Of a stretch of DNA of 41,308 nucleotides, positions 1-41,308 are shown in pieces (positions within the stretch are counted from its first letter, which is position 1; each line of letters opens with the position of its first letter). The translations under genes were made by a program, and so were the position numbers. Origin of the DNA: Pelagicoccus sp. SDUM812003 (GTDB lineage: Bacteria > Verrucomicrobiota > Verrucomicrobiia > Opitutales > Opitutaceae); assembly GCF_031127815.1 (NCBI RefSeq), contig NZ_JARXHY010000023.1, forward strand, positions 1-41,308, read 5' to 3'. The notes beneath the pieces are model-generated. The model saw only the letters and a program-made list of their open reading frames with translations, had not been told where the DNA came from and did no database searches.

Positions 1-1491
1 CCCGAAGCTCACGCCCACCTCGTCGAGCCCCCAGTCGCGCTCCACGCGCTCGAAGCGCAGATCGCCTAGGTTGCGGAACGCGAGGTTGCTCTCTTGCATG
101 ACCGGGCTCGAATTCATGATACGCATACGGGCGCTGGGATGCTCCGCTCTGAAGATCCGCTGGCGCAGATCGTCATTCTGAAACTCTCGCACCATGCCGT
201 TGGTGACGTGCAGATCGATCAGCCCGTCGCAGTCGAGATCCTCGAAGCGCACCGACCAAGTCCAATCGGTACGGGCCAGCCCGGCCAGCCATGCAGCTTC
301 CATGGTCACGCCCAAGCCCGTGTTGAGATGAAGCACGTTGAACATGAACTGGGGGGCGCCCTCTTCGCCTTCGTTGACATCACGCATGGTGTATCGAGTG
401 ACTCCCATGCCTCTCATATCCATTTCATGGTCTGTCGGAGCCATTTCTGCCACCAGCACGTCTATGTGACCGTCGTTATTCACATCGCCAAGATCGGCTC
501 CCATGGATGAATGCGTTTGACGACGCACGACCTGATCGACCACTTCGACAAACCGGATTTCGCCGTTGGCGCACTCGTTGCGATAGAGCTGGTCAGGCGC
601 TGCGAAATCGTTGGCCACCAGCAAATCTGGCCAGCCATCCTCGTCGTAGTCCCACCAAGTCGCGGAGTGGCCTAGGGTTTTGCCGCTAACGCCCGCTTGC
701 TCGGTCACATCCTCAAAGTATCCGTCTCCAGTATTCAGATACAATCTATCGCGACTGCCTTCCGGACTCTTCCTGGCATCGAGCATATTGGTCTGCACAT
801 AAACGTCCAGCCATCCGTCGCGGTTGAAATCGCAAAAGTGCCCCATCCCGCTGGCGCTCGTCAGGTCAAGTCCTCGCCCGCCCTCGGCTTCCAGGAAAGT
901 CCCATCTCCTTGATTGATGAAAAGCTGATTTGGAGCATCGAACCGGCAGACGTACAAGTCGAGCCAGCCATCATTGTCGACGTCTGCAAAGGCGGCGCCC
1001 TGTTTCCAAACGCTTTCTCCCTCCGCTTTATCATCGGAACCAAACCAGCCGGAAACCGAATCGAGCCATCCGCCTGACTTCTCCCCAAGCCCAGCCTGCT
1101 CCGTTACCTGCTCAAATCTCCAGTCACCAAGATTTCGATACAGTTGCGATTGGCCTGTTTTGTTGACGAGAAACAAGTCCACGTTTCCGTCCTTGTCGTA
1201 GTCGGCTACCGCGACGCCTGTTCCGATGGCGCCAAGGGCGAACTCGTTATAGAGCTCGTTCCACATTCGCGAATCCGCGTATTCGTTCACCATGGAAATC
1301 CCCAGGGCTTTCGGATCGAGCTTGGTGAAGAGCGTTTTCCCTTCGCTCTGGGAACGCGGATCCAAAGCGTAGGCCTCCAGACCAGGCATCGACTCGACCG
1401 ACTCTGTGGCGCTGCAAAGCCCTGCTCCGGCAAACAAGGCTGTCATTGAAAACATACTACGCATCATCATACGAAGAAATAGAGAAGGCAT
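1..1491 (-). CDS. Secreted FG-GAP/VCBS repeat protein (CRTAC1-like), 3' end outside window
   Basis: The minus strand is open from an ATG at 1491 to base 1 without a stop, giving 497 residues of a longer protein. The N-terminus (MPSLFLRMMMRSMF, then a small hydrophobic run ending near CSA) looks like an export signal; later in-frame ATGs at 1470 and below are alternative starts. At least six FG-GAP-type motifs with Asp-rich calcium loops follow, for example ADYDKDGNVD, ADVDNDGWLD, CDFNRDGWLD, WDYDEDGWPD, GDVNNDGHID and EDLDCDGLID, each leading into a strand such as LYRNLGD or LYLNTGDG. This pattern is that of CRTAC1-family extracellular beta-propellers, which often end in an ASPIC/UnbV domain; that part would lie beyond the left edge. 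It follows a TonB-dependent receptor on the same strand but is separated from it by a terminator. A role at the cell surface is inferred; the substrate is unknown. Confidence 0.85.
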   Translation of the reverse strand, partial: MPSLFLRMMMRSMFSMTALFAGAGLCSATESVESMPGLEAYALDPRSQSEGKTLFTKLDPKALGISMVNEYADSRMWNELYNEFALGAIGTGVAVADYDKDGNVDLFLVNKTGQSQLYRNLGDWRFEQVTEQAGLGEKSGGWLDSVSGWFGSDDKAEGESVWKQGAAFADVDNDGWLDLYVCRFDAPNQLFINQGDGTFLEAEGGRGLDLTSASGMGHFCDFNRDGWLDVYVQTNMLDARKSPEGSRDRLYLNTGDGYFEDVTEQAGVSGKTLGHSATWWDYDEDGWPDLLVANDFAAPDQLYRNECANGEIRFVEVVDQVVRRQTHSSMGADLGDVNNDGHIDVLVAEMAPTDHEMDMRGMGVTRYTMRDVNEGEEGAPQFMFNVLHLNTGLGVTMEAAWLAGLARTDWTWSVRFEDLDCDGLIDLHVTNGMVREFQNDDLRQRIFRAEHPSARMRIMNSSPVMQESNLAFRNLGDLRFERVERDWGLDEVGVSFG

Positions 1492-1625
1492 CGGCAGAAA
1501 CGATTCGTCATGAGAATAAAAGGACAATGGAGAGCCGGTCCAGTTCATCCGGCTTTCGAACTAGGCGATCCTTGAAATTGGGGCTTTGATTGCAAACTGG
1601 TTCGGACCGAATCCCTGAGCAGATC

Positions 1626-1662
1626 AAAAAAAAAGACGCCCTTGGCCTAAACCAAGGGCGTC
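1626..1662 (-). terminator. Rho-independent terminator of the TonB receptor gene
   Basis: An 11-bp perfect stem (1635-1645 with 1652-1662, loop CCTAAA) lies 24 bases past the receptor stop codon. Read on the minus strand it is followed by nine U residues (A tract 1626-1634). This is a textbook intrinsic terminator, so the downstream VCBS gene probably has its own promoter in the stretch 1492-1625. Confidence 0.93.
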
Positions 1663-1686
1663 GAAGAATCAAATCGGTCAGCCAGT

Positions 1687-4600
1687 CTAGAAACTAAACG
1701 TATTTCTGACCGACCATGTCCGTGCCGGGGCTATGCGGTAGCCAGCTGGTGTACCATCTGGTTGCACCGTGATCGGAATCAATCCCTCATCTGAGAACGC
1801 GTTTCTCACGTTGAGCTGGATTCTCCAATCTAGCCTATCGGTGAGCGCCTTTTCATAACCGACCCAAAGGTCCACATTCGTCTCCGATGGTCCTGTATAT
1901 GGGTTGTCGATTTCGAATCCGGCACTACCATCATCCTGATAGAATGGAGGATAGCCGATAACGATTTCGTCCTGCCAGCGTAGACCACCACCAACACTCA
2001 GGCCCTTGAAGGCGCCATCCGTGAAGTTGTAGTTGGTGATCGCATTGGCACGCCACTTACGAAGCTCAGGAACGTTAGTGCCTTCCTGCAACGCGCGCTG
2101 GGTCCACTCGGAACCAACGTTACCGTTCCACTGGAAGAGCGCGGTTTCATTACCAGCGCCACCCCACCAGATACGGAGGTCGCCTGCAGCGGTTGTATTC
2201 AGAGTTTCGCTGTAAGCATTCATGAACTCAGCGAGGTTTGCACCACCGATATTCTTACGAGACGCTTCCGTCTTGGCCGCATTGAACGCAATGCTCCAGT
2301 TTTCAGTCGGGTTAGCGAGAAGCTCAAACTCATAACCTTCAGAGGTGCTGTCTTCTGTCAGAGCAAATCCGTTTGGAGCACTCGCAGACATTGTTTCACC
2401 TCTCAAAGGAGCTTCCAAGTCGATCCCCCAAGCGGCATAGAAACGAGGGTCGACTTCGCCCTGCCACTGACGCCATGCAGCGATTGCCGCCGCCTCACGG
2501 GCTTGAGCGTCTTCGAGTTCCTCGCCAACGTCCACACCGTAGTTGTACATGGAGTTGCCAGGATCAGGATCCTCTACAGCATTATCGATCGTGTCACCAG
2601 TCCAGTCATACTCGAAGCGGTTGACCCAATTTCCGGACCAAACCTGAGAGTTACCGATGAACCACGCGCCGTCGAGACCACCGCTGTTCGCGTTGGTCGC
2701 TTCAGTTTCATACTTGTTCACGCGGAGCGAGTAGCGGCCGTCCTTGGTCGCCAAGATGAGACCGATATCTTCGGTTTCACCTTGCGGCAGAGGAATGCCC
2801 TCTCCGTACACATCCGTACGAAGCGCTTCCGGCTGGAAGTTGGTGGAGTGGCTGTAGCTCAGGGAGATGTCGATCGGAAGGCTGTCATTCAGGAACTCGT
2901 TCAAGTGAGCGACTGCGCTCCAGCTAGTCGATGTTTCTTCGACAACACTGTAGCTAGCATCCGGCGCTTGAAGGTTGTAGACGCTGGGATCGAGGTTCAG
3001 ATGCTTGTACTGGAGCAAGTAACGAGCTGCACTGTCGGTGTTTTGGGAATGCTCCCAACCTTCAGCAGTGTCCTCACGACGACCGTACGTACCGACGAGA
3101 GCTCCTCCGAAGAGGTGTCCCTGCCAAACGAGGGCCTTGGTCTCGACCTTGCTTCTCTTAAGCTCAGCGCTTGTGGTGAGAAGATCACGATTGGCTTGAG
3201 AGTCTTCAGCGTGGGTTACGTTGAAGGGTACTGGTCTCCAACCAACGTAGTTCGCTGGATTCCTGCTCTGGGTCGAGTAGTAAGGACCACGATCGTCCGG
3301 ATCATCGGGATCCCCTTCTTGGAAGAGAGGATGATCGGGGCCTACGTGGTAGTTATTTATCCATTCGGCCGCGGGATCGACGTATCCTGCCGCATTCGGA
3401 TCGAGCGGATGCGCCCAAGTCGAATCAAAGGCCATGATGGTGCCTGAGTTCGGACGGTAGCGCGTCTTGGTCGCTGGCAAGTTAGCGCCCGAGAGACTGC
3501 TGCGATTGCTCAGGTTCGGGCCCATGTAGATCACCGTATTGACGGCAAACAAGTTGCTGTCGAAGTCAGCTTCGGAGGGCTGTGGAGCGATGAATTCACG
3601 ATACGCCTCATCTACGATGGCATAACGCAAGAAGTTGCGTTGGTCCGTATCGCGTTCATCACGGCCAAGCAGACCAGTGAAGGTATGCTTGCCGAGCAGC
3701 TTGTTGAGGAATGAGTCGCTATCGTTTTCCTGGAAGTCGTAGGTCGCGAACGCCGTCATACGGGTAGCGCTACGATCAGACAGGAACGTATTGTTGCCGA
3801 ACTGGCCACGGTCGCTGATGAACGCACGGCCCACGTTTGGATTTGGAGTACCGTCCTGGAATGGCTCACCATTGAGTCCTTCGGGAGTACCATCCGCGTG
3901 AACAGCCATCATATCGATGTAGATGGCCTGTTTAGAGCCAGACAGGAGGCTGTACTGCCCATTGTCGTAGCTCTGCGTGTGGTGCGACAATTCCCAACCA
4001 ACCTTGTTGTTCAGGTAAGTCTGAGCCAAGCTGGCCTGGAACATGTCGAAGTTCTGGAACTCGTTCTTGTTCGGACCATCTAGGAGGTTGTTGTAGAAGT
4101 CGAATGCAGTCGGATCAGTGATCTGGTTGTTCTTGTAAACACCGAGATCAGCGTACGGCTGACCGGAGTTGAACGCCCAAGCCGACTGAGTCGCGATTCC
4201 CACCGGACGGTGGAACGACACGATCCCTTGGTTGGGAGTAACCACGCCCTCTTCGTTGATACCACGGCGCTGCCGCCATTCCTGCAACCAATAGGTGGGA
4301 TTTTCCGGATCGCCAGTGAAGTAACCGAGCGGGCCACCAAAACTATCAGCGAAGTTGCCGACGTATGGATTGTACGCTGGGTTCGGCTGACCTGCATTCG
4401 GTCCACCATTGATGGTGGGACGCTGCTGGCCATGGTTCGGACGACCTGTGTTGTCATCCTGCACCTGGAACGGGTTGTAGGTAGCGCGATTGATGTGATT
4501 GAAAGTGCGAGTCCCGTCTCCGTTTTGGTAGGTGCCAGAGTAGAACCAAGGGCTGATCAAGTCGACTGGTGGCAGGGAGCGAGGGTTGTTGCTCTCTACT

Positions 4601-5436
4601 TCTCCAGTTTCGAACTTGGCCTTGAAGTTCGTCGTCATGTTTTCCCCATTCAGGAAGCTTGGGTCGTAACGCAGAGCGGCGAACAGTCGCTCGTCGAGAT
4701 TGTACGCGGGATCCTGCTTGAACTTTTCGTCGTCGCGAAGGGCCGTGATACGAATCGCAAGTTCATCCTCCAGGATGACCTTGTTGAAGTCGAACACGGT
4801 GCGAAGACTGCCGTGTTCGTCGAAACGAAGTTCCACTTCCCCTTCGTTCTCCCACGAGGCGTTCTTAAGCCCGACGTTGATCAGACCGGCAGGACTTCCC
4901 AAACCGAAGAGAATCGAGTTAGGACCTCTCTGCAGCTCGACGCGGTCCACGTTGTATCCATCCCAAGGAATGTCGGAGATGAAGTAGTCGCGAGAGTTGT
5001 CGGCGTTGGTCAGTCCGCGGACACGCGTGTTCGCGTTCGGGTTGATGAACTTGCTCGACTCGTCGAGAAGAGCCGAGTCGCCGGCCCCTGCATAGTTACC
5101 CTCGATACTGCCTACTTCCGTACCGACGGTGTACTGCAGAAGGGTCGTGTTGTCCGTGGCGCCGGTGTCCTCGAGAAACTGCTCCGTTACCACCGAGATG
5201 GCGCTACCAACGTCGCGCAATTCGGTGTTGAGGCGGTTACCAGCGAGGGTGGAGACGGCTCGATAGCCCCCTCCTTCTTCTGCCGTCACCTCAAATGGCG
5301 ACAGCTCGAATATTTCCTCTTCCTCATCTTCTTGAGCATGGACAAGAGGGGCTACTAGGAGCATGGCGCCGCAGAGCATCGTCCGGGTGCCGTACCTAGG
5401 TAGGTATCTATTTGTCTGTTTGATATGTTTGTTCAT
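1687..5436 (-). CDS. TonB-dependent outer-membrane receptor
   Basis: This encodes a protein of about 1249 residues. An export signal at the start (MNKHIKQ..., hydrophobic AMLLVAPLVHA, likely cleavage after residue 34) is followed by an acidic stretch and the motif LSPFEVTA (residues 45-52), which is usual for receptors of this group in Opitutia. The plug domain follows, with RVELQRGPNSILFGLGSPAG around residues 170-190, then a long 22-strand-type barrel rich in Asn, Tyr and Trp that ends in the outer-membrane signature (...VRNTFSF, terminal Phe). The frame is open 30 codons further upstream to 5526, but that extension lacks signal-peptide character, so the ATG at 5436 is preferred. It is much longer than siderophore receptors (650-750 residues), so a carbohydrate or other large ligand is likely. 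No SusD-like partner is present. Ligand unknown. Confidence 0.93.
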   Translation of the reverse strand: MNKHIKQTNRYLPRYGTRTMLCGAMLLVAPLVHAQEDEEEEIFELSPFEVTAEEGGGYRAVSTLAGNRLNTELRDVGSAISVVTEQFLEDTGATDNTTLLQYTVGTEVGSIEGNYAGAGDSALLDESSKFINPNANTRVRGLTNADNSRDYFISDIPWDGYNVDRVELQRGPNSILFGLGSPAGLINVGLKNASWENEGEVELRFDEHGSLRTVFDFNKVILEDELAIRITALRDDEKFKQDPAYNLDERLFAALRYDPSFLNGENMTTNFKAKFETGEVESNNPRSLPPVDLISPWFYSGTYQNGDGTRTFNHINRATYNPFQVQDDNTGRPNHGQQRPTINGGPNAGQPNPAYNPYVGNFADSFGGPLGYFTGDPENPTYWLQEWRQRRGINEEGVVTPNQGIVSFHRPVGIATQSAWAFNSGQPYADLGVYKNNQITDPTAFDFYNNLLDGPNKNEFQNFDMFQASLAQTYLNNKVGWELSHHTQSYDNGQYSLLSGSKQAIYIDMMAVHADGTPEGLNGEPFQDGTPNPNVGRAFISDRGQFGNNTFLSDRSATRMTAFATYDFQENDSDSFLNKLLGKHTFTGLLGRDERDTDQRNFLRYAIVDEAYREFIAPQPSEADFDSNLFAVNTVIYMGPNLSNRSSLSGANLPATKTRYRPNSGTIMAFDSTWAHPLDPNAAGYVDPAAEWINNYHVGPDHPLFQEGDPDDPDDRGPYYSTQSRNPANYVGWRPVPFNVTHAEDSQANRDLLTTSAELKRSKVETKALVWQGHLFGGALVGTYGRREDTAEGWEHSQNTDSAARYLLQYKHLNLDPSVYNLQAPDASYSVVEETSTSWSAVAHLNEFLNDSLPIDISLSYSHSTNFQPEALRTDVYGEGIPLPQGETEDIGLILATKDGRYSLRVNKYETEATNANSGGLDGAWFIGNSQVWSGNWVNRFEYDWTGDTIDNAVEDPDPGNSMYNYGVDVGEELEDAQAREAAAIAAWRQWQGEVDPRFYAAWGIDLEAPLRGETMSASAPNGFALTEDSTSEGYEFELLANPTENWSIAFNAAKTEASRKNIGGANLAEFMNAYSETLNTTAAGDLRIWWGGAGNETALFQWNGNVGSEWTQRALQEGTNVPELRKWRANAITNYNFTDGAFKGLSVGGGLRWQDEIVIGYPPFYQDDGSAGFEIDNPYTGPSETNVDLWVGYEKALTDRLDWRIQLNVRNAFSDEGLIPITVQPDGTPAGYRIAPARTWSVRNTFSF

Positions 5437-5898
5437 GGTTGTCTTTGCGGTAGCATGGAGCCTTCGCCACATGAACGGGCCGAAATAAAAAGCGGCCGAT
5501 CCATGGCGAAAGCGCCAAAGAGTCATCAGGGTGCGGGGTAGATCGTACTCAGGTAAAGGGGCATGTAAGTTGCGGCAGTCTGAAGATTTTCCGAGGTAGC
5601 GTCAGCGAGGAAAATCAGAGACCTAGATCTTCGAACGAAGGCCATTGAAAGGGCCGCTATTTAGGGGTGTCAAACTTTATGGCCGGGCGGGACTCCTCAA
5701 TCATTTAGACGTTCAAAGAAATCCTAAACATTTCGTATTACGTTGTCATACAGCGACTTGGAAATCTGTTTTGTAAAAACGATTTAACGTTAGAAAACCC
5801 TCGTTTTCTCTAGATTTCAAACTTCTATGAAAGCGTCCTTACTCACACATTAGAATAGTGGATACCCCGAGATTTTCAACCGGAGACAAACGAAACTC
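5437..5898. promoter_or_regulatory. Divergent intergenic region, receptor / kinase
   Basis: These 462 bases separate two divergently read genes and must hold both promoters. Bases 5650-5880 are clearly AT-richer than the surroundings. A TAGAAT at 5851-5856 could be a -10 box for the rightward gene, but I see no convincing -35 partner. I recognise no gene, RNA or riboswitch here. Confidence 0.4.
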
Positions 5899-6447
5899 AT
5901 GATGAAAAAAGCGCTAAATTTGGTGGTCGGAGCGCCAGCTTCAGGTAAAACCACCTTCGCTCGAAGGCTCGCGACTCGGCGCAAGGCGGCGCTATTCGAC
6001 ATCGACGAATGCACCGAAACCTTGGTCCGAGCGGCGCTGACGGCCATGGGAGAATCGCCCGACGATCGCGACAGCCCAGTCTTCAAGACAACCTTCCGCG
6101 ACCCGATCTACCAGAGTCTCATGGACATGGCTCGAGGCAACCTCGGCCATGTCGATGTGGTCGTCTGCGGACCTTTCACCAAGGAGATGCGAAATCCAAA
6201 CTGGCTGCAGGATGTGCAAGCGCAAATCGGGCTGCCCTGCTCGGTCCGGGCCTACTTCGTATACTGCGACTCCGAGGTCAGGCGCAGCCGAATGCTCGCT
6301 CGCGGAAACCCGCGCGACGCATCCAAGCTGGCGGACTGGAGCGCCCATGAAGCGTACTACTTGGGAAGCCCGTCCCCTCTCTACCCCCATGTCGCGGTCG
6401 ATACCGCTAGCGAGGAATCGATCGAGCGCTCCCTGAGGGTAGACTAA
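5899..6447 (+). CDS. P-loop kinase-like protein (AAA_33 / zeta-toxin fold)
   Basis: This is a 182-residue soluble protein. It opens with a strand and a Walker A loop (GAPASGKTT, residues 11-19), followed by FDIDE (acidic residues expected in substrate or Mg binding), a Walker-B-like strand (DVVVCGPF) and an Arg-rich lid (CDSEVRRSRMLARGNPR). This is the layout of the AAA_33 family of small nucleotide-dependent kinases. The substrate cannot be read from the sequence. GGAG at 5882-5885, 13 bases before the start, is one of the few Shine-Dalgarno-like sites in the window; the second ATG at 5902 is an alternative start. No antitoxin-like partner gene lies beside it, which argues against a toxin. 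It converges on the ABC-F gene with only 20 bases between the stops. Confidence 0.8.
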   Translation: MMKKALNLVVGAPASGKTTFARRLATRRKAALFDIDECTETLVRAALTAMGESPDDRDSPVFKTTFRDPIYQSLMDMARGNLGHVDVVVCGPFTKEMRNPNWLQDVQAQIGLPCSVRAYFVYCDSEVRRSRMLARGNPRDASKLADWSAHEAYYLGSPSPLYPHVAVDTASEESIERSLRVD

Positions 6448-6467
6448 GCGCCCACTGCCATCGTTCG

Positions 6468-8093
6468 CTAGCTACCGGATTGCTCCTGCTGCAAGCGCTC
6501 GATATATTCGCTCACGTTGCAGGTGAGCAAGCGGGTGCCGTCCTTGCGGACCTCGAGCACCTTGTTCACCAAGGGGTCGAGAAAGTCGCGGTCGTGGCTC
6601 ACCAGAATCACCGTGCCATCGAACTCGCGAATCGCGTCCTGAAGCGTTTCCTTGCTCAAGATGTCCAAGTGATTGGTCGGCTCGTCCAAGATGATGGTAT
6701 TGGCCCGCCTCATGAGGATCTTAGCCAGCGCCAGTCGATTGCGCTCTCCACCGGAGAGCACCGTGGTCGATTTGAAGACGTCGTCCTTGCGAAACAGCAA
6801 GGCGCCCAGGACGCCGCGTGGATTGGTATCCTCGTGCCCGGCTTCGGCAGCCGCTTCCTCGACCTCCTCGAGCACGGTCTTTTTGGGGTCCAGCTCCTCG
6901 GCTTGCTGCTGGGCGAAGTAAGCGAGCACCGTATTGATTCCTACAATACGCTCCCCTTCTTGAAACGGCTCCACTCCGGCGAGCACGCGAGCCAAAGTCG
7001 ACTTGCCCGCGCCGTTGACGCCCACGATCGCGATGCGGTCCCCCTTGTCGATGTGGAAGTTGAAATTGTCGAACACCGTGAGGTCGCCATAGCGCTTCGA
7101 CATCCCAACCAGCTCGATCACCTTTTGACTGCTCGGCGGCGGTTCCGGAAAACGGAAGAAGATCTTCTTCTCGAACTTCGGCAGTTCGATCGGTTCGATT
7201 TTCTCCAAGGCTTTGATTCGACTTTGCACCATGGAAGCCTTCTTCACGTTGGAACGGAAGCGATTGATGAAATCCTTCTGACGTTGGATCTCCTTCTCCT
7301 GATTGGCCTTCTGCTTGCGGAGGGCATCCAATCGGGCCTGCGACTCCTTCACGTAAAAGCTGTATCCACCTTTGTAGGACTCGATGCTGCCCATGCTCAA
7401 GTGAAGGGTGCGATCTGTCACCGTATCCAAAAAAGCCCTATCGTGCGAGATCACCATGATGGCCCCCTCGTATCGGGTGAGGTAGTCCTCGAACCAGTTT
7501 TGGGCGATGATGTCGAGATGGTTGGTCGGCTCGTCCAGCAGCAGCAGCGATGGCTGGCGCAGCAGCAGCTTGGCTAGGGCGATACGCATCTGCCACCCGC
7601 CGGAAAACTCTCCCGTATCGCGATCGAAGTCGCTCTTCTCGAAACCGAGGCCCATCAGCACGCGCTCGATCTTGGACTTCATCTTCTCCGGCTCGTATTC
7701 CTCCAGCTTGTGCTCCCAGCCCCCGATCGTGTCGATCATGTCATAGTACTCCTCGCTGCTGGTATCCATTTCGGCCAGTTTCTCGTCCGCCTCGTCGATC
7801 TTGGCTTGGAGCTCCAGGGCGTCGTCGAAGGCGGTCTCCACCTCGGCGTACAGACTGCGTCCGCGAACTTCGATGCCATCCTGCGGCAGGTAGCCTAGGG
7901 TGACCCAATCGGGCCTTTCCAATTCTCCCCCATCGATCTCCACTTCGCCAAGCATAAGCTTGAGCAGGGTGGATTTGCCCGCCCCGTTGGAGCCAACGAG
8001 TCCAATGCGGTCACGCGAGTTGATGGTCAGCGTGACATCACCGAAAATGACTTTTTCACCGTAGCGTAGATGGAGATTCTTTAGACCGATCAT
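6468..8093 (-). CDS. ABC-F family ATPase (ribosome-associated type)
   Basis: This 541-residue protein has two ABC ATPase domains and no membrane segment. Domain 1 carries Walker A GSNGAGKST (about 34-42), signature FSGGWQMR and Walker B LLLLDEPTNHLD. Domain 2 carries Walker A GVNGAGKST (about 361), signature LSGGERNR and TIILDEPTNHLD. Between them is the charged linker (residues about 240-310, rich in Lys, Arg and Gln) that in ABC-F proteins forms the P-site tRNA interaction motif. Family members (EttA, Uup, YbiT, YdiF) bind the ribosomal E site and tune or rescue translation. No long C-terminal coiled coil of the Uup type is present, so a YbiT/YdiF-like member is more likely. The start MIGLKNLHLRYG fits the family exactly. 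Confidence 0.93.
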   Translation of the reverse strand: MIGLKNLHLRYGEKVIFGDVTLTINSRDRIGLVGSNGAGKSTLLKLMLGEVEIDGGELERPDWVTLGYLPQDGIEVRGRSLYAEVETAFDDALELQAKIDEADEKLAEMDTSSEEYYDMIDTIGGWEHKLEEYEPEKMKSKIERVLMGLGFEKSDFDRDTGEFSGGWQMRIALAKLLLRQPSLLLLDEPTNHLDIIAQNWFEDYLTRYEGAIMVISHDRAFLDTVTDRTLHLSMGSIESYKGGYSFYVKESQARLDALRKQKANQEKEIQRQKDFINRFRSNVKKASMVQSRIKALEKIEPIELPKFEKKIFFRFPEPPPSSQKVIELVGMSKRYGDLTVFDNFNFHIDKGDRIAIVGVNGAGKSTLARVLAGVEPFQEGERIVGINTVLAYFAQQQAEELDPKKTVLEEVEEAAAEAGHEDTNPRGVLGALLFRKDDVFKSTTVLSGGERNRLALAKILMRRANTIILDEPTNHLDILSKETLQDAIREFDGTVILVSHDRDFLDPLVNKVLEVRKDGTRLLTCNVSEYIERLQQEQSGS

Positions 8094-8128
8094 AACTGAA
8101 AAGCGGCGACCTTAAGAAGGCCGTATGA

Positions 8129-8161
8129 AAAAACAACGGCTCATTCGAAAAAATGAGCCGT
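8129..8161 (-). terminator. Intrinsic terminator of the desaturase gene
   Basis: A 10-bp perfect stem (8136-8145 with 8152-8161, loop CGAAAA) lies 31 bases past the desaturase stop. On the minus strand it is followed by TG and six U residues. It separates the desaturase transcript from the ABC-F gene that follows on the same strand. Confidence 0.9.
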
Positions 8162-8192
8162 CAAAGTAAAAATGGGTGAAGCGCCTGGGAAG

Positions 8193-9296
8193 CTAGTGAG
8201 CGTGCCCGAGCTCGTAGCGAGAGGACATGAACTCGGTGAGCGAGATCCAGGACTTCCACATGGCGTGCAGCTCGTGCTTGAGCTGCCTCACCTCGATCTC
8301 GAGCAGTTTGCGACGCTCCTCGGTGGCGTTTCGCATCTCCTTCAGCTTGGCCATCAGGGCCGCCGCCTTCGACTCGAAGCTTTCAGAGAGGTGCTCCAAT
8401 CGATGCTGCAGCTCCTTCGAGGTCTCGTCCAACTCCTGCCGGATGCGATCCATGAGCAAACTCTTGTCCTTCTTGACCAGGATTTGGCGCAGTTTCACGT
8501 CGTTTACCCAACGCAGATCCGAAACCAGTCCCAGCTTCGAAGAGAGCCAGATCAGCCACTTGGTGGGATCGAAATGGTACCAGCGAACGCCGTTGCGGTA
8601 GTCGTTCGCCATGGTGTGGTGATAGTTGTGGTAGCCTTCTCCGAAGGTGAAGATGGCGAGAATCGCGTTGTCCACCGCGGATAGCTCCTTGGCGTAGGTG
8701 CGAGCGCCCCAAACGTGGCAGAGGCTGTTGATGAACCAAGTGCAGTGGTGAATGGCGAACAACCGGGCCACGCTGGCGAACAGAGCCGCCACTGGATGCA
8801 TGAAAAGACAGCCGAGGCCGAAAACCGCCAGATTGACGAAAGCCGTCATCAGGATGTAGTGGCGATGCTGGAACATCACGCGAGGATTCTTCATCAGGTC
8901 CTTGACCAGTCGCTCGTCTATCGGCTCGTCATAGGTGAACATCCACCACATGTGGGCATACCAGAAGCCCTTCTTGATGCTGTACGGGTCCTTGTCGGTA
9001 TCCACGTGGCTGTGATGGATGCGGTGGTCGTGCGACCATTGCAAAGCCGAGGCTTCCACGGCCAAGCTCGAAGAAAGCAGGCAGCCCCACTCGTAAACCG
9101 GTTTCGCCTTGTAGGTGTTGTGTGAAAACAACCGATGGTACCCCGCCGTGATGGAAAAGACCGAAATCGCCCAGGTGACGGCGAAAAAGATGACGGACGC
9201 CCAGCTGAAATGCGGCAGGTACGCCGGCACGAGAGCGATCAGCAGGACGTGGTAGCCTGCTACAAATGCGAAAATTCCCCAGTTCTTGATACTCAT
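8193..9296 (-). CDS. Acyl-CoA/acyl-lipid delta-9-type fatty acid desaturase
   Basis: This is a 367-residue integral membrane di-iron desaturase that introduces a double bond into acyl chains. The three histidine boxes are HRLFSH (54-59), HDHRIHHSH (89-97) and HNYHH (223-227), with hydrophobic segments at about 5-28, 32-52, 148-170 and 175-195. The last 90 residues (about 270-360) are strongly charged and heptad-like (RQELDETSKELQHRLEHL and on), so a C-terminal coiled coil is predicted. The frame is open to an ATG at 9341, but the ATG at 9296 (MSIKNWGIFAF) puts the first membrane helix at the N-terminus as usual. The gene stands alone between a terminator and an operator-like inverted repeat. 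It probably adjusts membrane fluidity. Confidence 0.93.
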   Translation of the reverse strand: MSIKNWGIFAFVAGYHVLLIALVPAYLPHFSWASVIFFAVTWAISVFSITAGYHRLFSHNTYKAKPVYEWGCLLSSSLAVEASALQWSHDHRIHHSHVDTDKDPYSIKKGFWYAHMWWMFTYDEPIDERLVKDLMKNPRVMFQHRHYILMTAFVNLAVFGLGCLFMHPVAALFASVARLFAIHHCTWFINSLCHVWGARTYAKELSAVDNAILAIFTFGEGYHNYHHTMANDYRNGVRWYHFDPTKWLIWLSSKLGLVSDLRWVNDVKLRQILVKKDKSLLMDRIRQELDETSKELQHRLEHLSESFESKAAALMAKLKEMRNATEERRKLLEIEVRQLKHELHAMWKSWISLTEFMSSRYELGHAH

Positions 9297-9348
9297 TGGA
9301 TAGTGACGAAAAGCGATAAGAGGGCATGCATTCACGCCCATGGCCAGC

Positions 9349-9368
9349 TTATCTTGTCCATAAGATAA
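9349..9368. promoter_or_regulatory. Inverted repeat, possible operator upstream of the desaturase
   Basis: TTATCTT (9349-9355) and AAGATAA (9362-9368) are perfect 7-base arms around a 6-base spacer, 52 bases upstream of the preferred desaturase start and in an AT-rich patch (9349-9380) suitable for a promoter. The symmetry and spacing suit a dimeric repressor. No regulator gene is adjacent, so the binding protein is unknown. The HAD phosphatase gene diverges on the other side and could share the site. Confidence 0.45.
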
Positions 9369-9480
9369 TTATTTAACAACTTTCCCTGAGCCTCGTTCCA
9401 CGACTTATCGGCTTTCGTCCGGGCAAAACGATTGCCATGCCCTGCGATCCGCGCCACCCACAACGCGAATCGTACAAGCC

Positions 9481-10137
9481 ATGCTCCCAGACGCGAAAGA
9501 AATCAAAGGCCTCCTCTTCGACATGGACGGCACTCTCATCGATCACCTAGCGACCTTGACGCGCTGCTTCCAGCTCGCCTGTTCCGAGCTCGGCTACCCG
9601 GAGCCCTCGCTCGATCGCGTGAAGCGAACCATCGGCGGCTCCATGCCGATCACCATTCAGAAGTTTCTCCCCCCCGAGAAGGTCGAAGATGGCAAACGCA
9701 TCTGGACGGACGCCTTCGAGCGCTTCCACCTGGAAGGTGTCGTGGTGCTGCCAGGAGCGGAACGGTTGCTGAACCTTTGCCGCCAAACCGGTCGCAAGAC
9801 CGGCGTATTCACCAACAAGACCGGTCGCCACACCCGGGCCATTCTGGAAAACGAAAACCTGCTTGGCCTGGTGGACTTCGCTCTGGGAGCCGAAGACACG
9901 CCCTACCGCAAGCCCCAGCCGGAGTACTCCCAAGCCGTCATCGAAACGATCGCCCTTCCGGCCCCCCAAGTCGCCATGGTGGGCGACTCCCCCTTCGATA
10001 TCCAGGCCGCTCAAGCCGTCGGCATGCGCTCGCTTTGCGTCACTACCGGCTCCCACACCCGCCAGGAGCTCCAAGAGGCCGGCGCCGATCAGGTTTTCGA
10101 AACCATGGAACAGATAGCCGACTGGCTGGAGAGCTAG
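9481..10137 (+). CDS. HAD-superfamily phosphatase, phosphoglycolate phosphatase-like
   Basis: This 218-residue cytosolic hydrolase has all four HAD motifs: FDMDGTLID near residue 13 (nucleophile Asp14, acid/base Asp16), FTNKTG near 110 (motif II Thr), KPQPEY near 143 (motif III Lys) and VGDSPFDIQAA near 165 (motif IV Asp). The helical cap between motifs I and II has the length and character of the Gph/PGP subfamily, whose members dephosphorylate 2-phosphoglycolate and similar small phosphates. The exact substrate is not certain. It is read divergently from the desaturase, and recD2 follows 168 bases downstream on the same strand. Confidence 0.88.
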   Translation: MLPDAKEIKGLLFDMDGTLIDHLATLTRCFQLACSELGYPEPSLDRVKRTIGGSMPITIQKFLPPEKVEDGKRIWTDAFERFHLEGVVVLPGAERLLNLCRQTGRKTGVFTNKTGRHTRAILENENLLGLVDFALGAEDTPYRKPQPEYSQAVIETIALPAPQVAMVGDSPFDIQAAQAVGMRSLCVTTGSHTRQELQEAGADQVFETMEQIADWLES

Positions 10138-10305
10138 ATTCATTTTCATTCTCACCCCCTTCCCCGCGGCAGGCCACACCCAGGGCCACGCATTTCACGT
10201 AAGACCACAACGCTGCAGTCTAGCGCCGGGCTCCTAGGCGTCTCCTGGGGCGCGAGGCGCAGCTAAGGCTCGCGTTGCAAGATCCCGCTTGCCGCGGGGG
10301 CGCCC

Positions 10306-12513
10306 ATGTCTTCTTTTGGAGCCACCTTGCCAAGCTCCCCGCAAAACTCCGATTCCCTTTCCGGCGTCCTGGAACGCATCATCTTCTTCAACGAGGAAAA
10401 CAACTTCACCATCGCCGAGCTTCGTCCGGAAACCGGCAAGGACAAGGTGACCATCCTTGGACCGCTGGGCGGCGTGCAATGCGGCGAAACCCTGAGCATC
10501 CAAGGAGCCTGGTCGAAACACCCGACCCACGGCCCGCAGTTCAAGATCCAATCCTTCGAATCTCGGCTGCCCGCCTCCATCTACGGGATACGCAAATACC
10601 TGGGCAGCGGACTGGTGAAAGGCGTTTCCAAGGGTCTCGCCGAGCGCATCGTCAAGCGCTTCGGCAGCGATACCCTGCGCGTCATCTCCGAGGAATCTGC
10701 CCGACTGCAGGAAGTGAGCGGCATCGGCAAGCAGAGAGCCCGCTCCATCAAGGAAGCCTGGGACGAGCAGGTCATCCAGCGCGAGCTCTTCATTTTCGGC
10801 CAGACCTATGGGCTCACACCCTCCCTGTGCCTTCGCGTCTTCAAGCAGTTCGGGACCGAAGCCGTATCCGTCCTGCAAAACGAGCCCTACCGGGCGGCCC
10901 GCGAAGTGCACGGAGTGGGTTTCAAGACCGCTGACAAGATCGCCATCAACACCGGCGTCCCAAACGACAGCCCACAGCGCATCGACGCTGGCATCGAGTT
11001 CGTGCTGCAGGAGCTGCAGGACGAAGGCCATACCGCCTTCCCTATCGAGGAACTGGCCAACCAGACCTCCGAAACGCTGGATACGGACGTCACTCTGGTG
11101 CAGGACGGCATCGAACGGCTGCTCGAGTCGAAATCCATCTGGAAAACCGATTCCCACAACGGCATCGCCTACGCCCAGCTTCCGCACAATTTCTTCGCAG
11201 AGGAAAAGATCGCCAACGCCGTCCGGCGCCTGAAGGAGACGCCCAGCGGCTTGCCGCCCATCAAGCGCGAGATCGCCGTGGACTGGGCCCAGGAAAAGGC
11301 GGGTTTCGAGTTCGGCGAATCGCAAAAGGAAGCCGTCAAGGGCAGCCTCGCCCACAAGGTCTTCATTCTCACCGGCGGTCCCGGCACCGGCAAGACCACC
11401 ATCCTCAGAGCGGTCGTTTCCATCCTCAAAGCCAAGAAGGCCAAGATCCTGCTCGCCGCCCCCACCGGCCGAGCCGCCCAGCGACTGTCGGAATCCACCC
11501 GAGCCTACGCCCAGACCATTCATCGCCTGCTCAAGTTCGATCCGGCGCAGGGCGGATTCGTGATGAACGAAAACAAGCCGCTCTCCGCTGACGTGGTCAT
11601 CGTAGACGAAGCCTCCATGCTCGACGCGCGCCTCGCCGCGGCGCTGTTCCAAGCCATCCCATCGAAGGCTCACCTGATCCTCGTCGGCGACGTTGATCAG
11701 CTACCGTCCGTGGGAGCGGGAAACGTTTTGAAGGACCTCATCGCGTCGAGAACGATTCGCTACGTGACGCTCGATGTGGTGTTTCGTCAAAAGAAGTTCA
11801 GCAGCATCGTTCACTACGCCCACGCCATCAACCGCGGCGAAGTCTCCTTGCCGACACCACTGGAAGACCCGCGCCAGCTCGACCCGAAAAAGGACTTTCA
11901 GTTTCTCGCCGCCAGCGACCAGCAGGACGCGGCCAACAAGGTCGCCGCCGTCTTCAAAGACTTCATCGCGGGCGAGCTGGCCCTCGATCCGATCTCCGAC
12001 GCCCAAACCCTCGCCCCCATGCACAAGGGCCTAGCAGGTGTGGGCAACCTCAACCAGACCTTGCAGGAAACGCTCAACACCCGCAGCGAGGCCATGCCGT
12101 TCGGAAGCCTCAAGTTCAAGGTCGGCGACAAGGTCATCCAAACCCGCAACAACTACGACAAGAACGTCTTCAACGGCGACATCGGCATCGTCAAAGCCCT
12201 CGACGGCGTCAACGGACTCATCGACGTGGACTTCGACGGCACCGAAGCCACCTACGACAAATCGGAGATGATCGACCTGCAGCTCGCCTACGCGGTGAGC
12301 ATTCACAAGTCTCAAGGCAGCGAATACCCGGTTGTGGTCATCCCCCTCCTGAAAGCCCACTTCATGATGCTGCAGAGAAATCTGATCTACACCGCGGTGA
12401 CCCGCGGAAAAAAGAAGATCGTCATCGTAGGCGAGTCCGCGGCCTACGCCATGGCCGTTCGCAACAGCGACGCCAAGTCTCGCTGCACCTTGCTGCAGGA
12501 GTTTCTGCGCTAG
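10306..12513 (+). CDS. recD2: RecD2-type 5'-3' DNA helicase
   Basis: This encodes a 735-residue superfamily 1B helicase that works without RecBC. The N-terminus has the OB-like region typical of RecD2 (LSGVLERIIFFNEENNFTIAEL, residues about 18-39), then tandem helix-hairpin-helix segments (about 95-215; VSGIGKQRARSI, VHGVGFKTADKI). The motor has Walker A GGPGTGKTT (about 356-364), Walker B VIVDEASMLD (about 428), the GDVDQLPSVGAG motif and, at the C-terminus, the SH3-like insert (VGDKVIQTRNNYDKNVFNGD) and UvrD_C_2 motif (AVSIHKSQGSEYPVVVIP) with an arginine finger region (YTAVTRGKKK). In other bacteria the family is linked to DNA repair and replication stress. No recB or recC gene is in view. 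It converges on the ketoacyl synthase gene. Confidence 0.95.
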   Translation: MSSFGATLPSSPQNSDSLSGVLERIIFFNEENNFTIAELRPETGKDKVTILGPLGGVQCGETLSIQGAWSKHPTHGPQFKIQSFESRLPASIYGIRKYLGSGLVKGVSKGLAERIVKRFGSDTLRVISEESARLQEVSGIGKQRARSIKEAWDEQVIQRELFIFGQTYGLTPSLCLRVFKQFGTEAVSVLQNEPYRAAREVHGVGFKTADKIAINTGVPNDSPQRIDAGIEFVLQELQDEGHTAFPIEELANQTSETLDTDVTLVQDGIERLLESKSIWKTDSHNGIAYAQLPHNFFAEEKIANAVRRLKETPSGLPPIKREIAVDWAQEKAGFEFGESQKEAVKGSLAHKVFILTGGPGTGKTTILRAVVSILKAKKAKILLAAPTGRAAQRLSESTRAYAQTIHRLLKFDPAQGGFVMNENKPLSADVVIVDEASMLDARLAAALFQAIPSKAHLILVGDVDQLPSVGAGNVLKDLIASRTIRYVTLDVVFRQKKFSSIVHYAHAINRGEVSLPTPLEDPRQLDPKKDFQFLAASDQQDAANKVAAVFKDFIAGELALDPISDAQTLAPMHKGLAGVGNLNQTLQETLNTRSEAMPFGSLKFKVGDKVIQTRNNYDKNVFNGDIGIVKALDGVNGLIDVDFDGTEATYDKSEMIDLQLAYAVSIHKSQGSEYPVVVIPLLKAHFMMLQRNLIYTAVTRGKKKIVIVGESAAYAMAVRNSDAKSRCTLLQEFLR

Positions 12514-12540
12514 ACGGCGCGCTCGCCCGCCCTTCGCCCC

Positions 12541-13809
12541 CTACACCTTGCGGAAGGCTAGGGTCACATTCGCTCCGCCAAATCCGCTGCTGTTGCTCAA
12601 AGCGACTGCGGGCGCGACCGCTTCGGTTTCGCGAATCACATTCAAGTCGCCAAAGACCGGGTCGAGCTCCTTCAGGTGGGCCGAGCCAGGCGTGATGCCT
12701 TCTTTCATGGAGAGCGCGACGAAGGACGCCTCCAAAGCGCTCGCCAGCGAAAGCCCATGCCCAGTCAAGGCCTTGGTGCTGGACACCTTCGGTCGGTAGC
12801 CACGCTTTCCGAAAACCTCCGTCAAGGCCTTGCCCTCGCTCAAGTCGCCGATCACGGTCGAGGTCGCATGGGCATTGACGTAATCGACCTCGCCCGCTTC
12901 CAGACCGGAGCTCTCAAGCGCTCGCCTCATGGCCTCGATAAGGCCTAGCCCTTCGGGGTGCGACATCGCCACGTTGTGGCCATCGCTGGCCTGTCCCCAG
13001 CCGAGAAGCTCCGCGAACGGGGCCACCCCTCGCCGCGTCGCCTCCTGCTCGCTCTCCAAAACGAGCACCGCTCCCCCGCCCGTGCTGACAAATCCATTCC
13101 GCTCCTTGTCGAACGGACACGACGCCCGCCCAGGATCGTCCTTCAACGACAAGGCCCGCATACCGGCAAAAGGAAGCACGCTTTCGTCGTTCAGGTCCTC
13201 GCCAGCCACCACGAACATGCGCTTCTGGCGCCCTAAGGCGATATCGTCGAACGCGTAGCCCAAGGCATGCCCCGACGAGGCGCAGGCGGACGAGAAACCA
13301 CAGGAGTTTCCTCGGATCTTGAAGGCCGCCACAAGATTGAAGCTCAAAGTGCCAGCGATAGAGGAAACAATGCCCGTCGGAGGGCAACGCATGGGACCGA
13401 GCTGATGCATGCGCGACATGTTGTTGTGCACCAGCCGCATCGAACCGCCGGACGCTGTGTACATGCCAGTATCCAAATTTGAGATATCATCCTCCTGCAA
13501 CCTGGCCGATTCGATGGCCTGCTCGAGGGCTGCGTAGGCGTAGACGCCATGCGGAGGCAGAGAGCGCAGCTTGTCGCGGCGAATCCTGTAGCGGGACGGA
13601 AACTGCCAGTCCTCGAAGTCGCTCGAACTCAGGTCGAAATCCTTCACCGTTCCAGCGAGCTTGACCTCGCCTTGCAGCTTTTCGTTTTGAGGGATGAAAG
13701 GGGCGAACCCATGGGACAGGTTTCGCAGGCTCCGCAGGACGCTGCTCACGTCGTTGCCGATGCTGCTGATCAATCCAATGCCTGTTACAAAAACCCGTTG
13801 TCGACCCAT
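12541..13809 (-). CDS. Beta-ketoacyl-ACP synthase (KAS II/FabF-like)
   Basis: This 422-residue thiolase-fold condensing enzyme elongates acyl-ACP with malonyl-ACP. The catalytic triad is complete: Cys176 in SSACASSG, His314 in NAHATST and His351 in KALTGHG, with Lys346; the C-terminal glycine loop is SNSSGFGGANV. It is therefore an active ketosynthase, not a chain-length factor. It differs from housekeeping FabF in its N-terminal part and in NAHATST instead of NAHGTST, which suggests a specialised pathway. It lies just downstream of the ACP-FabZ fusion on the same strand, but a terminator lies between them. The start at MGRQRVFVTGIGLISSIG matches the family. Confidence 0.92.
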   Translation of the reverse strand: MGRQRVFVTGIGLISSIGNDVSSVLRSLRNLSHGFAPFIPQNEKLQGEVKLAGTVKDFDLSSSDFEDWQFPSRYRIRRDKLRSLPPHGVYAYAALEQAIESARLQEDDISNLDTGMYTASGGSMRLVHNNMSRMHQLGPMRCPPTGIVSSIAGTLSFNLVAAFKIRGNSCGFSSACASSGHALGYAFDDIALGRQKRMFVVAGEDLNDESVLPFAGMRALSLKDDPGRASCPFDKERNGFVSTGGGAVLVLESEQEATRRGVAPFAELLGWGQASDGHNVAMSHPEGLGLIEAMRRALESSGLEAGEVDYVNAHATSTVIGDLSEGKALTEVFGKRGYRPKVSSTKALTGHGLSLASALEASFVALSMKEGITPGSAHLKELDPVFGDLNVIRETEAVAPAVALSNSSGFGGANVTLAFRKV

Positions 13810-13910
13810 AACGCTATTATCGAAAAGATGATACGCTCGCTAGAGCAATCGATCTCTTCCTCACAAGTCGAGGTTTTATCCTCATCCCCGGGAAGTCGCC
13901 CCGAGTCGCG

Positions 13911-13939
13911 AAAAAAGCGAACGGCTGCAATCCGTTCGC
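13911..13939 (-). terminator. Intrinsic terminator after the ACP-dehydratase gene
   Basis: An 8-bp stem (13917-13924 with 13932-13939, loop CTGCAAT) starts 24 bases past the stop and is followed on the minus strand by six U residues (A tract 13911-13916). It implies separate or attenuated expression of the ketosynthase gene further downstream. Confidence 0.82.
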
Positions 13940-13962
13940 CATCAAAGCCCGCGAGCTCCTTC

Positions 13963-14838
13963 TCAGGACGCGGCAGCGCTTTCGCTGGCAGTCTCGTCAG
14001 CGAAGACCAGGGTGATCTCCTCCGCGGTGACCGCTTTTTCGTCACCCACCATGATCTTGCCCGAGTAGACCACCATCGGATCGCGGCGACGCTTCAGCTC
14101 GATCGAAAGAGCCAGGGTTTCGCCAGGACGGCAAACCCTATGGCAGCGCACTCCGTCGGCCCCAGTGAAGTAGATGGAGAGCTTATCCGCAGACGTCTCG
14201 CCTGCTTGCGTCTTGAGGAAATGAAACACGCCGAGCTGACCGAGCGACTCCAGCATAATGGACGCGGGAAAGACCGGATCGTGCTTGAAATGCCCCGCCA
14301 AAAAGGCTTCCGAACCGGAAATCTCGTACACGCCGCTAGCCGTTTCCCCAGAAATCTCCGCAGACTGCAAAAAGAGAAACGGCTCCTGCTGGGGCATCGT
14401 CGCCGCGACCTGCTCGATCGGGTAGAACTTGGCGCTTTGAACAGTCTCCTCCCCGGTGATCTTGGACGCGATGAAAACCTTGAGGTCGCCTACCGTACGT
14501 AGATCCCACAATTCCTCATTCTTGATGCTTACCCCCAGCGATTCCTCCACCATCATGATGGCCTCGAACATGGTGAGCGAATCAAGGCCCAAGTCCTCCA
14601 TGAACTTGACCGAATCATCGCCGTTTTTGAGCACGTCCACCATTTCCGGCTCCAAGAATCGCTCCACGATCCCCAACACCACAGTGGGCACAAGAGACAC
14701 GTCACCCGAAGATTTGAATGCCAAGGCAGCCTCGATCGTCTCGGGCGAGCAGCGTTTGAGCGTCTCCCTCAAGACCTCTTCCGCAGACGGCTCCGCCGCT
14801 TGAGATGTAACCTGTTTGTTTGTTGCCTCGTTTGACAT
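13963..14838 (-). CDS. Acyl carrier protein fused to FabZ-like dehydratase
   Basis: This 291-residue protein has two domains. Residues about 50-127 form an acyl carrier protein with the phosphopantetheine attachment Ser87 in LGLDSLTMFE. Residues about 138-282 form a hotdog 3-hydroxyacyl-ACP dehydratase: the FabZ catalytic pair is kept, His183 in AGHFKHDP and Glu197 in MLESLGQ, at the same 14-residue spacing as His54/Glu68 of E. coli FabZ. The usual PHR entry motif is replaced by PQQ, and GHFPG by GHFKH. An N-terminal stretch of about 45 residues (helical, with two Cys-free turns and one Cys) precedes the ACP. A carrier and dehydratase in one chain suggest a dedicated acyl pathway with the neighbouring ketosynthase. 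It diverges from the GT4 glycosyltransferase gene. Confidence 0.88.
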   Translation of the reverse strand: MSNEATNKQVTSQAAEPSAEEVLRETLKRCSPETIEAALAFKSSGDVSLVPTVVLGIVERFLEPEMVDVLKNGDDSVKFMEDLGLDSLTMFEAIMMVEESLGVSIKNEELWDLRTVGDLKVFIASKITGEETVQSAKFYPIEQVAATMPQQEPFLFLQSAEISGETASGVYEISGSEAFLAGHFKHDPVFPASIMLESLGQLGVFHFLKTQAGETSADKLSIYFTGADGVRCHRVCRPGETLALSIELKRRRDPMVVYSGKIMVGDEKAVTAEEITLVFADETASESAAAS

Positions 14839-14997
14839 TTCTGCCGCTAAGAAAGGTCGGCCCCTTCAGAAAGTAAACAGCAAAAACCGATGGCGCTTAC
14901 CTTTGAGAGAACGCCCGCCGATTCGCTTTGCGCTCGCCAAACCGCATAGTTCCCTATGAATGGAGGTGAATTAGATTGATTAGCGCAAATACTTAGC

Positions 14998-16230
14998 ATG
15001 CAATCTGCTCCCGTTGCACCCGCAACGCCAAACGCTTCTATGGAACTCAGCTCCAACGCACCCATACTCATCCTGACCCACGAGTTCGCGCCGACCAAGG
15101 GTGGCATCGCCACCTTCACCGAAGAGATGGCGCGGGCCGCGGTGCAGCTGGGGCGCAAGGTGGAGGTCTGGGCCCCGCGCGGGTGCGAAGAGCGAGGAGA
15201 CGACTACCCCTTTCCGGTGCGACGGCTGGACCTGAAGGGGTCGCAGGACGTCTCCTGCCAGATCAAGCTAGTGCGCGAGCTCATTCGCCAGCGCCGCCGC
15301 GTGCGCAAGGCCATCGTGTACATCTGCGACCCTGGCCCAGTGCTGGCCATGTGTTACCTGCAGTTCTTCAAGACCTTCAAACCCGGCAAGCTCATCCTCA
15401 CCTTTCACGGCTCTGAAATAAAGACCTTCGCCGCAAATCCCGGCAAGCGCATCGCGGTCAACCAGCTGATCAAGCGAGCCGACCGCATCAGCACCCCGTC
15501 CGAATTCACCCACGGGCTGCTCAAGTCGAACTTCCCCGGCGCCAAGAAAAAAACCTTCCTCACTCCCGGAGCCCTGCGCTCCGATTTCGAGGAAATCGAA
15601 TCCCGCAACGCCCGCTCCTCCAAGAAGGTGCACATTCTCACTGTGGGGCGTCTCCACCCCCGCAAGGGCCAGGCCTTCATCATGCAGGCCCTCGCCCAAC
15701 TGCCTCGCCAGCTGCGCCGTCAAGTCTCCTTCTGGATCGTCGGCACCGGCAAGAAATACGGCTACGAGACGCAGCTGCGCCAGATGGCGGAACAGGTCGA
15801 CTTTTCGGTCACCTTCTTTGGCGACGTCACCAACGAGCAGCTGGAGGACTTGTACGCCCGGGCCGACCTCTTCTCCATGACCAGCGTCAACTTCCGCAAG
15901 AGCGTGGAAGGCTTCGGACTGGTCTATCTGGAAGCCGCGGCCCACGGTCTGCCCATCGTGGCCCACAAGGTCGGCGGCGTGGCGGAAGCGGTCTCCGATG
16001 GTGAAAACGGCATCCTGGTAGAGCCGGAAAACCTCAACCAGCTCAGCGAGGCTTTCGCCCAGCTGATCCAAGACCGCGAACTGCGTCTCAGAATGGGCCG
16101 AAACGGAAAGCGCTGGGCCCGACGCAACAACTGGATCCAGTCCGCCGACCTGCTTTTCAACCGCTGGGACATCAGCATCGATCCATCTCTGGAAGAACCG
16201 GAGGACGCCCTGCAGTTAGTAGAGGCTTGA
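14998..16230 (+). CDS. Glycosyltransferase family 4 (GT-B)
   Basis: This 410-residue protein transfers a sugar from a nucleotide donor. The N-terminal Rossmann half has the acceptor-side loop PTKGGIATF (Gly-rich, near residue 33) and LTFHGSE (near 138). The C-terminal half has VGRLHPRKGQ (near 217) and the donor-binding EX7E-type segment SVEGFGLVYLEAAAHGLPIVA (split around residues 301-321), typical of GT4. No membrane segment is evident, so it acts at the cytoplasmic face. A second in-frame ATG at 15040 is a possible start, since the first 14 residues are low-complexity. The thioesterase gene follows after 31 bases, which suggests an operon. The acceptor (lipid or polysaccharide) is unknown. 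Confidence 0.9.
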   Translation: MQSAPVAPATPNASMELSSNAPILILTHEFAPTKGGIATFTEEMARAAVQLGRKVEVWAPRGCEERGDDYPFPVRRLDLKGSQDVSCQIKLVRELIRQRRRVRKAIVYICDPGPVLAMCYLQFFKTFKPGKLILTFHGSEIKTFAANPGKRIAVNQLIKRADRISTPSEFTHGLLKSNFPGAKKKTFLTPGALRSDFEEIESRNARSSKKVHILTVGRLHPRKGQAFIMQALAQLPRQLRRQVSFWIVGTGKKYGYETQLRQMAEQVDFSVTFFGDVTNEQLEDLYARADLFSMTSVNFRKSVEGFGLVYLEAAAHGLPIVAHKVGGVAEAVSDGENGILVEPENLNQLSEAFAQLIQDRELRLRMGRNGKRWARRNNWIQSADLLFNRWDISIDPSLEEPEDALQLVEA

Positions 16231-16261
16231 AATCGCCCTGTCCACCTGCCCTCCTCGTGGC

Positions 16262-16672
16262 ATGATCGAAAGCGTCTCCGAAATTCAAGTACGCTACGCG
16301 GAAACGGACATGATGGGCATCGTCTATCATGCCAACTACCTGCCTTGGCTGGAGATCGGACGCACCAACCTGCTTCGCGAAAATGGCCTACCTTACAAGG
16401 AGCTCGAGCAGCGCGGCTTCCTGCTGCCCGTGCTCGAAGTAAACCTCAAGTACAAGCAGCCAGCCCGCTACGACGACCTCGTCACCATTCGCACCCGCAT
16501 GGCCGAAAAGCCCTTTCTGCGCATCCGGTTGGACTACGAGCTGAGCCGCGGAGAAACCCTATTGGCCAGCGGCTACACCGTGCACGCCTTCATGAACAAG
16601 GACGGCCAACCGGTGAAGGTCCCCGCCTTCTTTCGCGACGCCATGGCAGACGCTTTCGCTGAAAAATCGTAG
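16262..16672 (+). CDS. Acyl-CoA thioesterase, YbgC/4-hydroxybenzoyl-CoA thioesterase-like
   Basis: This 136-residue single hotdog-domain protein hydrolyses acyl-CoA or acyl-ACP thioesters. The N-terminal motif VRYAETDMMGIVYHANYLPWLE (residues 9-30, split here for its key parts: catalytic Asp16 and the HANY turn) is diagnostic of the YbgC-type family. It follows the glycosyltransferase by 31 bases on the same strand, and no terminator separates them, so co-transcription is likely. No tol-pal genes are nearby, which is the usual YbgC setting in proteobacteria; here the context points to lipid or glycolipid metabolism instead. Confidence 0.9.
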   Translation: MIESVSEIQVRYAETDMMGIVYHANYLPWLEIGRTNLLRENGLPYKELEQRGFLLPVLEVNLKYKQPARYDDLVTIRTRMAEKPFLRIRLDYELSRGETLLASGYTVHAFMNKDGQPVKVPAFFRDAMADAFAEKS

Positions 16673-16714
16673 CCGCGCCGCCACTACGCGCGCTTCCCTC
16701 TCTACCCGCGTAGC

Positions 16715-16733
16715 CGCGTTTCCAGCAAACGCG
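16715..16733. terminator. Hairpin between convergent thioesterase and queG genes
   Basis: A 7-bp perfect stem (CGCGTTT 16715-16721 with AAACGCG 16727-16733, loop CCAGC) lies between two converging stops. A second, longer-looped stem (16684-16690 with 16707-16713) precedes it. There is no U tract on either side, so a role as a bidirectional transcription end is only a guess. Confidence 0.4.
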
Positions 16734-16738
16734 CCCCT

Positions 16739-17932
16739 TCAGCAGTGCTCCGCCAGCGCCTGGGGATCGGTTTCCTTCGCCCGGGCCGACGCCAGCCGCT
16801 CGCGAGCGCTCTCCTTTCCGACCAATCGGTACACCGCCCACACCGCATGGGCCCGCACGAGCGCCTCGGCATCGTCGGCAGCCAGTCCCTCCAAAGTTTC
16901 GAGCACCTGCTCGAGAAAAACCTCACGCCCCACGCCCTCCGGCCACCAATCCTCGCACACCAGCAGGTTTCCAGCAGCGACGCAGGCGTTTCGCTTCAGT
17001 CCTCGCAGCTTGGTCCGCTTCATAGGCATCTTGCGGAATGTTTCGCGAAAGGTTTCGACATCCATCCGCAGCAAATCGAGAAGACCGATATTCGCGATTT
17101 CGTAGCGCGTCTCCAAAAGCTGGGCACGCCCCGCTTTGGCGAAACGGTTCCAAGGGCAGACATCCAGGCAAATGTCGCAGCCAAACACCCGACCGCCCAT
17201 GCGTTCGCGAATCTCGTGTGGGATGAAACCTCGATTCTCGATGGTCTGGTACGAGATGCAGCGTCGCGAGTCCACCACGCCTGGCTCCACAATCGCATCC
17301 GTCGGGCATGCATCCAAACATCGGGTACACTTTCCGCAGAGGATCCCGACATCCGGCTTCTCGATCCGTTCGCCGTCCGACTTGGAACGCAGCGGGGGAT
17401 CCGGCTCGAATTCCAAACGGCAGTAGATCGCGCTGAGAAACAGCCAGTTGCCGTGCGTCTTAGAGATCAGCATGCCGTTCTTGCCTTGCCAGCCCAATCC
17501 CGAGCTCGCCGCCCATCCACGCTCCACCACCGGTCCGGTATCCACATAGTAACGGTAGTCGCGCGGCCCCAAAGCGAACCGCTGCTGCAGCAGCTCGCCC
17601 ACTTTCTTCAAGCCAACCAGCAATGTGTCGTGATAATCTCGATACAGCGAATACTTCGCGAATCCCGTCTGGGAGCGGGCCTCCGTTTCCTCCCTGGGCA
17701 GGTAGTTCGCGCCCAGCAGAATCGCGGACTTCGCTCCCTCCAGCACCAAGTCCGGATTCTTCCGCTTTTCCAAAGACCGGGCATACCAGTCCATGTCGGC
17801 ATGGTAGCCTTTCTCCACCCAAGCCCGCAACGCCGCATCGTCTACCTGCCCCAGACGGGCGAAGCGCGCCTCGTCAAAACCGATTTCCCGAATCGAGGCC
17901 CGTAGCTCCTCCTTCTGGCGCGAACCGATCAT
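16739..17932 (-). CDS. queG: Epoxyqueuosine reductase QueG
   Basis: This 397-residue cytosolic iron-sulfur and cobalamin enzyme reduces epoxyqueuosine to queuosine at tRNA wobble position 34, the last step of queuosine synthesis. Two [4Fe-4S] motifs are present: CGKCTRCLDACPTD (about 195-208) and CDICLDVCPWN (about 252-262). Upstream is the conserved YVDTGPVVERGWAASSGLGW segment (about 138-157) and GMLISKTHG. The C-terminal 100 residues are helical HEAT-like repeats, as in characterised QueG. The start overlaps the end of aroK by four bases (ATGA), so translation is probably coupled. Confidence 0.95.
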   Translation of the reverse strand: MIGSRQKEELRASIREIGFDEARFARLGQVDDAALRAWVEKGYHADMDWYARSLEKRKNPDLVLEGAKSAILLGANYLPREETEARSQTGFAKYSLYRDYHDTLLVGLKKVGELLQQRFALGPRDYRYYVDTGPVVERGWAASSGLGWQGKNGMLISKTHGNWLFLSAIYCRLEFEPDPPLRSKSDGERIEKPDVGILCGKCTRCLDACPTDAIVEPGVVDSRRCISYQTIENRGFIPHEIRERMGGRVFGCDICLDVCPWNRFAKAGRAQLLETRYEIANIGLLDLLRMDVETFRETFRKMPMKRTKLRGLKRNACVAAGNLLVCEDWWPEGVGREVFLEQVLETLEGLAADDAEALVRAHAVWAVYRLVGKESARERLASARAKETDPQALAEHC

Positions 17933-18468
17933 AGCTTGCGCTGAGCCGCTTCCAGCTTATAGGAGCGACACACGTGGGCCACCACATCGTTGACGTGACG
18001 CCCCTCGGTGAGGATCTGCACGTGGGCCTGCCGATAGATCGGATCGCGGGCCGCCATCAGCTTGGCGATTTGCGCTAGCGGGTCCTCCACCTGCAACAGG
18101 GGGCGGTTCGAATTGTGGCGCGTGCGCTCGAACACCCCTTCGGCCGTGGCGATAAGCGAAAAGACCAAGCCCTTCCCCTTCAAGGTCTCCATCATTCCGG
18201 GCTGGATCACCAAGCCGCCTCCGCAGGCGATCAGGCAGCCTTCGCCAGGGTGGCCGTTTTCCACGAACGCGCGCTCCATTTCGCGAAACGCCGGCTCACC
18301 GTCCTGAGCGAAGATATCGGGAATGCTGCGGCCCTGCTGGGCTTCGATGGCGTGGTCGCTATCCATAAACTCCAGGCCAAGACGCTGCGCGGCCAGGCGG
18401 CCCACAGTGCTTTTGCCAGTTCCCATAAATCCTGCGAGGTAGAGGTTCGGTTTGCGCTTCCGGTTCAT
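17929..18468 (-). CDS. aroK: Shikimate kinase
   Basis: This encodes shikimate kinase (about 179 residues), which makes shikimate 3-phosphate in aromatic amino-acid synthesis. Motifs are Walker A AGFMGTGKSTVG (near residue 12), the shikimate-binding FMDSDHAIEAQQGRSIPDIF (near 35), GEPAFREME, ACGGGLV, the lid Arg in RPLL and RDPIYRQ. The ATG at 18468 gives the usual short lead before the P-loop; an in-frame ATG at 18489 adds seven residues and cannot be excluded. Its stop overlaps the queG start. It is read divergently from the oxidoreductase-methyltransferase fusion, leaving about 57 bases between the two starts. Confidence 0.94.
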   Translation of the reverse strand: MNRKRKPNLYLAGFMGTGKSTVGRLAAQRLGLEFMDSDHAIEAQQGRSIPDIFAQDGEPAFREMERAFVENGHPGEGCLIACGGGLVIQPGMMETLKGKGLVFSLIATAEGVFERTRHNSNRPLLQVEDPLAQIAKLMAARDPIYRQAHVQILTEGRHVNDVVAHVCRSYKLEAAQRKL

Positions 18469-18525
18469 AACGAGCAGTCTTGCACCCATAAAGTCCCGAC
18501 ACCTAGAGTCTACTCTATAATCCGC

Positions 18526-20223
18526 GTGCCGCCCAACCCTTCAAGCCACTCAACCGCCCCCCGCTCCAGCTACGACGCCCTGATCTTCGGCGGCGGACTC
18601 GCCGGCTCGCTTCTGGCGGAGCGCTTTCTAGCAAGCGAAAAACGCGTACTGCTCGTCGACGATCCCAGCAAGTCCAGCTGCTCTCGCGTCGCCGCAGGCC
18701 TGATCAATCCCATCGGAGGCAAGCGATTGAAACGCGTCTGGCGAGCGGAGGACCTTCTCCCCCACGCCCTCGAGGCCTACTGCCAGCTAGAGGCGAAACT
18801 CAAAACCACGATCTTCCACCCCCGGCCCATCGCTCGACTCTTCGCCAACACCCACGAAGCCCAGCTTTGGCAGAAGCGCATCGCAGACCCGGCCTACCTT
18901 CGCCAGACCCGCTCCCTGAGCGCCCTCTCGTTGCCGAAAGCGTTTTCTAGCGATTCCGGATTCGCAGTGATGGAGTCTGGCTACCTCGACACCAGCTCCC
19001 TGATCGAGCGCTTGCGCGACGCCTTCCGGTCGCGAAGCGCTCTGCTCGAGCAAAGCTTTCGCTACGAGGACATCGAGATCGGGCCAGACAGCATTCGCTA
19101 TCAGGAACACAGGGCTCCCATCGCCGTCTTCGCCGAGGGACACCTCGCCACCCGCAACCCCTGGTTCTCCTTCGCCCCCTACAAGCCAGCCAAAGGTCTG
19201 ATCGCCACCGTGCGCCTATCGCCTGAGCACGCACGAGACTTCTGCACCAACTCGCCGATCGTAATCAAATCCAAGTTCATCGTGCCGCGCCACGACGGCC
19301 GACTGATCGTCGGAGCCACCTATCGATGGGACGACGCGACGGATTCTCCCGATCCAGAGGGCGAAGCGGAACTGGCGGACTTTCTCGATGATCACTTCGG
19401 TAGCGGAAACTGGTCTTTCGAATCCGTGCAGGCTGGCGTTCGCCCCGCCACCGCGGGGGCCTATCCGATCGTCGGCCCGCACCCCACGCTTCCGCAACTC
19501 CTATCCTTCAACGGATTTGGCAGCAAAGGCTCCCTGCAGATCCCCTTCTTCGCCGACGCATTGCTGGAGCGGATTTATGAAAACAAGGACCTTCCGCCCG
19601 AAGTCCTGCCCAAGCGCTTCATAAAAGCTCCAGCTCTCAAACCAAGGCGTTGGATCGCCACCGAGGTGGTTCGTGAGGTGATAAGCCATCACGTGAATCC
19701 CGGAGAAACCGCCATCGACGCCACTGCAGGCAACGGGCACGACACGGTGTGGCTGTGCGAAAGCGTCGGAGCCAGCGGTCATGTATTCGCATTCGACCTA
19801 CAAGCGCCGGCCCTCGAAATAACGAGGGGACGCCTTCGCAAAAGCAGCCTCGCCAAGCGAGCGACCTTGATGCAGCGCGGCCACGAAACCATGCTGGATT
19901 CCATCCCCCCCGAACACCGCGGCGGGATTTCAGCGATCGTCTTCAATCTCGGCTTTCTGCCCGGTGGCGATCTACAGGTCGTCACCCAGCCCAAAACCAC
20001 GCTGCAAGCCCTGGATGCGTCGATGGTTCTGCTGAAGCCGGGAGGAATGCTCAGCATCACGCTCTATCCCAGCCATCCGGGTGGCCAGGAGGAAGTGGAT
20101 GAAGTCCTAATCTGGATACAAAGGCTCGCCTCAGATCAAGCCGAGGTTTGCTTCGAGCGGCACCCCACCGGCAACCGCAACTCCCCCTATCCCGTTTTCA
20201 TCAAGAAACGCTCGCTCGCGTAA
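18526..20223 (+). CDS. FAD-dependent oxidoreductase (MnmC(o)/DAO-like) fused to MnmM/YtqB-type tRNA methyltransferase
   Basis: This is a 565-residue two-domain protein. Residues about 16-355 are a D-amino-acid-oxidase-fold flavoprotein: dinucleotide motif FGGGLAGS (21-28), VLLVDDP, AAGLINPIGGKR (57-67) and the C-terminal GVRPATAGAYPIVGP (304-318) and FNGFGSKG. After a linker (about 356-378) comes a class I SAM methyltransferase (about 379-562) of the MnmM/YtqB family: AIDATAGNGHDTVWL (396-410), AFDLQ (422-426), FNLGFLPGGD (473-482) and LYPSHPGGQEE (513-523). In E. coli, MnmC carries an oxidoreductase (cmnm5U34 to nm5U34) and a methyltransferase (to mnm5U34) on tRNA; MnmM makes the second step in Gram-positive bacteria. 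The start is inferred as GTG 18526, because no ATG lies before the FAD motif and further extension would run into aroK. The function as a whole is inference. Confidence 0.85.
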   Translation: MPPNPSSHSTAPRSSYDALIFGGGLAGSLLAERFLASEKRVLLVDDPSKSSCSRVAAGLINPIGGKRLKRVWRAEDLLPHALEAYCQLEAKLKTTIFHPRPIARLFANTHEAQLWQKRIADPAYLRQTRSLSALSLPKAFSSDSGFAVMESGYLDTSSLIERLRDAFRSRSALLEQSFRYEDIEIGPDSIRYQEHRAPIAVFAEGHLATRNPWFSFAPYKPAKGLIATVRLSPEHARDFCTNSPIVIKSKFIVPRHDGRLIVGATYRWDDATDSPDPEGEAELADFLDDHFGSGNWSFESVQAGVRPATAGAYPIVGPHPTLPQLLSFNGFGSKGSLQIPFFADALLERIYENKDLPPEVLPKRFIKAPALKPRRWIATEVVREVISHHVNPGETAIDATAGNGHDTVWLCESVGASGHVFAFDLQAPALEITRGRLRKSSLAKRATLMQRGHETMLDSIPPEHRGGISAIVFNLGFLPGGDLQVVTQPKTTLQALDASMVLLKPGGMLSITLYPSHPGGQEEVDEVLIWIQRLASDQAEVCFERHPTGNRNSPYPVFIKKRSLA

Positions 20224-20698
20224 GTTCGAGGATCCTCGCTTCGAATTCCGGATACGCAGCGATCAAGGCCCCGCGACTCCCGATCTCAAACCCCTTCCAA
20301 TCGAATCCCGGCGTGACCACGCAGCTCATGAGCGTCCAACCGTGCGACCCGCCCAAAATCGGTTTTCCGCCAAACCAGCATCCTGGCTGAAACACCAGAT
20401 GCGGGCTCTGCCCCTTGTGGAGCTCGCGCCCGAGAACCTGCGTTTCTCCCACTCCGTTCTCGCCCAATCGAAACACCTCGAAGGCATCGCCATCGAGAAA
20501 AAAGAACTGCTCCACCGCATCGAGGCGATGCAAAGCGGAAAAGTCCTCACGCGTGAAAAGGGCGTAGATCGTAGTGCTCGAAGGACGACCTGCATCGGCC
20601 GTAGCGCCCGTGTGAATACGTTTGAACCAACCTCCTTCGTGATCGAGACGCTCCAGCCCGAGCCTTTCGATGATCCCCTCACTCTCTATCGAAGCCAT
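20201..20698 (-). CDS. Cupin_5 (DUF985) family protein
   Basis: This 165-residue protein shows the full pattern of the DUF985/Cupin_5 family: IIERLGL..HEGGWFKR (residues 9-27), STTIYALFTREDFSALHRLDA (split over about 45-65), a double-stranded beta-helix core (FFFLDGDAFEVFRLG) and the closing CVVTPGFDWKGFEI. The family has a cupin fold but no agreed reaction. The ATG at 20698 is preceded by AGAGGA, a good Shine-Dalgarno site and rare in this window; the frame is open to 20833, but that part is not family-like. Its 3' end overlaps the end of the converging fusion gene by 23 bases. Confidence 0.88.
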   Translation of the reverse strand: MASIESEGIIERLGLERLDHEGGWFKRIHTGATADAGRPSSTTIYALFTREDFSALHRLDAVEQFFFLDGDAFEVFRLGENGVGETQVLGRELHKGQSPHLVFQPGCWFGGKPILGGSHGWTLMSCVVTPGFDWKGFEIGSRGALIAAYPEFEARILELTRASVS

Positions 20699-20798
20699 AA
20701 CGGTCCTCTTCACTAGCGAGGAGCTTCGCAATTGCAACTCGAGAGCTGGAGCTCGCGGCAAGAAATCGATCCGTATCCAGAAACAAGGAGCCGTCGCG

Positions 20799-23700
20799 CT
20801 ATCTGACGATGTACTTCCCGAGAAGGTAGGCATTCACACTGCTTCGCTCCGCAGCCGTTAAGGCGCGATTGTATACAAGAACCGCGGCGATCTCCATAGA
20901 CACGTTTCCGAGTCCTCTTATTTCCTCGCCCAATACGATAGATCCAACCGACGTCTTGTAGGAGTGGGCGAACTTCGCGATCTCCGTGCCGTTTCGATAG
21001 AGGGTGCCGACGCTGGACGACAGCATGCCCGACTGCACCAACCAGCCGCCTCCATTTCCTACGGTTGTGGATACCAGGTCGTTCCCCGTGCCCCAGCCTT
21101 GCAGGACAAGCTCTCCTCCCGGCTGCTTGGCGACCAGCCCGAAGGCAGCGTTGCTCGCCCCGGAGCCATAGGAAAAACCAGCCCAGGCCGATCCACTGTT
21201 GTATTTCGCCACCAGAAAAACCGTTCGATTGGCATTGCCAAGCGGCAGGTCCTTGATGGGTTCCAAAGCGTGAATCCGGGCCAAGCTGTCGTCGACGCCG
21301 TCGAACCTGACGCTCGCCTGACCAGTTGGGGTCCCCAAGGCCACACGAACCGGATTTCCTTCCGAAACAAGATCGTTGCCTCGACCGGATAAATCACGCC
21401 AGACCGTCACCTGCCCATTGGAATCAGTGAAAAGGGACTGGTCCGACTCCAGTTGAAATACCAAGCCCGAAGTCACCGGGACTGAGATGGGATTTGTAAT
21501 CGTTATCTGAATACTCGAAGACGAACTCGCGTTCATGCTATCGCGAGCCGATGCGCTGATGGTATGAAGGCCAGGAGAAAGCGAACTCACCGAAAGGGAG
21601 GCCCCCGTTCCCAACAACCCATCCACACTCGACGTCCACTGCAAGGTGGAGCTCAGATTGCCATCCTCGATATCCTGAGCGGTTCCGGAAAAGGCTACTG
21701 CCGCCCCTCGCAAGAACGTCGATCCTGTCGCAGGATTCGAGATCACCACCACCGGCGAAGCGTTCGAGGTGATGTATTTAGTAGTCAGATACGCACTCAC
21801 CTTGGCTCGCTCCGCTGCGGTCAATGCTCGATTGTAGATCAATACCGCCGCAATCTCCATATCGGCGTAGCCGAGACGAGCAATCTCCTCCCCGATGACC
21901 AGCCGAGTCAAGGTGGTCGCGTAGGTGTGAGTGAATTGGGAGACAAGCGTCCCGTTGCGGAATAGCTTGCCCACACCCGATTCCAGAAGGCCTTCCTGGA
22001 CCTGCCAGCCGCTCGCCTTCACGGTACCAGTCAGGTCGTTGCTTCCACCCCAGCCCTGCAACGACAACTCCTGCGTCGCGGGTTTAGCGGTCAGGCCAAA
22101 GGCCTTGTTGCTCGATCCCGTTCCATAGGCCACGCCTGCCCAGACGGGCGAGCTGTTGTATTTGATGACTGCATACATGGTTCGGTTAGCGTTTCCAGTG
22201 GGCAGGCCACCCAGAGGACTCGTCTGATGCGAGCGCTCCAGCTTGTCTCCGTCACCATCGAAATGGATCGCCGGCAACCCGGAAGGAGTTCCGCGAGCGA
22301 CGAGCACCGGATTTCCCATCGCCACCAGGTCGTTGCCCAGTCCCGACTGGTCCAGCCAGCCAGCGACCGTGTTTCCGGGACCGGCGGCTATGTTACGGTC
22401 CGATTCCAGCTGTAGCACCAGCCCATTTAGCGGGAGTCCGCTGGCAGGATCCAGAGCGATAGTGAAAGAAACCGAACTGGAGGCGGAGGCGCCTTTCGAA
22501 TCAGTCACCGAGGCCGTGACGACATGGGTGCCCAGGGGAAGCGTCGAAAGGGTTATGGGAGAACCCGTCCCCAGCATTCCGGAAAGCTGAGAGCTCCAAA
22601 CGATCTTGCTGGTCAGGGAACCATCTTCCGGATCGTTAGCCGCCGCCGAGAAGGAAATTGATTGGCCCAACGAAAACCCGCTACCCGAGGCCGGACTAGT
22701 GATGCTGACGCTGGGAGCCTTGTTCGCCAACGAACCGTACCGAGCCAGGAGATAGCTGTTGACCGAGCTTAGCTCCCCTGCCTCCAAGGCCCGATTGAAA
22801 ACCATGATCTCCGCCACGTCCATGTTCAGATTCTTCGCTCCGTCGAGCTCCTCTCCCACGCGGACCGTCCCGGAAGCGGTCGCGTAGGTGCGCGTCGCAG
22901 TTCCGATCGGCTTGCCGTCCCGGAATTGACTGACCACTCCATTCTTGAGCACTACGGTATGGGTCAGCCAACTACCGATGCCGTTCTCGGCGGGGTTCGA
23001 CGCGACGTCATTAGCTGCGCCCCATCCCTGTACGCCGAGCGTTCCTGCAGCGGTCAGCGTGGCGCCGAAGGCGGCGTTTGTCTTTGGCGCTCCGTAGGCG
23101 AATCCAGCCCACCCGCCCCCTGTGTTCGTCGCATTGTAGCGAACGAGCATCACGATCGTTCGGTTGGCGTTCCCTGTTGGAAGCCCGGCGGCGCTCAAAC
23201 TGTAGAGGGCGTCGGCCACTCCGTTGAAGCGAATCGATGGTTTTCCGTTGGGGGCGAGCGCTTGCAGCTGAGGAGCGCCTGCCGCCACGAGATGGTTCAA
23301 GTTGCGCGACTGATCTTCCCAGGTGGATACAGCGCTACCGTTTTTCACCACCCCTGAATCAGCCGACAAGTGCAGGGCGAGAGCATCGGAGGGAATGCTC
23401 GAGCACAGCCCATTGGCAACGTACTTCGCAACCAATAGGGTATCGGTAGTCGGAACATTGAAGACCTGTTGCGGGGCGCTTACGTTGTTCGACCAACCGG
23501 CAAACTCGTAGTTCGTTCCGTTCACGCATGCGGTTTGAGGCGCGGTGATCGTGTGGTTGAAGTTGACCAGCGTATCCAAAACGTAAGGAGCTGCCTTGGC
23601 GGTGTTGCCGTCGACTTGAATCAGCATCCCGGTGGGCTCGCTTCTCAGGTCGATGTTGGCCTTTTGAGGATAGACCTCGATGGTAGAGGTAGCGCTCAAG

Positions 23701-25622
23701 CCGCTGGAGTCGGTGACCGTGAGGTAGCAGCGGTACAAAACATTGCCGCTGAATCCTTGCCCTTGGTTCGGGATGGGGAAGCTGATCGATTTGACTCCCG
23801 TGACTGGTCCCATGGAAGGATGAGCGTTTCCTGGTCGGATGAAGAGCACCGACCAGCTGTATCCACTGGCGGCTACGCTGCCGTCCTCCGCATCGGTAGC
23901 GTTGGCGGAGAACGTTAGCGTATCGCCGTATCTGAATACATTGTTCGTCGAGCCTGGACGGCTGTTGCTCACCGTCAGCGAACCAATGATCGGTCGGGTG
24001 CCAACCTCCACTTCGGTCGTAGATGCGGCGGTCGAAGTCGGATCCGAGACCTCGAGCGTAGCCGTATAAAGCCCATCGCGGGAATAGGTATGCGTTACCT
24101 TCCTACTCACTCCGTCGCTCAAGCTCGCCAGGCTGGTAGAGGTCCCATCGCCGAACCGGATAAGGTACTGCATAGGGTGCTTCTCAAAGTCGCTCGCCTT
24201 GAGGGTGAATTCCGTGACAAGCGGCGAAACGCCAGACTTGGGCGTCGCCTGAAAGCTGGAGATGACCGGCCGATTGTTTCCTCCTTCGTAAACGTAGCGC
24301 CGCACTGCCCCCAGCACGGAGGGATTGCTCTGTCCGTAGGCCCCTCCCGAGTCGGTAAAGCTCACGTAGTATAGAGCTCCATCAGGTCCCGTATCCAAGC
24401 AAGTGATACGACCAACCGGAGCGAGATCGAATCCGTAGCTAATGGCGTCCGGGTTCTTGATCGAAATAGCCCCTGGGCTAGGATTCGGCGCGATTCCCCC
24501 TTTCGCGTCGAACTTCAAATAGCGAATGAAGTCGCGCGTCGAATCGGCGTAGAAGTAGGCGCCTTGATACTGGGCTGGAAACTGGTTGCCCCGATAGACC
24601 ACGCCCCCATTGATGGCAGAGGTGTTTCCGCTGTGGCGATACGCGAAAATCGGCTCTCCGACTGGACTGTCGATGCTGTAGCCAGGAAAGTCGGTGAACG
24701 GCGGCAATCCTTCCACCGTCGGCCATCCGAAAAAGATCCCGTCGAAGCGAAAGTTGTCGCCCGCCGTCCCGTAGTCGTTGTCCACGATCTCGCCGGTAGC
24801 AGGATCGTAATCGATAACGTGCAAATCCTCCCAGGCGATGGGCTGCTCGTTTCCTCCCACCTCCGCGATATAGAATCGGTTGGAAGGCAAGTCCCACCGC
24901 GCCCGAAACGGATTGCGCAGACCGAAGGCGACAACGCTGTCCACGTTGGGACCGTTTCCGTCCCTAAACGGATTAGTCGCCGGGATGCTGCCGTCCTTCG
25001 CGAAGCGATGGATCTTTCCGCCGGCATGGGCGAGATCGAGGGCGTAGGAGCCTTGGAAATGGTCGCCGGTGGCGAGCCAGAGGTTTCCATCCGGGCCGAA
25101 GTCGAGCCCGCCACCGAAATGGCAGCAGGAATCGTAGCCGTCGGTGTCCTGCCAGATGATCGTTTCGCTAGCGGGGTCTCCCCGACTGGCAAGCCCGCCG
25201 CCGTTTTCCAGATGCCTGAATCGAGCCACGCGAGCCTTCGCTCCATTAGGGCCTTTTTTCGGGGTGTAGAAAAGATAGATGTACGGCTGGGCCGGAAAGG
25301 CTGGATCGATGGCTACATCCAGCAGGCCGCGTTCCTGATCGGCATTGATCCCGTCGACGTGCGAAGACGCAGCCAAGTTCAAGTAGACCTGGTAGCTTGC
25401 AGGCCGCGACGCGGTGTTTACGATCAAGATGGTGCCCTTCTTCTGCAGCAGCAGCATTCGGCCATCCGGCAGGAAGCGCAGCGAAATCGGCTGGTCCAAG
25501 CCTTCCACGACGTTCTCGAGAACGAAGCTAGCCGGCGGAGCCCCATAGACTGCAATCGCTTGAGCGATGAGGACATACACGAGTCCAACCCGCCTGAGGC
25601 AGGTCCATAGATTGTGACGCAT
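20799..25622 (-). CDS. Secreted PQQ-dependent sugar dehydrogenase-like protein with PKD/Ig and LamG-like modules
   Basis: This encodes about 1607 residues. A signal peptide (hydrophobic VGLVYVLIAQAIAVYG, cleavage near residue 28) leads into a glucose/sorbosone dehydrogenase-type beta-propeller (about 30-430; ERGLLDVAIDP, CHFGGGLDFGPDGNLWLATG, GLRNPFRARWD). Then come a PKD-like domain (about 440-530; FGDGTSTSLASL), an Ig-like domain with an AEDGS turn (about 530-640), a PEGA/B-repeat-like stretch (about 640-735; FAGWSNNV) and three LamG/concanavalin-like modules, the last two each preceded by an Ig-like domain (SPASGSGF / NPATGSTF). The chain ends at the third LamG module with no sorting signal. 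The ATG at 25622 is chosen because it starts the signal peptide; the frame is open to 25688. Likely an extracellular sugar or polysaccharide oxidoreductase; the substrate is unknown. Confidence 0.88.
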   Translation of the reverse strand: MRHNLWTCLRRVGLVYVLIAQAIAVYGAPPASFVLENVVEGLDQPISLRFLPDGRMLLLQKKGTILIVNTASRPASYQVYLNLAASSHVDGINADQERGLLDVAIDPAFPAQPYIYLFYTPKKGPNGAKARVARFRHLENGGGLASRGDPASETIIWQDTDGYDSCCHFGGGLDFGPDGNLWLATGDHFQGSYALDLAHAGGKIHRFAKDGSIPATNPFRDGNGPNVDSVVAFGLRNPFRARWDLPSNRFYIAEVGGNEQPIAWEDLHVIDYDPATGEIVDNDYGTAGDNFRFDGIFFGWPTVEGLPPFTDFPGYSIDSPVGEPIFAYRHSGNTSAINGGVVYRGNQFPAQYQGAYFYADSTRDFIRYLKFDAKGGIAPNPSPGAISIKNPDAISYGFDLAPVGRITCLDTGPDGALYYVSFTDSGGAYGQSNPSVLGAVRRYVYEGGNNRPVISSFQATPKSGVSPLVTEFTLKASDFEKHPMQYLIRFGDGTSTSLASLSDGVSRKVTHTYSRDGLYTATLEVSDPTSTAASTTEVEVGTRPIIGSLTVSNSRPGSTNNVFRYGDTLTFSANATDAEDGSVAASGYSWSVLFIRPGNAHPSMGPVTGVKSISFPIPNQGQGFSGNVLYRCYLTVTDSSGLSATSTIEVYPQKANIDLRSEPTGMLIQVDGNTAKAAPYVLDTLVNFNHTITAPQTACVNGTNYEFAGWSNNVSAPQQVFNVPTTDTLLVAKYVANGLCSSIPSDALALHLSADSGVVKNGSAVSTWEDQSRNLNHLVAAGAPQLQALAPNGKPSIRFNGVADALYSLSAAGLPTGNANRTIVMLVRYNATNTGGGWAGFAYGAPKTNAAFGATLTAAGTLGVQGWGAANDVASNPAENGIGSWLTHTVVLKNGVVSQFRDGKPIGTATRTYATASGTVRVGEELDGAKNLNMDVAEIMVFNRALEAGELSSVNSYLLARYGSLANKAPSVSITSPASGSGFSLGQSISFSAAANDPEDGSLTSKIVWSSQLSGMLGTGSPITLSTLPLGTHVVTASVTDSKGASASSSVSFTIALDPASGLPLNGLVLQLESDRNIAAGPGNTVAGWLDQSGLGNDLVAMGNPVLVARGTPSGLPAIHFDGDGDKLERSHQTSPLGGLPTGNANRTMYAVIKYNSSPVWAGVAYGTGSSNKAFGLTAKPATQELSLQGWGGSNDLTGTVKASGWQVQEGLLESGVGKLFRNGTLVSQFTHTYATTLTRLVIGEEIARLGYADMEIAAVLIYNRALTAAERAKVSAYLTTKYITSNASPVVVISNPATGSTFLRGAAVAFSGTAQDIEDGNLSSTLQWTSSVDGLLGTGASLSVSSLSPGLHTISASARDSMNASSSSSIQITITNPISVPVTSGLVFQLESDQSLFTDSNGQVTVWRDLSGRGNDLVSEGNPVRVALGTPTGQASVRFDGVDDSLARIHALEPIKDLPLGNANRTVFLVAKYNSGSAWAGFSYGSGASNAAFGLVAKQPGGELVLQGWGTGNDLVSTTVGNGGGWLVQSGMLSSSVGTLYRNGTEIAKFAHSYKTSVGSIVLGEEIRGLGNVSMEIAAVLVYNRALTAAERSSVNAYLLGKYIVR
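20802..23410 (-). repeat. Three LamG-like modules, two as Ig+LamG tandem units of about 965 bp
   Basis: The ends of the modules encode near-identical helices (NRALEAGELSSVNSYLLARY, NRALTAAERAKVSAYLTTKY, NRALTAAERSSVNAYLLGKY) at about 22735, 21772 and 20805 on the plus-strand scale, so the spacing is about 963 and 967 bases. Each module starts with a pattern LxLxSD...W.DQS..GNDLV (first copy LSADSG...WEDQSRNLNHLV). This is internal duplication within one gene; the second and third copies are the most alike. Confidence 0.8.
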
Positions 25623-25988
25623 ACGAAAAAGTTGTAGGAGTTGGCTGAAACCGATTAGCAGCCTCGCTACCAGATTCCGATCTAGCAAACTTGGTGAAAT
25701 GGATCACCTTAATTATATCTCGATACCTCGCGAATAACACGAGTGTTTCCACCAAGAGAAGTCTCATTTCATCCCTTGCGTACCCAAGTTTTCGATACTG
25801 GAGAAATCAGAAATTCCCCGAGGACAAGTAAAAAACCAGGTCTTCGAGGTTTCGAACTGGGCCCTTTTCCAGCACCATGAAGCGATTTTGGGGCGCCAAA
25901 AGGGCTTTTCGGGCCGCAACCGCCCATTTGGGCCAGCTTGGCCAGCTCACTTTTCCGCAGCGAGCGTCGCTCGCGACGAGGCGCCGGA
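25623..25988. other. Intergenic region between the polymerase and the PQQ/LamG gene
   Basis: These 366 bases lie past the polymerase stop and upstream of the dehydrogenase-like gene, both on the minus strand. They hold a 6-bp hairpin right after the polymerase stop (25960-25965 with 25969-25974, no U tract), a tandem copy of TGGCCAGCT-like sequence (25932-25948), and two competing inverted repeats: GCCCTTTT (25861-25868) with AAAAGGGC (25898-25905), and TTTTGG (25886-25891) with CCAAAA (25896-25901). The part 25680-25860 is AT-richer and is the likely promoter of the dehydrogenase-like gene. No gene is supported. Confidence 0.4.
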
Positions 25989-28181
25989 CTAAAACAGCTC
26001 TCCTTGACTTAGGTCGCTTTTCATCTCGGGGCAGAATGGCAGGTATCGCTTTCGCCAGTCGTCGAGCTTCTTCAGGTAGTAGCTGGGATCGTATGGCATG
26101 GTCTCTGGATCGTACTGATCTATCGGATACGCTCGCTGCCAGTCGGAGGTTTGCCCGCGTTCCTTCGGTCTAATAAAATAGCTCACGCGATCTCCCATGC
26201 TCAAAGAGCCATCCATTTTCAGAGCGACTTCGAGCGACGCCCGCCTTGGCTTTCCTCCCGCGTCCATCTTCTTCTGGTAGGATTCAGGATTCTGGCTCAG
26301 CACTTCCGACTTGGCGATCTTCGACACCGGAAGTCGCTGCTGGGAAATCAGTTTTTCAACCTTCATCGCCTCTACCGCCGGATCAGCCCCCGTCGCCCCT
26401 AGCAACGAGTGGATCAAGGTCACCGTCAGGTCCTTCAAAAACGGCTCGATGCCGCGCGAGCGCAAGGCGGAGCCGCGAATCGTCACCTTCGCCCCATCGT
26501 AGAGGGCATAGTTCTTCGCCTTGTAGCAGAACATCGACTGGTACCTGCCATCGTACTCCAGCTCGATCCCCTCTGGCAGAATCGCTTGAGCCTTCTTCAG
26601 CAAGGCATCCGCCTCGTCGAAAAACCTTCCAGCGCAGACATAGATCCCATCGGTATCCGCCTCCAGCGGGGGGCAACCGGCTTCTTTGAAGAAGGCGATC
26701 AGCGACTGCAGTATCTCGCGTCCTTTCGCGGTAACCTCGGATGCTAGCTGGGCGTCTCCGAATCGAGCGCCCGAAAAGCCCAAATAGCCGTAGAACGAGT
26801 TGATAAGAATCTTGAAGCTGCTTTGACGGGCGTTGTATTCGCCAGCCAATGACGGATCTTCGGTCTCACGCGCTAGGCGCTTGTATTTCAGCCGGTATTC
26901 CCGCAAGCGCTTGAGCATGGGAATGAATACGCCGAGAGAGTCGCGCTTGGGATTGCGTCCGATCATCAGAAGCAGGCTCGGGTAGAGAGAGGCGACGTCG
27001 AAATGTAAAACTTTCTCGAATATACCTTCTTCGAAACTCGCGGTGTAGCCGCCTTCGAAAGCAGTCGTATCGCCTGGCGCCGGACAGGCCGCGCGAGCAT
27101 GAAAATACTCCTCCTGGAAAACGAGGTCGACCTTGCCCGCGGAACCGCGCAGACAGGCTTCCTGCAAGGTGGTGGGAAACGCCTTCGCTTGCTCGAAGTA
27201 GGTCGGCAGCAGTTGATCCGCCACCCCGAGCGTCTCACGCAAATCGTCTTTCAGATATTCGAGAAAGGTTTCACGATCATCGTCGAACATGCGCTGGATC
27301 TGGTCCCCAGCGATGTAGGTTCGCTCATCTCCCTCTTCCGAGGTAACTCCGAGGTAGCGAGCCACATCCTTAAGCCCATACGACATGAGCTCCCGGGTGG
27401 ATATGTCGTAGATCTGTATCAGCAGATACGTATCCACGACCGCGCGCCCCGGGATGTCGCAGCGCGGGTAGTCGATCCAGCGCTCCGCAACTCTAAGTCG
27501 CGTATTTCGAAAGCTCGCTTCCTGCCCGAAGCGTCCCCAGAGCGGAGCGAGCCTAAAGCGCTTGCAACGGCGGCGAAGATAATCGAGGTCGAACTTGAAT
27601 ATGTTGTGCCCTTCGATTACGTCTGGATCCAGTTCCTGGATACGCCGCCCCAGTCGCTTCAGCAGCTCGCGCTCCGCGGCGTCCGTTCGTTCCTCAAGAA
27701 CCAACGTTTCGATCTGGTCGCCGCAGCGAAGGCCGATCGCCAGCACGCGATCCCCCTTTCGAGTCGGACTGCTAAAACCGCCTTCCACTTCGCATGCGGT
27801 TTCGATGTCGAGTTGCAGTCGACGCAGGTCGCTGTAGCGCATGCCGTCGAACAATCGTAAACGCTCGCTGAGCAGAAACTGGCTTTCCAACAGGCGTATC
27901 AGGTCGATAGATCCCGTTCGGCCATGTTCCTTCACCAGCTCGGCATAGGCCTCCAGCGATTCGAAGCGCAGCAGCTGATTGTATTCGCCATCTCCTGACA
28001 GCGACTCCGCGACGACGCCCGGAGCGGACCCCAGCCTCGCGTACTTTCGCGCCCAGACAAACGCGGAAAAGGGACGCGTCTCCTCGCGTCGTTGTCCGTT
28101 CTCGTCGCCCAAGCAGAGATGGGCGAGGCCATCGGGATCGATCCAGACGCCGCAAAGCGATTCCTTGGTAGAGTCAGCCAT
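25989..28181 (-). CDS. Family B DNA polymerase (Pol II-like) with 3'-5' exonuclease
   Basis: This 730-residue DNA-directed DNA polymerase has all family B motifs. Exonuclease: Exo I LQLDIET (Asp125, Glu127), Exo II GHNIFKFDLDYL (Asp198) and an Exo III-like EYLKDDLRE near 325. Polymerase: motif A FDVASLYPSLLL, motif B RQSSFKILINSFYGYLG and motif C EADTDGIY with the catalytic ADTDG. The chain ends in QGELF, which resembles the QLGLF clamp-binding tail of E. coli Pol II, so it probably works with the beta clamp, in repair or translesion synthesis. It is shorter than E. coli Pol II (783). A terminator hairpin ends only eight bases before its ATG, so how it is transcribed is unclear. Confidence 0.94.
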   Translation of the reverse strand: MADSTKESLCGVWIDPDGLAHLCLGDENGQRREETRPFSAFVWARKYARLGSAPGVVAESLSGDGEYNQLLRFESLEAYAELVKEHGRTGSIDLIRLLESQFLLSERLRLFDGMRYSDLRRLQLDIETACEVEGGFSSPTRKGDRVLAIGLRCGDQIETLVLEERTDAAERELLKRLGRRIQELDPDVIEGHNIFKFDLDYLRRRCKRFRLAPLWGRFGQEASFRNTRLRVAERWIDYPRCDIPGRAVVDTYLLIQIYDISTRELMSYGLKDVARYLGVTSEEGDERTYIAGDQIQRMFDDDRETFLEYLKDDLRETLGVADQLLPTYFEQAKAFPTTLQEACLRGSAGKVDLVFQEEYFHARAACPAPGDTTAFEGGYTASFEEGIFEKVLHFDVASLYPSLLLMIGRNPKRDSLGVFIPMLKRLREYRLKYKRLARETEDPSLAGEYNARQSSFKILINSFYGYLGFSGARFGDAQLASEVTAKGREILQSLIAFFKEAGCPPLEADTDGIYVCAGRFFDEADALLKKAQAILPEGIELEYDGRYQSMFCYKAKNYALYDGAKVTIRGSALRSRGIEPFLKDLTVTLIHSLLGATGADPAVEAMKVEKLISQQRLPVSKIAKSEVLSQNPESYQKKMDAGGKPRRASLEVALKMDGSLSMGDRVSYFIRPKERGQTSDWQRAYPIDQYDPETMPYDPSYYLKKLDDWRKRYLPFCPEMKSDLSQGELF

Positions 28182-28188
28182 ATCGAAT

Positions 28189-28218
28189 AAAAAAGCGCGG
28201 GAAATCCACCCCGCGCTT
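28189..28218 (-). terminator. Terminator of the small membrane protein gene, abutting the polymerase start
   Basis: A 9-bp perfect stem (28193-28201 with 28210-28218, 8-base loop) is followed on the minus strand by a U tract (A run 28189-28194 partly inside the stem). It is 38 bases past the stop of the membrane protein gene and ends just before the polymerase ATG at 28181. It could act as an attenuator of polymerase expression as well as a terminator. Confidence 0.82.
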
Positions 28219-28256
28219 CATAAAAGCTCTTCTTTGGATGTGACGGCAACGCCGAA

Positions 28257-28595
28257 TCAGAACGGCTTGAAATAAACCATGTAGATGGCGATCACGCTGG
28301 AGACGATCAGAGCGGTGGTGACGAAGCCCTTCGACTTGCGATAGGCCATTCCCGCAAGACCGGCCAAAAACAGCCAGATCACCGCCTTGACGATGAACCA
28401 GCCCGAGGAGTAGCTGTAGCCAAACTTCGCCATCAGTCCGAATCCTGCCACCAGCGCCAGAAGACTGAGCACGCCAGTGATGATCATCATCTTCTTTTTC
28501 TTATGCTTCTGCGGATTGGCAGCGATGTAGAAAATCGAGCCGATGAGCATCAGCATCGAGAAAACATGAATTACGGAATAAATGCGCGGGTCCAT
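28257..28595 (-). CDS. Small four-helix membrane protein of unknown function
   Basis: This is a 112-residue inner-membrane protein with four predicted helices (about 5-25, 36-56, 66-82 and 91-110). Positive loops (NPQKHKKKK and YRKSKG) give the topology by the positive-inside rule. I do not recognise a named family; it resembles the many short SirB- or DUF-type membrane proteins. It has its own terminator and precedes the polymerase gene on the same strand. No Shine-Dalgarno site is seen. Confidence 0.75.
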   Translation of the reverse strand: MDPRIYSVIHVFSMLMLIGSIFYIAANPQKHKKKKMMIITGVLSLLALVAGFGLMAKFGYSYSSGWFIVKAVIWLFLAGLAGMAYRKSKGFVTTALIVSSVIAIYMVYFKPF

Positions 28596-28600
28596 ATAAG

Positions 28601-28995
28601 ATGAGCAATACCAACGCTTTTCCCGTCAGGGCAATCGTTAAAAACCGCGCGGACGCACTTCGTTTCGGCCTCTTGGCGGAAACGGATACCCGAACTGAGT
28701 TTCGCTCTAAAAAAGAAACTTGGGGAAAGGTCACACGTCCCACCCTTGTGCCGTATGCCGAAGGGGCTCATGGTCCTGTGTACATACAGGTGGGCGCCAT
28801 CCTGACAGCTTCTACTTTCCGGTTTACGGCTTAGTATCGGCCATCATTCACGACTCCCGTAAAGGTAAAGTAGGCGATGAGCTGGTTATCAACACCTCGA
28901 ACACGGCAGGACGTGCGATCAGCTCTGTTACAAGTTCAGCCAGCCAAATGGTCAATAGCAATGCGGCGCCCTCAGCGCTTTTGCGTCTTTTTTGA
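28601..28995 (+). pseudogene. Possible frameshifted small reading frame, uncertain
   Basis: From ATG 28601 the frame reads MSNTNAFPVRAIVKNRADAL and on to GPVYIQVG near 28790. It then closes quickly, while the frame one base back continues with RHPDSFYFPVYGLVSAIIHD and stops at 28995. One extra G in the GGG run at 28789-28792 would join both parts into about 131 residues. The combined sequence has protein-like composition but matches nothing I know. Against it: its start is only five bases from the start of the opposite membrane protein gene, and its end overlaps the last codons of the converging zinc-ribbon gene. Otherwise 28596-28971 holds nothing I recognise, apart from the promoter of the leftward gene. 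Confidence 0.25.
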
Positions 28996-29472
28996 CGCTC
29001 GCCCCTGCCAGAGGCCACGCGTTAACCATGCCACCGTCAGCAGGTTGTAGATCAACAAGCCCAAGACCTCCCCTGCGGCCATCATTTTGGAAAAAACGGC
29101 GTAGAGAGCTACGCTGCCGAGAAGGATGCCCCAGAAGCCGAGCTGATCGAGTCGGGTCTTGGGCTTCGCGACCGCGAAAAAGAGGAAGCTGGCCAGCAGG
29201 ACCAATGCCCCTGCGCCCATCGAGCCCATCTCGAAGAGACTGGCCGAACGAAGATCGCCCTGGCCCCGAGCCAAGCGCCCCATGCCGAAAAAGAGAATCT
29301 GGTTGAAGGCGATGAAACACCAGCCCAGCAGCACGCCGAGCTGCCAGGTCGCCGGAAGGTCCTTTTCGCCGAGCGGCAGGCGTCGGGCCAAGTCGCAGGC
29401 CGCAGAGCAGTAGCCTTGTCCTGGCTCCGCCGGCGACGAGCAGTAGTGGCAACGCTCCTCCTGATCACTCAT
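28972..29472 (-). CDS. Zinc-ribbon membrane protein of unknown function
   Basis: This 166-residue protein has an N-terminal zinc-ribbon-like motif with four cysteines (Cys8, Cys11, Cys22, Cys26; CHYC...YCSAAC), then four predicted membrane helices (about 46-66, 83-104, 113-131, 138-157) and a basic tail (RASKKTQKR). The cytosolic metal-binding head on a membrane anchor suggests an adaptor or regulatory role, but no function is known to me. The ATG at 29472 lies inside the end of the DUF2017 gene (8-base overlap), so it is the third gene of a tightly coupled clpS operon. The frame is open to 29610, but the Cys motif sits naturally at the N-terminus from 29472. Confidence 0.8.
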   Translation of the reverse strand: MSDQEERCHYCSSPAEPGQGYCSAACDLARRLPLGEKDLPATWQLGVLLGWCFIAFNQILFFGMGRLARGQGDLRSASLFEMGSMGAGALVLLASFLFFAVAKPKTRLDQLGFWGILLGSVALYAVFSKMMAAGEVLGLLIYNLLTVAWLTRGLWQGRASKKTQKR

Positions 29473-29959
29473 GCTCGCCCTCCTCGTCCTCCTCCAAGTC
29501 GCTGGGCTCGGATTCGCCGGAGAGCTGACTGACGATGAGCTCCTGCAGGCTAGCGAAAAGCGAGTAGGCGGCGTAGCCGATCTGCAGGCTCTCCGTCCAA
29601 TCGACTCCATCGAGATTTCCCTCTTCCAAGGCCTCGTCGCTCAATCCGCCCAGCACGGCCTCACGCAAGCGCAAACGAATGGCCGAGCAGGAGCGAATCA
29701 CCCGATCCATCTCGTCTGGCTGGATCAACGCCCGTCCCGTCTCCATGAACGATTCGTCGAAAAGACGGGAGATCACGGTCAACTCCTCGCGCTGGGACTT
29801 GAGCAGGTCGTTTTTCCAAAAGTCCTCCAGCACTTCGTCCTCTTCCGGCAGGACCACCGGAGCGGCCAGCTCGTTCTCCAGCTGCTCCAGCACGGGACTG
29901 ATCGTTTCCAGCAAGGTTTCGACCAGCTTCGGATCCAGCCTGATCTCAATCGGACTCAT
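29465..29959 (-). CDS. DUF2017 family protein, ClpS neighbour
   Basis: This 164-residue, strongly acidic and all-helical protein (acidic tail SDLEEDEEGEHE) corresponds to the DUF2017 type known mainly from Actinobacteria, where it also follows clpS. No catalytic motif is visible. It starts 14 bases inside the end of clpS and ends 8 bases inside the next gene, so the three are very probably translated together. The conserved pairing suggests a role in ClpS/Clp proteolysis, but its biochemical role is unknown. The family call rests on context and general pattern more than on a sharp motif. Confidence 0.78.
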   Translation of the reverse strand: MSPIEIRLDPKLVETLLETISPVLEQLENELAAPVVLPEEDEVLEDFWKNDLLKSQREELTVISRLFDESFMETGRALIQPDEMDRVIRSCSAIRLRLREAVLGGLSDEALEEGNLDGVDWTESLQIGYAAYSLFASLQELIVSQLSGESEPSDLEEDEEGEHE

Positions 29960-30254
29960 CGCGCTCGAGGATTGCGGAGAGGTGCCACTCCTGCAGCTGG
30001 AAGACGTAGGTCTCGGCCTTCTCCCGTTCGCCGGCCCAAACCACCGAACGGCCGTCGCGGTGGACTTCCATCATGTGCTTTTCCGCCTTCGACTTGGACA
30101 TGCGCAGCACGCGCTCGAAGACCATGGTCACGTAGGACATCAAGTTGACCGGATCGTTGAGCACCACCACCTTCCAGACGTCCGAAGTCTTCGTGGCGTC
30201 CTTGGTGTCGGTCTCCGTCGCGGGCGAACCTACTTTTGTCGCAAATGCTACCAT
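29946..30254 (-). CDS. clpS: ATP-dependent Clp protease adaptor ClpS
   Basis: This 102-residue adaptor delivers N-degron proteins to ClpA/ClpC-type unfoldases. After a disordered N-terminal tail (about 1-25) comes the ClpS core: KVVVLNDPVNLMSYVTMVF (residues 28-46; the Asn-Asp that binds the substrate amino-terminus, and the NLMSYV form seen in actinobacterial ClpS), the helix MSKSKAEKHMMEVHRDG (about 52-68) and AEREKAETYVFQLQ-like helix (about 75-90). It is the first gene of the clpS-DUF2017-zinc-ribbon operon. No clpA or clpC is in the window. Confidence 0.94.
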   Translation of the reverse strand: MVAFATKVGSPATETDTKDATKTSDVWKVVVLNDPVNLMSYVTMVFERVLRMSKSKAEKHMMEVHRDGRSVVWAGEREKAETYVFQLQEWHLSAILERDESD

Positions 30255-30341
30255 CGTTATTAGACTATTTTATCTCTGCCCAGCAGGGCAACCCCAGCCT
30301 TCGCGAAGTCCGGCTCAGCCTCGGGGCTCGCTGCCGCGAAA

Positions 30342-32111
30342 CTAATCCTGGGCCTTCGATTTGATCGCCTCGCGGAGCGTCGCTTCCGCATCGGCGATAG
30401 CTATCTTCTGCACGTCGCTTTCGTGGCGCCACTTCATCTCGATCTCGCCGTTCTTGAGGCCGCGACCGCCGATGGTGAGACGAAGGGGGATGCCGATCAG
30501 GTCAGCGTCCTTGAACTTCACTCCGGGGCGTTCGGCGCGATCATCGACGAGCACGCTAGCTCCCTCGGCTTCAGCGACTTCGCCAAGGCGAAGGGCGAGC
30601 GAATCGGCCTCTTCCACTCCGGGATCCAAGACCGTGATGAGGATCTGGTACGGGGCTACGCTCCATGGCCAGACAATGCCGTTTCCATCGTGGCACTGCT
30701 CGATGACGGACTGCAGCGTGCGCGAGATGCCGATGCCGTAGCACCCCATGACCGCGGGCTGACGATTGCCATCCTTGTCCACGAAAATGGCCCCGTACTG
30801 CTCGTTTTCACTGTACTTGGTGCCCAGCTTGAAAATGTGTCCCACTTCGATGGCGCGCTGGATCTCCAGCGGCTTTCCCGAACGCGGACAGGGTTCTCCA
30901 GCCTTCACCTTGCGGAAATCGCCGAAGCGATCGATATCGAGATCGCGCTGCACGCTCACGTTTCGCAAGTGGAAGCCATCCTCGTTGGCGCCGGTGACGC
31001 CATTGCCGATCAGGCGAATCGCTTCGTCCGCATAGATGCCATCGATGGCGGTGCGATCCTTGATGGTCCCCTTGGCCACACCGAGACTGCCCGGCTTGGC
31101 CCCGAGCAAGGACTCGATCTCTTCCGGAGTCGCCGGACGCGCCAGCTGGTAGCCTAGGGAACCGAGCTTGGCCTCCTCCAGTTCGTCGCATCCGCGCAGG
31201 ACCACCACGAACGGCTTGTCGTCGCCGATGAAAACCAGCGTCTTGAACTGAGCCTCGGCCGGAACCTCGTAGGGCGCCTTAGCCAATCCGGCGATGGTAG
31301 TGACGCCGGGCGTTTCAAACTTCTCAACCTCTCCCGCTGGAGCCGCGTCTTGGAAATCGTCCGGCACCAACCCGCTGGTAGCCTTTTCCACGTTGGCCGC
31401 GTAACCGCTCTCGAGGTTGTAGACCACGTCGTCGTCGCCCACATCCGCCGGCACCATGAACTCGTGCGAAAACGCCCCGCCCATCACGCCGGTATCCGCT
31501 TCCACAGAGATGAACTTCAGTCCGCAACGGCCGAAGAACCCTTCGTATGCCTTGGCCATGCGCTTGTAGGTCTCGGTAGCTTCCTCGTCGGTGGCGTCGA
31601 AGCTGTAGCCATCCTTCATGATGAACTCGCGGGCCCGCATCAGGCCGTAGCGGGGGCGGATCTCGTTGCGAAACTTGGTCTGCACCTGGAAAAACGTCTT
31701 GCCCATGTCGCGATAGCTGGAGGCTTCGCCGCCGATGAGCGGGGTGATGATCTCCTCATGCGTCGGGCCCAGCACGAACTGCGGCTCTTCCGGCGCTTCG
31801 GCCCCTTCTCCGGCGCTGCTGACCTGATACATGATTTCGCGGGCCACGTTCCAGCGCGGGCCCGCCTTCCAATAGTCGGCCGGCACGATGGCAGGCATCA
31901 GCACTTCCATGGCGCCCGCCTTTTCCATCTCTTCCCGGCAGATGCGGGTCACGTTTTCCAGAGCTTTGCTGCCCAACGGCAAGAAGGCGTACATGCCGCT
32001 TCCGATCTTCCGAACGAGGCCTGCTCTCAGAAGAAGCTTGTGAGAGTCGATCTCCGCCTCCGCGGGGCTCTCCTTCAGGGTTGGGATATAATGCTTGCTC
32101 CAGTAGTGCAT
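30342..32111 (-). CDS. proS: Prolyl-tRNA synthetase (bacterial type with editing domain)
   Basis: This class II synthetase of about 589 residues charges tRNA-Pro. The N-terminus (YIPTLKESPAEAEIDSHKLLLRAGLVRK) and motif 1 region are followed by motif 2 (FRNEIRPRYGLMRAREFIMKD), an INS editing domain (about 220-400, with ATPEEIESLLGAKPGSLG) that removes mis-charged alanine, motif 3 (GCYGIGISRTLQSVIEQ) and the anticodon-binding domain (about 490-589). The start is the ATG at 32111; reading from 32123 would need TTG and adds four residues. It is read divergently from the membrane protein gene on the plus strand. Confidence 0.96.
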   Translation of the reverse strand: MHYWSKHYIPTLKESPAEAEIDSHKLLLRAGLVRKIGSGMYAFLPLGSKALENVTRICREEMEKAGAMEVLMPAIVPADYWKAGPRWNVAREIMYQVSSAGEGAEAPEEPQFVLGPTHEEIITPLIGGEASSYRDMGKTFFQVQTKFRNEIRPRYGLMRAREFIMKDGYSFDATDEEATETYKRMAKAYEGFFGRCGLKFISVEADTGVMGGAFSHEFMVPADVGDDDVVYNLESGYAANVEKATSGLVPDDFQDAAPAGEVEKFETPGVTTIAGLAKAPYEVPAEAQFKTLVFIGDDKPFVVVLRGCDELEEAKLGSLGYQLARPATPEEIESLLGAKPGSLGVAKGTIKDRTAIDGIYADEAIRLIGNGVTGANEDGFHLRNVSVQRDLDIDRFGDFRKVKAGEPCPRSGKPLEIQRAIEVGHIFKLGTKYSENEQYGAIFVDKDGNRQPAVMGCYGIGISRTLQSVIEQCHDGNGIVWPWSVAPYQILITVLDPGVEEADSLALRLGEVAEAEGASVLVDDRAERPGVKFKDADLIGIPLRLTIGGRGLKNGEIEMKWRHESDVQKIAIADAEATLREAIKSKAQD

Positions 32112-32265
32112 GGTGAAGGGCAAGAAATGGAGTTCGGATTTTCCCCGCGCAATGAGAAAATCGCCTCAAAAGGCCCAAAGTTCCCCCCTCTGGAAAACCG
32201 CCTGATAGCCCGACCGCCATTTCGTGCTTTATCTCGCCCACGTTTCGCGCTCCCTAGGCGAAATC

Positions 32266-32988
32266 ATGAGCACGCCGGAACGCCCCGAGCCAACCAACAA
32301 GCACCTTCCCCACTCCATGCGGACCAGAGAGCCCTGGCCCATGTGGCCGATCGCCCTGGCTATCGTTCTCTTCATCGGCGTCTACACCTACATCCAGCTG
32401 AGCTTCCGCAAGGAAGGGCCCGCCTTCGAGCCCTTTCAAGCCATGATGGACCGCAAGAACGCCGTGGTGGAAAAGAACATGTACGACTGGTACGGATTGA
32501 CCGCCGTTCGCTCCTCGGACCAGGCCCCGATCCCCTCCCCGGCGGAGGTGAGCTCCCGCGCCTACGAGGAGGTGCTGGACGAAGTGGTGCCCGAGCAGCT
32601 GAAGTACTACATGCCCGGCAAGCCCATCCTGGTGCCCGGGTTCGTGAAGGTCGAAAGCCCCTCCACGCTCACGCCAGGAGAGCGGCTTCGCCTCCGGCTC
32701 TTCCTGCCCGAAGGCATCGCGAACGACGAGCGGGTGAACCTGCTAAGCTTCTACAAGGAAGGAGACCTCTACCTGCTGCCAAGCTTGTTCGTGGAAAAAC
32801 GCGAGCTCGTCGCGAACGAATTGCTGCAGGGCGAACCGACTCCTGTGGCCTTCGAGTTCCCCACCGACCCGATCGACGCGGATACCGTGACGGTCCGCTT
32901 CCTCACCGAAGGACGCCTTTCCACCTGGAGCATGGCCAACCTCGATCCCTCGGCCGCGATCGTCGAGCAAGACCAAGGCGACTTGTAG
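32266..32988 (+). CDS. Single-pass membrane-anchored protein of unknown function
   Basis: This 240-residue protein has a basic, proline-rich N-terminus, one membrane helix (about 27-45, WPIALAIVLFIGVYTYIQL) and a 195-residue exported, probably beta-rich domain. The ATG at 32266 (MSTPERPEPTNKH) is chosen; an upstream GTG at 32224 would add 14 residues without pattern. I recognise no domain. It lies divergent from proS and 134 bases upstream of argA on the same strand; that gap holds nothing obvious. Confidence 0.72.
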   Translation: MSTPERPEPTNKHLPHSMRTREPWPMWPIALAIVLFIGVYTYIQLSFRKEGPAFEPFQAMMDRKNAVVEKNMYDWYGLTAVRSSDQAPIPSPAEVSSRAYEEVLDEVVPEQLKYYMPGKPILVPGFVKVESPSTLTPGERLRLRLFLPEGIANDERVNLLSFYKEGDLYLLPSLFVEKRELVANELLQGEPTPVAFEFPTDPIDADTVTVRFLTEGRLSTWSMANLDPSAAIVEQDQGDL

Positions 32989-33122
32989 CCGCAGTCGCCG
33001 GGCACGCTGCCATTCGGCGCCTCCCTTCCGGCCCTCGCTCAATTTCCAGCAGCTCCCAACAAGCCAAACCTACGCTTGCTTCCCGAGTGCTAAGCGATTG
33101 AATACGAAGCTGAACCGCGACT

Positions 33123-34439
33123 ATGGACGCTAGCGAACCGCAACAGACCATCAAGCCCGCCGACTTGCGCGGCATCCTGAACTACGTACCCAGATTCCTG
33201 GGACAAACGTTCGTCGTGGCTCTCGACGGCGCTATCATCGAGCACGAGAATCTGCCCAACGTGCTGCTGGACATCGCCGTCCTGCGTAGCCTGCAAATCA
33301 ACGTGGTCATCGTGCACGGCATCGGCAAGCAGCTGCGCGACCTCAGCTCCCAGCGCAACATCGAAGCCACCGATTTCACGGGCAGCGGCCCTACGGACAT
33401 CAAGACGCTCGACCTCGCCATCCGGGCCTCGTCCCGCGTTTCGCATCAAATCCTCGAAGCCCTCACCAAAGCCGGCCTCAAGTGCGCCATCACCAATTCC
33501 GTCAAAGCCAAACCGGCCGGAGTGCTCAAAGGGGTCGATCACCTGTACACCGGCAAAGCCGACCAGATCGACGCGGATTTCCTCAACCACCTGATATCCA
33601 AAAACATCATACCGATCATCCAGCCGATCGGGTTCGATCGAAACGGCCATACCCTGCGCGTCGACAGCGACGCCCTGGCGGTGGACACGGCCATCGCCCT
33701 AAGCGCCACCAAGCTCCTGTATCTCACCGAGCAAAACGGATTCACCCAGGACGGACAACTCACGCAGCAGATCCCGGTAGCCGAACTCGAACGCATGCTG
33801 AGTTCCGAAGCGTTTCAAACCAACCACGCTCCGCTGCTGAGCAAATCGCGCAACGCCCTGCGCGGCGTGAAAGCGAATATCTCGCGTATCCACATCCTGG
33901 ATGGACGCATCCACGACGGTCTGATTCGCGAAGTGTTTTCGAACGAAGGCGTGGGCACCTTGATCTACGGAAACGAATACCAGCAGATTCGAAAGGCCAC
34001 CCGCGACGAAACCGCCCTGCTCTACCACCTGACCCGAAGCGGCGTGGCCAAGGACGAGCTGATTTTCCGATCGATGCAAACCATCGAGACCAAGATCGAC
34101 AATTTCTACGTCTACGAGGTCGATGGAAACATCATGGCTTGCGTGCTCCTGGATACCATGGAGGGCGATCCCACGATGCGCGAAATCAGCTCGCTCTTCG
34201 TTCACCCGCTCTACCAGCGCCGCGGCATCGGCCACAAGCTGGTGCGCTTCGCCTGCCATCGGGCGGAAGAGGAGGGAGCGAAGCGCGTCATCGCCTTTTC
34301 CACGCAGAGCCACGCCTTCTTCAAGGGCGTGTCCGGCTTCGAGGAAACGACTCCCGACGTTCTCCCGCCTGCTCGCCGAGCCGCCTACGAAGCGAACCAG
34401 CGCAAGTCGAAGATCCTGCTCAAGCAGGTCGGGGCTTGA
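33123..34439 (+). CDS. argA: Amino-acid N-acetyltransferase (N-acetylglutamate synthase)
   Basis: This 438-residue enzyme makes N-acetylglutamate, the first step of arginine synthesis. Residues about 10-285 are an amino-acid-kinase (ArgB-like) domain, with VVIVHGIGKQL near 61 and a TDFTGSGPTD segment; in ArgA this domain holds the arginine feedback site. Residues about 295-430 are a GNAT domain: EISSLFVHPLYQRRGIGHKL (near 355-374, the acetyl-CoA loop RRGIGH) and AFFKGVSGFEE. Size and order match classical ArgA. No other arg genes are adjacent. The start MDASEPQQ has no Shine-Dalgarno site, like most genes here. Confidence 0.95.
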   Translation: MDASEPQQTIKPADLRGILNYVPRFLGQTFVVALDGAIIEHENLPNVLLDIAVLRSLQINVVIVHGIGKQLRDLSSQRNIEATDFTGSGPTDIKTLDLAIRASSRVSHQILEALTKAGLKCAITNSVKAKPAGVLKGVDHLYTGKADQIDADFLNHLISKNIIPIIQPIGFDRNGHTLRVDSDALAVDTAIALSATKLLYLTEQNGFTQDGQLTQQIPVAELERMLSSEAFQTNHAPLLSKSRNALRGVKANISRIHILDGRIHDGLIREVFSNEGVGTLIYGNEYQQIRKATRDETALLYHLTRSGVAKDELIFRSMQTIETKIDNFYVYEVDGNIMACVLLDTMEGDPTMREISSLFVHPLYQRRGIGHKLVRFACHRAEEEGAKRVIAFSTQSHAFFKGVSGFEETTPDVLPPARRAAYEANQRKSKILLKQVGA

Positions 34440-34580
34440 GACGCGAAAACGCTCTCTCCCGCAGGCCGCAGGGCATCGGCCACAAGACGGTATAAAATAG
34501 ATGGCCCGGGCACGCCAGCGGCCTCCCGACGCGCTTGTCGCGCGGGCGGTGGAGCTGCGGAAGGCGCCCTCAGACCATAT

Positions 34581-34799
34581 CTAGTCGAGATGCTTGGAGC
34601 TAGCAGCGTCGAGGCGGAAGCGAGCCAGTTTTCTCAGCTCATCGTCGTTCGCATGGCGCACCGCCGTTTCGAACAGGGCTTCCTCTTCGCTTTGATCCGC
34701 AAAGCGCAGCGCCAGGGCGTTGAGGCCCGACATGGCATCAGGAGAAAGGTGAGCCGCCTGAGGTCCGCCGAGAAGGCTTTCAAACTTGTTTGTTTTCAT
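34581..34799 (-). CDS. Small hypothetical protein
   Basis: This reading frame encodes 72 residues, helical and charged, with a Leu/Ala-rich middle (NALALRFADQSEEEALFETA) and no Cys or membrane segment. I do not recognise it. It sits alone between argA and the metallophosphoesterase, on the opposite strand, and codon use looks like that of neighbours. There is no Shine-Dalgarno site; upstream there is room for a promoter (34800-34920). It could be a real small protein or a chance frame. Confidence 0.5.
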   Translation of the reverse strand: MKTNKFESLLGGPQAAHLSPDAMSGLNALALRFADQSEEEALFETAVRHANDDELRKLARFRLDAASSKHLD

Positions 34800-34920
34800 A
34801 GCTGAGGTCGGTCCCTTTTCTATCGGATTGCTTTCCCCCGTCTTTAGTGAGTTGGATAGGCGCCGTTCAAGCTAGTGTCCCACAGCGCCTTGCTCTCCCG
34901 CTCCTCCAATCCACACGCTC

Positions 34921-35742
34921 ATGAATCGCAAAATCAGGATCGTTTCCGACCTGCATATCGGCCACCGAGCCAGCCTCATCGAACATGCCAAAGCCATCGC
35001 CCCGCTTGCCGATGGCGTCGAGCGATTGGTCTTCAATGGCGACACCCTGGAGCTGAAATACGGCGACCTCGAGAGCTCACACTACAACGCCGCCGAGCAG
35101 AAGAGCATCTTTCTGGAGGAGGTTTCGAAATGGGGCGTGGAAACCACTTTGATAACCGGAAACCACGATCCAGCCATTTCCGAGGTCCATTCCGCTTCCC
35201 TGCGGGACGGGGCGGTTTTCGCCACCCACGGCGACGGTCTCTACAAAGAAATAGCCCCTTGGAGCTCCAGCATCAAGCTGCTGCGCGCCTGCTCGAAAGG
35301 TATCGACGAAAACCAGACGGGACGAACGGCCGAGGACCTGCATCGCTACCTCAGCCTGCACAAGCAGGTCAGCATCAAAGCTCACGAAATGGACGAAACC
35401 TACAACCCGACCCTGTGGGGCAAACTGCGTATCTTCCTGCACCAGGCCTGGCCGCCCGATACGCCCTTTCGCATCCTGAAGTGCTGGAGGGAGACCCCGG
35501 ATCGGGCCGTATCGCTGGCCGAACGCTTCGAAATACAAGCCAAGTTTCTCATCGTAGGGCACACCCATAAGCCCGGAATCTGGCAGCGCGGAGATCGATA
35601 TGTCATCAATCTGGGCTCCTACTTTCCTTGGCCGGGCGCCTACTGCGTCGACATCGCGGACAATCTGCTAGAAGTGAAGCGGGTTCGAAAAGGAAGAAAC
35701 CGCGTCACGATCGGAGAAACGATTCGAAGCTTCGAGCTCTAG
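34921..35742 (+). CDS. Calcineurin-like metallophosphoesterase
   Basis: This 273-residue phosphoesterase has the five di-metal motifs of the calcineurin-like family in order: SDLHIG (near 9), FNGDTLE (near 38), TGNHDP (near 78), ATHGD (near 100) and VGHTHKPG (near 217). Between the fourth and fifth lies a helical insert of about 110 residues with several Trp, which recalls membrane-lipid phosphoesterases such as LpxH, but there is no further evidence for lipid A substrates. A related family of small-molecule phosphoesterases is equally possible. The ATG at 34921 places the first motif at residue 9, as usual. Its likely product is cytosolic or membrane-attached. Confidence 0.88.
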   Translation: MNRKIRIVSDLHIGHRASLIEHAKAIAPLADGVERLVFNGDTLELKYGDLESSHYNAAEQKSIFLEEVSKWGVETTLITGNHDPAISEVHSASLRDGAVFATHGDGLYKEIAPWSSSIKLLRACSKGIDENQTGRTAEDLHRYLSLHKQVSIKAHEMDETYNPTLWGKLRIFLHQAWPPDTPFRILKCWRETPDRAVSLAERFEIQAKFLIVGHTHKPGIWQRGDRYVINLGSYFPWPGAYCVDIADNLLEVKRVRKGRNRVTIGETIRSFEL

Positions 35743-35924
35743 ACTTGGCCTAAGGCTTTTTCTCTAGAGGTAAACCAGAAGTTTTCTCCAGTTTCCCGCC
35801 GAGTTCCACCCAATTCCTAGGTCGTTGGGGAATCCGACGGATTGCGATAAGTTTCGTTGGCAACTGGTCGATGAAGATATGCCGCAGTGCGCGCGCGGCT
35901 AAAAAGCAACCGATCGATCAGCAT
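35743..35924 (+). promoter_or_regulatory. Upstream region of the giant adhesin gene
   Basis: These 182 bases follow the phosphoesterase stop and precede the adhesin start. A GCC-TAA-GGC mini-stem followed by five T (35751-35764) could end the upstream transcript, though a 3-bp stem is weak. A second in-frame ATG at 35871 lies in the region and could extend the adhesin by 18 residues. No clear promoter boxes are found. Confidence 0.3.
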
Positions 35925-38900
35925 ATGAGCCTCAATATAAACCATTCAGGGGATTCGCAAGATTCCCGCGAGTACACTCTATCCCCCGGCCAATCTATCG
36001 ACGTCTCCCAAGGCGATAGTTTCCAGATCAGAAACCCGGAATCCATCGCCAACCTCATCCCGCAGGGAAAGGACGTGCTTGTGCTGACCAAGGACGGCTC
36101 CTCCTACCTGCTCAAGAATTTCCTCCTGCACGACGACGTCCAGCTCGACCTTCCCGGCGGTGGCACCATCACTGGCGGATCCTTCACCTCGCCGGACGAC
36201 GAAAATGAGCGAGATGCGGCCCCTCACGCCATCGAAACGCGCATCGATGACATCGACCCCGCCGCCCTACACGCCTTTCAAAGCGTCACCATCCTTTCGG
36301 TCATCAGCCAGCTCTCTCAAAACACCTCCGCTTTCGAAAACCTGCCGATCGATCCGAACGGAGAAGCTTCCGATGAGCTGAGAGACCGATTCCAATCGCT
36401 CTCCCTGGCGTCCTCCAGCAGTCAAACGACAACCGAGGCCCCTCATTCCGCTGCCGCGCAAACCGCCTACCAGTCCTTCGACCCAAATCCCTTCGCCCGA
36501 AACGGTTTCGAGGACAGCGCTGTCGAGGAAGGCTCCGAGTCCAACGAAAACGATGCCGAAGACCCCGAGGAGAGAGAAACCTCACCGGTCGATACGAACG
36601 AAGGAAGCGTCGATCCAAACGCCGTCGAAACTACGGTCGCCTCGACGTCCGACGACTCGGATGAAGGGGACAACGACGTGACCGACTCCGACGAAACCAA
36701 AGATTTCGGCGACGAATCGACGGAGATCGTCAACGAGAGCGAGGACGAAAACGCCCAAGACGCGGGAGAATCCGATGGGACGGACGATTCCGGCGATAGC
36801 ACCGTGATCGATCGCGCTGACGTGAACGCGAACAAGCCCGATCCCTTCCAAGAGACCAACCTCTCGCTTTCCATCAGCAGCTCCGAGGTGCTGGAAAACC
36901 AGGAAGGCGTCACCGTCGGCACTCTCGATGCCACCGGCGTCGATTCCGAAATCCAAGGCCCTTTCACCTACTCGATCGCTTCGGATCCTACGGGCCTCTT
37001 CGAAATCGTAGACGACGCGCTGAAGCTCAAGCCGGGCGCGGCGATCGATTTCGAAACGGCTCCCGCGGACTACGGCATCGTGGTGCGCATCGAGAACGCA
37101 CGCGGCGAACAGATCGACAAGCCGCTCACCCTATTCCCAGCTGACGCCAACGATGCGCCCGAGCTATCGGCCCTTAGCGCCTCCGCAGCCGAAGATGGCA
37201 TCATCGCCTTCGATCAGGCGACCTTCGAACAGGCCTTTTCCGACATCGACAACGACGATTCCCTGCACAGCGTGCGCATCGATTCCCTGCCGGAAAATGG
37301 CGAACTGCGCCTCGGCGAAACGCCCTTGAAAGTCGGCGAAACCATCGCCGTGGATAGAATCTCAGAGGTGGTCTTCGCCCCTTCAGAAAACTGGCACGGC
37401 CACACCGAATTCAACTGGAGCGGCTTCGATGGAGAGATCTGGTCCGACCATCCCGCCACCGTGTCCATAGATATCGAATCGATAAACGATAGCCCGGTCG
37501 CCACCTTCTCCATCGCCTCTCAAACCACCAACGAGGACGCGGCCTTCTCCTTCGACCTGCCCGAGGGGCTCTTCTCCGACGTCGATGCTGGCGACACCCT
37601 CAGCCTCTCCGCCGACCATCCCGGTTGGCTGAGCTTCGATCCGCAAACCGGCTCCATCACTGGCACGCCTTCGTATCAGAATATTGGCGACCACCGCATC
37701 ACCATCCACGCCACCGACTCCAGCGGAGCCTCCACTAGCGCCAGTTTCGAGCTGAGCGTGGAAAACATAAACGATCGCCCGACCTTCTCCCAAATCCCGG
37801 ACGTATCCATTTCCGAATACGATGCCATCGATATTGAAACCGCGTCGCGCGTGAGCGACGAAGACCTCGATTTCGGCGATCAGCTTACCTACAGCGCCTC
37901 CCTTTCCGACGGCTCCCCGCTTCCCGAATGGCTGTCCATCGATGAAACCACCGGCCGCATCACCGGCACTCCTCCCCAAGGTTTGGATACCGACACCGAA
38001 ATTCGGATCACCGTCACCGACAGCCAAGACGCCTCCGCAAGCTCCGTTTTCAATCTCCATGTAGCCAACGAAAACGACGCCCCAGTGATGGAGTCCGAAA
38101 TCGCGGATCAAACCGTCGATGAAGATCAAGGCTTCCATTTCGACATTTCCAGCAGCTTCTCCGATTCCGACCTAGGCGATACGCTTACCTACACCGCCAC
38201 TCTGCCCGATGGCACCGAGCTCCCAGCTTGGCTGCAGCTCGATCCCGCTACTGGAGTTTTCAGCGGCACTCCGGAAAATGAGGACGTGGGCATGCTGCCG
38301 ATCATCGTGACCGCTTCCGATGGCAGCCTTTCCGCTCGAGACACCTTCGCCATCATGGTGCAAAACACCAACGATGGTCCCGTGGCCTTGGGCATTGCCA
38401 ATCAGAAAGCGCCCGAGGACGAGCCGTTTTCCCTCGATGTTTCCGACGCTTTCTCAGACGTCGATCTGGGCGATACGCTCAACTTCTCCGCCTCGCTCAC
38501 CAATGGCAGCGAGCTGCCGGATTGGCTGGAGTTCGACGAAACCACCGGCATCTTCAGCGGCACTCCGGAAAACGGAGACGTGGGCGAACTTTCAATTCTT
38601 GTGGTGGCTTCCGACGGACAGGCCAACGCCAGCGAAATCTTCAGTATCGAAGTGGAGAATACAAACGATGGCCCAGTCGCTTCCTACATCCCGCCGCAGA
38701 GCGTAGACGAGGATAGCGCTTTCCTATTCGATGCCGCCGACGCCTTCGAAGATTTGGACTTAGGCGACGAGCTACAGTATTCCGCCACTTTGGCAAATGG
38801 CGATCCGCTGCCAGACTGGATCACCATCAACCGCTTCTCCGGCGAGCTCTCCGGCACCCCGCAAAATGCTCACGTGGGCCAGCTCGATATCACCGTCACC

Positions 38901-41308
38901 GCCACCGACGGCCAAGAGTCCGCCAGCTCGTCCTTCCAGCTTTCCGTACAAAACACCAACGACGGCCCGCTCGTTTCCACTAGCATCGTCGACCAAAGCG
39001 TTGCCGAAGACAGCTTTTTCGAATGGCTCGCCTCCGAGTACTTCGAAGATGTCGACCTCGGCGATTCCTTGAGCTACCAAGCCACCTTGAGCGATGGCTC
39101 GCCCCTACCGGATTGGATGGATTTCGACCCGCAAACCGGTCGCCTCTCTGGTACTCCGGAAAATAGCGATGTCGCTTCATACTCCATAAAAGTCGTCGCT
39201 TCGGATGGCGAAGAGACCGCGGAAACCAGCTTTAGCTTGGAAGTGGAAAACGTGAACGACTCGCCCGTGGTTTGGACCGAGGTGGCAGACGCTTCCGTAT
39301 CCGAAGACATTCCCTTCGAGATCGATCTGTCTCCAAACTTTGGCGACGTCGACTTTTCCGATTCGCTCATCTTCTCCGCTACTCTGGAAAATGGCGACCC
39401 GCTGCCTGATTGGCTCTCCATAGATCCCGAGACCGGACGCCTAGTCGGCTCCGCATCGAATCAGGACATCGGCGACCTTCAAATCACCGTCACCGCCTCC
39501 GACGGGCAAAGCTCCGCTTCCGACACCTTCACCCTGAGCGTCGAAAATACCAACGACGCTCCCACGGTCGTCGCCAATATCGTCGACCAAAGCATCGACG
39601 AAGATGCGTCCTTCTCCCTCGAGACCATCGGCACCTTCGACGATGTGGACGCTGATGACGTGCTCACGTTCTCCGCCACTTTGGAAAACGGCGATCCACT
39701 GCCCGAATGGCTCTCCATCGATCCCGAAACCGGCACTCTTTCCGGTACCCCGGAAAACCAAAACGTGGGCCAAATCGGCGTGAAGGTCATCGCAACCGAT
39801 TCCGATGGGGAAAGTGCTTCCCAGACCTTCCGTATCACCATCGAGAATACAAACGATCAGCCAGTCGTTACTTCCGCCATCCCAGACGCCACAGTTGACG
39901 AAGACACCGCCTTCTCGCTCGACGCAGGCTCGCGCTTCGGAGACCACGACTTTTTCGACACTCTCACCTTTTCCGCCACGCTGGATAACGGCGATCCGCT
40001 TCCCGAATGGCTTTCCTTCGATAGCAATACCGGCGAACTATCAGGCGCTCCAGAAAATGGAGACGTCGGAGAGATCGCCATCACTGTCACCGCTACCGAC
40101 CAGTCGGGGGCTACCGCACAGGAAACCTTTTCCCTCACCGTCGAAAACACCAACGACGGCCCAATGGTCGTTTCCGAGATCACAAACCAATTCGCCACCG
40201 AAGACGCGGAATTCGTTCTGGAAACCATCACCAACTTCGCCGACCCCGACATCGGCGATTCCCTCACTTTCTCGGCCAATCTCGCAGATGGCTCCCCTCT
40301 CCCCGATTGGCTGTCCATCGATCCAGAAACCGGCACCCTCTCCGGTCTGCCGCAAAACAGCGACGTCGGCCAGCTCGCCGTCAACGTCACCGCCACCGAT
40401 TCCTCCGGTTCATCGGTGTCCGAAGCATTCCGTATCGAAGTTGAGAATACAAACGACGGTCCTGTCGCCACTGCTATCATAGACCAGACCGCAACCGAGG
40501 ACTCCGCATTCTCCCTCGACGTCTCCGGCAACTTCTCCGACGTCGACGCGGGCGACACCCTCACCTACTCCGCCACCCTGGAAAACGGCGACCCCCTGCC
40601 AAACTGGCTCTCCATCGACCCAACGACCGGTCAGCTCTCCGGAACCCCCGAAAACGGCGACGTGGGCGACATCGCCATCACCGTCACCGCCACCGACCAA
40701 ACAGGCGCCACCGCTCAAGAAACCTTTGGTATCAAAGTTGAAAATACAAACGACGCCCCAACTGCCTCGCTCATCGATACGCAAAGCGTAGACGAAGACT
40801 CCTTCTTCTCACTTGACGCCTCATCGTACTTTTCCGACCAAGACCTCGGCGACACCCTCGTTTTCGAAGCCACACTCTCGGATGGCTCCCCCCTTCCTGC
40901 TTGGCTTAGCTTCGACGAAAACACCGGACAACTCACCGGCACCCCAGACAATGAGGATGTTGGCTCTATCGAACTCACCATCTCCGCCACCGATGGCGAA
41001 GAAATCGTAGAGCAAAACGTAACTATCCAGGTGGCCAATACCAACGACGGCCCCGTCGCCACCGCTATCACCGATCAGACCGCAACCGAGGACTCCGCAT
41101 TCTCCCTCGACATTTCCGGCAAGTTCTCCGACGTCGATGCCGGCGACTCCCTCACCTATAGCGCCACCCTGGAAAACGGCGACCCCTTGCCCAGCTGGCT
41201 ATCCATCGACGCAACCACCGGACTACTCTCCGGCACCCCTGAAAACGCCGACGTGGGCGAGATTGCGGTCACCGTCACCGCCACCGACGCCGCAGGCGCC
41301 ACCGCTTC
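35925..41308 (+). CDS. Giant cadherin-like repeat adhesin (BapA/LapA-like N-terminus), 3' end outside window
   Basis: The frame is open for 1794 codons and runs off the right edge. There is no Sec signal peptide. Residues about 1-80 (MSLNINHSGDSQDSREYTLS, DVLVLTKDGSSYLLKNFLL) resemble the prefix domain of BapA-like biofilm adhesins. Residues about 200-305 are very acidic and low-complexity (Asp, Glu, Ser). Residues about 312-405 are a cadherin-like domain (SSEVLENQEGVTVGTL), 406-520 a second type (NDAPELSALSASAAEDG), and from 521 on at least 13 dystroglycan-type cadherin (CADG) repeats with DVDAGDTLTYSATLENGD, WLSIDPETG and SGTPEN. Export by a type I system with a C-terminal signal beyond the edge is inferred from the absence of a signal peptide. 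A start at ATG 35871 is also possible. Probably a calcium-stiffened surface or biofilm adhesin. Confidence 0.87.
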   Translation, partial: MSLNINHSGDSQDSREYTLSPGQSIDVSQGDSFQIRNPESIANLIPQGKDVLVLTKDGSSYLLKNFLLHDDVQLDLPGGGTITGGSFTSPDDENERDAAPHAIETRIDDIDPAALHAFQSVTILSVISQLSQNTSAFENLPIDPNGEASDELRDRFQSLSLASSSSQTTTEAPHSAAAQTAYQSFDPNPFARNGFEDSAVEEGSESNENDAEDPEERETSPVDTNEGSVDPNAVETTVASTSDDSDEGDNDVTDSDETKDFGDESTEIVNESEDENAQDAGESDGTDDSGDSTVIDRADVNANKPDPFQETNLSLSISSSEVLENQEGVTVGTLDATGVDSEIQGPFTYSIASDPTGLFEIVDDALKLKPGAAIDFETAPADYGIVVRIENARGEQIDKPLTLFPADANDAPELSALSASAAEDGIIAFDQATFEQAFSDIDNDDSLHSVRIDSLPENGELRLGETPLKVGETIAVDRISEVVFAPSENWHGHTEFNWSGFDGEIWSDHPATVSIDIESINDSPVATFSIASQTTNEDAAFSFDLPEGLFSDVDAGDTLSLSADHPGWLSFDPQTGSITGTPSYQNIGDHRITIHATDSSGASTSASFELSVENINDRPTFSQIPDVSISEYDAIDIETASRVSDEDLDFGDQLTYSASLSDGSPLPEWLSIDETTGRITGTPPQGLDTDTEIRITVTDSQDASASSVFNLHVANENDAPVMESEIADQTVDEDQGFHFDISSSFSDSDLGDTLTYTATLPDGTELPAWLQLDPATGVFSGTPENEDVGMLPIIVTASDGSLSARDTFAIMVQNTNDGPVALGIANQKAPEDEPFSLDVSDAFSDVDLGDTLNFSASLTNGSELPDWLEFDETTGIFSGTPENGDVGELSILVVASDGQANASEIFSIEVENTNDGPVASYIPPQSVDEDSAFLFDAADAFEDLDLGDELQYSATLANGDPLPDWITINRFSGELSGTPQNAHVGQLDITVTATDGQESASSSFQLSVQNTNDGPLVSTSIVDQSVAEDSFFEWLASEYFEDVDLGDSLSYQATLSDGSPLPDWMDFDPQTGRLSGTPENSDVASYSIKVVASDGEETAETSFSLEVENVNDSPVVWTEVADASVSEDIPFEIDLSPNFGDVDFSDSLIFSATLENGDPLPDWLSIDPETGRLVGSASNQDIGDLQITVTASDGQSSASDTFTLSVENTNDAPTVVANIVDQSIDEDASFSLETIGTFDDVDADDVLTFSATLENGDPLPEWLSIDPETGTLSGTPENQNVGQIGVKVIATDSDGESASQTFRITIENTNDQPVVTSAIPDATVDEDTAFSLDAGSRFGDHDFFDTLTFSATLDNGDPLPEWLSFDSNTGELSGAPENGDVGEIAITVTATDQSGATAQETFSLTVENTNDGPMVVSEITNQFATEDAEFVLETITNFADPDIGDSLTFSANLADGSPLPDWLSIDPETGTLSGLPQNSDVGQLAVNVTATDSSGSSVSEAFRIEVENTNDGPVATAIIDQTATEDSAFSLDVSGNFSDVDAGDTLTYSATLENGDPLPNWLSIDPTTGQLSGTPENGDVGDIAITVTATDQTGATAQETFGIKVENTNDAPTASLIDTQSVDEDSFFSLDASSYFSDQDLGDTLVFEATLSDGSPLPAWLSFDENTGQLTGTPDNEDVGSIELTISATDGEEIVEQNVTIQVANTNDGPVATAITDQTATEDSAFSLDISGKFSDVDAGDSLTYSATLENGDPLPSWLSIDATTGLLSGTPENADVGEIAVTVTATDAAGATA
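37485..41308 (+). repeat. Thirteen CADG-type repeats of about 297 bp inside the adhesin gene
   Basis: Unit starts (the Asn-Asp codons of NDxPV) are at 37485, 37770, 38073, 38370, 38664, 38958, 39255, 39552, 39852, 40152, 40452, 40749 and 41043, so the units are 285-303 bases long; the last one is cut by the window edge. The frame is kept throughout. Units 11 and 13 are the most alike at the DNA level. This is a protein repeat array, not a CRISPR or satellite. Confidence 0.92.

Follow-up and report, generated by a model that had tools for sequence, protein, structure and literature searches.

The closest described system is MnmC of E. coli, a single chain in which a SAM-dependent methylase of the PF05430 family, MnmC(m), precedes an FAD-dependent oxidase of the DAO fold, MnmC(o), and which is found in a genome with MnmE–MnmG. 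In Gram-positive bacteria the partner of the methylase MnmM (YtqB) is MnmL (YtqA), a radical-SAM protein and no DAO protein. The table of a 2025 review gives MnmC/MnmL for nm5s2U and MnmC/MnmM for mnm5s2U, so that MnmL stands beside MnmC as a maker of nm5s2U (PMC12548931). Cho et al. 2023 describe the MnmC(o)-like enzyme of organisms with MnmM as unknown, regard such an enzyme as probable also in organisms whose mnmC(m) gene is an orphan, and state that their screen did not find the fused gene or operon that they expected (PMC9976899). Here we analyse a gene of Pelagicoccus in which a DAO-family oxidoreductase and an MnmM methyltransferase are joined in one chain.

An oxidase–MnmM fusion in Pelagicoccus

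The fused gene lies in a 41,308-nt stretch of Pelagicoccus DNA (hereafter the window), in a forward-strand reading frame that is open from 18115 to 20223. Counted from an assumed GTG start at 18526 the gene spans 18526..20223 (+) and encodes 565 aa; no clear Shine-Dalgarno sequence was seen upstream of this GTG, and the start codon is uncertain. Residues 17–348 match the Pfam DAO family (PF01266, E 4.6e-24) and residues 420–559 match Pfam PF06962 (E 3.1e-36), while residues 379–562 score 182 bits, against a cut-off of 135, with NF053511 (tRNA_U34_MnmM), the NCBIfam equivalog model for tRNA 5-(aminomethyl)-2-thiouridylate-methyltransferase (MnmM). At the DNA level, the MnmC(o)-like DAO oxidoreductase domain occupies 18550..19632 (+; profile A2, 424.9 bits, and Pfam DAO) and the MnmM domain 19660..20211 (+; NF053511, 185.5 bits in the genome search), with a short linker at 19633..19659 (+) in the gap between the two profile matches.

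Like E. coli MnmC, the protein is thus a single chain of a DAO-fold FAD oxidase and a SAM methylase in a genome with MnmE–MnmG; unlike MnmC, it has the two domains in reverse order, and its methylase belongs to MnmM (PF06962) instead of PF05430. Compared with a canonical MnmC, it has no PF05430/MnmC2 domain, scores below TIGR03197 and does not carry its methylase first. An initial annotation, made from the sequence of the window, had read the frame as a DAO-fold FAD oxidoreductase followed by an MnmM-type methyltransferase, in the order opposite to MnmC and with a methylase from another family, and the Pfam and NF053511 matches agree with each of these points. It had also expected a genome with mnmE and mnmG and no mnmC, which is what we observe: mnmE and mnmG are adjacent on contig C10 of the host genome, both over cut-off, and a profile search of this 97.54% complete genome gives no match to the MnmC-type methylase PF05430. 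Across 16 genomes tested, mnmG is over cut-off in all 16 and mnmE in 15. The genome without an mnmE over cut-off, G113 (genus g29, family f7), does have mnmG over cut-off, and its best TIGR00450 match covers part of the model at 112 bits, in a frame of 489 aa that also has two GTPase matches.

Two further genes of the window were recorded as separate observations. A family B DNA polymerase (PF00136, PF03104) is encoded on this bacterial contig at 25989–28181 (−), and a frame at 33123–34439 (+) joins an amino-acid kinase domain and a GNAT acetyltransferase domain in one chain.

The methylase half retains most of the MnmM catalytic residues

In the PDB, the C-terminal half is closest to putative RNA methylases (4pon, E 7e-36), among which is YtqB, now named MnmM (8h0s, E 2.4e-35). 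The three motifs named in the initial annotation, DATAGNGHDT, NLGFLPGG and SHPGG, are all present in the translation. DATAGNGHDT (19717..19746, +), which we take to be the SAM site of the MnmM domain, contains D406, equivalent to D34 of B. subtilis MnmM; NLGFLPGG (19945..19968, +) contains N474 and F477, aligned with N101 and Y104; and YPSHPGG (20065..20085, +) contains Y514 and H517, aligned with Y141 and H144. The B. subtilis numbering is secure in this alignment, in which all ten cited residues carry the expected letter. D406, N474, Y514 and H517 are identical to their B. subtilis counterparts, and the same residues occur in 11 of 11 fused genes. Thus the whole methylase domain scores above the MnmM cut-off and keeps the catalytic D, N, Y and H, and it differs from B. 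subtilis MnmM in standing C-terminal to an oxidase, whereas the PDB chains of MnmM are about 200 residues long.

Other positions differ. According to the mutant data given by Cho et al., the activity of B. subtilis MnmM is removed by K11E, D34A, N101A/D, Y104A, K110E, Y141F and H144A, with very low residual activity for K11E and K110E and about a third for Y104F (PMC9976899). In the window protein both lysines are replaced: the K11 position is R383 (R in 7 of the 11 fused genes, the window counted) and the K110 position is L483 (K in 6 of the 11). The Y104 position is F477, with F in 4 of the 11. Because K110E leaves very low activity and Y104F about a third, the change from K110 to L483 is the main residue-level point against the proposed function; the oxidase half may or may not take over the K110 contact.

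The oxidase half is related to MnmC(o)

The DAO half falls below the cut-offs of the ThiO and MnmC1 models. Its best-scoring NCBIfam DAO model is that of the glycine oxidase ThiO (TIGR02352), at 85.2 bits against a cut-off of 250.8, and the MnmC1 model TIGR03197 gives 61.8 bits against a cut-off of 174.2; among the best PDB matches of the DAO-family profile, glycine oxidases rank above MnmC. Pfam and NCBIfam models detect no radical-SAM domain in the fused protein. The initial annotation had supposed that a DAO/YurR protein partners MnmM in Gram-positive bacteria under the name MnmL. This does not hold, because TIGR01212 (NCBIfam) names MnmL as the radical-SAM protein YtqA; Gram-positives are therefore not the source of the DAO partner, and DAO with MnmM is a different combination.

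A careful tree of 56 rows recovers the window's DAO family as one clade (100/99, UFBoot/SH-aLRT), a second Bacteroidota DAO group as another (97/95) and canonical MnmC(o) as a third (100/99). These three group together against ThiO, DadA, SolA and related rows with 94/88, which is not starred; the outgroup rows include a ThiO above its cut-off (L220). The tree gives no firm order among the three, with p-AU values of 0.213 and 0.473 for two alternatives. The second Bacteroidota branch comprises 18 rows and takes in most of those lower-scoring DAO matches of the Bacteroidota-centred genome set (see below) that were fetched and placed in a tree, and its one member scanned in detail (L192) is nearer MnmC1 by profile, at 139 bits against the cut-off of 174.2.

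The family motif AAGLINPIGGKR (residues 56–67; 18691..18726, +) precedes Arg306 (19441..19443, +), whose counterpart in glycine oxidase is the Arg of AG(L)RP, and GSKG (residues 332–335; 19519..19530, +), a G(S/A)(K/R)G-type motif common to the DAO family, the second Bacteroidota group and MnmC(o). Arg occupies position 306 in all 130 family rows (127 of them distinct), all 18 rows of the second Bacteroidota group, all 5 MnmC(o) rows and 7 of the 8 outgroup rows. At position 334, K or R is found in every one of the 130 family rows, in 17 of the 18 rows of the second group and in all 5 MnmC(o) rows, and in 0 of 8 outgroup rows, five of which have H. The matching Arg of ThiO binds the substrate carboxylate, and by analogy such a role for Arg306 would suit the glycine moiety of cmnm5U. 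ThiO and the DAO half share the DAO fold and the AG(L)RP Arg, whereas the DAO half falls below the ThiO cut-off and in another clade, and has NGxGSKG where ThiO has GHxRNG.

Judged from its sequence, the DAO half is a distant relative of MnmC(o). Like the oxidase of E. coli MnmC it carries the G(S/A)(K/R)G motif and the Arg and falls on that side of the tree, but in a separate clade and with a low MnmC1 score. The initial annotation had described the protein as convergent evolution of MnmC; this description stands for the fusion and the methylase, which alone are independent of MnmC, and fails for the DAO half, which the tree places on the side of MnmC(o). The grouping with amino-acid oxidases that would have spoken against the annotation was not found, and the broad DAO family with an AAGxxNPxxG motif that it had foreseen does exist and tracks U34 methylases, as described below.

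The fusion is conserved and has a paired counterpart

The same single-frame fusion occurs in G223, a genome of the same family as the window, with 46% identity. When GTDB genomes were scanned with a DAO-half profile, at least 526 relatives were obtained, ranked by likeness to the window, and among the best 80 named loci nine carry the fusion (L049–L056 and L061). Their titles are Pelagicoccus (three), Verrucomicrobiae bacterium DG1235, Puniceicoccaceae K14 and Opitutales/Opitutaceae MAGs (four). Because G223 and nine of the 80 named loci share it, the fusion is neither an assembly artefact nor a chance event. The nine loci, the window and G223 form one clade of 11 rows in a quick tree (SH-aLRT 97, or 100 without L061), and one fusion event is therefore enough. 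The union of an MnmC(o)-like oxidase with MnmM is thus conserved and apparently of single origin. A further candidate, the apparent 662-aa frame of G066, was rejected as a third fused genome: its DNA holds two neighbouring genes with a stop between them. A plasmid search gave no match.

The flank is conserved as well. The divergent neighbour of the fused gene is aroK (shikimate kinase; 17929..18489, −), which adjoins queG (epoxyqueuosine reductase; 16739..17932, −). Of the 10 fused relatives examined, nine retain both genes, and the tenth, L061, is a short contig. The queG–aroK block lies divergently upstream of the fused gene at 16739–18489 in the window and in the flanks of L003 and L049–L056. 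QueG also acts on tRNA position 34.

Among the same best 80 named loci, 48 have mnmM beside a non-fused DAO gene, always on the same strand (48 of 48). The MnmM motif lies 53–142 nt past the DAO stop in 41 of these pairs. In the others the motif pattern was not found and the frames overlap or abut (L065, L067, L100, L109), mnmM lies about 0.8 kb further on (L093, L118), or mnmM comes first (L069). In the remaining 23 of the 80 loci mnmM was not found in the available stretch, which in 5 of them runs for less than 230 nt past the DAO stop. Hosts of the pairs include Methylococcales, Nitrosomonas, Mariprofundaceae, Omnitrophota, Opitutales and one planctomycete. The fusion is thus the merged version of two genes that non-fused relatives keep close together on one strand. 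Genome surveys show the same arrangement: mnmM follows DAO directly and in the same direction in 14 of the 46 MnmM genomes sampled from the window's phylum (2 fused, including the window's own, and 12 neighbours) and in 9 of the 32 MnmM genomes of a Bacteroidota-centred set. In all 23 adjacent cases the DAO gene or domain is first; in the other MnmM genomes the two lie at a greater distance or on different contigs. In one Bacteroidota MAG (L159), an orphan PF05430 gene is directly before the DAO gene on the same strand (438–1496 and 1492–2163, −).

The DAO family tracks U34 methylases

We surveyed 288 genomes of the window's phylum with a search that scored part of the candidates in each genome. 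The DAO family is present in 62 of the 288 and MnmM is over cut-off in 46; 46 genomes have DAO and MnmM, 16 DAO only, none MnmM only and 226 neither, in a sample whose genomes share ancestry. The score gap that delimits the DAO family was chosen after the scores were seen, the lowest accepted genome having 127.4 bits (G178, in two pieces) and the next 73.6, and the DAO counts leave out three of 65 genomes, at 42–74 bits (G046, G047, G074). Likewise, six of 85 PF05430 genomes with weak partial matches of 20–24 bits are left out of the PF05430 counts (G158, G161, G213, G229, G234, G277), of which G158, G234 and G277 have MnmM.

Several of the DAO genomes without MnmM have a PF05430 match. Six genomes of family f22 have an orphan PF05430 gene in frames of 255–326 aa, and four of family f1 have a PF05430 match (G085, G088, G160, G260), that of G088 being part of a Tgt fusion. 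Neither MnmM nor PF05430 was found in six DAO genomes of the set (G091, G146, G169, G181, G193, G271), of which G091 and G271 are one contig each. The DAO genes L214, L216, L217 and L218 come from four of these genomes that belong to the window's own family (G091, G169, G181 and G271) and give no MnmM over cut-off and no PF05430 match. There nm5U is perhaps the end product, or a further methylase perhaps exists; inspection by eye gave no clear partner gene beside the partnerless DAO genes of the window's family.

A second set of 218 genomes, without completeness figures, centres on Bacteroidota, the phylum of the Aureispira genome G303 that was reached through its DAO locus. Here PF05430 is found in 84 genomes and MnmM in 32, never together. 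Before the MnmM search we fixed the prediction that 21 genomes with a strong DAO match and no PF05430 should have MnmM; 16 of the 21 do, compared with 16 of the other 197. MnmM was not found in the five remaining predicted genomes (G370, G378, G446, G452, G463). Every one of the 32 MnmM genomes has a DAO match, 17 of them at 220 bits or more, 12 at 110–220 and three lower. At a threshold of at least 110 bits, which takes in the second, more distant DAO branch, 103 genomes have DAO and a U34 methylase, 7 DAO only, 13 a methylase only and 95 neither (n=218); the same four classes hold 58, 5, 58 and 97 genomes at 220 bits and 110, 14, 6 and 88 at 40 bits. Besides the five genomes named above, a methylase was not found in the lower-scoring DAO genomes G354 and G472. 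Bits of split matches were summed for G481 (pieces on two contigs), G350, G371, G422, G456, G468, G472 and G512. Fisher values for co-occurrence are not probabilities, because genomes share ancestry.

We also checked 50 of the 80 named-locus genomes for PF05430 and MnmM, comprising the 9 fused, the 23 without mnmM and 18 of the 48 pairs. MnmM is over cut-off in 34 of the 50 and reaches 133 bits in G304. Eight genomes without MnmM have an orphan PF05430, in frames of 224–252 aa in seven of them and as a fragment at a contig end in the eighth; their loci are titled Bacteroidetes, Saprospiraceae, Aureispira, Chitinophagales and Bacteroidia. Neither methylase was found in seven of the 50 (G297, G298, G300, G302, G307, G308, G311). 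Weak partial PF05430 matches occur over cut-off in G308 and G324 and below it in G321, G324 and G321 also having MnmM, and the nine fused genomes contain no PF05430. For the orphan-PF05430 pairing G305 and G318 are weak evidence, because the tree places their DAO genes (L084 and L121, titled uncultured Bacteroidia) among those of Methylococcales, a placement that may reflect transfer or binning contamination.

A proposed route from cmnm5U to mnm5U

Taken together, the domain content, gene pairing and phyletic distribution make it very likely that the fused protein acts on the tRNA wobble uridine with two activities and takes the place of MnmC, using a methylase from another family. In the route that we infer, which extends to what the DAO half acts on and how, to the sequence of the steps and to any channelling between the domains, MnmE–MnmG, both encoded in the genome, would put cmnm5 on U34; the FAD domain would oxidise the glycine part of cmnm5(s2)U, which would leave as glyoxylate to give nm5(s2)U; and the MnmM domain would methylate the amine of nm5(s2)U with SAM to give mnm5(s2)U.

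The partners of the DAO family differ by host, with MnmM neighbours in several phyla, MnmM in one chain in the Pelagicoccus/Opitutales clade and an orphan PF05430 in many Bacteroidota and in family f22. Co-occurrence, gene neighbourhood and the tree mark the family as a candidate cmnm5U oxidase for Verrucomicrobiota, several Proteobacteria and Bacteroidota. The family is probably a third kind of cmnm5U34 oxidase beside MnmC(o) and the radical-SAM MnmL, which would work with either MnmM or an orphan MnmC-type methylase and so account for the MnmC(o)-like enzyme that is missing in those bacteria. Both the fusion and the paired genes are of the kind that Cho et al. say they expected, found in other bacteria, and they name a testable candidate (PMC9976899).

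A different reading would leave the MnmM half active and make the DAO half an ordinary amino-acid or glycine oxidase of the ThiO type, fused by accident or for regulation and with no tRNA substrate. The model and structure rankings lean this way, ThiO being the best NCBIfam DAO model at 85.2 bits and glycine oxidases standing above MnmC among the PDB matches; we nevertheless consider it quite unlikely, as the score is far below the ThiO cut-off of 250.8, the tree sets the family with MnmC(o) and apart from ThiO (L220), DadA and SolA, and both gene pairing and co-occurrence follow U34 methylases. The DAO half might instead remove a group other than the carboxymethyl of cmnm, for example as an eraser that demethylates mnm5U, or act on another U34 side chain. 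Some DAO-family enzymes, such as sarcosine oxidase, oxidise N-methyl groups, and some genomes with the DAO gene are without a known methylase. Against this, the invariant Arg, with the carboxylate role that its ThiO counterpart has, is in keeping with the glycine part of cmnm5U but not with mnm5U, and co-occurrence with two unrelated nm5U methylases suits a maker of nm5U, which renders an eraser or other side-chain activity highly improbable.

It is also conceivable that only the methylase step is needed, with nm5U made directly by MnmE–MnmG with ammonium, or made by MnmL, and the DAO protein redundant or conditional. Cho et al. do describe MnmEG as able to use ammonium (PMC9976899), and MnmL does occur in the phylum, as a fusion with PF05430 (L036, L040). 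That all 46 MnmM genomes in the phylum sample retain the oxidase, and that it adjoins mnmM at so many loci, is hard to reconcile with redundancy, and we give this account very little probability. The two-step route through the DAO and MnmM domains is the reading we prefer.

Further mixed fusions

No description of a DAO–MnmM fusion was found in the literature searched. A 2024 study by Jaroch and colleagues in J Bacteriol reportedly named YtqA as MnmL, in an operon with mnmM, and its abstract is said to mention fusion proteins and alternate arrangements; part of the present findings may therefore already be in print. The finishing of wobble uridine appears to be modular, three oxidase types and two methylase types being put together in varying pairs, and at least two mixed fusions were seen here, DAO–MnmM in the window and MnmL–PF05430 in L036 and L040.

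The second of these came from PF05430 proteins of about 600–700 aa in the phylum, considered as canonical MnmC and rejected as such in four of the five scanned, which proved to be other fusions, of MnmL or Tgt with PF05430; the fifth (L032) has both MnmC domains over their cut-offs. In L036:73-1977 (+) and L040:1315-3069 (−), MnmL/YtqA (TIGR01212, 234.7 and 269.1 bits, cut-off 180) is N-terminal to PF05430, and the MnmC2 model NF033855 gives 122.9 and 120.8 bits on the methylase domains against a cut-off of 136. From its domain content, the MnmL–PF05430 fusion in the window's phylum is another putative mixed MnmC equivalent.

Fusions of Tgt (tRNA-guanine transglycosylase) with PF05430, the latter at 44–55 bits, link queuosine and U34 enzymes. 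They are encoded at L223:1816-3930 (−) in G088, of the window's family, and at L224:134-2200 (+) in G102, of the window's order, which is the only genome of the phylum set with both MnmM and PF05430, the dropped weak matches aside. L226 (G274) looks alike by eye.
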